From Gloeocapsopsis dulcis (GTDB lineage Bacteria > Cyanobacteriota > Cyanobacteriia > Cyanobacteriales > Chroococcidiopsidaceae), in contig NZ_CP119968.1 in NCBI RefSeq assembly GCF_032163395.1, positions 1,225,501 through 1,289,500 on the forward strand: a DNA stretch of 64,000 nt. The letters are read 5' to 3'. The notes beneath the pieces were generated by a model. It saw nothing but the letters and a program-made list of their open reading frames with translations, searched no databases and was not told where the DNA came from. A program made the position numbers and the translations under genes. Below, piece by piece: positions 1 to 64,000 of this stretch. The stretch's first letter is position 1, and each line of letters opens with the position of its first letter.

Positions 1-2
1 GG

Positions 3-668
3 TTCTTACCACAGCTTGCTGCGACAACAGAAGATAAGATTTTCTTGGATCTTGGCTTAGCAGCAATGAGTTTACTTGGCTTGATCGTTGCGATTTTTGT
101 TGGCACTGGGCTAATCAATAAAGAAATTGAAAAACGAACTGTATTAGTTTTAATCTCCAAACCAATTAGCCGAGGGGAATTTATTGCAGGTAAGCACTTG
201 GGATTATCAGCAGTTCTGGGTGTCTTAATTGCGGCGATGACAGCCCTTTATCTCGGATTTTTGCAACTGGGGAATATTCCGTACCCGTTGGGAAGTATTA
301 TTCTTGCCGTGCTGTTTTTATTCTTGCAATTGTCGCTAATTACAGCAGTAGCGATCGCGTTTGGAGTATTTACAAGTTCTGTACTCGCAACCCTGTTAAG
401 CTTTGGCATTTATTTGATGGGTAATTTTACCCAAGATTTAGTCACTTTAGGTCGTCTGAGCGAAAGTGCTAATATTCAACGCATGACTCAAGGTTTATAT
501 CTGTTCTTGCCTAACTTATCGCGCCTAGATTTGAAAAACCTAGCCGTTTATGGGGCTGATGTCTTACCGCATCCACTCACACTCATTGCAAATGCAGTTT
601 ATGGCTTGTTGTATACAGGGTTGTTGTTAGCGATCGCGATTCTTATTTTCTCTCGCCGTCAGTTTTAA
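3..668 (+). CDS. ABC-2 type transporter permease, 5'-truncated by window edge
   Basis: The reading frame is open from the first bases, so the gene starts upstream of the window; a TTG at 45 is unlikely to be the true start. The visible part has about five hydrophobic segments. The first is followed by a charged loop with the pattern NKEIEKRTVLVLISKPISRG, which matches the coupling loop of ABC-2 permeases (family knowledge: KEIE.RT.....SRPISR). It would form the membrane part of an exporter together with an ATPase that should be encoded upstream and is not visible. The substrate cannot be told. The last 52 bases are duplicated at 1381-1432. Confidence 0.8.
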   Translation, partial: FLPQLAATTEDKIFLDLGLAAMSLLGLIVAIFVGTGLINKEIEKRTVLVLISKPISRGEFIAGKHLGLSAVLGVLIAAMTALYLGFLQLGNIPYPLGSIILAVLFLFLQLSLITAVAIAFGVFTSSVLATLLSFGIYLMGNFTQDLVTLGRLSESANIQRMTQGLYLFLPNLSRLDLKNLAVYGADVLPHPLTLIANAVYGLLYTGLLLAIAILIFSRRQF

Positions 669-728
669 AAAAGCAAGAGGTGCAGGATTAGGATCAAATA
701 GGTTTGTTCTATTGCTTGATATGTTGCC

Positions 729-953
729 ATGACATCCACAGTGCGTGTCGTTCATAGTGACCCCGATATACTGGGAGGAACCCCTGTTTTCGTTGGTACT
801 CGTGTACCAATCAAGACTTTACTTGATTATCTGGAAGCGGGTGATTCTCTAAATGTGTTTCTAGACCATTTTCCTAGCGTTAGCCGCGAACAGGCGATCG
901 CTGCCTTAGAATTAGCAAAAGAAATGTTGATTGCTTGTGCGAATCCTGCTTGA
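729..953 (+). CDS. DUF433 domain antitoxin
   Basis: A 74-residue protein with the DUF433 signature: a DPDILGGTPVFVGTRVPI stretch near residues 11-28, then a helical region with an FPSVSREQAIAAL helix-turn-helix-like pattern. DUF433 proteins are small DNA-binding antitoxins usually paired with a DUF5615 PIN-like toxin, and exactly such a gene follows with a 23-base overlap. The pair is therefore a type II toxin-antitoxin module, and the overlap implies translational coupling. Function is inferred from family and context. Confidence 0.85.
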   Translation: MTSTVRVVHSDPDILGGTPVFVGTRVPIKTLLDYLEAGDSLNVFLDHFPSVSREQAIAALELAKEMLIACANPA

Positions 954-1263
954 TGAGTGTGTTCCAAGACCTATAAAACGCGAACTTCGCGATTATGATA
1001 TACGAACAGTTGTAGAAATAGGATGGTCCGGCAAAAAGAACGGTGAGCTATTGCAACTCATGGTTCAAGAAGGTTTTACAATTTTACTGACTACAGACCA
1101 AAACTTGAGATATCAGCAAAATTTACTACAAGCCGGAGTTGCAGTTGTTGTTCTTATAGCGCCTAGCAATCGCCTTCCTGATTTGGTTCCACTGATCCCA
1201 GATGTTTGCAACGTACTAAATACACTTACTCTGGGTGAAGTTGTTGAAGTTGGAGGCTCTTGA
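931..1263 (+). CDS. DUF5615 PIN-like toxin
   Basis: About 110 residues. The N-terminal LLDECVPRPIKREL and the later TILLTTDQNLRYQQNL carry the acidic residues expected of the PIN-like/Mut7-C fold of DUF5615, which is thought to be an RNase toxin. The start is a TTG at 931 or a GTG at 937, both inside the 3' end of the DUF433 gene; the beta strand MLVRILLDE needs one of them. No ATG is available, which suggests low, coupled expression from the antitoxin gene. The module sits between two copies of the permease 3' end, as expected for a horizontally acquired cassette. Confidence 0.82.
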   Translation: MLVRILLDECVPRPIKRELRDYDIRTVVEIGWSGKKNGELLQLMVQEGFTILLTTDQNLRYQQNLLQAGVAVVVLIAPSNRLPDLVPLIPDVCNVLNTLTLGEVVEVGGS

Positions 1264-1380
1264 TTACGTAATCACGGCATAACAACCGTGTTTCATGTGA
1301 AGGAATAGATAGAAATTCAAGTTAGTGTCCTAGACGTGTTGTTGTCACTTGGGGAAAATGTGATTAAGCATGCCACGACT

Positions 1381-1432
1381 AGGGTTGTTATTAGCGATCG
1401 CGATTCTTATTTTCTCTCGCTGTCAATTCTAA
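1381..1432 (+). repeat. Duplicated 3' end of the ABC permease gene
   Basis: These 52 bases match 617-668, the last codons and stop codon of the permease, at 48 of 52 positions by direct comparison. They contain the same HIP1 site and end in the same TAA. Bases before the match are unrelated to the permease. The two copies bracket the DUF433/DUF5615 module. Confidence 0.85.
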
Positions 1433-1499
1433 GTCGTTCTGAAGGATCTCTGTTTCTCTCGTTATCATCTTCAAGAGACTGACAGAAATTTAGATCGCC

Positions 1500-2129
1500 A
1501 TGTACAGACCAACAGCTTTTCAAGAAGACAATGTAGATAAGCTAGTTTCTTTCATGAGAACCAATAGTTTCGCTACGTTGGTATCGATTGTGGATGGTAT
1601 CCCTTGCGCTTCACACATCCCTCTCGTCGTTACATTGCAGGAAGACGTTGTTAAATTAATTGGTCATCTTGCGAAACAAAATCCTCAGTGGCAAGCTTTT
1701 GATGCGGCTGAATCACTTGCTATCTTTACTGGAGCACACGCTTACATTTCTCCTAGCTTGTATGAAAAACATGAAAGTGTGCCGACTTGGAACTATATTG
1801 CTGTTCATGCGTATGGTATTCCCAAAATCATTACGTTCAATGACACACCAGAAACAATGGACAACATGATCGACGAGATGATAGACACCTATGAAGCTGA
1901 CTACAAATTGCACTGGCATGGTTTATCTGATGGATTTCGTGAAGGGATGATGAATGGCATTATAGGGTTTGAGATGACCGTGACGCGCTTGGAGGGTAAG
2001 TACAAACTCAGTCAGAATCGTAGTCAAACTGAGCAGCAGAATGTGTCAAAGGCACTTCTGCAGAGTCCAGATGCAGCTACTCGTGCTGTTGGTGCAGAAA
2101 TGAAACAGAACCTTGAGACAAATAACTAG
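1500..2129 (+). CDS. PaiB-family FMN-binding negative regulator
   Basis: A 209-residue protein that looks like PaiB (FMN-binding split-barrel family). It begins MYRPTAFQEDN, and has SHIPLVV near residue 40, GHLAKQNPQW near 60, GAHAYISPSLY near 80 and VPTWNYIAVHAYG near 95, all in the family order; the length also fits. PaiB of Bacillus represses sporulation and protease genes; in other bacteria the family is a poorly defined flavin-binding stress protein, so the role here is open. The gene is monocistronic, and the stop codon lies immediately before the left end of an IS630 element. Confidence 0.85.
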   Translation: MYRPTAFQEDNVDKLVSFMRTNSFATLVSIVDGIPCASHIPLVVTLQEDVVKLIGHLAKQNPQWQAFDAAESLAIFTGAHAYISPSLYEKHESVPTWNYIAVHAYGIPKIITFNDTPETMDNMIDEMIDTYEADYKLHWHGLSDGFREGMMNGIIGFEMTVTRLEGKYKLSQNRSQTEQQNVSKALLQSPDAATRAVGAEMKQNLETNN

Positions 2130-3420
2130 TAGACTTAGGCGGGAGTAGAGCTACCATTTAGGCAGGGTTGAACAAGAGGATAAACCGATGCCTAGACTTG
2201 CTCCAACACCGCTGCAATTGACTGAATCGGAGCGAGAGCAACTGCAACAGTTAATCAATCGTCATAGCACTGCGCAGCAAATTGCTTTAAGAGCGAGCAT
2301 TATTCTGCTGTCCGATAAAGGACTCAATCATCGAGAAATTGCTCGTGAACTCAACATCAGTCGAGACATGGCGAGGTTATGGCGCAATCGCTGGTTGGCA
2401 TTAAGCGAAAAGGAATTGCCCGTGGTGGAACGATTAGTCGATGCGCCCCGAGTGGGAGGACCGATGACCTTTAGCTTGGAGCAGATTCTACAATTGTTGG
2501 CGATTGCATGTGAGAAGCCTGAGGCTTATGGACGGCCTATTAGCCATTGGACGGCACGAGAACTGGCTTCGGAAGTGGTCAAACAAGGTATTGTTGAGAG
2601 CATCTCTCCTCGGCATGTCGGACGATTGATGAACGAAGCCGATTTGAAACCGCATCAGTCACAATACTGGTTGAATCCCCCCCCGACCCTCAATTCGACG
2701 AGAAGGTCAAAGACATCTGTGAAGTCTACCTAAGTGCAATTGAACGTGCAGGGACGGGAGAGCGAACGATTTCAATCGATGAAATGACGGGAATCCAAGC
2801 CCTAGAACGCAAGTTTCCTGACCATCCAATGCGTCCAGGCAAACGAGAACGACGAGAATTTGAGTACATTCGCCATGGGACTCAAACGTTAATTGCCAGT
2901 TTTGATGTGGCTCAAGGTAAGGTTGTCGAAGCAATGGTCGGCGACACTCGCACCGAGACGGACTACCTCAGTCATGTTCAACAGCTGATTGCCACTGACC
3001 CTAACGCTATTAAATGGCATCTGGTGATGGATTGCTTGAACATTCATCAATCCGAATCATTGGTTCGATTTGTGGCACAAACCGAAGGGCTTGGGATTGA
3101 CTTGGGAGTGAAAGGAGAATCCGGCATTCTCAAATCGAGGCAAACACGAGCTGACTTTTTACGCGACCCCACTCACAAAATTGTCTTTCACTTTACCCCC
3201 AAGCATTGTTCTTGGCTGAATCAAATTGAGATTTGGTTTGGGATTTTGATTCGTAAACTACTCAAACGTGCCAATTTCATTAGCACAACTCAACTCAAAA
3301 CCCGTATTCTTGAATTTATCGATTACTTCAATCGCACAATGGCGAAACCCTTCAAATGGACTTACCAGGGTAAAGCCTTGAAGCAGTAAGTAAGGGTGGG
3401 TAGATTCACGCCCAAGACTA
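2130..3420 (+). mobile_element. IS630-family insertion sequence
   Basis: Terminal inverted repeats can be read: left GACTTAGGCG from 2132 and right CGCCCAAGAC ending at 3418 (8 of 10 matching), followed further in by related GTAG.G/TACC blocks. They are flanked by TA dinucleotides at 2130-2131 and 3419-3420, the duplicated TA expected for IS630/Tc1. Outside these, CTAG is present on both sides, so the pre-insertion site was probably a palindromic ACTAGTACTAGT. The element is about 1.29 kb and holds one transposase in two frames. Confidence 0.85.
2188..3389 (+). CDS. IS630 transposase, split by a -1 frameshift at a C8 run
   Basis: The first frame (2188-2733) carries an N-terminal helix-turn-helix ([20 protein letters not shown], then [15 protein letters not shown]). 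The second frame (readable from about 2685 to 3389) carries the DDE catalytic part: [19 protein letters not shown] and [11 protein letters not shown] supply D, D and E. The two frames join cleanly by a -1 shift at a run of eight C at 2677-2684, giving WLNPPP followed by [12 protein letters not shown]630 members often use or suffer slippage, so this may be programmed or a disabling indel. Joined length is about 400 residues, near normal. Confidence 0.85.
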
Positions 3421-3438
3421 CTAGTAAAAGTTGCTTTA

Positions 3439-3849
3439 ATGTCAGGTGAAACGAATTTGGCTGTTTTACTAAAGTCAATGAATCCTATTCTTCGTGATGA
3501 AGAATACGTTTTTTGCAGTGTGGATCCTCACAATAATAATTATTTGAAACTCGATCCTATCTGTATATTTCGCGAAGATGAAGGGCTAACACTGATTGTA
3601 CAGCGCGATCGCGCAGATGCTGCTGATATGTCCTATTCGTCTGTTTTTCGGATGGTGACATTATCTATTCATTCCAGCCTAGATGCTGTAGGGTTTTTAG
3701 CTACCATCACCAGTAAGCTTGCTGAATATGGCATCAGTGTTAACCCAGTTTCAGCATATTATCATGACCACTTATTCGTTCCGGCTGCACGAGCTGGCGA
3801 GGTTATGAAGTTGTTACGTGAGTTCTCGACTGATAGAGCCAATGTGTAA
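3439..3849 (+). CDS. ACT domain protein (ACT_3/DUF2241, COG3602-like)
   Basis: 136 residues. The N-terminal half has the family-like LKSMNPILRDEEYVFCSV, and the C-terminal half reads as a ligand-binding ACT fold (MVTLSIHSSLDAVGFLATI, then KLAEYGISVNPVSAYYHDHLFVP). ACT domains usually sense amino acids; the specific ligand is unknown. The gene starts about 20 bases after the IS630 right end, so its original promoter may have been separated from it. It converges with rfbB, with 11 bases between the stop codons. Confidence 0.8.
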   Translation: MSGETNLAVLLKSMNPILRDEEYVFCSVDPHNNNYLKLDPICIFREDEGLTLIVQRDRADAADMSYSSVFRMVTLSIHSSLDAVGFLATITSKLAEYGISVNPVSAYYHDHLFVPAARAGEVMKLLREFSTDRANV

Positions 3850-3860
3850 AGTTGTTAATT

Positions 3861-5006
3861 TTATTTTTGAGTAAGATAAACTTTGTCGTAGTACTCTTGA
3901 TATTGTTTAGAGAGTAGAGGTTTCCACCAACTGCGGTGCATCAGATACCATTCTACTGTACGGCGTAATCCCTCTGTAACTGTGACAGCAGGTGTCCAAC
4001 CAAGTTGAGTTGCGATCTTACTAGCATCAATTGCGTAACGGCGGTCATGTCCTAATCGATCTTGCACAAAAGTAATCAGTTCCTGCGATGGACGTACCGG
4101 CAAATCAACTGCTAGTTCGTCCATAAGTTGACATAGCATTTGTACCAAGTCGATATTTTTTACCTCATTATTGCCACCAATGTTGTAAGTTTCTCCTGGT
4201 AAACCTTGATGAATCACAAGATCCAAAGCAGTACAGTGATCGCCTACATACAACCAATCTCGAATATTCTGTCCATCACCATAAACAGGTAGTTGCTTAC
4301 CAAGCAAGCAATTAATACACATTAAAGGAATCAACTTTTCTGGAAACTGATAAGGACCGTAGTTATTCGAGCAATTTGTGATAATTGTTGGTAATTTATA
4401 AGTGTGATAATAAGCTCGTACTAAGTGATCGCTGCCAGCTTTAGAGGCAGAATAAGGACTATTTGGAGCATAAGGTGTCTTCTCTGTAAATGGCGGATCG
4501 TCAGTGGTAAGACTGCCATAAACTTCATCTGTAGAAACGTGCAGAAAACGATAGTTATCTGGCTGTCCCCTGGCTCGCCAATGTTGTAGAAATGCTTCTA
4601 GTAAAGTAAAAGTACCTATTACATTAGTTTGGACAAAAGCAGCAGGCCCCAAAATCGAGCGATCTACATGAGATTCAGCCGCAAAATGAGCAATGGTATC
4701 AATCGCCTCAGTTTGCAATATCTGGTCTACTAAAGAGCGATCGCAAATATCCCCTTGTATAAACTGAAAATTTTCTTTTCCTTCCCAATCTGCTAAATTG
4801 CTGCGATTTCCTGCATAAGTCAATGCATCTAAAACAATGACTCGATCCTCAGGATAAACTGTACACCAGTGATGCACAAAATTTGCGCCAATAAATCCAG
4901 CTCCCCCAGTCACCAATAATGTTCGCCTTGTAACTGGGAAGTTTAACTGTTGATTCTCTACGCTATTCACAAAATCTTCTTCCCTTGCGCTGTGCTCTCT
5001 AATCAA
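3861..5006 (-). CDS. rfbB: dTDP-glucose 4,6-dehydratase
   Basis: An extended SDR enzyme that converts dTDP-glucose to dTDP-4-keto-6-deoxyglucose, the first committed step toward dTDP-rhamnose and other deoxysugars. It shows the NAD-binding TGGAGFIGANF motif, the family STDEVYG motif with the catalytic Asp-Glu pair, the YSASKAGSDHLVRAY Tyr-x3-Lys motif, and NCSNNYGPYQFPEKLIPL. The longest frame starts at a TTG (5006), leaving about 28 residues before the nucleotide-binding strand; a GTG at 4970 gives a more usual N-terminus. No other rml genes are nearby. Immediately upstream is a truncated kinase relic. Confidence 0.93.
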   Translation of the reverse strand: MIREHSAREEDFVNSVENQQLNFPVTRRTLLVTGGAGFIGANFVHHWCTVYPEDRVIVLDALTYAGNRSNLADWEGKENFQFIQGDICDRSLVDQILQTEAIDTIAHFAAESHVDRSILGPAAFVQTNVIGTFTLLEAFLQHWRARGQPDNYRFLHVSTDEVYGSLTTDDPPFTEKTPYAPNSPYSASKAGSDHLVRAYYHTYKLPTIITNCSNNYGPYQFPEKLIPLMCINCLLGKQLPVYGDGQNIRDWLYVGDHCTALDLVIHQGLPGETYNIGGNNEVKNIDLVQMLCQLMDELAVDLPVRPSQELITFVQDRLGHDRRYAIDASKIATQLGWTPAVTVTEGLRRTVEWYLMHRSWWKPLLSKQYQEYYDKVYLTQK

Positions 5007-5073
5007 ACCAAATCAGTATCACTCCTCTAGCAGCGCTTGTAAAGCAGTTTTCATCTCCAATGCAGTTGTTGCT

Positions 5074-5172
5074 CAAGTCCCCCATAACTAGAAACCGTGC
5101 TTGGCTAAAGCCATCGATTAAAGACATTAAGCGCTCAGCACAAGCTTGTAGCTGAGCCTTGACATTAACCAT
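5074..5172 (-). pseudogene. N-terminal relic of a HldE/RfaE-type (PfkB) heptose kinase
   Basis: From an ATG at 5172 the frame reads AQLQACAERLMSLIDGFSQA then RFLVMGDL, which I recognise as the N-terminus of cyanobacterial heptose-7-phosphate kinase/PfkB proteins, where the next residues should be LDEF..GQVERISREAPV. Instead the similarity stops at residue 33 and the frame runs on with unrelated sequence to a stop at 4999-5001, inside the rfbB start region. The gene appears to have been cut by a deletion that fused its first 100 bases to the rfbB upstream region. Recognition is from memory of the family, so confidence is moderate. Confidence 0.5.
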
Positions 5173-5182
5173 TCAGCAGCTA

Positions 5183-6742
5183 CTACACATCAGATTGTTG
5201 TGGTTGTGACTGTTCGGGTTGCTGTTGTGGCTCTGGATCTTCTGAAGGTTGAGAGCAATTAGCGGTATCGTACTGATACTGCAAATGAAACTGTTGATTA
5301 ACAGCACTTGCACTCTTCGGGAACTCGTATTCTTGAATATATTCTTTTGCTGCTTGCTCTACACCTGCAGCCCCTTGTCGCGAGAGAAAATCTGGTCCAG
5401 AAACAATTCTTCCCTCAGGATTGACAACAACGCCCAAAACTGCAACTCCTTCTAATTCTCGTTGGCAAGATTTGATTGTTTTGTATATGGGAGCTTTTGT
5501 AACAACATTTGAGTGGTTTTGTTGTACAGTATCTTGGCGTTCAGCCCAGGCTTGCAATTGTGCATCTCTATCAGTATTCGCTGATTGATCGGAACCCGAA
5601 CCAGCAGTGGTGTTTTGCTCATCACGCAATGCAGTGACAAGTTGTTGTCGTCTTGCTTGTTCTGCAGTACTGTCTGACTGGGCTGCCGGATCATTATTGC
5701 GAGTGTTTTGCTCATTACGCAGTGCGGCGACAATTTGTTGTTGTCTTGCCTGTTCTGCAGTATGAGGTTCTGCCAGTTGTGGTGCTGGGTTAGCAGGAGG
5801 AGCTGCCGTAGCACGTTCTTCTCTGATTCGTTGCTGCAGTGCTAATAATTCTTGCTTACCACGCTCTGGTAACTGTTGTGTTCTAGGACCTGATTCTACC
5901 GTTTCTGCTGGAGCAGCTGCAACTTGTTGTTGTGGTTCGCTTTGAGGTTGTGGCTGTTGTGGTTGTTGCGGCTGAATCAAGTTTGGAGGTGTGGGAATTG
6001 TTTGTGCCACTTGGCTTTGTGGTGCTTCCCCAGGAGAAAACTCCTCAGATGGATTCAAACGCATTGCAGGTAGCCCAGTATTAGTGGGTTGTTGCCACTG
6101 TGGTATTGGTGGTAATAATTCTCCTGAGTTGTATGGGCGTTGGCTTTGATTTGGTGCTGCGGCTACGGGTGGTTGCAAATTACCCAGCGGAGGCGGTGGT
6201 GGTAGGGTATTAAGGACAGGTGGCGGTGGTGGCGCATTGAGTGTTGAACCTGTCGCAAACGTCTGCCTATTATTGTTGGACTCCCTCGGTACTCCACTTG
6301 TTGTCGTTGGCTTACTTTGTTGTGGTGATACAGGAAGGATAAATGTTTGATTTGGGCGTAGCGCAGCTTGGAAGGAATTGTTACTTGGTGGTGGTAGACC
6401 AATTGATGGTGGTAGCGCGATGGGGTCAGGTAGTGGTGGCAATGCACCGACTGGAAATGGTGGAGGTGGCGGTAATGGTGGTAAAACACTCTGTTGTGCT
6501 GCAAATGGTGGTAATGCAGCAGGTACTGATGACGCTCCTGGCAAACGACTTTGTTCTTCTGGAGTTAACTCCATCAGTCCCACAGTTCGCTGCTGTATAT
6601 TTGCTGCTAGTTGCGAATCAAACGGTAAAAATGGCAAAACGATTAACAGCAGTCCGTGGATACCAAGGGATGCTACGGTAGCCAAGCCGTTAGTCGAGCG
6701 GAAGCTTTCGGGTAGAACTCTCGTCAGGGAGGCGTAGGACAT
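5183..6742 (-). CDS. TonB-family energy-transducer-like protein, Pro/Gln-rich
   Basis: 519 residues. One N-terminal membrane segment (about residues 22-42, VASLGIHGLLLIVLPFLPF) is followed by a very long Pro-, Gln- and Asn-rich stretch (residues about 65-400) and a C-terminal TonB-like domain (about 420-495) with LEGVAVLGVVVNPEGRI and a YIQEYEFP pattern. TonB proteins span the periplasm and couple inner-membrane proton force to outer-membrane transporters; the stiff Pro-rich linker suits that. Two imperfect repeats, STAEQARRQQLVTALRDEQN and a near copy 37 residues before it, lie before the TonB domain. ExbB/ExbD are not in the window. The sequence ends in a short acidic/Gln tail. Confidence 0.78.
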   Translation of the reverse strand: MSYASLTRVLPESFRSTNGLATVASLGIHGLLLIVLPFLPFDSQLAANIQQRTVGLMELTPEEQSRLPGASSVPAALPPFAAQQSVLPPLPPPPPFPVGALPPLPDPIALPPSIGLPPPSNNSFQAALRPNQTFILPVSPQQSKPTTTSGVPRESNNNRQTFATGSTLNAPPPPPVLNTLPPPPPLGNLQPPVAAAPNQSQRPYNSGELLPPIPQWQQPTNTGLPAMRLNPSEEFSPGEAPQSQVAQTIPTPPNLIQPQQPQQPQPQSEPQQQVAAAPAETVESGPRTQQLPERGKQELLALQQRIREERATAAPPANPAPQLAEPHTAEQARQQQIVAALRNEQNTRNNDPAAQSDSTAEQARRQQLVTALRDEQNTTAGSGSDQSANTDRDAQLQAWAERQDTVQQNHSNVVTKAPIYKTIKSCQRELEGVAVLGVVVNPEGRIVSGPDFLSRQGAAGVEQAAKEYIQEYEFPKSASAVNQQFHLQYQYDTANCSQPSEDPEPQQQPEQSQPQQSDV

Positions 6743-7026
6743 GGCAGGTAAGGTACACTCGTCTCCGTATTTACAAGCGAATGACTGTGAGTAACGCGAT
6801 ACTCATAATGATGTAACACGCTGTTCCAGTCAAAAAAGTATAGCTATGGATCTTGATATTAACCTTTCTACTCTTAACACTAGAACAGCAAAGTTACCAG
6901 TCTTTGATCGAGGAAATAGGTATTTAGTGTTGATTGTGTACGGGCAAACGTCTATTTGCCAAGTTTGATTTAGCAAGATAATTTTTAATTTTATTTAATA
7001 TTTTGATTTGGGAGTAAAATTAAGAA

Positions 7027-7761
7027 CTATTGTGTCACGACGTTGCGCGATCGCCTAAGTTGCACAATCAAGAGAGAAAAATACAATAACTTTAATTTTG
7101 GGTGCGATCGCAAGTTGGTATAAATTTTTTGCTGTGGTAATGTTGCGCGTTCTACAATCCAGCTATTTTCTAGTAAATTGCGCTGCTGCAGTACTTGCCA
7201 TACTGCTTCGTAAACAGAACTGACTTTCATCAAGACAACAACATCTGCCCAGTCAAGTACTGCTTCCAATTCTTTCACAGTATAAAGCGCTGGTAAGACA
7301 ACAAGTCGCTCTTGCCGCAGTGTCAGTGGCAATCCTAACGCTGCTGTTGCTGCCATTGGCGAACAAACTCCAGGGATAACTTTAATGATTGCCGTCGGCT
7401 GTAATTCTTGGAGTGTTTGAGCTAAGTAGGTAAACGTACTGTAAAAACTGACATCACCTTCACACGCAAAAGCAACATCTTTGCCTTGAGAAAGATATTG
7501 CCAAACTTGTTGCGCTGCAGTTTGCCACGCTGCTGTTAGCACTGTCATCTCCTGTACATAAGGAAAAGTTAATGCTAATTGCACTTGTTGTGGTTGCAGC
7601 CACTGTGCCACAATTTGCTGTGCATAACCAGGTTTACCTTCAACTCCAGCAGGAAAAGCGACAATAGGCACTTGTTGCAAGCACCGCCAACCTTTTAAGG
7701 TAATCAATTCAGGATCGCCTGGACCTACACTAATGCCGTAAAGAGTACCGATATTTACCAT
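7027..7761 (-). CDS. cobI: Precorrin-2 C20-methyltransferase
   Basis: 244 residues of the tetrapyrrole methylase family, which uses S-adenosylmethionine to methylate precorrin-2 at C20 in cobalamin synthesis. It starts GTLYGISVGPGDPELITLK, the P-loop-like GxGxGDPELxTLK motif of the family, followed by an ACEGDVSFYSTF motif and VIPGVCSPMAATAALGLPL, which separate CobI/CbiL from CobJ and CobM. The ATG at 7761 gives the expected N-terminus. No other cob gene is adjacent, which is usual for cyanobacteria. Confidence 0.93.
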   Translation of the reverse strand: MVNIGTLYGISVGPGDPELITLKGWRCLQQVPIVAFPAGVEGKPGYAQQIVAQWLQPQQVQLALTFPYVQEMTVLTAAWQTAAQQVWQYLSQGKDVAFACEGDVSFYSTFTYLAQTLQELQPTAIIKVIPGVCSPMAATAALGLPLTLRQERLVVLPALYTVKELEAVLDWADVVVLMKVSSVYEAVWQVLQQRNLLENSWIVERATLPQQKIYTNLRSHPKLKLLYFSLLIVQLRRSRNVVTQ

Positions 7762-8066
7762 TGAGGGGTCAGACGTCGGGGATCGGGGATCAAGGAATGA
7801 ATATGAGTATACTGAAGTTTGTTTGCTAGCCCCTAATTCGCTCCTAACCCCTTCTCATGCTGCCGACTGTTATTTTGCCTGAATATCTTAAAGGTGCGAT
7901 CGCCTAGTTTATGGTACGGTTCGCCCTCTGTATTACCGTCCTGGATGATGTACTTAGCATAAGTACAATTAATCAAAATCTGCTTTACAAAAGAACATCT
8001 TTATTAAATCTCGCGTTAAGATCTTAATAAAAATATACACGCTGTAAACGCAGGGAAAAGTTAGTT
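7762..8066. other. Divergent intergenic region between cobI and the b6-like gene
   Basis: The 305 bases contain a G-rich tract directly next to cobI (about 7763-7790), two HIP1-like GCGATCGC/GCGATCG sites, and an AT-rich last 100 bases that probably hold the promoter of the downstream gene. I see no open frame or RNA gene. Confidence 0.5.
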
Positions 8067-8720
8067 ATGAAAAATCTCTCGTACGAATTCGTCCTGCGGC
8101 GACTCGCAACAATTCTATCAGTGGCAATTATTTCGTTAAGCGTTATGGCAGCAGTTACAGGAGTTTTGCTGTCTTTCTACTACGAACCAGTCGCAGGTAG
8201 AGCTTATCAGTCCTTAAACTGGATCGATACTGAGATTATCAATGGCTTACTAATTCACAGTATTCACGACCTTGCTGGTAATGCCCTAATTGTGACAGCA
8301 CTCATTCAAATCGTCGTGATGTTCCTTGGTAGAGAGTTTCGTTTGAGCTGGCTGACTGCATGGGTCAGTGGTATTTTACTAGCTTTAACTGGAATTGGCT
8401 TAAGCTGGACTGCAATAATTCTCGACTGGAGTCAAGTAGGTTACTGGCGTTTTCGCATTGAGTTAAGCACCATTGAAGCAATTCCGGTGATTGGTGGGAG
8501 TTTACGTAATATTCTCACAGGTGGTGGAGCTGTCAACACAACAACTGTTGCTCACCTTTACACCATACACAGCTATCTTCTTTCTGTAGGAGCGATCGCG
8601 CTTGCCATCATTCATTTATGGGGTTTGCTCCAGCAAGAAAAAGAAATGAAAGGCAATGCTATCAAAGCTGCAGCGAAAGCCGAGCAATTACAACAATCCT
8701 TCTCGCAAACACTCTCCTGA
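8067..8720 (+). CDS. Divergent cytochrome b6-like membrane protein
   Basis: 217 residues with four membrane helices arranged like the N-terminal half of cytochrome b (PetB). TGVLLSFYYEPVAGRAYQSL corresponds to TG..M.FYYRPT.TEAF.S of PetB. In helix B, LIHSIHDLAGNALIV has the first ligand His, but 14 residues later, where PetB has His100, there is Gln (LIQIVV). In helix D, TIHSYLLSVGAIALAIIH keeps both His 15 residues apart. The Cys that binds heme c(n) in PetB is absent. It is therefore not the main petB and may bind one, or unusually ligated, heme. The gene is solitary, and its partner proteins are unknown. Confidence 0.72.
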   Translation: MKNLSYEFVLRRLATILSVAIISLSVMAAVTGVLLSFYYEPVAGRAYQSLNWIDTEIINGLLIHSIHDLAGNALIVTALIQIVVMFLGREFRLSWLTAWVSGILLALTGIGLSWTAIILDWSQVGYWRFRIELSTIEAIPVIGGSLRNILTGGGAVNTTTVAHLYTIHSYLLSVGAIALAIIHLWGLLQQEKEMKGNAIKAAAKAEQLQQSFSQTLS

Positions 8721-8728
8721 AGAGAACT

Positions 8729-8804
8729 GGGGGAGTGATGAGTTATGAGTTATTTTCTTCAATTCAAAACTCAAAACTCAAAATTCAAAATTAATCACTC
8801 CCCC
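8729..8804. terminator. Large inverted repeat between convergent genes
   Basis: GGGGGAGTGAT at 8729-8739 is perfectly complementary to ATCACTCCCCC at 8794-8804, with a 54-base AT-rich loop containing tandem TCAAAACTCAAAA units. It lies between the stop of the b6-like gene and the stop of the antiporter on the other strand, so a bidirectional terminator or RNA-stabilising stem is likely. The long loop and lack of a U-run make it atypical. Confidence 0.45.
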
Positions 8805-8815
8805 CTCGCCCCTCT

Positions 8816-10708
8816 CTAAAGTGGTGGAATAGGGACTTCTTCAACTTTAGAAAGCTTTTCTACGTTCAATCGCGTTGCATTACGATCGCCCGACAAACGT
8901 TTTAGGAGATTTGGTCTGGGATCGTGCAGGATGTAAATAATGCGATCGCCTGGTTGCCAGTCTTCTGTTGTCGCTGGTGCAATCAAAAACCGATCTTCGC
9001 ACTCAAGAAACAAGGGGACGATCTCTTCAGCACGCATTAGGGCTTGTAGATGAGCTTGTTGAAAAGAAAACTCTTGTTCAGTTAGTGTTGTTGTACCTAA
9101 CTTAACTCGTCCGTCTTTGAGATATTCATTCCAGGTTTTCAGTGGTAAGTCAGAGACAAAAGCTTGCTGTACCTTTGGTTTACCCGCAGCGTTGTTAGCT
9201 TCAGGGTTACGTGGAAAGACTGCTAAAACTCTTGGAGGATTAAACTCTTCAGCAGCCCGCTGTGCCAAGACAAAATTGACCTCACCATTGTTTGTCATTG
9301 CCAGAAAAGTTCCAATTGAGGTAAGTTCTGCTTCTTCCAACACGCCTTTATCTAAAGCACTACGGACTATCACGCGAATATTTTCGGCTTCAGCTTGTTG
9401 CGCTGCTACTGGGTCAGTATCAATCATCACAACAGGCTCGCCACGTTCTTTAAACAAACGAGCAATCAAAACACTCAAAGGGTTACAACCAACAATTACG
9501 GCTCCCGTTGCCTCTGTCGAAGTAATCTGTAACCAACTTGCAACCCAGGCGGCAGTTAGTCCTTGACAAACGACAGTTAATATGATTGTTAAGAAAACGA
9601 GTGCCTTAATCGAGTCTCCACCGTTGATTCCTCGCTCTGTTAAGAAAATTGAAAACAAAGAAGCAACTGATGCCGAAACAATTCCTCGTGGTGCTATCCA
9701 GCATAAAAACAACTTTTGCCGCCAGTTGAGGTCACTATTCCAAGTACATATCCATACATTCAGAGGACGAATCACAAACATTAATACCAAAACTGTCAAT
9801 AAGCTGCCCCAGCCCAAAGCCAAGATACTAGCTAGCGATAAATCTGCTGATAGCAAAATAAACAGCACTGACACGCCTAGAATTGTTAGCTGTCCTTTAA
9901 ATCGCCGTAATAATCTTTCTTCTGGTACAGCTGACGCTCGTAGCACAATACCTGCTACTACTGTTGCCATCAATCCTGATTCACTACGAACTAGTTGAGC
10001 TAGTGTAAATAATCCCCAGACCCCAGCTAAAACAACTAGATTTTTTAGTTCGTCTGACAGAAACTTGGCACGTTTGAACATTAAGCCGAATAACCAACCA
10101 CCGATTGCACCAATACCTCCACCAATGCCTAGACGGAGAATTAAGCCACTAATAGCCCGAACTGGGTCTGTTTCACCATTTAGAATTGTGTCAAGAATCA
10201 CAACGGCGAGGATCGCCCCTACAGGGTCAATTAAAACTCCTTCTCCCTCTAACAGCGTGGCAACTTGACGTTCGACTTTGACGAGTTTGAGTAGAGGACT
10301 GATGACTGTCGGTCCAGTGACAACAACCAAGGAAGCATAGAGAAAAGCGATCGCCCACGGAAACTCACTCAACCAGTGAGCCGCCATTCCTGCCCCCACA
10401 AGCGTGATTGCAGTACCAAGCGTCACAAGATTACGTAGGCTCCCAGAAACTTTACCTAATTCTCGCAGTTCTAGGTTAAAGCCACCCTCAAACAAGATAA
10501 CTGCTGTTGAGAGGGCAACAATGACTTCTAAGCCAGGACCTAACGAATGAGGATGTAGTAACCCAATTCCATCAGCACCCAGCAAAATGCCGAATAGCAG
10601 CAAAAACACGATGCTTGGTACTTTGAGGTATTCTGCAAGTACCTGAGCGCCGATGCCTGCGACTACGGCAATAACCATTTGCAAGGTAAGTTCAAACGAT
10701 GCTTCCAT
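8816..10708 (-). CDS. CPA1-type Na+(K+)/H+ antiporter with C-terminal TrkA-N domain
   Basis: 630 residues. The first about 390 residues are strongly hydrophobic with 10-12 helices and family motifs (EYLKVPSIVFLLLFGILLGA; VILFEGGFNL; LEGEGVLIDPVGAILAVV; WIAPRGIVSASVASLFS). From about residue 398 a cytoplasmic Rossmann domain follows (TGAVIVGCNPLSVLIARLF, VVMIDTDPVAAQQAE), typical of TrkA-N/KTN nucleotide sensors that gate cation transport. The NhaP-like core exchanges monovalent cations for protons at the plasma or thylakoid membrane. It is one of three antiporter systems in the window. Confidence 0.88.
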   Translation of the reverse strand: MEASFELTLQMVIAVVAGIGAQVLAEYLKVPSIVFLLLFGILLGADGIGLLHPHSLGPGLEVIVALSTAVILFEGGFNLELRELGKVSGSLRNLVTLGTAITLVGAGMAAHWLSEFPWAIAFLYASLVVVTGPTVISPLLKLVKVERQVATLLEGEGVLIDPVGAILAVVILDTILNGETDPVRAISGLILRLGIGGGIGAIGGWLFGLMFKRAKFLSDELKNLVVLAGVWGLFTLAQLVRSESGLMATVVAGIVLRASAVPEERLLRRFKGQLTILGVSVLFILLSADLSLASILALGWGSLLTVLVLMFVIRPLNVWICTWNSDLNWRQKLFLCWIAPRGIVSASVASLFSIFLTERGINGGDSIKALVFLTIILTVVCQGLTAAWVASWLQITSTEATGAVIVGCNPLSVLIARLFKERGEPVVMIDTDPVAAQQAEAENIRVIVRSALDKGVLEEAELTSIGTFLAMTNNGEVNFVLAQRAAEEFNPPRVLAVFPRNPEANNAAGKPKVQQAFVSDLPLKTWNEYLKDGRVKLGTTTLTEQEFSFQQAHLQALMRAEEIVPLFLECEDRFLIAPATTEDWQPGDRIIYILHDPRPNLLKRLSGDRNATRLNVEKLSKVEEVPIPPL

Positions 10709-10931
10709 GTTGGAGATTTTGCAAAATTCCTGTCAAAATCTTTTGTCAAGGATAGTCGATATTTGCACTACTTTGTGTAACAGTACACGATCTATCTTTT
10801 GTCAAATCGAAGTTTATCAAAGTTAATTGTATTGTAGAATACAAATTTTTGAAGATTATGTAAAAGCTTACGACGACTTTGAGCGGAAATTAGAAGAAGC
10901 ATGGCAGTAGAGCGATCGCTTCCTCAAATAA

Positions 10932-12305
10932 TCACATATTGGGGCAAAACGGTAAATTCTCTCCTAAAAATAGCCGCGCCAAGCTAGGTAACGCTTCACC
11001 GTATGTAGGATGAATGTGAACCGACTGTTCGAGTAATTGCCAAGTCGCTTCTGCTTCCATTAATGATAAAAATACGTGGACTAACTCGGCAGTCTCATAG
11101 CCTACTAATGTTGCTCCTAAAATCTTGTTGGTGTCCTGATCGACAACCATGCGATAAAAGCCGCGATCGTGTCCCCACTCAATTGCCCGTGCAATTTGGC
11201 TCATTGGTAAAGTCACAGCCCGCGCATTAATTCCCTGCTTCTGGGCTTGTTCTAGCGTCATTCCTACCCTTCCTACTTGGGGTTCGGTATAGACTGCATA
11301 ACCAAGTACGCGATCGCTGCGAGTTCGATTTTCATCGCATAAAATTGCCTTCAATCGGCGATAGTCTTCCCAAGAGACGTGAGTAAATGCAGGTTGTTTT
11401 GCAACATCTCCAATCGCATAGACTCCCGCACAAGTTGTCTGAAAATGGTCATCAATTTTGACGTAACCTTTTTCTAAGTTGATACCACTCGCCGCAGCAT
11501 TGAGAGTAGCCGTATTTGGTTTGCGTCCCGTAGCAACTAATAAAGCCTCTCCTTGAAGTTGTTCGCCGTTGCTCAGTGTTAACGTAAACACGTCATTATC
11601 ATAAGCAACTTGGTCAACATTTACCTGAAAATGTATGTGAATGTCTTCTTCTTGAAATGCTTCAGCAAGTGTTGTACTGACATCTGATTCCTCACGATCT
11701 AAGATGCGATCGCCTCTTACAATAATATGCGTTTCACTTCCCAATCGCGATAACCCTTGCCCTAACTCTAAACCGATGTAACCACCGCCAATAACCAATA
11801 GCCGTGGTGGGAGTTGCTGTAAATCAAAAAAGTTGCGATTGGTGAGATAGGGGGTTTCTGCTAAACCAGGAATGTTTGGGATTTGGGATGATGTACCTGT
11901 ATTAATAACAACCAGTGGTGCTTGGATGGTGACATCTTTGCTTGTAACAGTGCGATCGCCTGTAAATGATGCTTCTGCACACACTACCTTGACTCCAGCA
12001 TCGTGCAATCGCTTACTAGTTCCCTGATTAAAGCTATCACGAATATTGCGTACTCGTTTCATCACAGCAGGAAAATCAACACTAACCTGAGTATGAATGC
12101 CTAAATTATCAGCTTTACGGGCACGACCTGCAGCATGGGCTGCGGCTAAAAATGCTTTAGAGGGAGTGCAACCATAATTGATACAACTGCCACCCAACAC
12201 ATCGCGCTCAAATAAAACAACATTGCGCCCTTCCTTTGCCAAATCAGCAGCTAGAGGAACTCCACCTTGTCCGCTACCAATCACGATCGCATCTGCGGTT
12301 TCCAT
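10932..12305 (-). CDS. Mercuric-reductase-like FAD/NAD(P) disulfide oxidoreductase
   Basis: 457 residues of the class-I pyridine nucleotide-disulfide oxidoreductase family. The FAD site is AIVIGSGQGGVPLA, the redox-active disulfide is GGSCINYGCTPSK, the second dinucleotide site is LLVIGGGYIGLELG, the FAD-ribityl motif is GVYAIGDV, and the C-terminal catalytic pair sits in HIHPTYGEALPS. No heavy-metal-associated N-terminal domain or C-terminal vicinal Cys is present, so true mercury reduction is unlikely; in cyanobacteria such proteins are annotated as dihydrolipoamide-dehydrogenase- or MerA-like enzymes. It has no lipoyl-complex genes next to it. Its substrate is unknown. Confidence 0.85.
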   Translation of the reverse strand: METADAIVIGSGQGGVPLAADLAKEGRNVVLFERDVLGGSCINYGCTPSKAFLAAAHAAGRARKADNLGIHTQVSVDFPAVMKRVRNIRDSFNQGTSKRLHDAGVKVVCAEASFTGDRTVTSKDVTIQAPLVVINTGTSSQIPNIPGLAETPYLTNRNFFDLQQLPPRLLVIGGGYIGLELGQGLSRLGSETHIIVRGDRILDREESDVSTTLAEAFQEEDIHIHFQVNVDQVAYDNDVFTLTLSNGEQLQGEALLVATGRKPNTATLNAAASGINLEKGYVKIDDHFQTTCAGVYAIGDVAKQPAFTHVSWEDYRRLKAILCDENRTRSDRVLGYAVYTEPQVGRVGMTLEQAQKQGINARAVTLPMSQIARAIEWGHDRGFYRMVVDQDTNKILGATLVGYETAELVHVFLSLMEAEATWQLLEQSVHIHPTYGEALPSLARLFLGENLPFCPNM

Positions 12306-12397
12306 CAGTTTTCCCCAGAGTAATGATTATCAGCCATCCTAGGTTTGTCTTAACCAATTTCCTATTACCCATCAGAAGCAAGTCCGATACCACCTTC

Positions 12398-13740
12398 TTG
12401 ACACTCCCCACGAATAGAATTCGGGGGATTCTTCATTCATTCAGTCAACTTATCTGATAGATTCTCATCTAACAGACAGAGGTTGGTCTGTCCTGAAGCG
12501 TTAATTCCCCCATGCCCTGGGGTACTCAAATTCAATGCCATCCCTGCCCGATTTAAGCCTTTGACTAGGATGTTCAGGGCGGCATTTTCATCTCTGTCGA
12601 TAACCAAACTACATTTAGGACAAACATGGGTACGGACGCTCAAAGACTTCTTTACCCTAGTTCCACACCCCGAACAATCAGAACTTGTATATTGAGGCAG
12701 CACTGCTACAACTGGACGTTTATACAACATCCCGTAGCGTTCTATCCAACCAGTAAACTGTGTCCAAGCGGCATCCGATATTGACTTCGATAATTTGTGG
12801 TTCTTGACCAGATTTTTCACATTTAACTTCTCATACGCAATGAAATCGCTAGATTCCAGTAGCGCCTTCGCGGTCTTAACCACAAAGTCTTTACGCCTGC
12901 GCTGTACTGTTAAATGTCTTTTACCTAACCGCCTACACGCTTTCTTGTAATTATTTGACTGTTTAACTTTTTCTCCCTGTTTCTTATGTGTGCGAAACTT
13001 ACTTGACACGCGACGTTGCGCCCTCTTTAAGGCTTTTTCAGCCTTTCTCAAGTGTCTAGGATTTTCAACTGTTGACCCATCACTGGCAGTATAAAACTTG
13101 GATAAACCTAGATCAATTCCTAAACATTTTCCTGTAGGTGCAATACTGATGTTTCGTTCTACAGCAATGCAAAACTGGCAGTAGTAGCCATCACTACGAC
13201 GAACAATCCTGACTCGTTTAATTGCTTTTAGAGCATAGAAGTTTAAATCGTAGCTTCCTACTAATTTGAACGTCCCTGCCTTAAATTTATCGGTAAAGGT
13301 AATCCGTTTTCTGTCAGAGCTTAATTTCCAGCCAGCAACTTTATACTCAACTGAACGATTATTTTTTTGAAATTTTGGAAATCCTTTTTTGCCAGGTACT
13401 TTCGCTTTACAGTTGTCGTAAAAGCGACGAATCGCAGACATTGCCCTTTCTGATGCCGCTTGAGCCGCAGAAGACTCTAGCTTGCCTGCCCACGGAAACT
13501 CTAAATTATGCCTAATTTTAGTCGCTTCGGCATTAACTTCAGATAACTTGACATTGCGTCCATCTATCCACAAACGGAGGCACTTGTTCCGCACAAACTG
13601 AAAGGTGCGAATCATCTCATCGACGATTCGGTATTGAGTTTCTCTCCCTTTTAATTTGAATTCTAGAGTTATCATCAAATATATAATACTATAGTTCTCA
13701 CAGGCGATCAATCTGTGTGACGGGGGATTAAAATCCCCTG
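12398..13740 (-). mobile_element. IS200/IS605-type element with TnpB only
   Basis: The element carries tnpB but no Y1 transposase tnpA. Its right end, read on the minus strand after the gene, is a stem CCCCCGAAT/ATTCGTGGGG (12404-12425) followed by AGTGTCAA, ending near 12398; this hairpin layout is typical of IS605-type ends. Upstream of tnpB a GGGGATTAAAATCCCC stem (13724-13739) probably belongs to the left end; how much of 13740-13850 also belongs is unclear. Without tnpA it can only move if mobilised in trans. Confidence 0.7.
12437..13675 (-). CDS. tnpB: TnpB RNA-guided nuclease (IS605 OrfB)
   Basis: About 412 residues from the ATG at 13675 (MITLEFKLKG), which fits the family better than the longer frame from 13711. 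The RuvC-like triad is complete: Asp in CLGIDLGLSKF, Glu in FIAYEKLNVKN and Asp in IDRDENAALNI. A zinc ribbon CSGCG...CPKC lies between the last two motifs. An N-terminal wedge/helical region is present. TnpB proteins bind a right-end RNA (reRNA) and cut target DNA, which preserves the element after excision. The reRNA scaffold should overlap the 3' end of this gene, with its guide taken from 12397 downward on the minus strand. Confidence 0.9.
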   Translation of the reverse strand: MITLEFKLKGRETQYRIVDEMIRTFQFVRNKCLRLWIDGRNVKLSEVNAEATKIRHNLEFPWAGKLESSAAQAASERAMSAIRRFYDNCKAKVPGKKGFPKFQKNNRSVEYKVAGWKLSSDRKRITFTDKFKAGTFKLVGSYDLNFYALKAIKRVRIVRRSDGYYCQFCIAVERNISIAPTGKCLGIDLGLSKFYTASDGSTVENPRHLRKAEKALKRAQRRVSSKFRTHKKQGEKVKQSNNYKKACRRLGKRHLTVQRRRKDFVVKTAKALLESSDFIAYEKLNVKNLVKNHKLSKSISDAAWTQFTGWIERYGMLYKRPVVAVLPQYTSSDCSGCGTRVKKSLSVRTHVCPKCSLVIDRDENAALNILVKGLNRAGMALNLSTPGHGGINASGQTNLCLLDENLSDKLTE

Positions 13741-13818
13741 CGGCTCCTTCCCATGTTTAGAAAACAGGGGCAACCGAAAGCGCGAAGACCTCGGTGAGGA
13801 TGCGCGGGGAAAAACTCA

Positions 13819-13846
13819 ACAACCCCAGGCGGTGACGTGGGGTTGT
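13819..13846 (-). terminator. Probable Rho-independent terminator after htrA
   Basis: Read on the minus strand, ACAACCCC and GGGGTTGT form a perfect 8-bp stem around a 12-base loop, followed by a GAGTTTTTC tract. It lies about 100 bases after the htrA stop codon. The T-tract is short. Confidence 0.5.
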
Positions 13847-13948
13847 GCAGCAGTTCGTGAATTGGTTCAGTTGGTGTAATTTTTTGATAATCGCCGTTTA
13901 TCTTAGTTGCAATTGAGTATAGCGATCGCTCTTCAGTTAACACAATAG

Positions 13949-14998
13949 TCACTTGCTACTAGCTGGTGACTCTTCAGGAATAATATCCACAACTAGCTTT
14001 TGAGAACGGCGGAGAATCGTCAGTTGCGATCGCACTCCGACTTGATCGTGAGTTAATAGTTTATGCAAGTCATCGATATTTGCGATTGGTTGCTGATTTA
14101 TTCCCACAATCACGTCGCCTTCCTGCAAACCTGCTTTTTGTGCGGGGCTGTTATCTTCAGTAGAAATTACCAAAACACCACTTTCTAGGGATAATTCATG
14201 AAATAGAACTACGCGACGGGGTAGTGGTACATTTTGCCCACCGATGCCAATGTAACCACGCCGAACTTTGCCATCGCGAATCAGCGATCCGATAATCATC
14301 TTGGCAGTATTAATTGGTACAGCAAAGCAGATACCTTGGGCAGACATAATTACGGCTGTATTGACGCCGATGACTTCACCGTGAGATGTTACAAGTGGTC
14401 CGCCAGAGTTTCCAGGGTTCAAAGCGGCATCAGTTTGAATGATATTATCAATCAATCGACCGGAACGCGAACGAAACGAACGCCCTAAAGCACTCACGAC
14501 ACCTGTTGTGACGGTAGTTTGGAAACCATAGGGATTGCCAATTGCGATCGCTAGTTGACCTGCGCGTAACGATTGCGAATTTCCTAATTTGGCAGCGACA
14601 AGATTGGGTGCATCAATTCTAATCACTGCTAAATCGGTATCAGGGTCATCACCAATTAACTCGGCGGTAAAATTGCGACCATCCGCGAGTGTCACCTCGA
14701 TTTTAGTTGCATCATGGACGACATGACTATTCGTGAGAATGTAACCATCTCTCGCGAACACAAAGCCTGAACCGTTACCGCGTACTTCTTGAGTGAAGGC
14801 TTGATTATTCCTGCGCCGCGATTGCACTTGTCTTTGGACATCAATATTGACAACTGCGGGGCTAACTTTTTCAACGACACTGATGACAGCTTGCGAATAG
14901 GCATCAAGTAACTGTTCATCCGCCGTAGGATTTGTCGCTGGCGAGGTTTGTATCCCCTCATTCTCGAAATCCTTGGCTACCAGTTGCAGATTTTTCAT
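13949..14998 (-). CDS. HtrA/Deg-family serine protease
   Basis: 349 residues: a trypsin-like domain with His in ILTNSHVVHDA, Asp in DDPDTDLAVIRI and Ser in LNPGNSGGPL, then one PDZ domain (GYIGIGG.. to about residue 340, with SPAQKAGLQEGDVIVGIN). This is the HhoA/HhoB/HtrA group that degrades damaged proteins. Unlike most cyanobacterial Deg proteases, the N-terminus (MKNLQLVAKDFENEGIQTSP) has no hydrophobic signal or anchor, so the protein looks cytosolic unless the real start lies upstream of a frameshift. It is divergent from an HxlR regulator, sharing 110 bases of promoter region. Confidence 0.9.
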   Translation of the reverse strand: MKNLQLVAKDFENEGIQTSPATNPTADEQLLDAYSQAVISVVEKVSPAVVNIDVQRQVQSRRRNNQAFTQEVRGNGSGFVFARDGYILTNSHVVHDATKIEVTLADGRNFTAELIGDDPDTDLAVIRIDAPNLVAAKLGNSQSLRAGQLAIAIGNPYGFQTTVTTGVVSALGRSFRSRSGRLIDNIIQTDAALNPGNSGGPLVTSHGEVIGVNTAVIMSAQGICFAVPINTAKMIIGSLIRDGKVRRGYIGIGGQNVPLPRRVVLFHELSLESGVLVISTEDNSPAQKAGLQEGDVIVGINQQPIANIDDLHKLLTHDQVGVRSQLTILRRSQKLVVDIIPEESPASSK

Positions 14999-15108
14999 AG
15001 CGGCTGCTCCTGTACATTTTATAGAGGAGGTATTGTTGTAGTTTTATGATTGTGTCAATTACTCACTCTTTTTGACAAGAAGGCACTGAAAAGTGCTATA
15101 CATACCTT

Positions 15109-15477
15109 ATGGTAAGTCATCAGGAAAACAGCGTTTGTGATGCTAATTGTCCCTCACGGCAAGTTTTAGACCTCATTGCCAATAAGTGGACTGCAATTAT
15201 TATTTACCGCCTTGACAAGGGAACAAAGCGATACAGCGAGTTACAAAGAGAAATTGGTGGGATCTCGCAAAAAATGCTAACGCAGACATTACGCAACTTA
15301 GAACGCGATGGAATTGTCAGTCGCAAAGTTTATCCTGTCATACCGCCAATGGTGGAATATTCGTTAACAGCTTTAGGTACAACGCTAATTGAACCCTTAT
15401 CTACGCTGTGTCGTTGGGCAGAAAATCACATTCCTGAAGTCGAAGCGGCACGAAGTCGATATGATGGCGATCGCTAG
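15109..15477 (+). CDS. HxlR-family winged-helix regulator
   Basis: 122 residues with the HxlR pattern: an N-terminal Cys-containing segment (VCDANCPSRQVLDLIANKWT), then RYSELQREIGGISQKMLTQTLRNLERDG as the recognition helix, and a wing ending in VEYSLTALG. Cys residues at positions 10 and 14 could sense redox or aldehydes, as in YodB/HypR relatives. A palindrome TACCTTATGGTA overlaps its own start codon (15103-15114) and could be an autoregulatory operator. The divergent htrA gene is a candidate target. Confidence 0.88.
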   Translation: MVSHQENSVCDANCPSRQVLDLIANKWTAIIIYRLDKGTKRYSELQREIGGISQKMLTQTLRNLERDGIVSRKVYPVIPPMVEYSLTALGTTLIEPLSTLCRWAENHIPEVEAARSRYDGDR

Positions 15478-15533
15478 CATTTCATTAAGATAAGATTTAA
15501 TGAAGACAATAATTCTATCGAATGCGTGTGGAT

Positions 15534-16382
15534 TTAGTCGCTCAACTTGCCTGAATCCATCAATTTCTCAACTTCCGCCTGCGTCACTGGAGACGGAGGA
15601 ATTTCTCCGCTGATGATTTGATTACAGATATCTACACACCTATCGCAGATGAAGACACCTGGACCTGCAATGAGAATATCAACTTGTTCCTGGCTTTTGT
15701 GACAAAATGAACAGCAAAGTTCTAGCTCTGGCTTAGTTTGGGCAGAAGTGTTGATAGTCATTGTCTTAATCTCCTGGAGTGAATTAGGTTGAATTTGATC
15801 TTGAAGAAGTGATAATTGGTTTCTCAGTTGATGACGAGATTTGTGTAAACGCCCTTTCACTGCACTGACTGAAATATTTAAGCAATTTGCCACTTCTTGT
15901 AGGCTGAACTGCTCATGATAGAACAGTAAAATTGCTGAGCGATTCTTTGGAGATAGAGTATCGACTGCTTCTAGTAATGCAGCGTAGAGTTCTTCCTGTT
16001 CTGCCACTAGCTGAGGATCGGGTGAACTCCCAGCGATTGGCGGTGGTTCATCCACTAAATTCCCCACCATTGCCTCAAGAGAAAAACAGACTACCTTACG
16101 ACGACGCAAATCGTTCCGGCAAACGTTGAGGACAATGCCATATAGCCAACTCTTAAAGCGTGTTGGGTCATTAAGTTTCTTCAGTGAAAGATAGGCTTGC
16201 AGCATTGCATCTTGCACAAGCTCTTGAGCCAAATCCTCATTGCCGATCGCTCGTTTAGCAAGGCGTTGTGCCATTGGTTTATAACGCAACATAAGCTGAC
16301 CGAATGCAGCTTTATTTCCCTGCCGTGACAGAAAAACTAGCTCCAGATCACTTGGTTCGGACACGCTTTCCTCGCTGAACAA
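15534..16382 (-). CDS. ECF-like sigma-70 factor fused to a ClpX-type zinc finger
   Basis: 282 residues. Residues about 10-95 form sigma region 2 ([20 protein letters not shown], then [18 protein letters not shown] and [20 protein letters not shown]). Residues about 130-190 form region 4 ([20 protein letters not shown], then [20 protein letters not shown]). After a linker, residues about 225-262 are a C4 zinc finger almost identical in pattern to the ClpX N-terminal domain ([11 protein letters not shown]...[14 protein letters not shown]). No AAA+ domain follows. Sigma regions promote transcription of a specific regulon; the zinc finger may bind partners or sense metal or redox state. An internal ribosome-binding site could also yield the zinc finger alone. 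Confidence 0.88.
15759..15775 (-). promoter_or_regulatory. Internal ribosome-binding site and ATG inside the sigma-zinc-finger gene
   Basis: On the minus strand a perfect AGGAG (15771-15775) lies 9 bases before an in-frame ATG (15761) in the linker between the sigma and zinc-finger domains. Translation from here would give a free 75-residue zinc-finger protein ending at 15534. The spacing is good, but use of the site is inferred only. Confidence 0.4.
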
Positions 16383-16688
16383 CTCTACTAATTAATAGTG
16401 GTAAGGTGGACAGAAAAGGTTACTCTGGTCAAAAAAGATATTAAATCAGAATCGCGAACAAGTTACTGCCAGCACAACAAGCCCATGAGTTCGCGAGGCT
16501 ACTAGCGGCGGGTAAAGGGAGGTTGTTAGAGCGCCAAATTGGTAGAAACGTACTCAAAAGCCTACTTGTAGATGTCAAGATTAAGTTAGCGTAACTTTGC
16601 TTACAAGATGATGTTTTGAACTTGGTGGGTGCGATCGCCTCTTTTTATCGCCAACTCAAAATAGAACTCGCATTAATTTAAGCCAAAG
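16383..16688. other. Intergenic region with a short unexplained open frame
   Basis: This stretch separates the sigma factor and the AraC pseudogene, which are divergent. A plus-strand open frame of about 48 codons (about 16453-16593) has no ATG and reads ANKLLPAQQAHEFARLLAAG followed by a basic tail. I do not recognise it; it may be a gene relic. The last 70 bases contain a HIP1 site and the probable promoter of the AraC gene. Confidence 0.3.
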
Positions 16689-17605
16689 ATGAAATTGCCA
16701 CAACCCGTCAGAATTATTGACTATCGCCAAGTCAATGCGGCAAATGCACTGTTACCCCAATCATCGATTCTCTCAAGCGGCTGTTGGAGCGATATTCACT
16801 TGGAGCTTTATCAGCAGCCAAAATTTGAAATTGCTGAGCATCAACACACGATGCACGTTATTGCCTGTGGGCTACCCTGCCCCTTTGCAGAACAAGAGGT
16901 TTCTGATTCATCAGGAGAGCGATGGTTAGATGGAAAGCTGAGCAAAGAGACACGAAATACTGGAGACATTGCAATTATCCCTGCCAATATTTCCCACCGC
17001 TGTAATTGGAACACCTCAGTCCAGTTTATGATTTTAGCCATTGAGCCTGTACTTCTCAAACAGATCGGTCAAGATTGGGTAAATCCCGACTGCATTGAAC
17101 TGATGCCTCAGTTTATGAGTAAGCAAGACGCACTGATACAAGGCATCTTTTTAACCTTAAAGGATGAATTAGAATCCGGCAGAATCGGCGGACAGTTATT
17201 GGTTGACAGCCTGAAAACAGTGTTGGCAATTCACCTATTGCGAAACTATTGCGCCACATCCCCAAGACTTTCTAGCTACTCAGGTGCTCTATCGCCAGCC
17301 AAGCTGGTTCTAGTAACAGACTATATCAATGCACATCTACATCAGAATTTGACACTGACAGAAATTGCGGCGATCGCTCAAATGAGTCCGTATCACTTTT
17401 TGCGGTTGTTTAAGCAAAGTATGGGTGTAACACCTCATCAATATTCTTGCAAAGCCGAATCAATAATGCCAAATATCTATTGCAACACAGCAAATTGAGT
17501 ATTGCAGAGATTGCTGTCAGGGTTGGTTTTTGCGATCAAAGTCATTTGACTCGATGTTTTAAGCGTATGCTTGGCATGACACCGAAACAATTCCTGCAAG
17601 TCTAG
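16689..17605 (+). pseudogene. AraC-family regulator broken by a frameshift in the HTH domain
   Basis: The N-terminal 200 residues are an AraC ligand-binding/cupin-like region, and from about residue 216 the HTH_18 domain begins (VTDYINAHLHQNLTLTEIAA, MSPYHFLRLFKQSMGVTPHQY). The frame then goes wrong and stops at 17498. One frame over, the missing part continues exactly: LQSRINNAKYLLQHSKLSIA, then EIAVRVGFCDQSHLTRCFKR and GMTPKQFLQV to a stop at 17605. A single base is missing near 17446-17452 (TAT TC TTG). The protein would lose the second helix-turn-helix. The dienelactone hydrolase gene downstream is its likely former target. Confidence 0.88.
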
Positions 17606-17697
17606 GCGCAAGAATCTTCTAAAACTCCGCAACATTTTTCTAGAGTCTTGACTCGCTAGCTTTTTAAGCTATCAGCAGTAGGTTCTTCTGGACAAAA

Positions 17698-18411
17698 ATG
17701 ATGCGAATTGAACAATCAGAGGTGATACTTCTTACACCTGATGGAGAGATGCCCGCCTTCTTGTGTACACCTGTTGAATTTGAGCGTATGCCCGCCATCC
17801 TCCTCTTCATGGAAGCTTTTGGCTTGACACAGCATATCCGAGATGTAGCAATCCGCATTGCAAAAGAAGGATATGTAGTTCTCGTGCCGGATTTATACTA
17901 TCGTGAGCTACCAAATAACAAGTTTGGTTACGATGAGGTGGAGCAAGCTATGGCGATGATGTGGCGGCTCAACTTTGGCAAGCCTATGGAAGAGGATATT
18001 AAAGCAGCATTAGGTTACTTAAAATCGAGAATGAACCTGAACCCAGATAGAACTGGTGTCACTGGTTTTTGTTTGGGTGGTGGGTTAACTTTTTTGACTG
18101 CTTGTAAGTTTTCGGCTGAAATTGCGGTAGCAGTGCCCTTCTATGGGATGGTTTTAGATGAGTGGATCGAGGCAGTAGAAAACATTACGGTGCCTGTTTA
18201 TTTATTCTTTGGGGGTGCCGATCTCTTTATTCCGCGCGATCGCATTCACCAGATCGAGTCACGGTTTCAGGAACTTGGTAAAGAATACACGTTGAAAGTT
18301 TATCCTGATGCTGAGCATGGATTTTTCTGCCACGAGCGTTCTTCTTACAATCGATTGGCAGCCGAAGACTCTTGGTACGAACTTAAGCAGTTCTTTCGTA
18401 AACATCTGTAG
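17698..18411 (+). CDS. Dienelactone hydrolase family protein
   Basis: 237 residues with the alpha/beta-hydrolase fold of dienelactone hydrolases. The nucleophile elbow is GFCLGGG with Cys instead of Ser, the acid is Asp in GGADLFIP, and the base is His in DAEHGFFC; all three are family-typical. Such enzymes hydrolyse lactones or carboxylic esters, classically in chloroaromatic breakdown, but the substrate here is unknown. It follows the broken AraC regulator by 92 bases in the same direction. ATGATG at 17698 offers two starts one codon apart. Confidence 0.88.
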   Translation: MMRIEQSEVILLTPDGEMPAFLCTPVEFERMPAILLFMEAFGLTQHIRDVAIRIAKEGYVVLVPDLYYRELPNNKFGYDEVEQAMAMMWRLNFGKPMEEDIKAALGYLKSRMNLNPDRTGVTGFCLGGGLTFLTACKFSAEIAVAVPFYGMVLDEWIEAVENITVPVYLFFGGADLFIPRDRIHQIESRFQELGKEYTLKVYPDAEHGFFCHERSSYNRLAAEDSWYELKQFFRKHL

Positions 18412-18872
18412 GAAACGGTGTAATAGAAGTTACTAACTACAGGTGATAGGTATCATTATTTCACTAGATTATAGGTTATTAGGACGTACGCTAAATGTTA
18501 TCTATTCCTATTTAGCGGAGCAGAAAGTTGTGGTGGGTTACAAGGGTTGTGAGCGCTCGCTTCTTCAATCTTCTGTAAACGTATCTTGTACAGCCCCCAT
18601 CAATCCTAAAGAGGATTTTACGATTGGCAAGCTATTAACTATTCAGTCTAATCTTTTGATGGAAGAACTGATACTTGCCTCATGCTTTAATCTGGGATAA
18701 TCTACGAGTAAATCTCAGCCTGATATTTTTGTACATAGCGATTTGCTTGCATTCAGCCTTCAGTTCAATCGTACACAAAAGGATATCAGCCACAGAGAAT
18801 CAATTTAAATTACAATAATTATGCTTCGTTACGAGATTTTCCAGAAATACACTAATTTCGTAGAAGCGGATA
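18412..18872. other. Intergenic region without a convincing gene
   Basis: The 461 bases between the convergent hydrolase and GNAT genes contain only short frames. One of 85 codons from a GTG at 18443 has an unstructured, Cys- and Ser-rich composition and no recognisable family, so I do not call it. The region is AT-rich toward its right end. Confidence 0.4.
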
Positions 18873-19337
18873 CTAGAGTTTCTTCGTCATAAATACGCTA
18901 TTGGGGTCATCAGTGTATTCAGCAAAGGGATCTCGGTACTCGAACCCATACCGTAGGTATAAGGAACGTGCCGGAGCAAACTCAGGAAAAGCCCCTGTTT
19001 CTAAATTCAGGCACTTGTAAGCACGCTGTTCGGCTTCTTTGATGATGTGTTCAAGAATTTTCGCGGCGATACCCCTACCGCGATGAGCTTTGGCGGTACG
19101 CATTGATTTGACTTCACCACTTCTTGAATCTAGTTCTTTCAGTGCCCCGCATCCGAGTAACTCATCGCCCTCCCAAGCTGACCAAAAAGTAATATTGGGT
19201 GATCGCAAAGCCTCTAAATCAAGAGCATGAACGCTTTCAGAAGGTGTAATCTCATTCATATCTTCGAGATGCTCTCGGAGAAAGTCAGCGATCTTTTTAC
19301 CCGTCAGGTCATCTTCTCGAATCTGCAATTGACTCAT
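18873..19337 (-). CDS. GNAT-family N-acetyltransferase
   Basis: 154 residues. The acetyl-CoA site is EVKSMRTAKAHRGRGIAAKI (the R/QxxGxG/A motif), followed by ILEHIIKEAEQRAYKCLNLE and the C-terminal ARSLYLRYGFEYRDPF found in small GNATs of the YedL/PhnO type. It transfers an acetyl group from acetyl-CoA to an amine; the acceptor is not predictable. It stands alone, 86 bases downstream of nth on the same strand. Confidence 0.85.
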   Translation of the reverse strand: MSQLQIREDDLTGKKIADFLREHLEDMNEITPSESVHALDLEALRSPNITFWSAWEGDELLGCGALKELDSRSGEVKSMRTAKAHRGRGIAAKILEHIIKEAEQRAYKCLNLETGAFPEFAPARSLYLRYGFEYRDPFAEYTDDPNSVFMTKKL

Positions 19338-19423
19338 CTTTTTAAATTATGAGGGTTTACAGAATCTTACATTTGGGTCGAAAGTTATTGCACTCCATGA
19401 CTGTGGCTAGTTTTTATGGGTGA

Positions 19424-20134
19424 CTAATGAGCATGAGTTTGTGTTGGCAGCGCTGAAGGTAATTCCTGCAGCGGCGGACTGCTAAGATTGGCGGATGGAC
19501 ATAAGTCAGCTAACACACAAGCATCACAGGCAGGATTTCTGGCTTTACAAATAGCCCGACCGTGATAAATCAATCGTATAGACCAGTTTTCCCATTCTTC
19601 TTGAGGCAACAAGCGCATTAAGTCGCGTTCAATATGAAGCGGATCGGTATGTTTCGTTAATCCCAAACGATAAGTTAACCGCTTGACATGAGTATCTACT
19701 GTGACTCCTACGTGGATATCATAAGCGTGAGCTAGAACAACATTTGCAGTTTTGCGTGCGACTCCTGGTAACTTTAACAAGTGTTCCATCCGCGCTGGCA
19801 CTTTACCACCGTACTCTTGCACCAACATGCGACAAGCCGCTTGAATATTTTTCGCCTTATTACGATAGAAACCTGTTGGACGAATAATCGCTTCTAACTC
19901 AGCACTATCTGCATTCGCGATCGCAACTGCATCAGGAAACCGCCGGAACAACTCTGGAGTGACTTGATTCACGCGCTCATCAGTACACTGCGCCGAGAGA
20001 ATCGTTGCGACTAAAAGTTGTACCGGCGTTGCATAGTTCAGCGTGCAAGGGGCTTCTGGATAGAGTCGCTTCAAACGAATCAGAATTTCCAGCGCCCGTT
20101 GCTTTTTACTTGCCAATTTACGAACAATACTCAC
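19424..20134 (-). CDS. nth: Endonuclease III (DNA glycosylase/AP lyase)
   Basis: Base-excision repair enzyme for oxidised pyrimidines. The helix-hairpin-helix is LPGVARKTANVVL with the catalytic Lys, the catalytic Asp is in GVTVDTHVKRL, and the [4Fe-4S] cluster ligands form C-x6-C-x2-C-x5-C near the end (CKARNPACDACVLADLC). The C-terminus has a short Ser/Pro-rich tail. A GTG at 20134 overlaps the rseP stop codon (TAGTG) and gives MSIVRKLASKKQRAL; an upstream GTG at 20155 is possible but would overlap rseP by 22 bases. The TAGTG arrangement implies translational coupling. Confidence 0.93.
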   Translation of the reverse strand: MSIVRKLASKKQRALEILIRLKRLYPEAPCTLNYATPVQLLVATILSAQCTDERVNQVTPELFRRFPDAVAIANADSAELEAIIRPTGFYRNKAKNIQAACRMLVQEYGGKVPARMEHLLKLPGVARKTANVVLAHAYDIHVGVTVDTHVKRLTYRLGLTKHTDPLHIERDLMRLLPQEEWENWSIRLIYHGRAICKARNPACDACVLADLCPSANLSSPPLQELPSALPTQTHAH

Positions 20135-21222
20135 TAGAACAACTTCTGCACCCACTCAAGGTTGGCAGTATCGCGCACAATTAAGAAGATACCTAATCCC
20201 AACAATAACATGAGTCCAGTTTGCATGACTCCGTCTTGAATATGTGTAGGTAGTGGCTTACCACGCAATCCTTCAATGAGTAAAAAGGCGAGTTGTCCAC
20301 CGTCCAATGCGGGTAGAGGCAGAATATTAATCAAAGCAAGGTTAACACTGATCAACGCTGCAAATTGAAAGAGGTTTCCGGCATCGGATTGTGCAATACT
20401 TGCACCAATTTCGACAATTTTTACAGGTCCAGCAACTTGATTGGCAGTTTGACTAAAGTTACTAATCAACTGAACAAAACCTTGCCCTGTCAAAACGACA
20501 ATCCGCTGAAATTCAGTCGCACCTTTAGTAAACGCTTCTAAAATGTTGCCTGCACGCTGGCGTTCTACTTTACCATTAGGAGCTAATTGTACGCCGATAC
20601 GTCCTTTGCCATCGTCACCAGCTTCCGGTGTCACTTTTAAAGAAACTGTTTCGTTGTTTCGTTGGATTGTTATCGGTAACGATTGATTAGGGTGTTCTTG
20701 AATCACCTGGCGCAAATAAGGCAATGCTTCTTGCGAAGCAGGTAATTCTTTTCCATCTACCCTGACAATAATATCTCCTGGCTTGATACCAGCTTGTGCA
20801 GCTACACTCGTTTGTTCTGTAACAACTGCAGGAACTAAAACACCAGGCTCAAAATTGAGTTGCGGCGCACCGACAGTGCCGATCTGTACTACGAGTAATA
20901 AATAAGCAAAGATCAAGTTGGCAATAACACCAGCACTAATAACAATTGCCCGATCGAGGACAGGGCGGTTGCGTAGTAAATTGGGATCGTTGGGAGGAAT
21001 TTTGCTATCAGGATCGTCGTCAGGAAACCCGACATACCCACCTAGCGGAAATGCCCTGACAGCATACTCAGTTTCCTTTCCCTGGTACTTTAACAAAGTG
21101 GGACCAAAGCCCAGCGAGAAACGGTTAACGTGGATACCTTGAGACCTTGCTGCAATAAAGTGTCCCAGTTCGTGTACCACTATCAATAGCGCTAAAACTG
21201 CGATCGCTGCCAAAACTGACAT
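20134..21222 (-). CDS. rseP: RseP-like site-2 metalloprotease (M50B)
   Basis: 362 residues. The zinc-binding HELGH lies in the first helix (LLIVVHELGHFIAARSQG), a PDZ domain covers about residues 110-190 (AAQAGIKPGDIIVRVDGKEL), and the third zinc ligand motif is ALINILPLPALDGG near residue 307. RseP-type proteases cut membrane-embedded substrates such as anti-sigma factors or signal peptides. The cyanobacterial order serS-rseP-nth is seen here with 37 bases to serS and a 1-base overlap with nth, suggesting one transcript. Confidence 0.93.
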   Translation of the reverse strand: MSVLAAIAVLALLIVVHELGHFIAARSQGIHVNRFSLGFGPTLLKYQGKETEYAVRAFPLGGYVGFPDDDPDSKIPPNDPNLLRNRPVLDRAIVISAGVIANLIFAYLLLVVQIGTVGAPQLNFEPGVLVPAVVTEQTSVAAQAGIKPGDIIVRVDGKELPASQEALPYLRQVIQEHPNQSLPITIQRNNETVSLKVTPEAGDDGKGRIGVQLAPNGKVERQRAGNILEAFTKGATEFQRIVVLTGQGFVQLISNFSQTANQVAGPVKIVEIGASIAQSDAGNLFQFAALISVNLALINILPLPALDGGQLAFLLIEGLRGKPLPTHIQDGVMQTGLMLLLGLGIFLIVRDTANLEWVQKLF

Positions 21223-21259
21223 AGATATACTCTATTAACTATTTACACATTTCTTTATT

Positions 21260-22552
21260 TTAAGACGTCGGTCCAGTTATCACCTCTTGCCTGAGATAAG
21301 GTTGCAGTGCTTCGGGAATACGTACGGTTTTATCAGGCTGTTGATAGTTCTCTAAAATTGCCGCCATTGTCCGCCCTACCGCTAATCCTGATCCATTGAG
21401 TGTGTGGACAAACTGAGTTCCTTTTTTACCACTTTCTTTAAAGCGAATTCCCCCACGTCGTGCTTGAAAATCTCGACAGTTAGAACAGCTAGAGATTTCC
21501 CGATATTTGTTTGCCGAAGGTAGCCAAACTTCTAAATCATAAGTTTTTGCCGCAGAGAAGCCTAAGTCTCCCGTACACAATTCTAAGACTCGATATGGTA
21601 GTTTCAACTCTTGTAAAATTGCCTCAGCATTCCCAACTAACTTTTGATGCTCGTGTTCTGAAGTGTCAGGATGAACTAATTTGTAAAGTTCGACCTTATT
21701 AAATTGATGCAGGCGAATTAAACCGCGTGTATCTCGTCCGTAACTACCCGCTTCTCTTCTAAAACAAGGAGTATAGGCACAGTGATTAATTGGTAAATCG
21801 TCAGCAGCGAGGATTTCTTCACGATAAAGGTTAGTGATGGGAACTTCAGCTGTCGGACTCAACCATAAATCATCCGCAGCACACTTAAAACTTTCTTCGG
21901 CAAACTTGGGTAATTGACCTGATGCTGTCAGTGATTGAGTATTAATCAAAATTGGCGGTAAAACTTCTGTATAACCTGCTGCAATTTGTCGATCGAGCAT
22001 GAATTGAATTAATGCTCTCTCTAAAGCTGCACCCGATCCGATCAATGTGACAAATCGACTCTGGGCAACTTTCACTGATCGCTCAAAATTTAAAATTCCC
22101 AAATGTTCCCCTATTTCCCAATGAGGAAGGATATCAGAACTTTGAGGAATATACTCATCGCCCCAGCGCCGTACTTCAACATTCTCTTCTTCACTGTTAC
22201 CAAGAGGAGTCGATTCACTCGGTAAATTTGGTAATGTTAACAACAAAGTTTCTAATTGTGACTTAATCTCTCTTTCTTGTGGTTCGAGTTCGCCAATCTG
22301 GTTTTTGAGATCATTACCTTCCTGACGCAAACTTTGAATTTCTGCCCCTTGAGGATCGCTACCCGCTTTGATTTTCTGTCCTACAAGTTTACCAATTTCG
22401 TTACTACGAGCTTGTAAGTGCGATCGCTTTGCTTCGAGTTCTCTTTGTTGTTGATCCAACATGAGTAAGGGCTGCAAATCATAGCTTCCACGGCTTTGCA
22501 ACCTTTCTTGTACGAATGATGGATTCTCCCGGATCTGTTTAATATCCAGCAC
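21260..22552 (-). CDS. serS: Seryl-tRNA synthetase
   Basis: 430 residues, the normal length. It has the N-terminal tRNA-binding coiled coil (about residues 30-105, with [20 protein letters not shown]), class-II motif 2 ([20 protein letters not shown]) and motif 3 ([20 protein letters not shown]). It charges tRNA-Ser with serine. The start is the ATG at 22552 giving [11 protein letters not shown], the canonical beginning. Confidence 0.96.
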
Positions 22553-22619
22553 GGATTTATTCCTGTTCTTGCCAATACAACAGAATACAATGCTTATGCT
22601 TATTCTGCCGCGATTTAAG

Positions 22620-23201
22620 CTAGTTTTTATTAATGCGCCCTAAGAGAAATAGCGAAGCAACGAGTCCCGCAAAATGAGCCGCCACAGTATTTGTATTTGC
22701 TTGAACTACCAATATATCTAAGGGACGAATCAGTTGTTGGGGATTGTAAATCGCTGCACCTAAACCTGTTTGCGGTAAAGCAAAAGACCGTAGCAGCAGT
22801 GTACCCGCGATCGCTTGCGCTCCCATGATCGTTAATAACATTCCTACCAAGTTAACAATCAATCCCAGCCGGAGAATTTGAATTGTGTCTGCTTTGCGTG
22901 GACGATTAGTGGCATTTGCCGAGAGTAAGCGTTTACCAATGCGGATATAACGAAAAGCTAAGTAGATACCTAAGCCTAGCGTGACTAATCCACTAACTGC
23001 TAAAACGATACCAACGCCTGTTCCTGGACTTTGCTGAGCATTTGGTGATGTATCTCGACTCACACTTGCCGACAGTAACACTACGGCAGAGACAACCGCT
23101 AAAACTAACTGAGTCCAAAAACTAAGCCAGCCAGCTATCCGAAATGCGATCGCAATTCGTTGCAACCCCGAAGGCAGCGAAGAATCTGACTTGTTAATCA
23201 T
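22620..23201 (-). CDS. DUF3611 family membrane protein
   Basis: 193 residues with four predicted membrane helices (about 22-45, 62-87, 111-135 and 165-190). The start [22 protein letters not shown] and the later [10 protein letters not shown] and [20 protein letters not shown] fit DUF3611, a family found in cyanobacteria and plastids with no assigned function. It precedes serS on the same strand by 67 bases and could share its transcript. Confidence 0.85.
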
Positions 23202-23451
23202 CGTTCCAGTCTCAAGTAGCGATACCCATAACTAGATTCTTATCACATTTATTAGTGTCTCCGACAGCACATTTGGTAGGAAATCTCACGAAAATGACGA
23301 TAAGCCAATCACACTTTGTTCAGGTAGGTATTTAATTCATTCAGTAGCTTTGTCATTAATTTATCAACAATTGACCTATTCTCTTGCCACTTCAGTAATA
23401 AATAAAAAGCTTCTAACTTACTAAAGTTATTTTCTCTGGATAAGTTTTTTC

Positions 23452-24223
23452 GGTAGTGCTCAAGATGTAATGATGGAGAAGTAGAACTCTTGCTGATTTT
23501 TTTCTCTCATGCCTGCCTGCCCCATTTGTGCATCTTCTCAAACAGTCAAAAATGGTCGAATTCACAACGGTAAACAACGGTTCAAATGTCATGAATGCGG
23601 TCGGCAATTCGTAGAACATCCCCAAAAGAAGGTGATAGACCAAAACACACGGGAGTGGATTGACCGATTGCTGTTGGAGCGGATTTCCCTTGCTGGAATT
23701 GCTCGTGTAGCGCAGGTGTCTGAGCAATGGCTGCAAAGCTACGTTAATCAGAAATATGCTCAGGTGCCTCGGCAAGTGCAGGTGACACCCAAAAAAGGGG
23801 TGCTAACGATTCAGTGTGATGAGTTGTGGTCATTTGTAGACCACAAAGGCAACAAACAATGGGTTTGGTTAGCTCTGGATGCAGACACGCGTGAAATTGT
23901 TGGCGTTTACATTGGTACACGAGACGAAACGGCAGCTCGTCAATTGTGGAATTCTTTGCCCCCAGTCTACCGTCAATGTGCAGTTGCTTACACCGATTTT
24001 TGGGCAGCCTACGCAGCAGTTTTACCGAATAAGCGGCATCGTGCAGTCGGCAAAGAGACGGGCAAGACCAGTTATGTTGAGCGCTTCAACAACACGCTCA
24101 GGCAACGGGTGTCTCGATTGGTGCGAAAAACCTTGTCCTTTTCTAGGTCATTGGAGAATCATATTGGGGCTATTTGGTATTTTGTGCATTACTACAATGC
24201 ATCATTACTTGTTTAGCACTACC
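23452..24223 (+). mobile_element. IS1-family insertion sequence with intact ends and 8-bp target duplication
   Basis: Left end GGTAGTGCTCAAGATGTAAT and the reverse complement of the right end, GGTAGTGCTAAACAAGTAAT, match over 20 bases except for four. The element, 772 bp, is flanked on both sides by GTTTTTTC (23444-23451 and 24224-24231), an 8-bp direct repeat as expected for IS1. Together with the single intact frame this marks a recent, possibly active insertion. It landed in an AT-rich intergenic region and breaks no visible gene. Confidence 0.93.
23509..24216 (+). CDS. IS1-family transposase (single-frame InsAB type)
   Basis: 235 residues. The N-terminal zinc finger is CPICASSQTVKNGRIHNGKQ followed by RFKCHECGRQF, then a helix-turn-helix (ISLAGIARVAQVSEQWLQSY) and the DDE core: Asp in IQCDELWSFV, Asp in AYTDFWAAY and Glu in SYVERFNNTLRQR. 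In Escherichia coli IS1 the two parts are separate frames joined by frameshifting; here, as in other cyanobacterial IS1 elements, one frame encodes both. No inactivating change is visible. Confidence 0.93.
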   Translation: MPACPICASSQTVKNGRIHNGKQRFKCHECGRQFVEHPQKKVIDQNTREWIDRLLLERISLAGIARVAQVSEQWLQSYVNQKYAQVPRQVQVTPKKGVLTIQCDELWSFVDHKGNKQWVWLALDADTREIVGVYIGTRDETAARQLWNSLPPVYRQCAVAYTDFWAAYAAVLPNKRHRAVGKETGKTSYVERFNNTLRQRVSRLVRKTLSFSRSLENHIGAIWYFVHYYNASLLV

Positions 24224-24231
24224 GTTTTTTC

Positions 24232-24723
24232 TTTATAGTTGTTTCATTTTACACAGTTTAAACTTTACACTATTTAAACACAAAATTATTTATAATTTTC
24301 TTAGTAGGTTTTCTCCATATAATCAGATAATTATCATGCTTGATTTACTCTATAAGTATATTGAAATTAAGTTTTTTTCACTCTAGCTAAGAGCGAAACG
24401 CCTTTTTTCTTTTGGTTTGATATTTTCTTCTGAATAGAAAAAAGAATAGCGATTTTAAAATTATTCATATTAGTTATGTTGTTTTGTAATTGCAAATACA
24501 TTTTTAATAGCATTGCGGTAACTTTAGTTTTTTGTTTATAAAATTTTGCAGACAAAAGTAAATTAAAAGTATAGAATTACTAAAACAGTACGACTGCCAA
24601 AATGCTTAGTGAATAAATAGTTTTTCATATAGATGTGTAATGAAGCAAAGAATATAGTTGTGATGATAAATACATGTAGCAATGCTTGAAGTTAGCCATG
24701 GGCAAATTAAGCGGTTTAAAAAC
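24232..24723. other. AT-rich intergenic region
   Basis: About 490 bases, strongly AT-rich, between the IS1 copy and the PadR gene. Only short frames with low-complexity Phe/Lys/Ile-rich translations occur, none convincing. Before the IS1 insertion this was continuous with the AT-rich 23202-23443 stretch. It probably holds the promoter of the PadR-CCB1 pair. Confidence 0.4.
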
Positions 24724-25086
24724 ATGAAAATTCATGAAATCTATGAGTTTTTTCAAAACCCTCCTCCAACTTATTTATGCCAAGAATTAGCAGTATGTTA
24801 TGTATTGTCAGTGTTGTTAGAAGCAGAGTCTTATGGAACTGAGTTAATTCAACGTTTGGAGACTGAACATCCTATATACCGTCTTTCTGATACTGTCTTA
24901 TACAGTGCACTCAAATTTCTTGAAGATGAAAAGGCTATTACTGGTTACTGGCGCAAGGTAGAAGGTCGTGGACGTCCTCGCAGGATGTATCAAATCAATC
25001 CTGACTGGTTGCCGCAAGCTCAAGACTTAGCAAGCTTATGGCGAGGGTATGTAAGTAGTGGTAAGCGTGTAACAAATAATCAATAA
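24724..25086 (+). CDS. PadR-family transcriptional regulator
   Basis: About 120 residues from the ATG at 24724 (MKIHEIYEFFQNPPPTYLCQ), preferred over an upstream ATG at 24682 because the family begins here. The winged helix spans YGTELIQRLETEHPIYRLSD and VLYSALKFLEDEKAITGYWR, with the wing in GRGRPRRMYQINP. It lies 32 bases before the CCB1-like gene in the same direction. This linkage suggests joint expression or autoregulation, but the effector is unknown. Confidence 0.85.
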   Translation: MKIHEIYEFFQNPPPTYLCQELAVCYVLSVLLEAESYGTELIQRLETEHPIYRLSDTVLYSALKFLEDEKAITGYWRKVEGRGRPRRMYQINPDWLPQAQDLASLWRGYVSSGKRVTNNQ

Positions 25087-25118
25087 TTAAAAGAAAGCGT
25101 TGCACACTGTAACGATAA

Positions 25119-25658
25119 ATGATGAGTGTTACATCTCTTGCTTCTACGTTGGTACTGACTTTGCTACTAGCTGTCGGGTTATTTTTCTTTATTCGAGCAT
25201 CGGTTAAAGACCGTACTCAAGAAGTGACTCTTGTGTTTGAGCAAGAGGAAGCTTCTATGCTAGAACAACTACAACAATACTTTGCTCACCGCTCATATCG
25301 GGTAGCAAGCATCGACTCAGCGCGAAATCAAGTTACATATGAAGGGTTTGTTAAACCGAGCATTTTCCTAGCAGTTTTTTTAACATTGCTAGCAGCTATT
25401 GGAATTTTATGTTTGGCTCTTGTCTGGTCTTTGCTTTTCCCTGGGTTAAGTTCAATTTTCCTTGTTTTAGTGCTACTATCTCCTATGGCTGGTATATTTT
25501 ATTGGAAAAAAGCTGGTCGTCCGGAACAGGTACTGCTTAAGCTTCCTGAGCAGCCAAATAAGCTACCGCGTGAGTTACAAAACCAAATTACAGTTGTTGC
25601 TCATAGAGACGAACTAATTGAGTTGCAGCGATCTCTCAAGTTAAAGACTTCTGAGTAA
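25119..25658 (+). CDS. CCB1-like cofactor assembly protein for cytochrome b6
   Basis: 179 residues. It starts with a membrane helix (LASTLVLTLLLAVGLFFFIR), followed by a soluble loop (ASVKDRTQEVTLVF), two adjacent helices at about 86-130 and a soluble tail. The layout and the RASVKDRTQ motif fit the DUF3529/CCB1 family, which in chloroplasts helps attach heme c(n) to cytochrome b6. The assignment rests on remembered family features and is not certain. Its partners CCB2-4 are not in the window. Confidence 0.6.
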   Translation: MMSVTSLASTLVLTLLLAVGLFFFIRASVKDRTQEVTLVFEQEEASMLEQLQQYFAHRSYRVASIDSARNQVTYEGFVKPSIFLAVFLTLLAAIGILCLALVWSLLFPGLSSIFLVLVLLSPMAGIFYWKKAGRPEQVLLKLPEQPNKLPRELQNQITVVAHRDELIELQRSLKLKTSE

Positions 25659-25680
25659 GTCACAATGCTGAAATAAAAAT

Positions 25681-25713
25681 ACCCCACCTAGAGTCTTGCT
25701 CTAAATGTGGGGT
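25681..25713 (-). terminator. Hairpin terminator for the DUF3155 gene
   Basis: ACCCCAC (25681-25687) pairs with GTGGGGT (25707-25713) and the inner TAGAG with CTCTA around a 5-base loop. On the minus strand the stem is followed by ATTTTTATTT, so it terminates leftward transcripts, that is, from the DUF3155 gene 115 bases away; rightward it would work without a U-tract. Confidence 0.65.
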
Positions 25714-25827
25714 TAAGATCCTAAGACATATTGCTCTACTTTCGGGCAAATCCTTGCTAGCTTATCAAGAAAAAACTTTCTTAAAACTTCTTAACAGGTT
25801 TACCAGCAATTGAGACAATAGCTTTAT

Positions 25828-26139
25828 TCATTTGCGAATAGCCAGGCTTTCTTGCTCTGGAGATTCTAGCGTTCTCAAACTAGGAAACAAAAAATGGTTT
25901 TCTTCCACATATTGCGCCCCAAATAGACCTTTTTCTGCCCAAAAATAACGGTCTGTAGTATGCTCATTCCGTTTGACTAGAAGCAATGCCGGTGGTAGAA
26001 TCCCCTCCGCTTGAATAAATTTTCGTGCGGCTGTCACAGGTTTATCTTCGCCACTTTCAATGCTAAATTGGGCAATGTGCTCGAGGATTCGGCGTCCTTC
26101 TTGGCGACGACGACTTTTGCGTTTCCGTCTCCTTGCCAA
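25828..26139 (-). CDS. DUF3155 protein
   Basis: 103 residues. A very basic N-terminus (MARRRKRKSRRRQEGRRILE) leads into the conserved SIESGEDKPVTAARKFIQAE and KRNEHTTDRYFWAEKGLFGA blocks of DUF3155, a family confined to cyanobacteria as far as I know. The basic head suggests nucleic-acid binding, but no function is established. It converges with the CCB1-like gene. Confidence 0.88.
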   Translation of the reverse strand: MARRRKRKSRRRQEGRRILEHIAQFSIESGEDKPVTAARKFIQAEGILPPALLLVKRNEHTTDRYFWAEKGLFGAQYVEENHFLFPSLRTLESPEQESLAIRK

Positions 26140-26488
26140 CCTCTTTCCCTCCTCTTTACAAGCTAAATATTGTAGTCATGGTTACAAAAGCCGTCGTCAG
26201 TATATGAGATTGAGATGAAAAAATCAACTTTTGTTAAGATTTTGATACAAAGTTGTTTATTTTAGCCTAGTAAAATTTGCCTCAGATTTATAACTCAAGA
26301 TTGAGTTAAGTCGTAACCTGACAATTTTTAAATAGTAAAGTACCCGTTAAGTAGGCAGGCATGAGACATCGAGAAGGAGGAATGAGTATTTCTATCCAAT
26401 TGAGTTACGTTGATTTTCACCCACTTAACTGCTTGGTTTCCATTAGAATAAAAAGCTTGGTTTAACAAATTGAAAGAGTCCTTTGTTA
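26140..26488. other. Divergent intergenic region
   Basis: About 350 bases between the DUF3155 gene and the histidine kinase. It is AT-rich, with no frame of note and no recognisable RNA. Promoters for both flanking genes must lie here. Confidence 0.4.
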
Positions 26489-27826
26489 ATGTTAATGTCC
26501 ACTAGTTCTGAGTTAGTTGCACTATACCGATCGCAAGTTGCCTTACTGACGCAAAGTTTAGGAGCAACTTTAAGTATTGTGTACCTTACAGAAGAACTGC
26601 TAGAAGAAGGAGAAACGCAAACAAAGTTAATTCCGATCGTTGCCTACCCAGAAGCTACTTGGCAAGCTTCACAATCTGTAACAATTACACCAGAAATTAG
26701 TAATGGCTTACTGCCGCTATTATCTGATCCCCAGAAAGTTTTATCGTTAAAGGCTTTACCTCCAGAGTCTTTGCTAGAAACCCAGGTAGATGAGTCATCA
26801 ACTCGCTATAGTCTGTTACCAAGTACGCAGATTATTTTGCCTTTAATGCACGACAACATTTTTATGGGATTACTAGTAACGAATCGCGAACATATGCCTT
26901 GGAATGAACGCGAACGTAATGAAATTGAACGGATTGGGCAAACTCTTGCATTAGCGAGGGTACTTGAGCAACGCCGCGAGTGGTATGAACAGCAGTTCAC
27001 TCGACAGCAAGATTTGGTAGAAACACAACGCGATTTGCTTGATAGTTTAGTGCATCAATTACGCAATCCTCTAACGGCTTTACGCACATTTGGTAAACTT
27101 CTGATTAAGCGCTTTGTTCCAGGCGATCCAAACCGTAAAGTTGCAGAAAACATTGTGAGAGAAAGCGATCGCATCCAAGAATTACTGAAACAGTTTGACC
27201 GTGTGATTGAGCTAACACCACAAACAGAAGTGAATTCAGAATTGTTTGTAAATCCCTTAGTGTTAGAGCCAGTTCAACCAGTAGCAAAGCCTTTAGTCCT
27301 GCTACCAAATATCCAGGAAAATGCTGAGCCGTGTTCAATGGCTGATATCCTTGCACCCCTATTAGATAGCTCACGTGCGATCGCTCAAGAACGTCATTTA
27401 AATATTCAGTTAGATATTCCTACTGATTTGCCCTTAGTCAGTGCTAATCCAGTCGCTTTAAGAGAAGTATTGAGCAATTTACTCGACAATGCCCTAAAAT
27501 ATACACCACCAGGAGGACAAATTTATATTCAAGCTGGGCAGGCAACTGAGAATTTTCAAGGTATTGCAATTAGTGATACTGGTCCAGGAATTCCAGCACA
27601 AGATTTAGAGCACATGTTTGAGCGACACTATCGTGGTGTACAAGCAGCATCACGAATTCCTGGGACAGGTTTAGGGTTGGCGATCGCGAAAGATTTAGTC
27701 GAGCAAATGCAAGGAAAAATTCAAGTTTTTAGCCCTGCACAAAATTTTCCTAACTCAATCAATAACAATCCTGGAACTACCTTTGTTGTTTGGCTACCAC
27801 TAGCAAAAAAAGCGATTAGCTGTTAG
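26489..27826 (+). CDS. GAF-domain sensor histidine kinase
   Basis: About 445 residues. An N-terminal GAF-like sensor (about 10-150), a coiled-coil linker rich in Glu/Arg/Gln (QRREWYEQQFTRQQDLVETQ), then the HisKA box VHQLRNPLTALRTFGKLLIK with the phospho-His, the N box VLSNLLDNALKYTPPGGQIY, G1 ISDTGPGIP and G2 GTGLGLAIAKD. There are no membrane helices, so it is a soluble kinase. No response regulator is adjacent. The start is ATG 26489 or 26495; the TTG at 26483 is less likely. Confidence 0.9.
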   Translation: MLMSTSSELVALYRSQVALLTQSLGATLSIVYLTEELLEEGETQTKLIPIVAYPEATWQASQSVTITPEISNGLLPLLSDPQKVLSLKALPPESLLETQVDESSTRYSLLPSTQIILPLMHDNIFMGLLVTNREHMPWNERERNEIERIGQTLALARVLEQRREWYEQQFTRQQDLVETQRDLLDSLVHQLRNPLTALRTFGKLLIKRFVPGDPNRKVAENIVRESDRIQELLKQFDRVIELTPQTEVNSELFVNPLVLEPVQPVAKPLVLLPNIQENAEPCSMADILAPLLDSSRAIAQERHLNIQLDIPTDLPLVSANPVALREVLSNLLDNALKYTPPGGQIYIQAGQATENFQGIAISDTGPGIPAQDLEHMFERHYRGVQAASRIPGTGLGLAIAKDLVEQMQGKIQVFSPAQNFPNSINNNPGTTFVVWLPLAKKAISC

Positions 27827-27869
27827 CTAACCGCCTTAGTTGATAAAATGAGCATGAATCATAGATGAC

Positions 27870-27990
27870 CTGCGACTGAAGTCGGGGCTACGCAAACGAA
27901 CTGTGCCTGCGCACACTATTAGTAAGAGATTTAGGAGTAAGTCCACGGATGTGGACTTTGTCTATCTAGCAGCGAATTCATTCGCCAAGC
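27870..27990. repeat. Intergenic palindrome-rich repeat (four hairpins)
   Basis: Four inverted repeats in 120 bases: CGACTGAAGTCG (27873-27884), TGTGCCTGCGCACA (27902-27915), AAGTCCACGGATGTGGACTT (27939-27958) and GCGAATTCATTCGC (27972-27985). Such strings of CGACT/AGTCG and GTCCAC/GTGGAC hairpins occur as dispersed intergenic repeats in filamentous and unicellular cyanobacteria, but I cannot count copies elsewhere from this window. It lies between the convergent kinase and SLH genes. Confidence 0.7.
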
Positions 27991-28009
27991 TTTATTTGCA
28001 ATATTGTGG

Positions 28010-29269
28010 CTATTGCCGTGTAGCACTTGGAGTGAGTACCAAATCAGAACCTAATGTTAGTTGTAAATCAGTATCAGGATCAATAGCAACGAGATCAACA
28101 CTGTCTCGACCTAAGAATAAACCGAGTAAAGCACCAACACCTGCACCACCTAAAACTTCTTCCGTAGCGATCGCCCGATCTCCGGTAACTGCAGAAATAG
28201 CAGCAGCAGCAGCAGCACCTAAAGCAGTATTACGGACAATTCGACCGGCATTAGCCCCGCGACGTACTCGTTCTGTACGGGTAATCACTTCAGATACTGC
28301 ATCAAACTGATAACGCTGACCTGTAGCTAAGACTAATTCTCGAGCCACAAATTGAGAACCACCCTCAGCCGGTCGCAGCTCACCAACGACTTGACTATTA
28401 GCAGGAATCAGTACTGTCCCTTCTCGTGTCACGATGTTTTGTGCTACTGTGAGCGTCAACGGTGCAGTTTCATCTCGTGTGACAAGAATGCGTTCAGCTT
28501 GGTCGTAGCGTACTGGAAGACTTGTACCACTAGGAATAGTGACCGTCGATGGTACAGTTGGTTGCTGCACTTGTCCGACAACATAGGGCGAATTCACTGC
28601 GGCAACTTGCCCAGCACTGGCTAATGCTTGATAAATAAATGCTGCCACATCTGCCCGCGTTGCTGTTCGCGTTGGATTGAGAAATTGAGTATTTGGGTAA
28701 TTAACAACAATACGTCGCTCAGTTGCTGCGGCGATCGGAGCGCGTGCGTAGCTAGAAATAGCATTAGCATCACCATAGAATTGACTCAAAACAGTATTAA
28801 CATCAGTACTCGCAGTGTAGTTTAGACCATTCGCGAGAGACACTAAAACTTGTTCGCGGGGAATATTTTGATTAGGTTCAAAACGATTGCCAGGATAGCC
28901 CGCCAGAAAGCCCGCCGTGTAAGCTTGTTGAATCGCTGCGGCGCCCCAGTAGTTTGCAGGTACATCGGTGAATTGAACTGCAGGTCTTTGTCCTGCGCGT
29001 GGGAAAGCCCTGCTCACCATCGCTGCAAACTGAGCGCGTGTCACTGGTTCTTCTGGTCGAAAACCGCCATCAGGAAAACCAGCAATTACGTTTCTGCTTG
29101 CTAGTTCTGTAATAAAAGGACTTGCCCAATAGTTGGCAGGAACGTCAGCAAACGCAGACGCTTGTGCAAAAGATGGAGCAGGTGCAATCATAGGAGCAAC
29201 AGCACCAACAGTTATCCCCAAAGCCATTAGTCCAGCGGTTCCCGATTGCCAGTGCGTGAAAGTAGACAT
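28010..29269 (-). CDS. SLH-domain envelope protein with glycine-zipper tail
   Basis: About 419 residues. A signal peptide ending near APSFAQA is followed by three S-layer-homology modules (FADVPANYWASPFITELASR; FTDVPANYWGAAAIQQAYTA; and a weaker third near YARAPIAAATERRIVVNYPN). The C-terminal half is a beta-rich region with ILVTRDETAPLTLTVA and a glycine-zipper-like AGVGALLGLFLG. SLH domains attach proteins to the cell wall, so this is probably periplasmic or wall-bound. The ATG at 29269 is preferred to an in-frame TTG at 29275. Confidence 0.87.
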   Translation of the reverse strand: MSTFTHWQSGTAGLMALGITVGAVAPMIAPAPSFAQASAFADVPANYWASPFITELASRNVIAGFPDGGFRPEEPVTRAQFAAMVSRAFPRAGQRPAVQFTDVPANYWGAAAIQQAYTAGFLAGYPGNRFEPNQNIPREQVLVSLANGLNYTASTDVNTVLSQFYGDANAISSYARAPIAAATERRIVVNYPNTQFLNPTRTATRADVAAFIYQALASAGQVAAVNSPYVVGQVQQPTVPSTVTIPSGTSLPVRYDQAERILVTRDETAPLTLTVAQNIVTREGTVLIPANSQVVGELRPAEGGSQFVARELVLATGQRYQFDAVSEVITRTERVRRGANAGRIVRNTALGAAAAAAISAVTGDRAIATEEVLGGAGVGALLGLFLGRDSVDLVAIDPDTDLQLTLGSDLVLTPSATRQ

Positions 29270-29501
29270 TGTCAAGGACTCTCCGAAAATTTTGGTAGCT
29301 ATCTAGAATGAGTAGACATTAGCAGGAATCAAAGGTTCCTAGGATTAACTAATGCCAGAAAGTGGTTGATTTAAGCGTAAAAAAGCGTCAATATTGCTCT
29401 TTTTAAAGCAATATTCCTAATTGCCAGCTAAGAAATAATGACGTACGGTTGACAAATTAGTTGCTTTAGTGCTTATAGATATTTTGTAACTTATGACACA
29501 T

Positions 29502-30407
29502 TTAAGTAGACAGTGTCTGAAGATAGAGTTGCAATAAACCAATGACAACTTCAGGTGTTTCGAGATGAGGTAACACGCCTGTGGATGCAATCGCCTGAAT
29601 CCGAATTGCTTGTGGATTTAATTGAGCTAGCCGTCTTCCTAGAGCAAGCGGAGTAAATTGTGCAGCTTCTCCCCAAAAAATGACTGTCGGTACAGTTAAC
29701 TGTTGAATATACAACGATAAGTCAAAATAAAGCTCTCCTTGCAAAAACGCCAGCGCTGCGTATTTGGCATTGGGTTGTTGTGCTGAGGCTAAATAGGCAG
29801 CTACCATTTCCTCTGTGACTCGGTTTGGTTTGGCAAAGAGAAATTGCTGTAGAAAGTTGCGGACAGCAAGTTCATTTTGTGCGCCGACGGTGTAAATCAA
29901 GTCGTTTAATAGGGGCAGACCAATCAGTTGTAGTGGTAAGCGACGTCCCGCACCCTGTCCAAAGTCATCAAATCCAGCAGGACAAACGAGAAACAGTGCT
30001 TGAAATAAATCAGGTTGTTGAACGGCGAGGCGAATGGCTAATGCGGCGGTTAAGGAAGAAGCAACAGCGATCGCACGTTGACGACAAGTTTTTTGAATGA
30101 ACTCAGCAATAGTTGTGAGATAGTCATCAATTTGATAATTTCGCACAGGATGCGTTGATTGACCCCAACCGATTAAATCTGGTGCTAAAACTCGATAGTC
30201 ATTCGCAAAAGCGGGGTAAACTTTAGACCATTCATAAGCAGAAGCCCCGCCACCAAAGTTATGCAGGAAAACTAAAGATGGTATATCTTCATCTGGCTGG
30301 AATGCAGCAGCAGCCCACATCGGATCAACAGGGGTGTAGTAGACCATTAAACCTAATGATGTTTGCACAACTCCTTGACCAAAGCCTGGAGGTTGAAACT
30401 GTAGCAT
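29502..30407 (-). CDS. Alpha/beta hydrolase with atypical nucleophile elbow
   Basis: 301 residues. The oxyanion-hole region is VFLHNFGGGASAYEWSKVYP, followed by RVLAPDLIGWGQSTHP. The nucleophile position reads AVASSLTAALAIRLA, so the usual GxSxG is AxSxT, and the acid-site motif is WGEAAQFTP. His is in LPHLETPEVV. The fold is clear, but the altered elbow makes ordinary esterase activity doubtful. It is divergent from ndhS, with 109 bases between the starts. Confidence 0.82.
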   Translation of the reverse strand: MLQFQPPGFGQGVVQTSLGLMVYYTPVDPMWAAAAFQPDEDIPSLVFLHNFGGGASAYEWSKVYPAFANDYRVLAPDLIGWGQSTHPVRNYQIDDYLTTIAEFIQKTCRQRAIAVASSLTAALAIRLAVQQPDLFQALFLVCPAGFDDFGQGAGRRLPLQLIGLPLLNDLIYTVGAQNELAVRNFLQQFLFAKPNRVTEEMVAAYLASAQQPNAKYAALAFLQGELYFDLSLYIQQLTVPTVIFWGEAAQFTPLALGRRLAQLNPQAIRIQAIASTGVLPHLETPEVVIGLLQLYLQTLST

Positions 30408-30516
30408 AATGATTTTGGAGTGAAAATTTGAGCTAAAACGAATATAGATAATAGATATCTTGGAACAGCCGTTTTTAGTAAGCTATTAAAAGCAAAACAT
30501 AAAGAGAGATAAACTG

Positions 30517-30708
30517 ATGATCCTGCCTGGAACAGCTGTGCGTGTGACAAATCCCAACGATACTTACTACCGTTTTCAAGGGTTAGTACAGCGCGTGAGT
30601 GACGGTAAAGCCGCTGTGCTGTTTGAAGGAGGTAACTGGGATAAGTTGATTACTTTCAACCTCTCAGAACTAGAACCTGTAGAAACTGGACGCAAAAAAG
30701 CCAAATAA
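30517..30708 (+). CDS. ndhS: NAD(P)H-quinone oxidoreductase subunit S
   Basis: 63 residues. The motif [20 protein letters not shown] followed by [12 protein letters not shown] is the SH3-like ferredoxin-docking fold of NdhS in the photosynthetic NDH-1 complex, where it helps take electrons from ferredoxin for cyclic flow. The length is right for cyanobacterial NdhS. A GAGAG purine tract precedes the ATG. A HAS-barrel gene follows in the same direction 54 bases later. Confidence 0.88.
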
Positions 30709-30762
30709 AAGCTTAGAGGTATTTTTCCGCTGACCCCCGACCCTTGACCTTCGACCCCTCCT

Positions 30763-31416
30763 ATGCGTCTTCCTCTACCACAATTTGCCACAGGCGATCG
30801 CGCTCCAAATTATATTGCTGAAGTTATTGAAACCTCAACAACCGAATTCTTGGCTCAGTGTCTAGAACCAGAAGATTTGAGCTTTCCTGTTATGCCTGCA
30901 TTCGGCAGTTGGGTAAAATCTGTTGATGAAGAATCCGGTAATCAAGTCTATGCGGTAGTTTACTACGCAACGACCATGCCAATTGACTCGATCCATCGGG
31001 CAAGAGCATTAGGCTTATCTTTACAGGATTTGCGCGAACAACAACCACAAATCTTCGCAATGCTCAAGACTGAATTTAGAGCAGCGATCGTGGGATTTGA
31101 GCGACCAATTGAGGCAAGATCTTTACAGCGCTTTTATCAGTACCTACCACCCCGACCACCACAAATTCACCAAGCTGTTTATCACTGTGACCCTGAGACA
31201 ATTATTGCTTTCTCGGAACAACTCGATTTTTTAAGGACTTTGCTTCAAGTTAATGGCGCACCTGTAGAAGCACTTACAGCTGCCGCAATTCGCGAAGTTT
31301 ACCAATTACGCAAAGCTGACCGCGAATGGTTAGTTAAGGCAGGAAGAACTTTGAGCGTGCTATTAAAAGACGACTATGACCGCTTGAAAGTCGTTCTGAG
31401 TCAAATTCATCCATAG
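30763..31416 (+). CDS. HAS-barrel domain protein
   Basis: 217 residues. The first about 85 residues look like a HAS barrel (IAEVIETSTTEFLAQCL, then PAFGSWVKSVDE), a small beta barrel named from HerA-ATP-synthase proteins. The rest is helical with FYQYLPPRPPQIHQAVYHC. In cyanobacteria this is a conserved single-gene family of unknown role. It follows ndhS closely and may be cotranscribed. Domain assignment is moderate. Confidence 0.65.
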   Translation: MRLPLPQFATGDRAPNYIAEVIETSTTEFLAQCLEPEDLSFPVMPAFGSWVKSVDEESGNQVYAVVYYATTMPIDSIHRARALGLSLQDLREQQPQIFAMLKTEFRAAIVGFERPIEARSLQRFYQYLPPRPPQIHQAVYHCDPETIIAFSEQLDFLRTLLQVNGAPVEALTAAAIREVYQLRKADREWLVKAGRTLSVLLKDDYDRLKVVLSQIHP

Positions 31417-31750
31417 AAGGGGTCAGGGGTCAGGGGTGAGTCAGAGGGATAAAGCAATCGCTGCCTTGTGTCCGCCCAGAAGTTGCGTGTTTTGACTTCA
31501 GACTTTTTCCTGTTCAATTGAAGCGCAAAAACGGGCTGGAAACTACTTGGACCCAAGTTCATCACCTCTTTTAGTCAATCCAACATACAATTTCAGAGAG
31601 TGGGATAACAATCTGAAGTGGGGGAACAATTTATCAGGATTTTTCCTTGTTCTTGTTGTCTTCCTTGCCCTTGTAGATAGGTGCTTACAGGCGAGATGCC
31701 TGTGCCACACTGACTACACCGACCCCTAGCTTCTATCATCAGTGCTATCT
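31417..31750. other. Intergenic region with G-rich GGGTCAG tract
   Basis: It begins with a tandem GGGGTCAGGGGTCAGGGGTGAG tract just after the HAS-barrel stop, a low-complexity type that recurs after other genes in this window. A 60-codon frame at 31547-31729 has no family resemblance. The remaining sequence should carry the promoter for the antiporter. Confidence 0.45.
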
Positions 31751-33898
31751 ATGTCATTCCTTGCTCAAATCTTTGCCGTAGAACCAATTTCAGAAGTTCT
31801 CACGAAGGAACCAATCGTTCCTTTTGTGGTTTTACTGATAGTCATTCTTGTCGTACCAATTTTGTTTGAACGACTGCAGCTACCAGGATTAATTGGTTTG
31901 CTGGTAGCTGGGGTTGTACTTGGTCCGAATGTTTTGAATATATTTCAAACTGAATTGCCAACGATTAGGCTATTATCTAACATTGGCTTAGTTTATCTGA
32001 TGTTTGTCGCTGGACTGGAAGTAGACATGGAACAGTTCCGGCGAACACGTAATAAATCATTAGGGTTTGGGACTTTTACATTCTTAGTACCGCTGATTGT
32101 CGGAACCCTCGTTGGACGGGTTTTTGGCTTTGGCTGGAACGCATCTATTTTAATTGGTTCGCTATTTGCTTCACATACTCTGCTGGCATATCCCATCATC
32201 AGTCGCTTGGGAGTCATCAATAACGAAGCTGTGACTGTCACTATCGGTGCAACGATATTTACTGATATCGGTGCACTTCTCGTATTAGCAGTTTGCGTAG
32301 CGATTCATGCTGGAGAATTTACTGCTCTTAGTTTTATTACTTTATTAGGGTCATTATTTCTTTATTCTGCTGCAGTTTTAATTGGCTTTGATTGGGTAGG
32401 AAAAGAGTTTTTCCGTCGTTCTGGTGATGAAGAGGGCAAGCAATTTCTATTTGTTCTGCTGGCAGTATTTTTAGCTGCAGTGGGCGCACAGCTAATTGGG
32501 GTAGAAAAAATCATTGGTGCATTTCTGGCAGGATTAGCAGTTAATGACGTTGTTGGGGAAGGACCTGTCAAAGAGAAAGTAGTGTTTGTCGGAAGTGTAC
32601 TTTTTATTCCTATATTTTTTATTGACCTAGGTTTGTTAATTAATATTCCTGCTTTTGTTGCCAGCATTAGTAATATTTGGCTCACGCTGGCAATTGTAGT
32701 TGGTTTAGTTAGCAGCAAATTTATTGCCGCTTTTCTGGCAAAGCTAATTTATCGCTACAACTGGTTAGAAGCACTAACAATGTGGTCTTTATCGATACCA
32801 CAGGTGGGAGCAACATTGGCAGCAACACTAGTAGGTTACCGCGCCGGATTGCTTAATGAAGGTATGCTCAATAGCGTTATTGTCTTAATGCTTGTGACAG
32901 CGACTTTGGGACCATTGCTGACAAGTCGAGTCGCAGTAGGTTTGATGACGTCTACTGTGAGCGTGACTTCAGACGCAAAGCCCTTATATCTGGACACTAC
33001 AGATACCGAAAAACCTTTGACTGTAGTCGTTCCGGTTTACAATCCCGATACAGAGCAATATCTGATTGAAATGGCAGCATTAATCGCACGTCAAGCCCAA
33101 GGACGTCTTGTGCCACTCGCGATCGCCAGCGGACCAGCACATATGGATGCACCACAGTTGGAGAGTGCCATGGCAAAAGCTGATGCATTGTTAGATAAAG
33201 CTACTACCATGAGCCACGACTTAGGTGTAACCGCCGAATCAGTATTGCGGATTGACGATGCGATCGCGCCAGGGATCACCCGTGCTAGCCGCGAACAAAA
33301 TGCCAATTTGATTGTCATGGGCTGGGGGAAACGAACTGGCTTTCGTGCTCGCTTGTTCGGTAATGTAATTGATAGCGTGTTGTGGACGTCCCATTGTCCA
33401 GTCGCCGTCACGCGCCTTCTTGAATCTCCGACAAAAGTACAACGCATTCTCGTGCCAGTACAAAACTTCACGCCAGAAGCCTTGCGACCGTTGCGTTTTG
33501 CTTTACTGCTGGCTACAGCGATTGGGGCACAGGTAACGTTATTAAACGTTTGCGATCGCCGAATTAAACCAAGTAGCATTGCCTGGAACAAATCAAATAT
33601 TGAACTTCTGGTATCCAAACTGGCTTTACCTCAAGCTCCAGTTGTTGAAGTTGTTCCCCACGAAAGTATCGCACAAGCAATTATGACTGCAGCTAAAGCA
33701 TACGATTTAGTCGTGCTGCGCTCAATTCAGCGTCGTACAAGTGCTGGCGGATTAGCGGTGAGTGATTTGACGTCTCAGTTAGTCGCGCAACTTTCAGGGT
33801 CGATTGTCTTATTGGGAGAACCACAAAAAAGTAATGCTGCTGTGATTAGAGGGCAATTTCTGCAACGCTCAAACCTCACAAAGTTAGAGAAATATTAG
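31751..33898 (+). CDS. CPA2-type cation/proton antiporter with tandem USP domains
   Basis: About 715 residues. Residues 1-400 are a Kef/NhaS-like membrane domain with 11-13 helices (LPGLIGLLVAGVVLGPNVLN; GLVYLMFVAGLEVDM; KIIGAFLAGLAVND). Residues about 420-700 hold two universal-stress-protein modules (LTVVVPVYNPDTEQYLIEMA, LIVMGWGKRTGFRARLFGNV, then RILVPVQNFTPEALRPLRFA). The second module is weaker in its nucleotide site. It moves Na+ or K+ against protons and is probably regulated by the cytosolic domains. The ATG at 31751 is preferred over a GTG at 31742. Confidence 0.88.
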   Translation: MSFLAQIFAVEPISEVLTKEPIVPFVVLLIVILVVPILFERLQLPGLIGLLVAGVVLGPNVLNIFQTELPTIRLLSNIGLVYLMFVAGLEVDMEQFRRTRNKSLGFGTFTFLVPLIVGTLVGRVFGFGWNASILIGSLFASHTLLAYPIISRLGVINNEAVTVTIGATIFTDIGALLVLAVCVAIHAGEFTALSFITLLGSLFLYSAAVLIGFDWVGKEFFRRSGDEEGKQFLFVLLAVFLAAVGAQLIGVEKIIGAFLAGLAVNDVVGEGPVKEKVVFVGSVLFIPIFFIDLGLLINIPAFVASISNIWLTLAIVVGLVSSKFIAAFLAKLIYRYNWLEALTMWSLSIPQVGATLAATLVGYRAGLLNEGMLNSVIVLMLVTATLGPLLTSRVAVGLMTSTVSVTSDAKPLYLDTTDTEKPLTVVVPVYNPDTEQYLIEMAALIARQAQGRLVPLAIASGPAHMDAPQLESAMAKADALLDKATTMSHDLGVTAESVLRIDDAIAPGITRASREQNANLIVMGWGKRTGFRARLFGNVIDSVLWTSHCPVAVTRLLESPTKVQRILVPVQNFTPEALRPLRFALLLATAIGAQVTLLNVCDRRIKPSSIAWNKSNIELLVSKLALPQAPVVEVVPHESIAQAIMTAAKAYDLVVLRSIQRRTSAGGLAVSDLTSQLVAQLSGSIVLLGEPQKSNAAVIRGQFLQRSNLTKLEKY

Positions 33899-34214
33899 AT
33901 TAAGACAAGATCTCTAACAATTTATTAAAGATTTGGTGAATTGTACGCTATTATGCTGAGTTAACATTTCCAAATTTGATAGCTTGCTGTTTGATCTAGT
34001 TAAGTTAATACTCAGTTTGGTTTTTCTAAAGTTGATTGAGCTAGAAAAAATTGTCATTTGTGCTCGGGATACAACCTAATATTGTGTTTGAGGTGCAAGG
34101 AGAGGTAACTATTTTATTTTGGTGTTGCCCCTTTACCACTGCCTTAAGGCAAGCTACCTTATACAAAAGTGCGATCGCTGGTTAAATATACCTAATTTAA
34201 TTTGTTAACAAACT
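33899..34214. other. Intergenic region upstream of UXS
   Basis: 316 bases with no gene-like frame. It includes one HIP1 site and an AT-rich block directly before the UXS start, the probable promoter. No hairpin with a U-tract was seen after the antiporter. Confidence 0.4.
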
Positions 34215-35177
34215 ATGAGAATTTTGGTTACAGGTGGTGCTGGTTTTGTTGGTTCCCATCTTATTGATCGATTGATGGTAGAAGGACACGAGGTTATTTG
34301 TCTAGATAACTTCTACACTGGTCACAAGCGGAACATCCTCAAATGGCTGGATCATCCTTATTTTGAACTAATTCGTCATGACATCACCGAACCCATTCGG
34401 TTAGAAGTAGACCAGATCTATCATCTGGCTTGTCCTGCATCTCCAGTTCACTATCAGTACAACCCAGTTAAAACTGTTAAAACCAGTGTGATGGGTACGC
34501 TGAATATGTTGGGATTGGCTAAGCGAGTCAAAGCACGCTTCTTGTTAGCGTCAACATCGGAAATCTACGGCGATCCGGAAGTTCATCCCCAAACAGAGGA
34601 TTACCGTGGCAGCGTCAATCCAATTGGAATTCGGTCTTGCTACGACGAGGGTAAGCGGATCGCTGAGACACTCTCATTTGACTATCATCGCCAAAATGAT
34701 GTCGATATTCGTGTTGCTCGGATCTTTAATACCTACGGTCCACGAATGCTAGAAAACGATGGTCGAGTTGTCAGCAATTTTGTCGTGCAAGCCCTCCGTG
34801 GAAATCCGTTGACTGTCTACGGTGATGGTTCTCAAACTCGTAGTTTCTGCTACGTTTCCGATCTGGTAGAAGGACTAATACGGTTAATGAATAACGAACA
34901 TATTGGTCCTGTCAACTTGGGAAATCCAGATGAATATACAATTCTAGAGCTAGCAACTGCCGTGCAGCAGCTTGTCAATCCAGATGCAGAAATTAAGTTT
35001 GAGCCTTTGCCGTCAGATGACCCTCGCCGTCGCCGTCCTGATATTACCCGAGCTAAAACTTGGTTGAGCTGGGAACCTACAGTGCCTTTACAAGAAGGTC
35101 TAACCCTCACAATAGAAGATTTTCAGGCTCGCATTCAAAGTCAGCACCCATTAGAAGCTAGCAAGATAGCAAAGTAG
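34215..35177 (+). CDS. UDP-glucuronate decarboxylase (UDP-xylose synthase)
   Basis: 320 residues of the extended SDR family. NAD site [34 protein letters not shown] (UXS hallmark), [14 protein letters not shown], and the catalytic [14 protein letters not shown] with Tyr-x3-Lys. It converts UDP-glucuronate to UDP-xylose, a precursor for polysaccharides. The next gene, UDP-glucose dehydrogenase, makes its substrate; the two genes are 149 bases apart in the same direction. Confidence 0.95.
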
Positions 35178-35326
35178 GGAATGTGAGAGGTCAGAGATCA
35201 AGGCTCGGGGTTCAGGGAATTGTGCATTAAAACCTGTAGACCCATAATATTATAAACCTCTAACTCGTACATACTCTACTAACTATTAACCACTCATACA
35301 ATAATAAAATTGAGGATCTACAAAAT

Positions 35327-36721
35327 ATGCGTGTTTGCGTAATTGGTACTGGATACGTCGGTTTGGTGACTGGTGCTTGTTTAGCACATATTGGGCATCA
35401 CGTCATCTGTGTCGATAATAATGAAGAAAAAGTTAAGTTGATGAAAGCCGGACAGTCACCGATTTTTGAACCAGGACTGTCAGAGATTATGCAGGCGGCG
35501 ATCGCCTCAGGCAAAATTGAGTTTACAACGGATTTAGGCGCAGGAGTCAATCACGGAGAAATTCTATTTATCGCAGTGGGAACACCTCCCTTACCAACAG
35601 GGGAAAGCGACACCCGCTATGTAGAGGCTGTAGCGCGCGGAATTGGCACGCATCTCAACGGTGGCTACAAAGTAATTGTTAACAAATCTACAGTACCAAT
35701 TGGTTCGGGCGACTGGGTACGAATGCTCGTACTCGATGGCATTGCCGAACGTCAAAGCGAAAAAGTGCCTGTTGGGGCTGGTAACATTAAAGAAGAATTC
35801 CCTCTAACACAACTTGCTGAGTTTGATATTGTCAGTAACCCAGAGTTTCTGCGGGAAGGATCGGCAGTTTACGACACCTTTAACCCCGATCGCATTGTTA
35901 TCGGTAGTAATAATCCCAAAGCGATCGCGATGATGAAGGAACTGTACACTCCAATTGTGGAACGTCAGTTTGCTGAAGAGAAAGCTTTACCACCAGTTCC
36001 GATCGTCGTGACAGATCTGAGTTCAGCCGAGATGATCAAGTACGCAGCTAATGCGTTCTTAGCGACTAAGATTAGTTTTATCAACGAAGTTGCCAATATT
36101 TGCGATCGCGTTGGTGCGGATGTTACTCAAGTTGCTAAAGGCATTGGGCTTGACTCGCGGATTGGCAACAAATTCTTACAAGCTGGTATTGGCTGGGGTG
36201 GTTCCTGCTTCCCTAAAGACGTCTCGGCATTAGTTCATACTGCCGATGACTACGGCTATGAAGCGCACCTTCTCAAGGCTGCTGTGAGTGTGAATCAGCG
36301 ACAACGCCTGATTGGAGTTGAAAAACTACAACAGGTTCTCAAAATCCTCAAAGGTAAAACGGTTGGACTACTCGGTTTAACCTTCAAACCTGATACCGAT
36401 GATATGCGCGATGCTCCTGCACTCAACTTAATCGAGCATCTCAATCGTCTAGGGACAAAAGTAAAAGCCTACGATCCGATTGTTTCTCAAAGCGGGATGC
36501 GCCACGGTCTTTCTGGCGTGATGGTTGAAACCGATCCTGAGCGCCTTGCCGATGGTTGTGATGCTTTAGTTCTAGTTACCGACTGGAAACAGTTCCAACA
36601 CCTAGATTACGAGAAAATGGCAAGCTTGATGAACAATCCTGTCATGATCGATGGTCGTAACTTCCTCGACCGTGAGAAATTACAGCAAGCTGGATTCTAC
36701 TACGTCGGTGTAGGACGGTAG
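35327..36721 (+). CDS. ugd: UDP-glucose 6-dehydrogenase
   Basis: 464 residues. NAD-binding VIGTGYVGLVTGACLA, the STVPIGSGDWV loop, FLREGSAVYD, the active-site Cys in GWGGSCFPKDVSALV, and GLTFKPDTDDMRDAPALN in the C-terminal UDP-binding domain. It oxidises UDP-glucose twice to UDP-glucuronate. With UXS before it, the pair makes UDP-xylose for extracellular polysaccharide or lipopolysaccharide. Confidence 0.96.
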   Translation: MRVCVIGTGYVGLVTGACLAHIGHHVICVDNNEEKVKLMKAGQSPIFEPGLSEIMQAAIASGKIEFTTDLGAGVNHGEILFIAVGTPPLPTGESDTRYVEAVARGIGTHLNGGYKVIVNKSTVPIGSGDWVRMLVLDGIAERQSEKVPVGAGNIKEEFPLTQLAEFDIVSNPEFLREGSAVYDTFNPDRIVIGSNNPKAIAMMKELYTPIVERQFAEEKALPPVPIVVTDLSSAEMIKYAANAFLATKISFINEVANICDRVGADVTQVAKGIGLDSRIGNKFLQAGIGWGGSCFPKDVSALVHTADDYGYEAHLLKAAVSVNQRQRLIGVEKLQQVLKILKGKTVGLLGLTFKPDTDDMRDAPALNLIEHLNRLGTKVKAYDPIVSQSGMRHGLSGVMVETDPERLADGCDALVLVTDWKQFQHLDYEKMASLMNNPVMIDGRNFLDREKLQQAGFYYVGVGR

Positions 36722-36936
36722 AAGAGGAGCGAGGGGCGAGGGGGCGAGTAACTAGTGATTAGTATTCTCCCCCAGTTCACTATGATAGAACCTTTAAGCA
36801 AAAGAATATAAATTGTTAGTGTGTGGTAGCTGCAACTGCCTTCAAAAACGCTGTAACCAAAAGGTGCGGCATTTCAGCCATTGATCGTGTCTGTGGCACA
36901 AACAAAGTACCTATGTTCAATTACTGCGTTCAATTT

Positions 36937-37593
36937 CTAGCCTTGACGTGAAACTTGATACACACATCGTCTCTCACCTGAGATGATATGCTCTGTTCGC
37001 TCTACAACAGCATCCTCTCCTAAAACACTTTGGAATATTTCTAGTTCTTTAGCACACAGCCCTGTACATGCGGTAGCTGCTGCACAAATTGGACAGTGAT
37101 TTTCGATGAGCAGGAAACAATCATCATCTAGCGCTTGAATTTCAGCCATATACCCTTCTTCTGTCCTTAGGGCAGCCAAAACCTCCAGCCTTTGTTCTAA
37201 GGACGCTTGACTTGGAATGGAAGACTGGTAAGCACCAATCTGGTGGCGCGTTCTCACATTCAGAAGTTGCTCCAGTCCAGCATCACCGAATGCCTCCTTA
37301 ACAGAATTAATCAGGCTCAAGGTTAAATCTGCATAGCCATCGGGAAACAAGCGATCAGCAGCAGGAGTTAGCTGCCATAGCTTTGCGGGTCGCCCCATCT
37401 CGCGAGCTTCTTCTTGGTATGTAATAAGTTTTTCCTCTTGCAAAGCATAGAGATGCTGACGAACAGCCATCGCGGAAATACCTAAGTGAGAGGCAAGCTC
37501 CTGTGCATCTGTTGCCCCTTGCTGTTTAAGTAGGTTGACGATTGCCCGCCGAGTACGGATATTGGCTGATTTTTTCTGAGAATTTGTCTCCAT
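36937..37593 (-). CDS. SufR-like iron-sulfur-type transcriptional regulator
   Basis: 218 residues. The N-terminal winged helix (RAIVNLLKQQGATDAQELAS, HLGISAMAVRQHLYALQEEK) and GRPAKLWQLTPAADRLFPDG match SufR; the C-terminal cluster site HCPICAAATACTGLC plus a later Cys in GERRCVYQV resembles the [4Fe-4S] ligands of SufR. SufR represses the suf operon, which is not here; the gene is divergent to a decayed ridA and the azoreductase operon, so it may be a paralog that controls those genes. Calling it the true sufR is therefore uncertain. Confidence 0.75.
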   Translation of the reverse strand: METNSQKKSANIRTRRAIVNLLKQQGATDAQELASHLGISAMAVRQHLYALQEEKLITYQEEAREMGRPAKLWQLTPAADRLFPDGYADLTLSLINSVKEAFGDAGLEQLLNVRTRHQIGAYQSSIPSQASLEQRLEVLAALRTEEGYMAEIQALDDDCFLLIENHCPICAAATACTGLCAKELEIFQSVLGEDAVVERTEHIISGERRCVYQVSRQG

Positions 37594-37719
37594 ATCTATA
37601 AATTAAAGATAAGTCTTTACAAAGTCAACGCATCCATCTACAATACTTTCTAAAGTTTTTTCTTTAATAAATTGAGCTAGCGATCGCGACCTCCTCGCTC
37701 TGATTCTGGACAATTCATC

Positions 37720-37902
37720 ATGATTAAAAAAAAATCAACGCATCAATCCCTCCAGATTGAACAATCCCTCCCACTATGGCTATACCCATGTGGTTGTAGT
37801 CCCCTGCGATAGTACCCTCGTCTACATTGCAGGACAACTGGGGAAGACGAATACGGCAACTCGATTGCGACCGACTTTGCAGCGGCTGGGATCTCCGATT
37901 AA
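37720..37902 (+). pseudogene. Decayed RidA (YjgF/UK114) family gene
   Basis: After an ATG at 37720 and an A9 run (frameshift), the frame reads QRINPSRLNNPSHYGYTHVV then VPCDSTLVYIAGQLG, the N-terminal half of RidA-family enamine deaminases. A second shift near 37845 is needed to continue EDEYGNSIATDFAAAG, after which it stops at 37902. The C-terminal half with the catalytic Arg and Glu is missing. It lies upstream of azoR in the same direction and looks like a gene lost from the locus. Confidence 0.72.
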
Positions 37903-38037
37903 TTGAAGTCACACAAAATTGATTGCTAGAACAAATCATCCATCCTGATATCGCGCTGAATTACTCACCTAAGCACAAAGCAAATTTTTGCACGGTTTGT
38001 TGCCCATTGTTTTGTTAATTGTGGAGATGATTAATCT

Positions 38038-38679
38038 GTGGCACACATTCTTCATATTGATTCAAGTCCGAGAGGCGATCGCTCCATTTCTCGTCAGTTA
38101 ACCAAAGAATTCATCACGGCTTGGAAAGCAACGTTTCCAAACGATTCAGTCGCCTATCGAGATTTGGGGCATTACCCTGTTCCATTCATTGATGAAGCCT
38201 GGATTGCAGCTTCATTTACGTCACCTGAACAAATCACACCTAATCTGGAATCTACGCTCGTCGAAACGTCTGACACGTTGATTGACGAACTACTCGCTGC
38301 GGATGTTTGGCTGTTTGGCATTCCCATGTATAACTACAGCGTTCCGGCTAACTGCAAAGCATACATTGATCAAATCGTGCGTGTTAGACGCACCTTTATT
38401 GTGCATGATCAGGGTGAATATCAAGGATTGGTTGACAACAAGAAGGTATTTGTCATTACAGCAAGAGGCGGAACATTTTCACCCAGCACACCTAATGCCA
38501 GATTTGACTTTCAAGAACCATTTTTGCAAACAGTCTTTAATTTAATTGGTGTCAATGATATCACGTTTATCCATACTGAAAATTTGGCAGGGGGAATAGA
38601 GGCACGCCAGCAGTCTCTTGAAAACGCTCGTGCAGAAATTCAACACCTAATCGCAGCTTGCGGAGGTTTAAAGCCATGA
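38038..38679 (+). CDS. azoR: FMN-dependent NADH:quinone oxidoreductase/azoreductase
   Basis: 213 residues of the AzoR/AcpD flavodoxin-like family. The start AHILHIDSSPRGDRSISRQL binds the FMN phosphate, WLFGIPMYNYSVPANCKAYI and VITARGGTF are FMN-contact motifs. It reduces quinones and azo compounds with two electrons, protecting against thiol-reactive stress. The start is a GTG at 38038; no ATG fits. The next gene, an MFS exporter, begins at the ATGA overlap with its stop, so they form an operon. The SufR-like gene upstream is a candidate regulator. Confidence 0.93.
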   Translation: MAHILHIDSSPRGDRSISRQLTKEFITAWKATFPNDSVAYRDLGHYPVPFIDEAWIAASFTSPEQITPNLESTLVETSDTLIDELLAADVWLFGIPMYNYSVPANCKAYIDQIVRVRRTFIVHDQGEYQGLVDNKKVFVITARGGTFSPSTPNARFDFQEPFLQTVFNLIGVNDITFIHTENLAGGIEARQQSLENARAEIQHLIAACGGLKP

Positions 38680-39808
38680 AACGCTCTGTGCTGATTGTTG
38701 CAACTGCGATTTTCCTCGTCACCCATGCCACTAATTTACAAGTTCCGTTGTATGGAACCTACGCAGAAATCGCAGGTTTTGGGAGTAGCATCTCAGCGAT
38801 CGCCTTTTCAGCCTATGTAGCGGGCTTACTACCAACATTAATCTTCCTAGGTGGACTATCTGATCGAGCAGGACGTAAGAAAGTCATCCTTGCTAGTTTA
38901 CTGTTCCTCGCTCTTGCTACAGGTTTGATAGTCATTCACCCAACCATTCATACTTTATTTGTTACCCGTATTTTACAAGGGATTGGAGTCGGTTTAATTA
39001 CCGGCACTGGAACTGCGTATCTCTCCAATTTAATGCCCAAGAAAGCAGATCGAGTTGCTGCTTATGTCAGTCTGGCTACTGCTTTGGGCTTTTCTAGTGG
39101 GGCGTTGTTCACTAATATATCCTTGTGTTTAACCACTCATTGGTTCCATTCAGTTATCCAACTATTCTAATTTTGCTTCTAGCCTGTATTGTTTTAACCA
39201 TTCAGCTGCCTGAACAACCTGTCTCGGTTGAAAAGCTCGTTCGTTTACCCGCTTTTCCATCTGGGACAGTTCAGACTGGTTTGGCGATCGCCTTAGCATG
39301 GTCATTGGCTGGAATTGTCAGTATCATCCTACCAACGCAATTGATACAATACGGCTTGCCAAACTGGTCAGGTTTGATGCTATTTATTTTTGTAACCAGT
39401 GGTGTGTTGGTACAGCCATTAGCTCGTCGCCTTAACTCACGACGATCGCTGCAACTAGGTTATGGGCTGCTCATTTTAGGCTACCTGATCTTTACCATTG
39501 GTGCTGGATTAGGTATACTGCGTCTCGTTTTGATAGGGGTGGCGATCGCGGGTACAGCGTGCTATGGGTTCACCTATCTAGGTGGGATAGCAGAGGTCAT
39601 CCGACTCAGTGGTACACAATCCGCTAGGGTAGTCTCAGGCTATTTCGTTTGTGCCTATTTGGGGTTTGGTTTACCCGTTATTTTCATTGGTTTCATCTCT
39701 GACCAATTTGGAACTATCAATGCGCTCTTTGGATATGGAGTAATGTTTCTCATCGCTAACCTTGCACTTGGGCAATATCAAGGCTTCAAGACAAAGCAGC
39801 GAACCTGA
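38676..39808 (+). pseudogene. MFS transporter interrupted by a frameshift
   Basis: The first frame (38676-39170) encodes helices 1-5 with the MFS motif GGLSDRAGRKKVILAS and RILQGIGVGLITGTGTAYLS. The second (39125-39808) encodes the remaining helices, ending ALGQYQGFKTKQRT. Together they would give about 377 residues, the usual size for an MFS drug exporter. The frame must change by -1 near 39115-39135. The start overlaps azoR by ATGA. Either the exporter is lost or a sequencing indel occurred. Confidence 0.85.
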
Positions 39809-39877
39809 ATTTTCGAGGCACGTTTGATGCAATAGGTAGGTTTGAGCTACCATTTCTATCCAAGAATAGCAGCAGAA

Positions 39878-40675
39878 CTAGGCATTACCAGGAATGCGAT
39901 CAATTTGGGCGTAACCGCTGAAGATGAGTTTTTGACCTTGGGTTTCTAAACGGTTGATCCGCATCATTACACCATCTAAGTCAAAGCGATCCAAATCAAC
40001 CATATTATTCAAGATTTCCGCTAAGGCGTTGGTTAAAGTGCGAGAAAGATCCTGTTGCGATTCAGGAATATCTTCGGCTTCAAATTTAGGGTTTTGAAAA
40101 GTTACACGTCGCCGTCGTTCTACTGCTAAAGTTGCTTTTAGGCTAATGGGTACCAGTTCGCCGTTATTGATGTCTGCTTTTGCTAATATTTTTACTTCGT
40201 TTTCCGGTAATAGTTGGACTTGAACATCGCTAAAAGAAATTGACTCACCACCGGAAATCTCGGCTAAGCCTGGTAAAGAAATATTTTGGAGGCGTTTTCT
40301 GACTAATTCTGCGTTGAAAGCATTGTTAATACCGGCTTCGGTCAGCGTAACTTGAGCAACAGCTTGCGTAGGTTGTTTAAGCGTTAGTTTGCCACCTAGA
40401 ACCGAGCTAAAGTCAATCGCAACCGCATCGGTTTCAAAGGACATTTCTTCGACATAAAAGTCTTTACGAATAATCAAGCCTCGACCGCTCATTTTGAAGC
40501 TGTCGATACTGCCTTGTAATAGTTTACTAGAGGGATAGCAGCGGACAGAGACTTCTACCGACTCGCTTCGCGTGAACAAATGGCGAATCGTTTGGCTGGC
40601 AACAGTATTGAGCATTCGCTCTCCCCAGTCAGTGCCAGGAGGATTGTTTAAACCACTAAGTCCGCCGAACAACAT
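39878..40675 (-). CDS. DUF2993 family protein
   Basis: 265 residues, mostly beta strands. The region EVSVRCYPSSKLLQGSIDSF, then FYVEEMSFETDAVAIDFSSV, and the C-terminal RINRLETQGQKLIFSGYAQI are as in DUF2993, a family common in cyanobacteria and actinobacteria with a lipid-binding BPI/SMP-like fold suggested. No signal peptide is evident. It probably acts at a membrane, but the function is unassigned. Confidence 0.83.
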   Translation of the reverse strand: MLFGGLSGLNNPPGTDWGERMLNTVASQTIRHLFTRSESVEVSVRCYPSSKLLQGSIDSFKMSGRGLIIRKDFYVEEMSFETDAVAIDFSSVLGGKLTLKQPTQAVAQVTLTEAGINNAFNAELVRKRLQNISLPGLAEISGGESISFSDVQVQLLPENEVKILAKADINNGELVPISLKATLAVERRRRVTFQNPKFEAEDIPESQQDLSRTLTNALAEILNNMVDLDRFDLDGVMMRINRLETQGQKLIFSGYAQIDRIPGNA

Positions 40676-40787
40676 TGCGTTTTAAGCTTTATGGAACTTC
40701 TTCCTACCTTTGTAACAAAATGTGAAGAACTCAGCAAGCGAAAGTGGGATTAGCTAAGTTGAACAGAGGTATAAGTAATTGCGGGTG

Positions 40788-41069
40788 TTATGCGTTCAGT
40801 GTGAGATTTAGAGTATCAACGTAGTCACTAGCAAAAGCAACTTGCAACTGACGTAACAGGTTAATGATATTAAGGCTACCGTATCTTGGAGATACAGCAT
40901 AATCTGCTTGCAGTGTTGTCAGAATCTCCTGCAGTTGCTGTTCTATTTTGGCTGGAGATTGAAAGTGTAAGTGCAAGTTACTCAGAATCGGCGCTAAAAT
41001 CATCCGAATTTGGCTTTCTTTGACATAATCTTGAGCGGTAGCTTTGAGTAAAGCGTAGCGGTTCAAGAA
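40788..41069 (-). pseudogene. Relic of a NACHT/WD40-type signalling protein (linker region)
   Basis: The minus-strand frame from the TnpB right end reads FLNRYALLKATAQDYVKESQ then IRMILAPILSNL, and later YGSLNIINLLRQLQ. I recognise this as the helical linker between the NACHT ATPase and the repeat region in cyanobacterial STAND proteins (pattern A..Y....Q.R.IL.P, then G....N.INLL.QL). The upstream ATPase part is absent: the TnpB element begins exactly where it should be. The repeats are also gone; the frame stops at 40788. It is not a functional gene. Confidence 0.6.
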
Positions 41070-42376
41070 GTAAACTACCCCAGCGATAGAATCGCGGGGC
41101 TTTCAGTAGCCCTAATCCTCTCGCAAGAAAGGACTGAACCTCGAAGCGGGTTTACAGCGACCGCTCCAATAAGAGAAAGTACATTTGCAGCAATCCAATT
41201 GCTATCGCCGTGCCACAAACAAGAATCATTCGTACACTTGAAAGACTTTTCGCTCCGCAACCCAATGTGGAGGCACTTATGGCACGTTTGACTGCTCCAT
41301 GCAGGAGGAACAGCAATTATCTCAACACCAAACTGCAATCCCTTGTACTCAAGAAATTGCCTCAGTTGATAGAAAGCCCAGGAGTTAGAGCGAAACCGCT
41401 CAACCTTGTTTCTAGGCTTAGCGTTAGTGCGATCCCTGATTCCCGTCAAGTTTTCAATAGCGACGACAGATTTTGTAGCAATAGCCGACTGGACGATCCG
41501 CTTGCTTATGTTGTGGTTCAACCACATTTGAAACCTTCTCTCCCGCCCCTGGAGCCGTTTCAAGAGTCGTCTCGCCGCAGGGCGAGTAGACCTTGTGCCT
41601 TTTGTGGCTTTCTTCGCAAGAGAAGCGCGTACCCGATTATATTTATCCCGAACTCGTTGTATTTGTTTTCCGTCCCATTGATCCCCGCTTGAGGTATGAG
41701 CTATTTCCCGACGACCAAAATCGACCCCGATAACGTTATCGGATTTAATCGGTTGCGGCGCTTCGTCTTTAACCTGTATATGGATGTAATACTGTCCGTC
41801 TCGGTGCTTGCACAACTGAGCCGATGTAGGCTTGCGTCCAACAAGCTTGCCTCGCTGGTAGTTACTCACCACCAACTTAATATGCTCTCTACCATCTACC
41901 AAGGTCAGGCTAGCAGTCCAGTCTTTTTCGCGAAAGTCAAAAATCCTAGCGTCGTAATCAACGCTAGTCGGCTTAAAGGATTTAACTGGCTTGCCTTTTA
42001 GTTTGGCAGTTTTGCGGTTAGCCCCCACTCTGGCGCAAGCTCTGACAGCCAAGTTAGCACTCAAACCATAAATAGACCGCACCTCTGGATACACCAGATT
42101 TTGAATGCTGCTAGCACTGGTTATGGTTGGCTTAACGGTCTGATTAACATAGTTGCAAGCATCCGCAAACGCCTTCAAGGTCGCCTCAATCTTGACAACC
42201 TGTTCAGGGGTAGGGTTAAGCTTGCAAACTATCGTCAATACTTGTTTCATGAGTACAATAATATCACATATGATGTTTCGGAATTCAAAAAAAAATGATG
42301 TGCTTCGCACGTTTAATATTTGGCGCGGCGCTTACCGATTGCATGTCTAGAAGTCAGGGGCTTCCGCGCCACGCAT
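41070..42376 (-). mobile_element. Second TnpB-only element, inserted between two gene relics
   Basis: Right end: on the minus strand after tnpB, CCCCGCGATTCTATCGCTGGGG (a hairpin) then TAGTTTAC, ending at about 41070. Left end: an inverted repeat GGCGCGG/CCGCGCC near 42330-42375, beyond which the truncated IS630 frame begins. No tnpA is present. The element lies between an IS630 copy cut in its DDE domain and a NACHT-protein relic. The left border is approximate. Confidence 0.65.
41075..42250 (-). CDS. tnpB: TnpB RNA-guided nuclease, divergent IS605/IS607-type
   Basis: About 391 residues from the ATG at 42250 (MKQVLTIVCKLNPTPEQ), which removes an implausible Phe-rich extension of the longer frame. 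RuvC residues: Asp in VIGVDFGRREIA, Glu in VVAIENLTGIRDR, and a third Asp probably in WHGDSNWIAANVL. The zinc ribbon is CHKC...CTNDSC. It belongs to a different TnpB branch from the copy at 12437-13675 (fewer shared motifs, VDFGRR rather than IDLGLS). The reRNA guide would be read from about 41069 downward on the minus strand, into the NACHT relic. Confidence 0.88.
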   Translation of the reverse strand: MKQVLTIVCKLNPTPEQVVKIEATLKAFADACNYVNQTVKPTITSASSIQNLVYPEVRSIYGLSANLAVRACARVGANRKTAKLKGKPVKSFKPTSVDYDARIFDFREKDWTASLTLVDGREHIKLVVSNYQRGKLVGRKPTSAQLCKHRDGQYYIHIQVKDEAPQPIKSDNVIGVDFGRREIAHTSSGDQWDGKQIQRVRDKYNRVRASLAKKATKGTRSTRPAARRLLKRLQGRERRFQMWLNHNISKRIVQSAIATKSVVAIENLTGIRDRTNAKPRNKVERFRSNSWAFYQLRQFLEYKGLQFGVEIIAVPPAWSSQTCHKCLHIGLRSEKSFKCTNDSCLWHGDSNWIAANVLSLIGAVAVNPLRGSVLSCERIRATESPAILSLG

Positions 42377-43065
42377 TGTTCGGTGAAATCTGGCATTATC
42401 GATGACGATGACATCACCCAGTTGCAGATGCGGTACAAGACACTTCTCTAGCCAGCTCTCAAACAAAGCTCGGTTGCACGAACCGCTAAAGGTCATCGGT
42501 GCAAACAACTGCCCTTGCTTGAGCGCGGCAATCCAACTAACTCGTTCGGTACGCTTTCCTGATTTGAGAGCACACAAGCGTTGCCCAATCTCACAGTAGC
42601 CATAAGGGTAATCTTCTCGGTTATCAATGCCGGCTTCATCAATATACACAATCTGATTCACAGCTTTTGTCTTTAATTGGTCTTGGAACTCATGGTGCTT
42701 GAGAGCATCTCGTTCTCGATACCCGTAAGTCTTTTTTTCGACTGACTCCGATCTTTTGCATCGCATCACTGATGTTCTGCTGCGTTACATTGTCACCCCA
42801 CAGTTTTGCCATCTGGGCTTGGGTTTTACCACCATGCTGCCGAACAAACTCACGAAATCTTTGCCAGTCCGTAATTTTATGTCTACACCCTTGCTGATAG
42901 TTCGCGATCGCCCGATACTCCCCCGTTTGTTCTTCTCGTTTGAGCCACAGGTCTAAGGTATTGCGACTGATATTGAACATCTCGCGCTCCATCCTTCTTC
43001 CGCTCACCTCGTTTCACTGCCGCAATCGCTTTTTGGCGCAGGTCTTCACTGTACGGGGATGGCAT
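42370..43065 (-). pseudogene. Truncated, frameshifted IS630 transposase
   Basis: Three overlapping minus-strand frames make up one degraded gene: PSPYSEDLRQKAIAAVKRGE (from 43065), then FNISRNTLDLWLKREEQTGE and WGDNVTQQNISDAMQKIGVS, then KHHEFQDQLKTK...VYIDEAGIDN and VIVIDNARFHR. Frames change near 42985-43000 and at a poly-T run near 42730. The DDE domain stops after the second Asp; the Glu-bearing end is missing, cut at the left border of the TnpB element. It is a different IS630 type from the copy at 2130-3420. Confidence 0.85.
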
Positions 43066-43343
43066 AATCGCTTTTGAATCCTCTTCTACCTTCTACTATA
43101 ACGTCCTAATTCAGCTCCGTAATTTTATATAAGCTATATTACTTTCTTTTTGTCGCAATATTTCTCTCTAAAAGGATTTTTGATAACAGTTATTTCGTCT
43201 ATTTTGGTACTAAAATTTACGTAAGTAGCCGAATAATAACTTTAGCAACTGGAACAAAATATTAAAGTTTTATTCATATACTTTTAACCTAAGATAAATC
43301 TAATTAGAGATAAAAGTATTTATAATTTCTATAAAAAACTATA

Positions 43344-44336
43344 ATGCGCTACTCAAAAAATAAAGGTATTCTTTTAGCACTTAGTATTATTATTTTTGTA
43401 GTATTAACTACAGTTAAATCTTTAGCGGCAACTGAAATTCAATGGACTACGGTTGCTTCATCTCCTGTCGGGACTGGAGAGGCAATGAGTGCAGTAATCG
43501 GTGGAAAACTATATCAATTAGGTGGATATACATCTAAGTGGAGACCAACAAATCGTGCTGATGTATACGATCCAGCAACGAATACGTGGCAACGTCTTGC
43601 AGATATACCAATAAGAATTACTCACGCAGGAGTTGCGGCTGACCAAGAGAATATTTACTTAGCAGGTGGGTATGTTGGTAAACCTGAAGGCGGACAATTA
43701 TTTGCGACAAGAAAAGTGTTATGCTACAACATTGCAACTAATACTTGGTCTGAAATGCCGCCATTCCCACAAGCTAGAGGTAGCGGTGGCTTTAGTAATT
43801 TAAAAAGAGAATTGCATTTCTTTGGTGGAGCAGATCTTAACAGAATTGACCGTGGCGATCATTGGATACTAAAGCTTGACAATCTTACTGCTGGTTGGCA
43901 ACCAGCGGCTCCTTTACCTAATCCACGTTCTCACTTGGGAGATGCTATTGTCAACGGCAAGATTTATGCGATCGGCGGGCAGCATAGTTATGATGACTAC
44001 TTAACAACACAAAATACTGTCCATGCTTGGAATCCTGCAACTAAGCAGTGGACTAAAGTTGCTAATCTACCACAAGGTCGCAGTCATATTGGGGCTGCTA
44101 CTTTTGTTGTAAATGGAGAAATCTATTTAGTCGGTGGTGAAGTTAAACACAAGCTAGCAGTCAATAAGGTAACGGTATATAATCCTAAAACTAATTTATG
44201 GCGTGAATTAACTCCATTACCTGCTAGACTTCACTCTGGTGTTGGTGGTCATATTAACGGTAATATTTACTATTCTTCGGGCGCTCCAGCTTTTAATCAT
44301 ACAGTTTACCGAGGGCAGTTTCAGCTTGTAAATTAG
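43344..44336 (+). CDS. Secreted Kelch-repeat protein
   Basis: 330 residues. A hydrophobic signal peptide (about residues 9-28, ILLALSIIIFVVLTTVKSLA) is followed by five to six Kelch blades with GG and Y/W spacing (LYQLGGY...VYDPATNTWQRLADIP; IYLAGGY...YNIATNTWSEMPPFP; IYAIGGQ; IYLVGGE). A full beta propeller is expected. The protein should be exported to periplasm or surface; ligand unknown. The gene follows 278 bases of AT-rich sequence and converges with the thioesterase, 10 bases apart. Confidence 0.87.
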   Translation: MRYSKNKGILLALSIIIFVVLTTVKSLAATEIQWTTVASSPVGTGEAMSAVIGGKLYQLGGYTSKWRPTNRADVYDPATNTWQRLADIPIRITHAGVAADQENIYLAGGYVGKPEGGQLFATRKVLCYNIATNTWSEMPPFPQARGSGGFSNLKRELHFFGGADLNRIDRGDHWILKLDNLTAGWQPAAPLPNPRSHLGDAIVNGKIYAIGGQHSYDDYLTTQNTVHAWNPATKQWTKVANLPQGRSHIGAATFVVNGEIYLVGGEVKHKLAVNKVTVYNPKTNLWRELTPLPARLHSGVGGHINGNIYYSSGAPAFNHTVYRGQFQLVN

Positions 44337-44346
44337 GAAAATTCCT

Positions 44347-44760
44347 TCAAGAATGTTGCATTTGCACAAAAGCGTCTAATAACACATTAGGAATTGGTCT
44401 TGGGCGCATAGTAACAGCTTCAACCCATACCCACAAAGCTTCAGCAGTCACCAACAAGTGATCGTTGCCATATTTGCGAATTTCATAGCGCCGAATCGCA
44501 CGAGTACCGCGCATTTCTTGCAACCAAGTACGAACTTCTAGCGTATCACCCGCGATCGCTGGACGAAGGTAATCAATCTCGATGCGGCGCATAACAAACA
44601 CGCCACCCAATTCTCGATAGACATCTAAAGAAAAGCCAAGATGCTCTAAGTGTTCAATTGCAGCTTGTTCGAGGTAATGTTGGTAAACTGAGTTGTTGAC
44701 ATGACCGAGGGCGTCCATTTCATAATGGCGTACCCGTAACTGTGTTGTAAATGGTTGCAT
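44347..44760 (-). CDS. Acyl-CoA thioesterase, 4HBT hotdog family
   Basis: 137 residues of the YbgC/FadM hotdog type. The N-terminal VRHYEMDALGHVNNSVYQHY contains the active-site Asp and His-Asn of the 4-hydroxybenzoyl-CoA thioesterase class, and VFVMRRIEIDYLRPAIAGD is the central strand-helix. It hydrolyses acyl- or aryl-CoA; a role in 1,4-dihydroxy-2-naphthoyl-CoA cleavage for phylloquinone is possible but not shown. It lies 72 bases downstream of gcvP on the same strand. Confidence 0.85.
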   Translation of the reverse strand: MQPFTTQLRVRHYEMDALGHVNNSVYQHYLEQAAIEHLEHLGFSLDVYRELGGVFVMRRIEIDYLRPAIAGDTLEVRTWLQEMRGTRAIRRYEIRKYGNDHLLVTAEALWVWVEAVTMRPRPIPNVLLDAFVQMQHS

Positions 44761-44832
44761 GATTGGGAGCGAGGAGTGAGGGGTGAGGGTGAAGATTAGT
44801 GTGATTATGTTTAGTCTTCTAGCTACTAACGA

Positions 44833-47787
44833 CTACTCACTGTATGCTTCCATTGGTAGACACGAGCAGACAAAATTGCGATCGCCATAAGCATTATCGA
44901 TTCGTCCTACAGTAGTCCAAAACTTGTGTTCGCGAGTGTGTAGTGTAGGATAGGCGGCTTGTTCGCGTGAATAAGGATGTTGCCAATCTGAAGTAATTAA
45001 AGCATCAGCCGTATGCGGAGCATTTTTCAAGACATTATCATGCATATCTACCTTACCCGCCTCAATTTCTGCGATTTCTTGGCGAATTTGAATCATCGCC
45101 TCACAGAAACGATCCAATTCTGCTTTTGATTCGCTTTCTGTTGGTTCTACCATCATTGTGCCAGCAACAGGCCAAGAAACTGTAGGCGCGTGGAAGCCAT
45201 AATCCATCAAGCGCTTTGCAATGTCGTCTACCTCAATTCCGGCAGATTTCTTCAGCGATCGCAAATCTAAAATACACTCATGAGCGACTAATCCTGCTTT
45301 ACCCTTGTACAACACTGGATAGTAACGTTGTAAGCGGTGGGCAATATAATTTGCATTGAGAATCGCGACTTTAGTTGCTTGCGTTAAACCTGCCGCACCC
45401 ATCAAGGCAATATACATCCAGGAAATCGGTAGAATGCTAGCGCTACCCCAAGGTGCAGCGGCGATTGCCCCAATACTTTGTTCGTCACCAATCTGTACAA
45501 CCGAATGACCTGGTAGAAATGGTACAAGATGCGCTGCTACCCCAATTGGTCCCATTCCTGGACCACCACCACCATGTGGAATACAGAAAGTTTTGTGTAA
45601 ATTCAAGTGACACACATCCGCGCCATAATCGCCAGGACGACAAATACCAACTTGGGCATTCATATTCGCCCCATCCAGGTAGACTTGTCCGCCATGAGAG
45701 TGAACAATCGCGCAAATATCCTTGATTTGTGCTTCAAAAACACCATGTGTTGAAGGATACGTCACCATCAAACCAGTCAGTTCATGAGTGTGCTTTTCTG
45801 CTTTCGCCTGGAGATCGGTTAAGTCAATATTACCTTGTTGATCGCAAGCGATCGCCACAACTTTCATTCCCGCCATCACTGCACTTGCGGGGTTTGTGCC
45901 ATGGGCTGACTCTGGAATCAGACAAACATTGCGATATGCTTCGCCGCGACTTTCGTGATATTGCCGAATGACGAGTAATCCTGCGTATTCTCCTTGCGCA
46001 CCTGCATTTGGTTGCAGTGAAATTCCGGCAAAACCCGTGATTTCGGCTAAAGCTTGTTCGAGTTGCGCAAATAAAATTTGATACCCTCCGGTTTGGGACA
46101 GTGGTGCAAAGGGGTGAATTTTGCAAAATTCCCACCACGAGATTGGCAACATTTCGGTAGTCGCATTTAACTTCATCGTGCATGAACCTAAAGGAATCAT
46201 TGATGTTGTCAGCGACAGATCCTTGGCTTGCAGTCGGTAAATATACCGCAACATTTCAGTTTCGGCATGATAGCAGTTAAATACAGGATGTGTCAGATAG
46301 TCACTACTGCGAGTAAACGGCTTGATACTCTCAAATGCCAATTGAGGAGTTGCTAATTCCTCTAGCGTGAAAGGTACCTCACTTCCGGCAAAAATTTGCC
46401 ATAAATCGTATAAATCGGCTTCTGTCGTTGTTTCATCCAAGCTAATTGCGATCGCCCTTGGCGCTGCGCTGTGCGCAATCGCATCATCAATAATCCGCAG
46501 ATTGATTTGCTGGGCTAACGCTGCTTCAATAATTTGTGCAACACGTTCTGGTTCGAGGTCAATCCGCAGCGTATCAAAGTAGTGTTCTGAACCAATGGTG
46601 TAACCTAAACGCTTAAGACCATCAGCTAAAAGTACCGTTAGCTGATGAACTCGTTGAGCAATATCTTTCAAGCCTTGCGGTCCATGATAAACCGCGTACA
46701 TTGATGCCATAACAGCTAATAACACTTGGGCAGTACAAATGTTACTTGTCGCTTTTTCCCGCCGGATATGTTGTTCTCTAGTTTGGAGTGCAAGACGTAG
46801 TGCTGGCTTACCGCAAACATCTTTTGAGACACCAACAATGCGTCCTGGTACTTGCCGCTTGTGTTGTTCTTTCGTCGCAAAGTAAGCTGCATGAGGACCG
46901 CCGTAGCCAAGAGGAACGCCAAAACGTTGGGTACTCCCGACTGCGATATCTGCCCCAAATTCTCCAGGCGGTGTCAGCAAACACAAGCTTAAAAGATCGG
47001 CTGCGACTGTGACTAAAGCCCCTACTGCATGGGCTTGTTCGACAAAGCTACGATAATCGTAAATTGTCCCATCACTCGCCGGATACTGTAGCAACGCACC
47101 AAAGATCGACTCGTCGAAGGTAAACGTTTGATGGTCGCCGACAACAATTTTAATTCCTAGCGGTATAGCGCGAGTTTCAACAACTGCGATCGTTTGCGGA
47201 TGGCAATCTTGCGAAACAAAGAACGTATTTGCTTTTTGTTTACACAGCCCACAACTCATCGCCATCGCTTCAGCTGCTGCAGTAGCTTCATCAAGGAGTG
47301 AAGCATTGGCAATTTCCAAACCTGTTAGATCAATGATCGTTGTCTGGAAATTCAGTAGCGCTTCTAGTCGTCCTTGCGAAATCTCTGGTTGATAAGGAGT
47401 ATAGGCAGTGTACCAGCCTGGATTTTCTAGAATATTGCGTTGAATTACAGGTGGGGTAATGCAGTCGTGATACCCCATACCAATAAACGAGCGAAATACT
47501 TGATTTTTTGAAGCAATTTCTTTAAGTTCTGCTAATGCTGCGTATTCACTACGCGCGGCTTCTAGCTGAAGCGGTCTGTTGAGACGAATCGCCTGCGGTA
47601 CGGTTTTATCAATTAAGGCATCAAGCGTTGAGAAACCCAGATTGTCAAGCATTTGCTGAATTTCTTCAGGCTTAGAACCAATATGCCTTTGTGCAAAAGA
47701 AAAAGATTCTTGTGCTTCTTCTACCAGCTGCTGACGAATTGACTCAGTATCAGAGCTATAAGCTACCACAGGCTGCTCTCCAGACAC
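44833..47787 (-). CDS. gcvP: Glycine dehydrogenase (decarboxylating), P protein
   Basis: 984 residues, the fused homodimeric form. It decarboxylates glycine and passes the aminomethyl group to lipoyl-GcvH, central to photorespiration. The N-terminal half has [20 protein letters not shown], the C-terminal half the pyridoxal-phosphate Lys in [20 protein letters not shown], and [18 protein letters not shown]. The frame begins with a GTG at 47787, about 45 residues before conserved sequence. It lies 121 bases downstream of gcvH, in the gcvT-gcvH-gcvP order. Confidence 0.97.
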
Positions 47788-47908
47788 GACTTCTTCTTCA
47801 TATTTTGCAACATTATTTTAAACAACAAGAGCTAGGGAAAAGATAATTATTATATTTCTTGACTTTTTCATACCTTGTCTCATCCCTAGCCTAGCCTCTC
47901 ATCCTTAA

Positions 47909-48298
47909 TTACTCACCCTCTACCTGTGCCTGATACTCATCCGCCGACATCGTATCATCAAGTTCGCTGAGTTCATTAATCCGTACTTTTAACAACCAAC
48001 CTTCGCCGTAAGGGTCATCAGCTAACTGTTCAGGTGCCTCAACTATGGCATCATTACGTTCTATTACAGTGCCACTAATTGCTGCATACAAGTTTTCCAC
48101 AGCTTTCACCGATTCTATTGTGCCAAAGCTTTCTCCTTTGGTTAGGGCATCGCCAATTTCTGGCAATTCCAGAAACACAATGTCACCCAATTGATCTACG
48201 GCAAAGGCACTAATGCCGATTGTTGCTATTTCGCCATCTAAGCGCACGTACTCATGAGAATCTTGATATTTTAAATCGCTGGGATATTCCAGTGCCAT
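47909..48298 (-). CDS. gcvH: Glycine cleavage system H protein
   Basis: 129 residues from the ATG at 48298 ([20 protein letters not shown]); an upstream start five codons earlier is not needed. The lipoylated Lys is in [18 protein letters not shown]. It shuttles the methylamine group from GcvP to GcvT. The normal length and both ends are intact. It is 109 bases downstream of gcvT. Confidence 0.95.
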
Positions 48299-48421
48299 GT
48301 GTAACCTCAACAATAAAAAGTATTGATACTTAGTTGTCTTTACAGCAATGCAAACTCATCAAACTGTGGAGTTAGCATTTTAGTGCTAGCGCCCATTATT
48401 TCATAAAAATCCGAGACGATT

Positions 48422-49570
48422 TTAAGTTAATAATCGCGTTTTTGACCGATAAAATGGACGTTTAACGATGATCGCCGGATACAGTTTCCCGCGAATTTCA
48501 ACATCTAGCTGCTGTCCCAATTGACTTAAGGAAGTGGGAACATATGCCAAAGCAACTGGATAACCTAGTGTAGGCGAGAGTGTACCACTAGTAATTTCGC
48601 CAACTACTTTTCCTTGCGATAGCACTTGATAGCCATGACGCGCGATATTTCTACCTTGGAGACACAGCCCGACAAGTTTGCGTTGAACGCTGCGTGCTTT
48701 TTGTTGGGCAAGAACTTCGCGTCCGATAAAGTCTTCTTTAGTCTCTAAATGAACTAGCCAGCCCATGCCAGCTTCGAGGGGTGTAGTCGTTTCATCAATA
48801 TCTTGTCCGTAAAGCGCCATTGCGGCTTCGAGTCGCAGCGTATCTCGCGCACCAAGCCCACAGGGTATGACCCCAGCATCGTAGAGCGATCGCCATAATT
48901 CTATCCCGACATCTGAATCAACCATCACTTCAAATCCATCTTCTCCGGTGTAACCAGTTCGTGCAATAAACCCAGGTTGACCGAGAACTATTGCATCAAG
49001 ATGACCAAAAGCTTTAATTTTAGATAAGTCTTCTTGGACAAATTCTTGTAAAGTTACAGCGGCTTGGGGTCCTTGCACAGCAATTAAAACTTTTTCTGAA
49101 GATACATCGTGCAACTGCGCTTGTTCTTGATCAACGTTTTGCAAAATCCATGCTTTGTCTTTACTACTAGTTGCAGCATTGACAATCATCACGCCCCGCT
49201 GTTCTCCTGCATCTTCCCCTTGGTAGTAAAAAATAATGTCGTCAATAATTCCAGCTTGAGAGTTTAGCAGTACAGTATATTGCGCTTGACCTGGTTGCAG
49301 GCGGTTTAAATCTGAAGGAACTAAACGCTGTAATTGAGAAATCAACTGCTTGCCGCGCAAGATGAATTTACCCATGTGGGAAATATCAAACATCCCCGCT
49401 GCAGTTCTCACCGCTTGATGTTCTTTACTAATACCAACAAACTGCACTGGCATTTCCCAGCCACCAAAACTAGTTAGTCGGGCTTTAAGTTCGAGTGCAA
49501 GTTGATATAAAGGTGTTTGAGCTAACGGTAGCGCTTCTGGAATTAACTCTTCTTGATTAGCCACAGACAA
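48422..49570 (-). CDS. gcvT: Aminomethyltransferase, glycine cleavage T protein
   Basis: 382 residues. LTSFGGWEMPVQFVGISKEH, FDISHMGKFILRG, and the folate-binding GYTGEDGFEV and LRLEAAMALYGQDIDETTTP are the standard GcvT motifs. It transfers the methylene group to tetrahydrofolate and releases ammonia. The first codon is a TTG at 49570 with a GTG two codons on; no ATG is available before the conserved region. It is the first gene of the gcv cluster. Confidence 0.95.
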   Translation of the reverse strand: MSVANQEELIPEALPLAQTPLYQLALELKARLTSFGGWEMPVQFVGISKEHQAVRTAAGMFDISHMGKFILRGKQLISQLQRLVPSDLNRLQPGQAQYTVLLNSQAGIIDDIIFYYQGEDAGEQRGVMIVNAATSSKDKAWILQNVDQEQAQLHDVSSEKVLIAVQGPQAAVTLQEFVQEDLSKIKAFGHLDAIVLGQPGFIARTGYTGEDGFEVMVDSDVGIELWRSLYDAGVIPCGLGARDTLRLEAAMALYGQDIDETTTPLEAGMGWLVHLETKEDFIGREVLAQQKARSVQRKLVGLCLQGRNIARHGYQVLSQGKVVGEITSGTLSPTLGYPVALAYVPTSLSQLGQQLDVEIRGKLYPAIIVKRPFYRSKTRLLT

Positions 49571-49653
49571 CCCATTAAATTACTAAACATTTTATATATC
49601 GTAAGCACGTCTTTAACTAGAGAAATACGAATTACTCAGAACCATTACTCTAA

Positions 49654-49806
49654 CTAACTTTTAACTCTGACCCCTCCTATAGTATTCAGCCAAACGCCAC
49701 ATAAAATCATTGCCCCACCTAATACAGCTAACGGTAAAGCGTTTCCTACTGTAGCGCATGAGGATACACTGATTTTCCATTCTAAGCCCTTGATTGAACG
49801 GAACAC
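49654..49806 (-). pseudogene. Possible C-terminal relic of an EamA/DMT-type transporter
   Basis: A 50-codon minus-strand frame reads GNALPLAVLGGAMILCGVWL, the pattern of the last membrane helix of EamA (drug/metabolite) transporters. No start or preceding helices remain. It lies within the 324 bases upstream of gcvT, which otherwise hold only AT-rich sequence and no recognisable riboswitch. The call rests on one helix and is weak. Confidence 0.35.
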
Positions 49807-49894
49807 CTAACAGCTAGTAGCTTTAATTAAGTTAATCTTTATATATTTTTCTTAAAATAGAGATATTGACTTGAAAATACTTGAGATTTACTTC

Positions 49895-50383
49895 ATGTCT
49901 GCATCAAACATCCATTCACGCGAATTGAGAGCAAATCAACAGGTGCCTGATTCAACATCTTGGAAAATTAAGCTACTGTACGATGGCGAGTGCCCATTGT
50001 GTTTGCGCGAAGTTGATTTTTTGAGGAAACGAGATGCTGGTCGCGGACTTGTAGCATTCGTGGATATTGCAGATGAGAACTATACACCTGAATTACATGG
50101 CGGCGTAGACTTTGAAACTGCGATGGGGCGAATTCATGCAGTCATGCCTGATGGTACAGTTATCAAGAATGTAGAAGTTTTTCGCCGAGTTTATGAAACT
50201 TTAGGAATGGGATGGGTTTACGCTATGACTAAGTTACCCGTCATTGGTGCTTTTGCTGATATGCTATATGGCATCTGGGCTGACTGGCGGTTGCGGCTGA
50301 CTGGACGACCAGACTTAGCCACAGTTGTTGCTAAGCGTCAGCAGAAAATTGAATGCACATCTCAGGGACGCTGTCAAGTGTAA
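49895..50383 (+). CDS. DCC-family thiol-disulfide oxidoreductase-like protein (DUF393)
   Basis: 162 residues from the ATG at 49895; a TTG 24 bases upstream is less likely. The hallmark DGECPLCLREVDFLRKRD holds the CxxC-type pair of the DCC family, followed by AVMPDGTVIKNVEVFRRVYE. The C-terminus ends with a Cys near CTSQGRC. The redox role is assumed from the motif, not proven. The stop TAA overlaps the next ATG (TAATG), so the two genes are coupled. Confidence 0.87.
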   Translation: MSASNIHSRELRANQQVPDSTSWKIKLLYDGECPLCLREVDFLRKRDAGRGLVAFVDIADENYTPELHGGVDFETAMGRIHAVMPDGTVIKNVEVFRRVYETLGMGWVYAMTKLPVIGAFADMLYGIWADWRLRLTGRPDLATVVAKRQQKIECTSQGRCQV

Positions 50384-51006
50384 TGAGTGATCTTGATGCC
50401 CGACAATACGCGCCTGCAACTGAGCGCAACCGAGAACCGATTCTAGAGATTTTACTCGAAGTTTTGCCGCCAACAGGCACAGTGTTAGAAGTCTCTAGCG
50501 GAACCGGAGAACACGCTATCTTTTTTGCACCGCGAATTTACCCTCGCAAGTGGCTACCTTCTGACCCTAACCCAATGGCACGTGCCAGTATTATGGCATG
50601 GCGCGAATATGCTCCTGCCGAAAATCTGTATCCAGCGATCGCCCTTAATGCTTGCGATCCAATGTGGACCGTCGAACAACAATCATTAGATATTGTTGCG
50701 ATCGTTAACATTAACATGATTCACATTGCGCCTTGGTCGGCTTGCTTAGGATTATTTGCAGGTGCCAGGCGAATTCTTCCCTCTGGTGGTATTCTGTATC
50801 TCTACGGACCTTTCAAACAAGGTGGTCAACATACAGCAGCAAGTAATGCTGCATTTGATGAAAGTTTACGCACTCAGAATCCAGAGTGGGGTGTGCGAAA
50901 TTTAGAGGATGTCGTAGAAGTAGCTAAGACTAATAATTTTTCACTCATCAAAACTGTCGCGATGCCAGCAAATAATCTTTCAGTCATTTTTCAAAAGATG
51001 AATTAA
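50383..51006 (+). CDS. DUF938 family SAM-dependent methyltransferase-like protein
   Basis: 207 residues from the ATG at 50383. TERNREPILEILLEVLPPTG and VLEVSSGTGEHAIFFAPRIY form the DUF938 N-terminus and SAM-binding loop; LYLYGPFKQGGQHTAASNAA and NPEWGVRNLEDVVEVA follow. The substrate is unknown. It overlaps the DCC-family gene at TAATG. Nothing else nearby hints at the pathway. Confidence 0.87.
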   Translation: MSDLDARQYAPATERNREPILEILLEVLPPTGTVLEVSSGTGEHAIFFAPRIYPRKWLPSDPNPMARASIMAWREYAPAENLYPAIALNACDPMWTVEQQSLDIVAIVNINMIHIAPWSACLGLFAGARRILPSGGILYLYGPFKQGGQHTAASNAAFDESLRTQNPEWGVRNLEDVVEVAKTNNFSLIKTVAMPANNLSVIFQKMN

Positions 51007-51445
51007 ATTTGCGCTTCTCCTGACTCAGACTGATGCTCTAGTCCATGCGAAATCCTATTATAACCATATTAGATTTCTATGGCATGAGGACTCGTCAGAA
51101 TTCACGGAATCAAGTATTATCAAATTACTTTCAACTTTATATTTACTTAATCATTGCGATTTTCCTACATACCATAAGGTTTAGTAGGTAAAGTTGCTAT
51201 TTGAGATAAAAATGCGATCGTAGCGATCGCGGAGAATTTACTGTATTGCTCAATCAAGTATTGATGAGGCGCTGTTAAAGGAGCACTGCTATGCTGCATT
51301 TAGAAAAATTTTTACATCAGCAAAAAGTGGTGTCTTTGTGTCTCAGGCTCAGCTTGACAGGATATTAATATAGCAATCAAAAAAATCTCTTTAGCAAAAC
51401 ATTCAAAAATAATTACAACTATCGTTTACCAAACCAGTAATACCC
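51007..51445. other. Intergenic region upstream of the Mrp operon
   Basis: 439 bases. It contains a CCTAC...GTAGG inverted repeat (about 51172-51192), overlapping HIP1-like sites near 51212-51230, and a 25-codon frame with a good AGGAG-like site before an ATG at 51292 that I do not recognise. The Mrp promoter must be here; no pH- or metal-sensing RNA motif was recognised. Confidence 0.4.
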
Positions 51446-51781
51446 GTGTTAGAAGCATGCATCCTCGCGACAATATTATGTGGATTTTTCGGCATTATTT
51501 TTAAAAAGAACATCATGATGAAGATCATCGCGATGGATGTTATGAGCACAGGAGTCATCGCCTATTATGTACTGATTGCAGCACGAGATGGCTTATTTAC
51601 ACCCATTTGGGCAAATGCTCGTAAAGGTGCTTACGCCGATCCAGTTCCTCAGGCAGTGATATTAACAGCGATCGTCATCGGCTTTTCGATTCAAGCTTTA
51701 ATGCTAGTCAGTGTCATGAAACTAGCACAAGATAACCCGACCTTAGAAAGCAACGAAATCGAGAAGAGTAATATGCCATGA
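51446..51781 (+). CDS. mrpC: Mrp antiporter subunit C (NuoK-like)
   Basis: 111 residues with three membrane helices, homologous to NuoK/NdhE (CGFFGIIFKKNIMMKIIAMD and ADPVPQAVILTAIVIGFSIQ are the MnhC signature). It starts with GTG at 51446 and its stop overlaps the next gene by ATGA. It is the first gene of the Mrp cluster. In the complex it belongs to the membrane core that couples proton entry to sodium export. Confidence 0.9.
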   Translation: MLEACILATILCGFFGIIFKKNIMMKIIAMDVMSTGVIAYYVLIAARDGLFTPIWANARKGAYADPVPQAVILTAIVIGFSIQALMLVSVMKLAQDNPTLESNEIEKSNMP

Positions 51782-53208
51782 ATACTCTGACGATTGCCTG
51801 GATTGCTTTATCGCTAGTTACGGGGTTTGTGATTTATTTGCTCCCCAAAGTTGACCGATACCTTGCACTGAGTGTGGCTGTTGTTTCGCTGGGATATGGG
51901 TTGCAGATATTTGTAGAACAGTCGCCCCTAACCCTGCAATTGCTAGATAACTTCGGTGTCACCTTAGTCGTCGATCAGTTGAGTGGCTACTTTATATTGA
52001 CTAATGCATTAGTAACAGCAGCAGTTATTATCTACTGTTGGGACAGCGGCAAAACAGCTTTTTTTTATATGCAGACTATTATTCTGCATGGTAGCCTGAA
52101 TGCCGTCTTTATCTGTGCAGATTTTATAAGCCTCTATGTGGCATTAGAGGTAATTGGGATTGCCGCATTTCTTTTGATTGCTTATCCCCGAACTGAACGG
52201 TCAATATGGGTTGCCTTGCGTTATCTGTTTGTCAGCAACACGGCAATGCTGTTTTATCTGGTGGGCGCGATATTAGTTTACCAGGCAAATCACTCATTTG
52301 CTTTTGCTGGTTTGGGTGAAGCACCAACTGAGGCACTTGCCTTGATTGTTTTGGGACTATTGACAAAAGGGGGAGTCTTCGTCTCAGGATTGTGGCTACC
52401 GTTGACTCATTCAGAGTCAGAAACACCAGTATCGGCATTATTGTCAGGAATTGTCGTCAAAGCTGGGGTATTTCCACTCATACGTTGTGCGCTGCTTGTT
52501 GACGAGGTCTATGCGATCGCTCGTATTTTTGGAGTTGCTGCAGCATTGTTGGGTGTGTTCTATGCCATTTTTGAAAAAGATACCAAGCGCACACTGGCAC
52601 TAAGTACACTTTCACAGTTGGGCTGGATTCTCGTTGCACCGGAAGTCGGAGGTTTGTATGCGCTGGCGCATGGCTCAGCAAAATCAACGCTATTTTTAAT
52701 TGCAGGTAATTTACCAAGTCGCAACTTCCAGGAACTGCAACAACGTCGATCAATTAATCCTGTACTGTGGGTTGCTTTAACCATGGCTGGTCTTTCAATC
52801 TCAGGTTTTCCTTTATTTGTTGGTTTTGGCGCAAAGATATTAACACTGAGTCAATTGCCTACAGCTTATACGATCGCAATGAACATTGGAGCCGTAGGAA
52901 CAGCGATCGTGTATGCCAAATTCATCTTTCTCCCGCGTGGAGGACAAGAGAAAATCCGCCTTGGTTTATCCCTAGCGGCAACCCTGACGATCAGTGCACT
53001 GATCGTAGCAAATATTGCCTACTATCAAGCTTATACCGTTGCAAATATCACAAAAGTACTTGCCATTATTGCCATTGGCTGGGTGGCATATGTTTTCGTT
53101 TTGCGACGTTCAGAACTTAGATTACCGCGTATGCTTGAGCAATTTGAGCATCTGATTGGCGGTATGAGTCTGATGTTGATATTGCTGTTTTGGATGGTAT
53201 TTGCATGA
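51778..53208 (+). CDS. mrpD: Mrp antiporter subunit D (NuoN/M-like)
   Basis: 476 residues with about 13-14 helices of the proton-pumping complex-I family. ALEVIGIAAFLLIAYPRTER contains the conserved Glu on helix 5, LLTKGGVFVSGLWLPLTHSE the Lys on helix 7, and FEKDTKRTLALSTLSQLGWI the following conserved block. Translationally coupled both upstream and downstream through ATGA overlaps. Some cyanobacterial Mrp clusters carry two D genes; only one is here. Confidence 0.92.
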   Translation: MNTLTIAWIALSLVTGFVIYLLPKVDRYLALSVAVVSLGYGLQIFVEQSPLTLQLLDNFGVTLVVDQLSGYFILTNALVTAAVIIYCWDSGKTAFFYMQTIILHGSLNAVFICADFISLYVALEVIGIAAFLLIAYPRTERSIWVALRYLFVSNTAMLFYLVGAILVYQANHSFAFAGLGEAPTEALALIVLGLLTKGGVFVSGLWLPLTHSESETPVSALLSGIVVKAGVFPLIRCALLVDEVYAIARIFGVAAALLGVFYAIFEKDTKRTLALSTLSQLGWILVAPEVGGLYALAHGSAKSTLFLIAGNLPSRNFQELQQRRSINPVLWVALTMAGLSISGFPLFVGFGAKILTLSQLPTAYTIAMNIGAVGTAIVYAKFIFLPRGGQEKIRLGLSLAATLTISALIVANIAYYQAYTVANITKVLAIIAIGWVAYVFVLRRSELRLPRMLEQFEHLIGGMSLMLILLFWMVFA

Positions 53209-53591
53209 CTGGATATCTCAATTTGATATTGCGACTCGTTATCTGGTTTCTCCTCACTGCCAATTTCAGTGTGGTTAATATCATCATTGGTGTGAGTGTG
53301 GCACTGCTTTTGCCCCATAATCATAGATCCCGTGCCGCATTAAAAGATTGGCTACGGGCACTAGGTGAGATTGTTGTAGCGATTCCACAGGCATATATTG
53401 AAGCTTTTCAAATCATGCTCCGTCCGCATACTCAAGAGGAAGTCACTATGGAACGCGTGCCACCGCGACGGACGCCTGGACTCATCTTTCTCGATATATT
53501 CTTGATCACCTTTACCCCCAAAACGATTGTTTTAAAATATCACGAACACGGCTGGTACGAAGTTCACCGCGTGCGACGGAGGAAAGCATGA
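53205..53591 (+). CDS. mrpE: Mrp antiporter subunit E
   Basis: 128 residues from the ATG at 53205 inside the mrpD stop (ATGA). It has two N-terminal helices (LILRLVIWFLLTANFSVVNI), followed by a cytoplasmic tail containing TPKTIVLKYHEHGWYEVHRV, a shortened version of the TPGT...... strand found in MnhE. Fits the MrpE family and its place between D and F. Overlaps the next gene by four bases. Confidence 0.87.
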   Translation: MTGYLNLILRLVIWFLLTANFSVVNIIIGVSVALLLPHNHRSRAALKDWLRALGEIVVAIPQAYIEAFQIMLRPHTQEEVTMERVPPRRTPGLIFLDIFLITFTPKTIVLKYHEHGWYEVHRVRRRKA

Positions 53592-53848
53592 ATTTGGTAC
53601 TGATGGCGATGATCTTAGCACTGCTTATACCAATTTACGAAGCTTGGAGAGATGACGAAGTCTGGCAACGGATGTTGGCATTTGCCAGTATTGCAACCAA
53701 GACATCAGTTATGGCACTTGTGATTTCTGTTTTACGCGATGATTGGATGATCGGAATTGTCGCCGTCATTATCCTCAGTGTCGGAAATGCCGCATTAATG
53801 CTGCTAGCTCACGTCATTAAACGATTGAATGATGTCTCAAATCAGTAA
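53588..53848 (+). CDS. mrpF: Mrp antiporter subunit F
   Basis: 86 residues with three helices; the order and size fit MnhF. WQRMLAFASIATKTSVMALV corresponds to the RllAlnsiatk region of the family. The gene overlaps mrpE by ATGA and is 3 bases before mrpG. Function is inferred from position and hydropathy. Confidence 0.8.
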   Translation: MNLVLMAMILALLIPIYEAWRDDEVWQRMLAFASIATKTSVMALVISVLRDDWMIGIVAVIILSVGNAALMLLAHVIKRLNDVSNQ

Positions 53849-53851
53849 TAT

Positions 53852-54133
53852 ATGCTTATTAATATACTTAGTTATACCTTTATAGGTTTAGGAATTGTTT
53901 TTTGGTTTTGGGGAACCTCGCATTTACTGGGCAACCGCTCAATTTTATTCAAACTGCATAGTCTTTCGGTTGCAGATACGCTGGGATCGATGAGTATCAT
54001 TATCGGACTACTGCTAAGAATACCCAGTGAATGGCCCTTGCTGATTCTCGCGATTATCTCCTTAGCAATTTGGAACACTGTGCTGGGGTATGTCTTAGCC
54101 TACTGTTCTAGTAGTGGAGATAGCTATGAATGA
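53852..54133 (+). CDS. mrpG: Mrp antiporter subunit G
   Basis: 93 residues with three helices. FWGTSHLLGNRSILFKLHSL and VADTLGSMSIIIGLLL match the MnhG pattern of a first helix, FxRLHa and d.lg....lG. It overlaps the next gene by eight bases. Assignment comes from motif, size and order. Confidence 0.85.
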   Translation: MLINILSYTFIGLGIVFWFWGTSHLLGNRSILFKLHSLSVADTLGSMSIIIGLLLRIPSEWPLLILAIISLAIWNTVLGYVLAYCSSSGDSYE

Positions 54134-54716
54134 GAACGATCTCTCTGTCTATGTCATAACAGCACTGCTGCCATTGACTGCGTTTATGTTGATATTTCAG
54201 GTCAATCCCTACCATGCCTTGGTTATTCGTGGCATTTTGGGAGCAATAGCAGCATTAGTATATGCAGTTTTGGGAGCTGCGGATGTAGCTTTGACAGAAG
54301 CATTGGTAGGGACGATGCTGGCAGTTACGCTCTATGCAGTTGCAGTACGTTCATCACTCGTTATGCGACTTGGTGTTCTTAAAGATGAGTTGAGTACACA
54401 AGGCGATCGCCAGTTTGGACAACTGCTGGATGATTTACGCACAATATTAGACAAATGTCATATGCGGCTTGAAGTGTTTCCTTACACAGATATGCAGTCA
54501 TTGGATCAAGCATTAATTGATAAAGAAGTACACGCAATTTGCACTCAACGATCGCAACCACACTCTGACTTTGAACAAGACTGTGGAAGTGACCAGCACT
54601 TTCATACTGCCATCAGGGTGCAACGCCTCTACGAAATTATGCAAACTGAACTTGCATTGCCAGGCACTATTCTCACCTACGTCAATCCATCAGACTCAAA
54701 GGAGGAGCATTCATGA
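54126..54716 (+). CDS. DUF4040-type Mrp subunit (MrpA C-terminal-like) with soluble extension
   Basis: 196 residues from the ATG at 54126. The first about 90 residues have three helices with ALVIRGILGAIAALVYAVLG and AADVALTEALVGTMLAVTLY, the DUF4040/MnhB-N region normally found at the C-terminal part of MrpA. Residues 95-195 are hydrophilic and cytosolic with no recognised domain (KDELSTQGDRQFGQLLDDLR, then LEVFPYTDMQSLDQALI). So the operon has only this piece of MrpA and no NuoL-like half. Ends with the ATGA overlap to mrpB. Confidence 0.8.
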   Translation: MNENDLSVYVITALLPLTAFMLIFQVNPYHALVIRGILGAIAALVYAVLGAADVALTEALVGTMLAVTLYAVAVRSSLVMRLGVLKDELSTQGDRQFGQLLDDLRTILDKCHMRLEVFPYTDMQSLDQALIDKEVHAICTQRSQPHSDFEQDCGSDQHFHTAIRVQRLYEIMQTELALPGTILTYVNPSDSKEEHS

Positions 54717-55375
54717 AATGGGTCTATATTGCGGCGGGAATTGCGCTATTCGTCAAAATGCTGCTGATACCCAATCCGGCACTGAATGTATCAGATACTT
54801 CAATTGTAGAATTGGTTGTTCAAGATAGTGGTGTACCCAATGCAGTGTCGGGTATCATTTTCCGAAATCGCCTTTATGACACGATCTTTGAGGTTGTGGT
54901 ATTTACAATTTCCATCTTGGGCGCTTATTTTTTGCTGGCTAATGAAAAGCCATCCACCAACATTTATCAGTTTACCGATCAACCATCAATTGTGTTAGCA
55001 CGTCTGGGTGCAACCATCGCTGCATTAGTAAGTATTGAACTTGCAATTCGGGGACATTTAAGCCCAGGTGGTGGTTTTGCAGCTGGAGTGGCGGGTGGAA
55101 CAGCGATCGGTCTCGTTGCAATTACCTCACCATCAGAGTGGATGCAGGAGATCTACAAGCGCTGGCACTTTGCTACATGGGAAAAAGTTTCGATTTTGAT
55201 TTTCATTGGGTTAGCAGTCATTACTCTGTCTGGCTTAGAATTACCACACGGAGAATTAGGCGCACTTGTGAGCGGTGGAGTTATTCCTTTACTCAACATT
55301 CTAGTTGCTGCGAAAGTTGCATTAGGTTCGTGGGCGGTGATTTTACTGTTTATTCGTTATCGCGGGTTGTTGTAA
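54713..55375 (+). CDS. mrpB: Mrp antiporter subunit B
   Basis: 220 residues, longer than the 140-residue MnhB core because an extra N-terminal part precedes it (residues 1-80, with NRLYDTIFEVVVFTISILGA, which matches the MrpA end). The MnhB core has RGHLSPGGGFAAGVAGGTAI and SGVVIPLLNILVA-like sequence (VSGGVIPLLNILVAAKVALG). It is the last gene of the operon. This split of A and fusion to B is the cyanobacterial arrangement. Confidence 0.88.
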   Translation: MKWVYIAAGIALFVKMLLIPNPALNVSDTSIVELVVQDSGVPNAVSGIIFRNRLYDTIFEVVVFTISILGAYFLLANEKPSTNIYQFTDQPSIVLARLGATIAALVSIELAIRGHLSPGGGFAAGVAGGTAIGLVAITSPSEWMQEIYKRWHFATWEKVSILIFIGLAVITLSGLELPHGELGALVSGGVIPLLNILVAAKVALGSWAVILLFIRYRGLL

Positions 55376-55441
55376 AAGAGGGAATATTTTAGTGTCTTTA
55401 CCACTAAAAGGATTATTAACTTCTAAACCCTATATCAAGGA

Positions 55442-55514
55442 TGGAGCTAAGCGGATTCGAACCGCTGACCCCCTCAATGCCATTGAGGTGCTCTACCAAC
55501 TGAGCTATAACCCC
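55442..55514 (-). tRNA. tRNA-Ala (anticodon GGC)
   Basis: 73 bases on the minus strand fold as a standard cloverleaf: acceptor GGGGTTA/TAGCTCC, D arm GCTC-AGTTGGTA-GAGC, anticodon arm CCTCA-ATGGCAT-TGAGG with anticodon GGC, and T arm AGCGG-TTCGAAT-CCGCT. Discriminator A; no encoded CCA beyond it. It decodes GCC and GCU alanine codons. Confidence 0.95.
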
Positions 55515-55587
55515 TTGAGCGTTTTGTATTATGGCTGAATAATCGCTAAGTTGTCAAGTTTTGCTTACTGCGGTTAATTTGGTACGA

Positions 55588-55782
55588 TTACCCTGATGCA
55601 CTCATGAGGTAGGTTATACAGTTACCCATGAGAAAATAAACAACTAGCATTGCTGCGGCTGCAAGTGCTACCAACGTCCCTGCTAGCATTAAAGAGAACT
55701 CTTTACGATAAAAGGCTTCTTCCATTAGGTGCAGTGACCAAGCTACTAAGGCTACGTCAAATATGAGAATCGGTATCAGCAT
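55588..55782 (-). CDS. Small two-helix membrane protein
   Basis: 64 residues with two membrane helices (LIPILIFDVALVAWSLHLM and LMLAGTLVALAAAAMLVVYF) separated by EEAFYRKEF. It starts with an ATG and lies 78 bases downstream of hisF on the same strand. Composition and codon pattern look coding, but I do not recognise the family; no function proposed. Confidence 0.55.
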   Translation of the reverse strand: MLIPILIFDVALVAWSLHLMEEAFYRKEFSLMLAGTLVALAAAAMLVVYFLMGNCITYLMSASG

Positions 55783-55860
55783 TCTTGAAAAATTAATTCT
55801 TATTCATATATCTTAACAAGAAAATTTACAATACGCTTGAAATAAAATATGAGTTAATTC

Positions 55861-56634
55861 TTAAGCTGTTACTCGTACTGGACAACCGCGATCGCGCAAG
55901 TAATCTTTAATTTCTCTAACGCTTAATTGACCGTAATGTAACAGTGATGCAAGTAAGGCGGCTTCGGCTTTACCTTGGGTGAGTGCGGTATGGATATGTT
56001 CGCAGTTACCTGCACCTCCAGAAGCAATCACAGGAATTTCAACGACATCAGCGATTGCCCTGGTTAACTCCAAGTCATATCCAGCTTGAGTGCCATCAGC
56101 GTCCATACTAGTGACAAGTAATTCGCCTGCGCCCCGTCGTGCGACTTCCTTTGCCCAAAAGAGTGCATCGATGCCAGTATTTTCCCGTCCACCTCGTACA
56201 TACACATCCCATCCAGGGTTAGCTGTGTCTTGCCTCCGTCGTGCATCTATAGCAATGACTATACACTGATTGCCAAAGCGATCGCTGGCGCGATCAATCA
56301 AGTCAGGTTGCCGTACAGCAGCAGAATTAATACTAACTTTATCTGCTCCGGCTCTTAACAAACTTTTAATTTGTTCTAAGGATTGGATTCCCCCACCAAC
56401 TGTAAGGGGAATAAATACCTGCTCTGCTGTACGATACACCACATCGATAATAATGTCGCGGTCTTCATGAGTTGCTGTAATATCGAGAAACACTAACTCA
56501 TCAGCTCCAGCAGCGTTGTAAACCTTGGCAAGTTCGACAGGATCGCCCGCATCTTGTAGATTGACAAAGTTAACTCCTTTTACCACTCGCCCCGCCTTGA
56601 CATCCAAACATGGAAGAATTCTTTTTGCTAGCAT
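55861..56634 (-). CDS. hisF: Imidazole glycerol phosphate synthase, cyclase subunit
   Basis: 257 residues from the ATG at 56634 ([12 protein letters not shown]), the standard N-terminus; the longer frame from 56667 adds eleven unusual residues. Catalytic Asp residues lie in [14 protein letters not shown] and [10 protein letters not shown]; phosphate-binding loops are VGGGIQS and ASGGAG. It cyclises PRFAR with ammonia from HisH in histidine synthesis. HisH is not adjacent. Divergent to ruvB. Confidence 0.96.
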
Positions 56635-56713
56635 TGCCTGCTCCTGAGTTAGTCGTGTAACGATCAAAGCACAATTAACTTATGTAACCGATTTTTAAAT
56701 TAAATTTTTAATC

Positions 56714-57814
56714 ATGGCGATAATTTCTTCTAAACAACCTCATTCTGAACCCGAACGCCGTAATACTCCAACCGTTCGTCGTCAGACTCCCCAGCGCGAA
56801 GAACTTTTACAGCCGAAAGCGACTGTTGATGAGCATAGTAAACAAGAAGAAAGCATTCGCCCCCAAAAATTTGCTGATTATATTGGTCAAAAAGATTTAA
56901 AAGAAGTTCTCGATATTGCCATTAAAGCAGCAAAAGCTAGAGGTGAAATCCTCGACCACTTACTGTTATATGGTCCACCTGGTTTGGGAAAAACCACAAT
57001 GGCGCTGATTCTAGCTGCAGAAATGGGCGTTAATTGCAAAATCACGAGTGCGCCAGCCTTAGAACGTCCACGAGACATTGTGGGGCTTCTTGTGGGATTG
57101 CAGCCAGGAGATATTTTATTTATCGATGAGATTCATCGTCTCTCACGCATGGCAGAAGAAATTTTGTATCCAGCCATGGAAGATTTTCGGGTTGACATTA
57201 CTACAGGTAAAGGTTCAAGTGCTAAGTCACGCAGTATCTCATTGCGAAGGTTTACTTTAGTGGGAGCAACAACACGTGCAGGTTCGCTATCATCGCCATT
57301 ACGCGATCGCTTCGGATTAGTGCAAAGATTACGGTTTTATCAGCCAGAAGAACTCAGTCAAATTGTTTTACGTACTGCACAGTTACTCCAAACAGCAATG
57401 ACTGATGATGGGGCGCTAGAAATTGCGCGGCGATCGCGTGGAACACCGAGAATTGCCAATCGCTTGTTCAAACGAGTGCGCGACTATGCCGAAGTTAAAT
57501 CGGCAGGAACGATTGACCAAAATGTTGCAGCCGAAGCATTAGAGTTATTTCAAGTCGATCCTTGCGGCTTAGATTGGACCGATCGACAAATGCTCACCAT
57601 GATGATCGAACAATTTAACGGTGGTCCTGTAGGAATTGAGACAATGGCAGCAGCAACTGGAGAGGATACGCAAACGATTGAGGAAGTGTATGAACCATAT
57701 CTCATGCAAATAGGTTATCTCCAGCGAACACCTCGCGGTCGGGTTGCGAGTCCAGCAGCTTATCAGCACTTAGGCTTTACTCCACCCAACGAGCAGCTTT
57801 CTTTACTACCATAA
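56714..57814 (+). CDS. ruvB: Holliday junction branch migration helicase
   Basis: 366 residues. After an extended, charged N-terminal stretch of about 45 residues found in cyanobacterial RuvB, the AAA+ core has Walker [13 protein letters not shown], Walker [12 protein letters not shown], sensor 1 LVGATTRAG and the Arg-finger region [14 protein letters not shown], then the winged helix ([20 protein letters not shown]). It drives branch migration with RuvA. Confidence 0.96.
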
Positions 57815-57850
57815 GCATTGGGATTTTAAATACCGATAAGTGCAAATGTG

Positions 57851-58651
57851 ATGCGAATAATTGTAATTCTTTTGAGTTTCTTCCTTGTTTTTGGGGTCGT
57901 AAATCCAGTATTAGCACAATCCCAACCACAAATTACAGCAGAACAGTTTCAACAACTCGACAGTTTAGCCCAACAAGCCTTAGATGCTACAAACAGTGGA
58001 GATTTTGCCACTGCAGAAACTTACTGGACGCAAATTATTGACTTGTTTCCCGATAACCCTGCTGCATGGAGTAATCGCGGGAATGCTAGAGTTAGCCAAA
58101 ACAAACTCAATGAAGCATTAGCAGACTACGATAAATCTGTAGAATTAGCACCGAATGCGCCCGATCCTTACTTAAATCGCGGTACTGCGTATGAGGGATT
58201 AGGACAATGGGAACTGGCGATCACTAACTACAATCGTGTTTTAGAAATTGACCCGAATGATGCTATGGCGTATAACAATCGCGGTAATGCCGAAGCTGGA
58301 TTAGGACAATGGGAACTGGCGATCGCCGACTATCGTAAATCAACCGAAATTGCCTCTAATTTTGCTTTTGCTCGTGCAAACTACGCTCTAGCGTTGTATC
58401 AAGTAGGCAAAAAACACGAAGCAATTCGCAATATGCGTAATATTGTCCGTAAATATCCTAACTTTGCTGATATGCGGGCTGCCCTGACTGCGGCGTATTG
58501 GGAACAGGGCAAACAAGGCGAAGCCGAGAGTAACTGGGTATCAGCGATTGGACTTGACCAGCGCTATCAAGACATCAACTGGGTAGCAAATATACGTCGT
58601 TGGCCTCCCGTTATAGTAGCAGCATTAGAGAAGTTTCAGAAGTTGAAGTAA
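57851..58651 (+). CDS. Exported TPR-repeat protein
   Basis: About 266 residues. A signal peptide (RIIVILLSFFLVFGVVNPVL, cut near LAQS) is followed by four to five tetratricopeptide repeats: AAWSNRGNARVSQNKLNEAL, DPYLNRGTAYEGLGQWELAI, MAYNNRGNAEAGLGQWELAI and FARANYALALYQVGKKHEAI. The middle repeats are nearly identical in DNA too. TPRs mediate protein contacts, so a periplasmic or thylakoid-lumen scaffold is likely. ATG at 57851 is preferred to the GTG one codon before. It follows ruvB by 36 bases and may share its transcript. Confidence 0.87.
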   Translation: MRIIVILLSFFLVFGVVNPVLAQSQPQITAEQFQQLDSLAQQALDATNSGDFATAETYWTQIIDLFPDNPAAWSNRGNARVSQNKLNEALADYDKSVELAPNAPDPYLNRGTAYEGLGQWELAITNYNRVLEIDPNDAMAYNNRGNAEAGLGQWELAIADYRKSTEIASNFAFARANYALALYQVGKKHEAIRNMRNIVRKYPNFADMRAALTAAYWEQGKQGEAESNWVSAIGLDQRYQDINWVANIRRWPPVIVAALEKFQKLK

Positions 58652-58804
58652 TCGATGTGGTTGATGGTAAGTATGAGATCATAAATGTCAGATGTATTTT
58701 AGTGGAAGTGGGTATTCTTTTCAATGACCAGTTACTGATTACCAACTACCAGCTTTATCATCAATTACTAACTTTTCCAATCAAGATTAAGCTTTGTAAT
58801 CGTT

Positions 58805-60088
58805 ATGACGCATTTCGGCATCTTGTGTCCTAGCTCACCTAGTCATATTAATGCTATGACTGCTTTAGGGCGGGAACTTGTTCGGCGCGGACATCGTGTC
58901 ACCCTAATTCAAGTTCCTGAACTGGAGTCTCAAGCTTTAGCCACAGGGTTAGAATTTCAAGCGATTGGTGAAAAAGAGTTTCCATCTGGGATACTTGCAG
59001 AAAAATTTGCTCAACTTGGTCAACTCAGTGGCTTGAGGGCGATCGCGTTTACACTGGATCTGATCAAACAGGGTGGTACAATCATCCTGCGTGATGCTCC
59101 AGAAATTATTACATCGATCGGTATTGAAGCGCTGTTAGTCGATCAGGTATCTCCAGAAAGTGCAACCGTGGCAAAGCATTTGAATCTCCCTTTCATCACG
59201 ATTTGCAATGCGCTGATTCTCAATCAAGAACCTGGCATTCCCCCTTTTGTAACAACTTGGCAGCCTAACACAGCTTGGTGGGCATTACTCCGTAACGGTA
59301 TAACTTACGCAGTTTTAGAACGTGTAGCCCAACCTGTTCGCCAAGTATTAGATGAGTATCATCGGAAGTGGAATTTACCGCTTTACAAAAAAGTCGCAGA
59401 CTCATTATCTGACTTAGCACAAATTAGCCAGCAACCTGCAGAATTTGAGTTTCCTCGGACACACTTACCTGAATGTTTTCACTTTGCAGGACCCTTTGTC
59501 GATCCTGCTGGGCGTAAACCGATACCTTTTCCCTACGAGAAATTGACAGAACAACCGCTAATTTACGCTTCAATGGGAACGTTGCAAAATCAGCAGCAGA
59601 AAATTTTTCAGGCGATCGCCGCTGCGTGTGCGAATTTAGATGTTCAATTAGTTATTTCCCTTGGTGGTAGCAGCACCCCAGAAACGCTACCCAAATTAGC
59701 AGGTAAACCACTTGTTGTTCAATATGCACCACAACTCGAACTTTTGCAAAAAGCCATATTAACAATTACCCATGCAGGATTAAACACTGCTTTGGAATCA
59801 TTGAGTAACGGTGTTCCGATGGTGGCGATACCGATTACGAACGATCAACCTGGTGTTGCGGCGCGGATTGCTTGGACAAGAACTGGAGAGTTTGTACCGC
59901 TATCGCGTTTGAGTGTTCCCAGGCTGCAAATGGCGGTTCAACAGGTGCTTACAAATGAAACTTACAAACAAAACGCACTCAGACTACAGCAAGCAATTCA
60001 TCAGGCGGGTGGAGTACGTCGGGCTGCAGATGTTATTGAACAAGCCGTTTCTACCGGAAAACCTGTGCTCAATCACAGCAATTTTTGA
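58805..60088 (+). CDS. Glycosyltransferase family 1, UGT/MGT-like (zeaxanthin glucosyltransferase type)
   Basis: 427 residues with a GT-B fold. N-terminal FGILCPSSPSHINAMTALGR corresponds to the start of macrolide/zeaxanthin glycosyltransferases; the C-terminal nucleotide-sugar loop is ITHAGLNTALESLSNGVPMV followed by TNDQPGVAARI. Such enzymes glycosylate carotenoids, macrolides or sterols; in cyanobacteria carotenoid glycosylation is a reasonable guess only. It overlaps the convergent HAD gene by 16 bases at the 3' ends. Confidence 0.85.
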   Translation: MTHFGILCPSSPSHINAMTALGRELVRRGHRVTLIQVPELESQALATGLEFQAIGEKEFPSGILAEKFAQLGQLSGLRAIAFTLDLIKQGGTIILRDAPEIITSIGIEALLVDQVSPESATVAKHLNLPFITICNALILNQEPGIPPFVTTWQPNTAWWALLRNGITYAVLERVAQPVRQVLDEYHRKWNLPLYKKVADSLSDLAQISQQPAEFEFPRTHLPECFHFAGPFVDPAGRKPIPFPYEKLTEQPLIYASMGTLQNQQQKIFQAIAAACANLDVQLVISLGGSSTPETLPKLAGKPLVVQYAPQLELLQKAILTITHAGLNTALESLSNGVPMVAIPITNDQPGVAARIAWTRTGEFVPLSRLSVPRLQMAVQQVLTNETYKQNALRLQQAIHQAGGVRRAADVIEQAVSTGKPVLNHSNF

Positions 60089-60870
60089 ATTTCGGCAGGG
60101 GTTAATTCTTGGACATTGCTAAAAACGACTTTTGCTCCTGCTATTTTGAGAGTTTCAGCATACGCATCGCACCGTTGAGGTGACTCCTGAACGTGCGGCG
60201 GTAAGATTCCAACACCAATCCAAGTCCGATTTGGGTAAAGCGATCGCGCTTTTTCTACCGTGTACATATCCGCAACTGTGTCTCCCATATACACTACAGG
60301 CGTCAATCTGTCAATCTCATAGCGGATCAATTGTTGTACTGTAGCGATCAGCCCCGTAGGATCGGGTTTACTCGGTGCATCCTCCATCGCAACTAACACG
60401 GGAGATTGCAAACTCAAGCGTTTTTCCAACACATAGTTTGCCGAACCTCGCGTTGCACCACTAAAAAAGCCCCAAGCGATACCACCTGCACTTAGTTCTT
60501 CTAGATAACTACGCTGTAATAGCAATGGTTCATTGCAGATATACCCTGTCCAATTTTCGGGATCTGGACCGCGATACCGAGATTGAAAGAATGTGACAAT
60601 TGCGTGGTAGTCTAGCTCAAGAGAATTACGCTGTTGACCTTGCGCCTCAAAGTAGCGGTAAATCAACTCCTGTGACGCTTCCCAATCGTTATTCCAGACA
60701 CCCTCAGACTTCAGTACGTCAATATCTGCTAAAGATGGACGGTACGCACCTTGCGTAAAATATTCTACCGTATCTGCGATCGCCCGCCGATAGGAGCCAC
60801 TTACATCGCGCACCACGCCATCAATATCAAAAACAACAATTGCTGAAACAAGTTGAGATTGCTGTATCAT
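60073..60870 (-). CDS. HAD-family phosphatase-like hydrolase (subfamily IA, TIGR01548-like)
   Basis: 265 residues. HAD motif I is VVFDIDGVVRDVSGSYRRAI, motif II is WGFFSGATRGSANYVL, motif III is APSKPDPTGLIATVQQLIRY and motif IV VVYMGDTVADMYTVEKA. This set fits the cyanobacterial IA-hyp1 group; a role as a metabolite phosphatase is likely, substrate unknown. Overlaps the glycosyltransferase gene tail to tail. Confidence 0.83.
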   Translation of the reverse strand: MIQQSQLVSAIVVFDIDGVVRDVSGSYRRAIADTVEYFTQGAYRPSLADIDVLKSEGVWNNDWEASQELIYRYFEAQGQQRNSLELDYHAIVTFFQSRYRGPDPENWTGYICNEPLLLQRSYLEELSAGGIAWGFFSGATRGSANYVLEKRLSLQSPVLVAMEDAPSKPDPTGLIATVQQLIRYEIDRLTPVVYMGDTVADMYTVEKARSLYPNRTWIGVGILPPHVQESPQRCDAYAETLKIAGAKVVFSNVQELTPAEIQKLL

Positions 60871-60943
60871 CTTTATCCCGACAAGGTATCTATCACCTTA
60901 TGAGCCTCATCATTCTAATCGGCAACAAGTCGTAAAATCAATG

Positions 60944-61888
60944 GACCTCCTGCATGAATCAAGCAGCATGTACCAGTTCGTAGTTCAGCAGACCAGCAAT
61001 CAAATTTAAGCGTAAGCCAAAACGCTTTCTCCGATTACGATAACGTCCAGAAAAGATGCGAAAAATCTTGAAACGACGGATGACATGCTCGACTCGAACC
61101 CGCAGTCGTGCTAAAGCGCGATTATGCTGCTTTTCCGCCTCTGGCAAGGGTTGGTTGCGGGGCTTCTTGGTGGGCAGACAAGCTCCCTGGTGTCGTTTGC
61201 CAAAGCCTTGATAACCTTTATCTGCCAAGCACAACTGAGATGGCACGAAGGGCAAACGACTACGTTTGAGCAACTTAAAGTCATGCACTCTGCCCTTCTC
61301 GACAGCCGTACAAATCACGCCTCCGGTTTCAAACTCTACCACTATGTGTGCCTTCATCGTATGGCAACGTTGTTTTCCACTGTAGTATCGTTTTTGTTTT
61401 TTTCGGGCGTTCTATTTCCATTTCACCCACATCCACTACCATGACTTTCCACTCCCATCCAGGTTGATACAAGGCGCGTTTACTCGGTGCCGGAACTTGC
61501 CACATTTGACCAACAAGTCTTCGACTTTTTTGATGATTTGCCCTACCGCGATCTCGTGCACTCCCCAACTTGTCCCGATGTGAAATTGGCTACGATATTC
61601 TCGCCAATATTCCAGCGTGACCAATAGTTGGTCTTGTGTCCTCAGTTTATTCTGTCCCCCACGCTGCCCCTCTCTTTCTAGATGAGGACGCAATACCTCG
61701 ACCATTTGAGCAAAAGTGTCTCGACTGACACCGCACAAGCGTTTAAATTTGCTATCTGATAAGTGTTGTAAATCAGCCTCAGACATGGCAGTTCCTCCCT
61801 TACTTCCTTCTTTGTGCCATGCCTTTACTTGCATTTGCAATCCTCCATCTGGTACTGGCACTCTTGTCTACCATTCATGCAGGAGGTC
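60944..61888 (-). mobile_element. IS5-type insertion sequence, degenerate
   Basis: Perfect 16-base terminal inverted repeats: GACCTCCTGCATGAAT at 60944-60959 and ATTCATGCAGGAGGTC at 61873-61888. The element is 945 bp. The flanking triplets do not match (ATG left, TAA right), so no target duplication is clear. The single transposase gene is broken. Confidence 0.88.
60959..61786 (-). pseudogene. IS5-family transposase with two frameshifts
   Basis: Frame one (from the ATG at 61786) encodes the helix-turn-helix part: LSDSKFKRLCGVSRDTFAQM, LLVTLEYWREYRSQFHIGTS and GVHEIAVGQIIKKVEDLLVK. Frame two carries the first catalytic Asp in VMVVDVGEMEIERPKK (about 61380-61470). Frame three, ending at 60959, carries QLCLADKGYQGFGKRH and RVRVEHVIRRFKIFRI with the second Asp and the Glu. 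Two shifts, near 61470 and 61370, split the gene. The DDE_Tnp_4 type of IS5 fits. Inactive unless the shifts are errors. Confidence 0.85.
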
Positions 61889-61974
61889 TAATGCTCTACG
61901 ATGACTAGCGAGGAGAAAAATTAATTGAGGTTGCTAGTAGGGCGATCGGCAGGCAGGAACTGTTAAGCTTCATC

Positions 61975-62877
61975 ATGGTTCAGGGAAACATCAAGGTTAT
62001 CGACGCTAGAAGCAATAAAGTTGTACCGTTGCCAGTCACTCCGGGTACTTCATTGCTAGCTACAACCTCATCTCAATTCTTAAATGAATTGAACATTGAT
62101 CGCCTCTGTATGCCAGCTTGTGAAACACCTGAAGTGATTGTTTCCGATCATCTACTAACGCTACAACTGAGTCCGCAGCATTTATTTGAAACGAGGGAAG
62201 AAGGACACCTCAAACAGATCCATAAAGGAGTTGGTAGCGTCACTCTTGCTCCATCAGGCTTCAGGTTCTGGGGTAGATGGGATCGAGAGGTTGAGATTTT
62301 GATTCTGACGCTTAAACCTGCCACGATCGCAAAGTGTGCAGTTGAATTACATGATGTCAATCAAACTGAACTATTCCGTTGTAATGGTAGGCTTGACCCC
62401 CAAATTTGGCATCTTGGATTGACTCTAGAAGCTGAATTGAGGGAAGGAAATCCTAATGGTCAATACTTTTGGGAATCTCTCACGAATGCGATCGCAGTTC
62501 GAGTGCTAAAGCAATATTCAGCCTTTGAACCCAAAATTCAACACTACTCAGGCAGTTTATCTCCTCACCAATTGAGACGCACGATTGAATACATCAACGA
62601 TAACCTTGGCCTTGATCTGTCATTAAATGTTTTTGCGGCGATGCTTGGCATGAGTCCCTATTATTTTGAACGATTATTCAAACAATCTGTTGGGCACACG
62701 CCTCACCAATATATTTTGCATTGTCGAATAGAGAGAGCCAAGCAGCTTTTGCGAACCACTGGGCAACCCATTATGGAAATTGCCTGTCAAGTTGGCTGCA
62801 AAAATCACAGTCATTTTTCAAAACTGTTTCGGAAGTTAGTTGGAATGTCTCCTAAAGCTTACCGCAGTCAATTTTAG
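61975..62877 (+). CDS. AraC-family transcriptional regulator
   Basis: 300 residues. An N-terminal ligand-binding half of about 190 residues has no clear motif; the HTH_18 domain at about 200-298 is complete: IEYINDNLGLDLSLNVFAAM, MSPYYFERLFKQSVGHTPHQ, CRIERAKQLLRTTGQPIMEI and VGCKNHSHFSKLFRKLVGMS. The domain is related to the broken AraC gene at 16.7 kb. It lies 180 bases before an SDR and an ABM monooxygenase in the same direction, probably its targets. Confidence 0.92.
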   Translation: MVQGNIKVIDARSNKVVPLPVTPGTSLLATTSSQFLNELNIDRLCMPACETPEVIVSDHLLTLQLSPQHLFETREEGHLKQIHKGVGSVTLAPSGFRFWGRWDREVEILILTLKPATIAKCAVELHDVNQTELFRCNGRLDPQIWHLGLTLEAELREGNPNGQYFWESLTNAIAVRVLKQYSAFEPKIQHYSGSLSPHQLRRTIEYINDNLGLDLSLNVFAAMLGMSPYYFERLFKQSVGHTPHQYILHCRIERAKQLLRTTGQPIMEIACQVGCKNHSHFSKLFRKLVGMSPKAYRSQF

Positions 62878-63057
62878 ATTTAGGTCGATAAAAAATTCCA
62901 ATTTCCCTAGACTCATGGCTGACTGGTAGCAGAAAACTGCCATTCGAGCCACAAACATTTTGCAAGGTTAGAACAGTTTCGCAAGCTTTGCAAAGTCAAT
63001 TTGAATTGGATACTGATATAGTTTTGCGGATGCTTTAGAAGTTTAAGAAGGAGGGTT

Positions 63058-63801
63058 ATGGGATCTCTTTCAGGGAAAGTAGCCATCATCACGGGATCAT
63101 CTCGCGGTATCGGTCGGGCTCTTGCTGAACGGTTAGGGCGTGATGGTGCGAAGGTTGTTGTTACCTATGCTGGAAATCGAGACAAAGCTGAGGAAGTTGT
63201 TTCGGTCATTAAAGCAAATGGATCAGACGCGATCGCACTCCAGCTAGATCTTTCTAAGTTAGATGATATCCGAAGCTTGTTCCAGAACACGATCAGTCAA
63301 TTTGGTACGCTAAACATTCTTGTTATTAGCGGTGGTGCTCCTAGATTAGTCAAACCGCTGGCTGAAACAACAGAGGAAGAATTTGATTCGATCTTCACAT
63401 TCAATGCTAAAGGAAACTTCTTTGCACTACAGGAAGCTGCCAAACACATGGCTGATGGTGGGCGTATTGTCACGTTTTCCACTCCGTATACAGTACAGCC
63501 TCAACCTAACTTATCTGTGATTGCAGGCAGCAAAGCGGCGATCGAAGCCTTTACCTTTGCACTGGCTCGTGAGTTGGGCAATCGAGGCATTACCGTTAAT
63601 GCCATCATGCCGGGACCGACCACAACCGAATCGTTTGGTAGTATGGTCTCACTTGAAGAACAAACCCAATTAAAACTGATAGCTCCGCTACAACGTTTAG
63701 CAGAACCTGAAGATATTGCTAATGCTGTTGCGTTTCTTGTCAGTGATGATGCTCGCTACATCACTGGTCATACGCTTCATGCAACGGGCGGGCTGGCATA
63801 A
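63058..63801 (+). CDS. SDR-family oxidoreductase with Tyr-to-Ile change at the active site
   Basis: 247 residues of the classical SDR family. The NAD(P) site is IITGSSRGIGRALAERLGRD; the C-terminal PGPTTTESFG and ITGHTLHATGGLA are typical of FabG-like reductases. At the YxxxK motif the sequence reads NLSVIAGSKAAIEAFTFALA, so Ile stands where the catalytic Tyr should be, and NNAG is replaced by VISGGAP. Lys remains. Reductase activity by the usual mechanism is doubtful. A GGAGG site precedes the ATG. The next gene is 26 bases on. Confidence 0.87.
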   Translation: MGSLSGKVAIITGSSRGIGRALAERLGRDGAKVVVTYAGNRDKAEEVVSVIKANGSDAIALQLDLSKLDDIRSLFQNTISQFGTLNILVISGGAPRLVKPLAETTEEEFDSIFTFNAKGNFFALQEAAKHMADGGRIVTFSTPYTVQPQPNLSVIAGSKAAIEAFTFALARELGNRGITVNAIMPGPTTTESFGSMVSLEEQTQLKLIAPLQRLAEPEDIANAVAFLVSDDARYITGHTLHATGGLA

Positions 63802-63827
63802 TTCTAAAAGGTGACTGGAGGTTATAG

Positions 63828-64000
63828 ATGAATGCTCCTGTTGTGCTGATCAACCTGTTCTCAGTTCCACAAGCTAAAGAAGAAGAATTTGCCAAAATGT
63901 GGGCTGAAGCACTTGACTTTATTAAGAACGAACCCGGTTTTATTGATGCAAATCTACATCGAAGCCTTGATCCTAATGCCCGGTTTCAATTTATCAATGT
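63828..64000 (+). CDS. Antibiotic biosynthesis monooxygenase (ABM) domain protein, 3'-truncated by window edge
   Basis: 58 codons are visible from the ATG at 63828, preceded by a GGAGG site nine bases upstream. The sequence PVVLINLFSVPQAKEEEFAK, then FIKNEPGFIDANLHRSLD is the beta-alpha start of the ABM ferredoxin-like dimeric barrel. These small enzymes oxidise quinones or polyketides without cofactors, or act in quinol metabolism. It is in an operon with the SDR gene. The C-terminal part lies beyond the window. Confidence 0.83.
   Translation, partial: MNAPVVLINLFSVPQAKEEEFAKMWAEALDFIKNEPGFIDANLHRSLDPNARFQFIN

Follow-up and report, generated by a model that had tools for sequence, protein, structure and literature searches.

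An uninterrupted frame of 282 codons on the minus strand of the 64-kb window, the whole stretch of DNA that was analysed, encodes an ECF-type sigma factor joined to a ClpX-type C4 zinc domain, termed sigma-ZF here (15534-16382). The features of the locus, all read on the minus strand, are as follows.

16392-16423, minus strand: ECF-like promoter GTAACCTTT-N13-CCACTATTAA (-35 at 16415-16423, -10 region at 16392-16401), from the upstream alignment
16365-16391, minus strand: short leader with GAGGAA ahead of the start codon, from the upstream alignment
15534-16364, minus strand: sigma-ZF gene from the likelier GTG start, 276 codons plus TAA, from the open frame, Pfam and relatives
16095-16292, minus strand: Sigma70_r2 (Pfam), residues 31-96 of the 282-aa frame
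15828-15980, minus strand: Sigma70_r4_2 (Pfam), residues 135-185 of the 282-aa frame
15771-15775, minus strand: internal Shine-Dalgarno-like AGGAG, 9 nt 5' of the internal ATG, from the sequence
15534-15761, minus strand: predicted free zinc-domain protein of 75 aa, opening at the internal ATG 15759-15761 (start codon conserved in all 22 loci, preceded by a Shine-Dalgarno-like word in 20 of them)
15609-15716, minus strand: zf-C4_ClpX (Pfam), residues 223-258 of the 282-aa frame

All three Pfam domains exceeded their cut-offs in the 282-aa translation (Sigma70_r2, 1.4e-13; Sigma70_r4_2, 9e-10; zf-C4_ClpX, 1.2e-15), and the NCBIfam sigma70-ECF model TIGR02937 scored 91.4 bits against a cut-off of 42.9. 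Regions 2 and 4 were present without a Pfam match to region 3, a trait of ECF (group 4) factors. The tail scored 57.5 bits (cut-off 27) over profile positions 2-38 of 39 in zf-C4_ClpX, and no AAA+ module was detected by Pfam after the finger, where the gene stops within 24 residues. The domain order proposed in the sequence-only reading, sigma regions 2 and 4 followed by the ClpX-type finger and no AAA+ module, was thus borne out. The coordinates 15534-16382 are those of the longest open frame, which opens at TTG 16382. A GTG at 16364 is the likelier start and would give 276 aa, since an ATG or GTG occupies this position in relatives, the annotation of the Tolypothrix PCC 7910 plasmid begins there and GAGGAA lies just upstream. 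AlphaFold models of the full protein (mean pLDDT 65, with Foldseek matches to ECF sigma folds only) and of the tail alone (mean pLDDT 58) were both too weak to reveal the fold of the tail. No anti-sigma gene was found by Pfam among the four flanking proteins (HxlR, AraC, dienelactone hydrolase and GNAT), and an adjacent cognate anti-sigma gene is not required for orphan ECF factors. Elsewhere in the window, an open frame at 12437-13711 on the minus strand resembles a TnpB-type transposon protein by eye.

On sequence grounds the tail is a true relative of the ClpX zinc-binding domain (ZBD). All seven distinct PDB sequences that matched the tail profile at E <= 0.001 were ClpX, the best at E 7.6e-19, which disposes of the possibility that the C-terminal region is not homologous to zf-C4_ClpX. 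The four cysteines were retained in the aligned tails, and conservation reached past them to CSFC, LIAGP and C-x-x-CV-x-x-C, a pattern more in keeping with a surface for docking or dimerisation. The pair of residues ahead of LIAGP is Arg-Lys or Lys-Lys in most ClpX proteins and mostly Asn, Asp or Glu followed by Ile or Leu in the tails. Twenty tails and 24 ClpX domains fell into separate groups with support of 99/95, in a short and poorly resolved tree of few columns, whose bootstrap had not settled and which drew a warning of long branches. The sole other zf-C4_ClpX match in the window genome (G000:C1:2348090) was ClpX itself, a separate gene. Second, divergent clpX-like genes (L113, L115 and L117) were observed beside the standard clpX in the genomes G623, G497 and G466; in G623, all that was detected of the standard clpX was an open frame of 87 codons.

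A collection of 22 distinct tail-bearing loci, with either the fusion or its remains, was assembled from a contig scan and from plasmid and genome searches. This number of loci excludes the concern that the fusion arose from a read error in a single assembly. The contig scan by itself returned 20 loci, with thirteen (L013-L025) covering most of the query and the rest being fragments or plain ClpX.

The promoter GTAACCTTT-N13-CCACTATTAA occurred with 0-2 mismatches in all 18 aligned upstream regions, 23-28 nt 5' of the start codon. Mean pairwise identity among these regions was 98.8% in the -35 element and 90.5% in the -10 element, falling to 57.2% in the spacer and, in an ungapped comparison, to 37.3% in the 40 nt further up. 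The loci of G497 and G459 also carry it, giving 20 of 22 loci with 0-2 mismatches; none was present at L027 or at the locus of a CobW fusion described below. It also preceded, at one mismatch, both paralogues with a nuclease tail (in G011 and G466). A search of 14 genomes with up to 3 mismatches recovered a copy with 0-2 mismatches at the sigma gene in 13 of them (in G011 and G466 this is the gene with the nuclease tail), and yielded 27 further matches against 57 for the reversed control pattern. A looser search in six genomes gave counts near the control once one repeat was excluded; in the window genome 14 of 31 matches were copies of this repeat and the rest were near the control. Matches with 2 mismatches exist at G001:C22, G002:C6 and G623:C84, and no convincing target promoter beyond the sigma gene was found in the 14 genomes at up to 3 mismatches or in the six genomes searched more loosely. 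A looser promoter would be missed by these searches, and further targets of the sigma factor are possible. The repeat, which contains GTAACTTTTAAATGTCGCCATCCTACTAT and is present in 14 copies in the window genome, is probably a mobile element.

An AAC in the -35 element is typical of ECF promoters, and autoregulation is a trait of many of them. We infer that sigma-ZF activates its own gene, because the pair GTAACC and CCACTAT is conserved upstream of the sigma-ZF genes while the more distant DNA differs and no other convincing copy was found in the 14 genomes. The conserved -35 and -10 elements could also serve a different sigma factor.

A second conserved signal lies within the gene. All 22 loci have a Met or Val codon in one and the same column of the linker (ATG in 20, GTG in 2), in surroundings where the adjacent residues vary in sequence and length. 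A Shine-Dalgarno-like 4-mer at a spacing of 4-12 preceded this codon at 20 of 22 loci compared with 3 of 73 other internal ATGs of the same coding sequences; it was absent from L025 and L026, both with a damaged sigma part. Among 696 internal ATGs from longer open frames (window plus 14 loci), 10.5% had such a word ahead of them, as did 14.9% of 141 roughly called gene starts, and given this bare enrichment the signal may carry little weight in the carrier genomes. The 16S 3' end with the anti-Shine-Dalgarno sequence CCTCCTTT was present twice. The Gln or Lys codon that yields AGG ended in G in 20 of the 21 rows bearing either residue, though the two residues interchange there and G-ending codons make up about a third of Gln and Lys codons in the family overall. 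This column ranked first of 27 Gln/Lys columns with a second column close behind (17 of 18), a single rank among related rows that is weak when taken alone. Taken together, these signals make it rather probable that a free zinc-domain protein of 75 aa is also made from the sigma-ZF gene. The promoter and the internal start, the features most informative as to mechanism, go beyond the sequence-only reading.

We propose, tentatively and with a probability of about 0.4, that sigma-ZF is an orphan, self-driven ECF sigma factor with a ClpX-type ZBD as its regulatory tail, and that the full protein and a free ZBD come from one mRNA. The proposal builds on the domain homology, the conserved promoter and the conserved internal start signals. 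RNA polymerase carrying sigma-ZF would read GTAACC-N-CCACTAT at its own gene and set up positive feedback, and the resulting mRNA would yield the full sigma-ZBD protein and, by way of the internal ATG, the free 75-aa ZBD. The ZBD would most likely act by protein contact, either pairing with other ZBDs or replacing the ZBD of ClpX in docking. Docking or dimerisation is favoured for the tail because the ZBD of Escherichia coli ClpX dimerises, is needed for the RssB-mediated degradation of sigma-S and inhibits degradation in vitro when added as a free domain (PMC7226468). In the likeliest circuit, the tail would give the Clp machinery, or an adaptor of it, access to the sigma factor, or would keep this factor dimeric, and the free ZBD would compete for that contact and so set the amount of active sigma. 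A link to ClpXP is plausible, and one ECF sigma factor, AntA, is degraded by ClpXP (PMC8999054). The coupling to proteolysis, the built-in anti-sigma action and the metal or redox sensing suggested in the sequence-only reading are all candidate roles of the tail. A bolder version, which we regard as improbable, would make promoter, sigma and zinc domain a portable, self-transcribing cassette with two products, with its own gene as the sole recognisable target and, as its main output, a free ClpX-like zinc decoy that reprograms the docking of ClpX adaptors; in that case the sigma factor would serve to amplify a Clp modulator and not to switch a regulon.

One unusual genome bears on the alternative that the tail is a metal or redox sensor. 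G466 carries both tail types, the zinc tail and a BFN_dom (bifunctional nuclease) tail on the same sigma type; G011 also has the latter, and the two nuclease-tailed proteins were recovered in the sigma search with E values of 3e-94 (G011) and 7e-72 (G466). The elements concerned are listed here.

L007 1438-2685 and L141 2290-3486: sigma-BFN fusions
L087 8332-9894 and L141 (G466:C7, about 3.203-3.226 Mb): zinc-type cluster of CobW-sigma-zinc-finger, sigma-BFN, cobW, a cobW fragment, folE, thrS and znuABC

The zinc-tailed sigma of G466 is fused behind a CobW (COG0523) GTPase domain in a protein of 521 aa. This fusion lies with cobW, folE and thrS, followed by the BFN-tailed sigma, and znuABC is found about 20 kb further on. 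Scans used a palindrome consensus that we take to be that of Zur. A perfect match, TGATAATGATTATCA, was located 29 nt 5' of the CobW-sigma-ZF open frame and a second perfect match ahead of znuA, and the 20-kb stretch held five matches within 2 mismatches where 0.20 were expected. The Zur regulon of Anabaena comprises znuABC, COG0523 genes, thrS2 and folE2 (PMC6103462), with thrS2 in a Zur-controlled operon (PMC4787780), a gene set that resembles the neighbours in G466.

On the sensor account, a zinc-bound, reduced C4 site would hold the sigma factor inactive (or active), and loss of zinc or oxidation would flip it, as in OrbS and CorE, whose C-terminal sensing domains are rich in cysteine. The retained cysteines and the precedent of OrbS (PMC9023288) are consistent with this, and it is because of G466 that the account keeps an appreciable share of our belief, even though we consider it unlikely. 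The zinc context is confined to that one genome: relatives of CobW, FolE, ThrS and ZnuABC were found by BLAST at none of 30 other loci, with G466 as the positive control, and no Zur-like palindrome within 2 mismatches of the assumed consensus was present in the 64-kb window. A whole ClpX-like surface would also be superfluous in a pure sensor.

A plainer possibility, which we hold doubtful, is that the ZBD merely dimerises, tethers or stabilises the sigma factor and that the internal start signals are left over from an ancestral separate gene. The BFN tail, like the zinc tail, is joined at a Met (with AGGA ahead of it in G011 and none in G466), as would be expected if the joined part stems from a gene that lay downstream and had a start codon already, and the dimerisation of ClpX ZBDs would suit such a role (PMC7226468). 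Synonymous turnover is strong in deep pairs, where only 62 of 122 conserved codons were identical between the window copy and L066, and yet the AGGA, spacer and ATG have been kept, which argues against a mere leftover.

The sigma-ZF fusion is sparse in distribution. The architecture count called for by the sequence-only reading gave at least 12 genomes with the tail among 388 from the order (11 with a tail-type match well above that of ClpX, plus G459, recognised by reading). A full-length fusion was present in two of 386 genomes of the phylum (G000 and G001), with more distant sigma-only matches in 19 others. A sigma-only search of the 388 genomes returned 13: the zinc tail was present in 11 and the BFN tail in G011, whereas G420 had a truncated remnant. 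No intact tail-less relative was returned at the search threshold. G001, a genome of the same genus, encodes a protein that Gloeocapsopsis crepidinum LEGE 06123 has in identical form, which makes Gloeocapsopsis or a close relative the probable source of the window. Plasmid searches matched 513 records, one of which, from Tolypothrix PCC 7910, had 64% identity over 99% of the query; this copy sits on a 38-kb mobilizable plasmid. No conserved neighbours were found outside close kin. A viral source was considered and rejected, with no relative in viral contigs, where none of 37 candidate stretches was confirmed, and with 33 matching phage records, the best 10 of 33 at 24-31% identity, which is ordinary sigma similarity. 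The contig of L023, titled Candidatus Gracilibacteria, has the same sequence as the cyanobacterial genome G623 and is probably mis-binned.

The sigma part was damaged at six of the 22 loci and the tail at none, in a set of loci collected by having a tail. We rejected this difference as evidence that the tail outlives the sigma part, given the tail-based sampling, a probability of about 0.15 from length alone and the G420 remnant, in which part of the sigma persists and no tail was found. At L027 the sigma part is deleted and the tail remains with TAAGGAG and ATG; the tail dN/dS of L025-L027 (0.51 over 73 codons) was uninformative. In the sigma part of L025 an insertion at about 3300-3680, whose ends form the inverted repeat GTTAGACACTG/CAGTGTCTAAC, is miniature-transposon-like. 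The patchy occurrence, the plasmid copy, the flanks common to close kin only and the damaged and truncated copies would suit a decaying mobile orphan gene of little present function, but we think this improbable given that intact copies are constrained (sigma dN/dS mostly 0.1-0.3), the promoter elements are kept and two of the frameshifts, which come from fragmented assemblies, could be errors.

As a rule, a sigma factor is kept in check by an anti-sigma protein encoded separately. Under the proposed orphan ECF factor with a regulatory ZBD, one gene may encode a sigma factor and a free copy of its own regulatory domain, a domain borrowed from a protease subunit. In the nuclease-tailed paralogues, the same sigma core is paired with a different C-terminal domain.

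Several known systems share parts of this arrangement. The ClpX ZBD (PDB 1ovx and 2ds5-2ds8) is a C4 finger with CSFC, LIAGP and CxxCVxxCN in common with the sigma-ZF tail, whereas the ClpX unfoldase carries the AAA+ module that sigma-ZF lacks, and the tails group apart from it. ECF sigma factors with C-terminal extensions (CorE, ECF41, ECF57 and ECF115) likewise combine a sigma core with an extension, but no ClpX-type domain or internal tail start is described for them in the text available of PMC8999054. The C-terminal cysteines of OrbS, an ECF factor of Burkholderia cenocepacia, form an on-board metal sensor (PMC9023288), and cysteines are also found in the sigma-ZF tail; OrbS senses Fe(II) by a short motif, whereas sigma-ZF has a whole zinc-finger domain as judged from its sequence. 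Gevin, Latifi and Talla (2024) reported zf-C4_ClpX as 6.29% of the accessory domains on cyanobacterial sigma factors in 361 genomes (PMC11119718), about nine cases by our own arithmetic from their percentages, and their sigma70 family F.3 has the same order of r2, r4_2 and C-terminal accessory domain as sigma-ZF. The architecture is thus already in print and its mere existence is not new. For these sigma factors, the text available of that article describes neither a promoter nor an internal start, and it names no other tail and no mechanism. No earlier description of the promoter and internal start of sigma-ZF was found in the openly licensed articles searched, supplements aside. To this record the present analysis adds the ECF-like promoter, the internal start, the BFN-tailed relatives and the CobW fusion of G466 behind a Zur-like palindrome.
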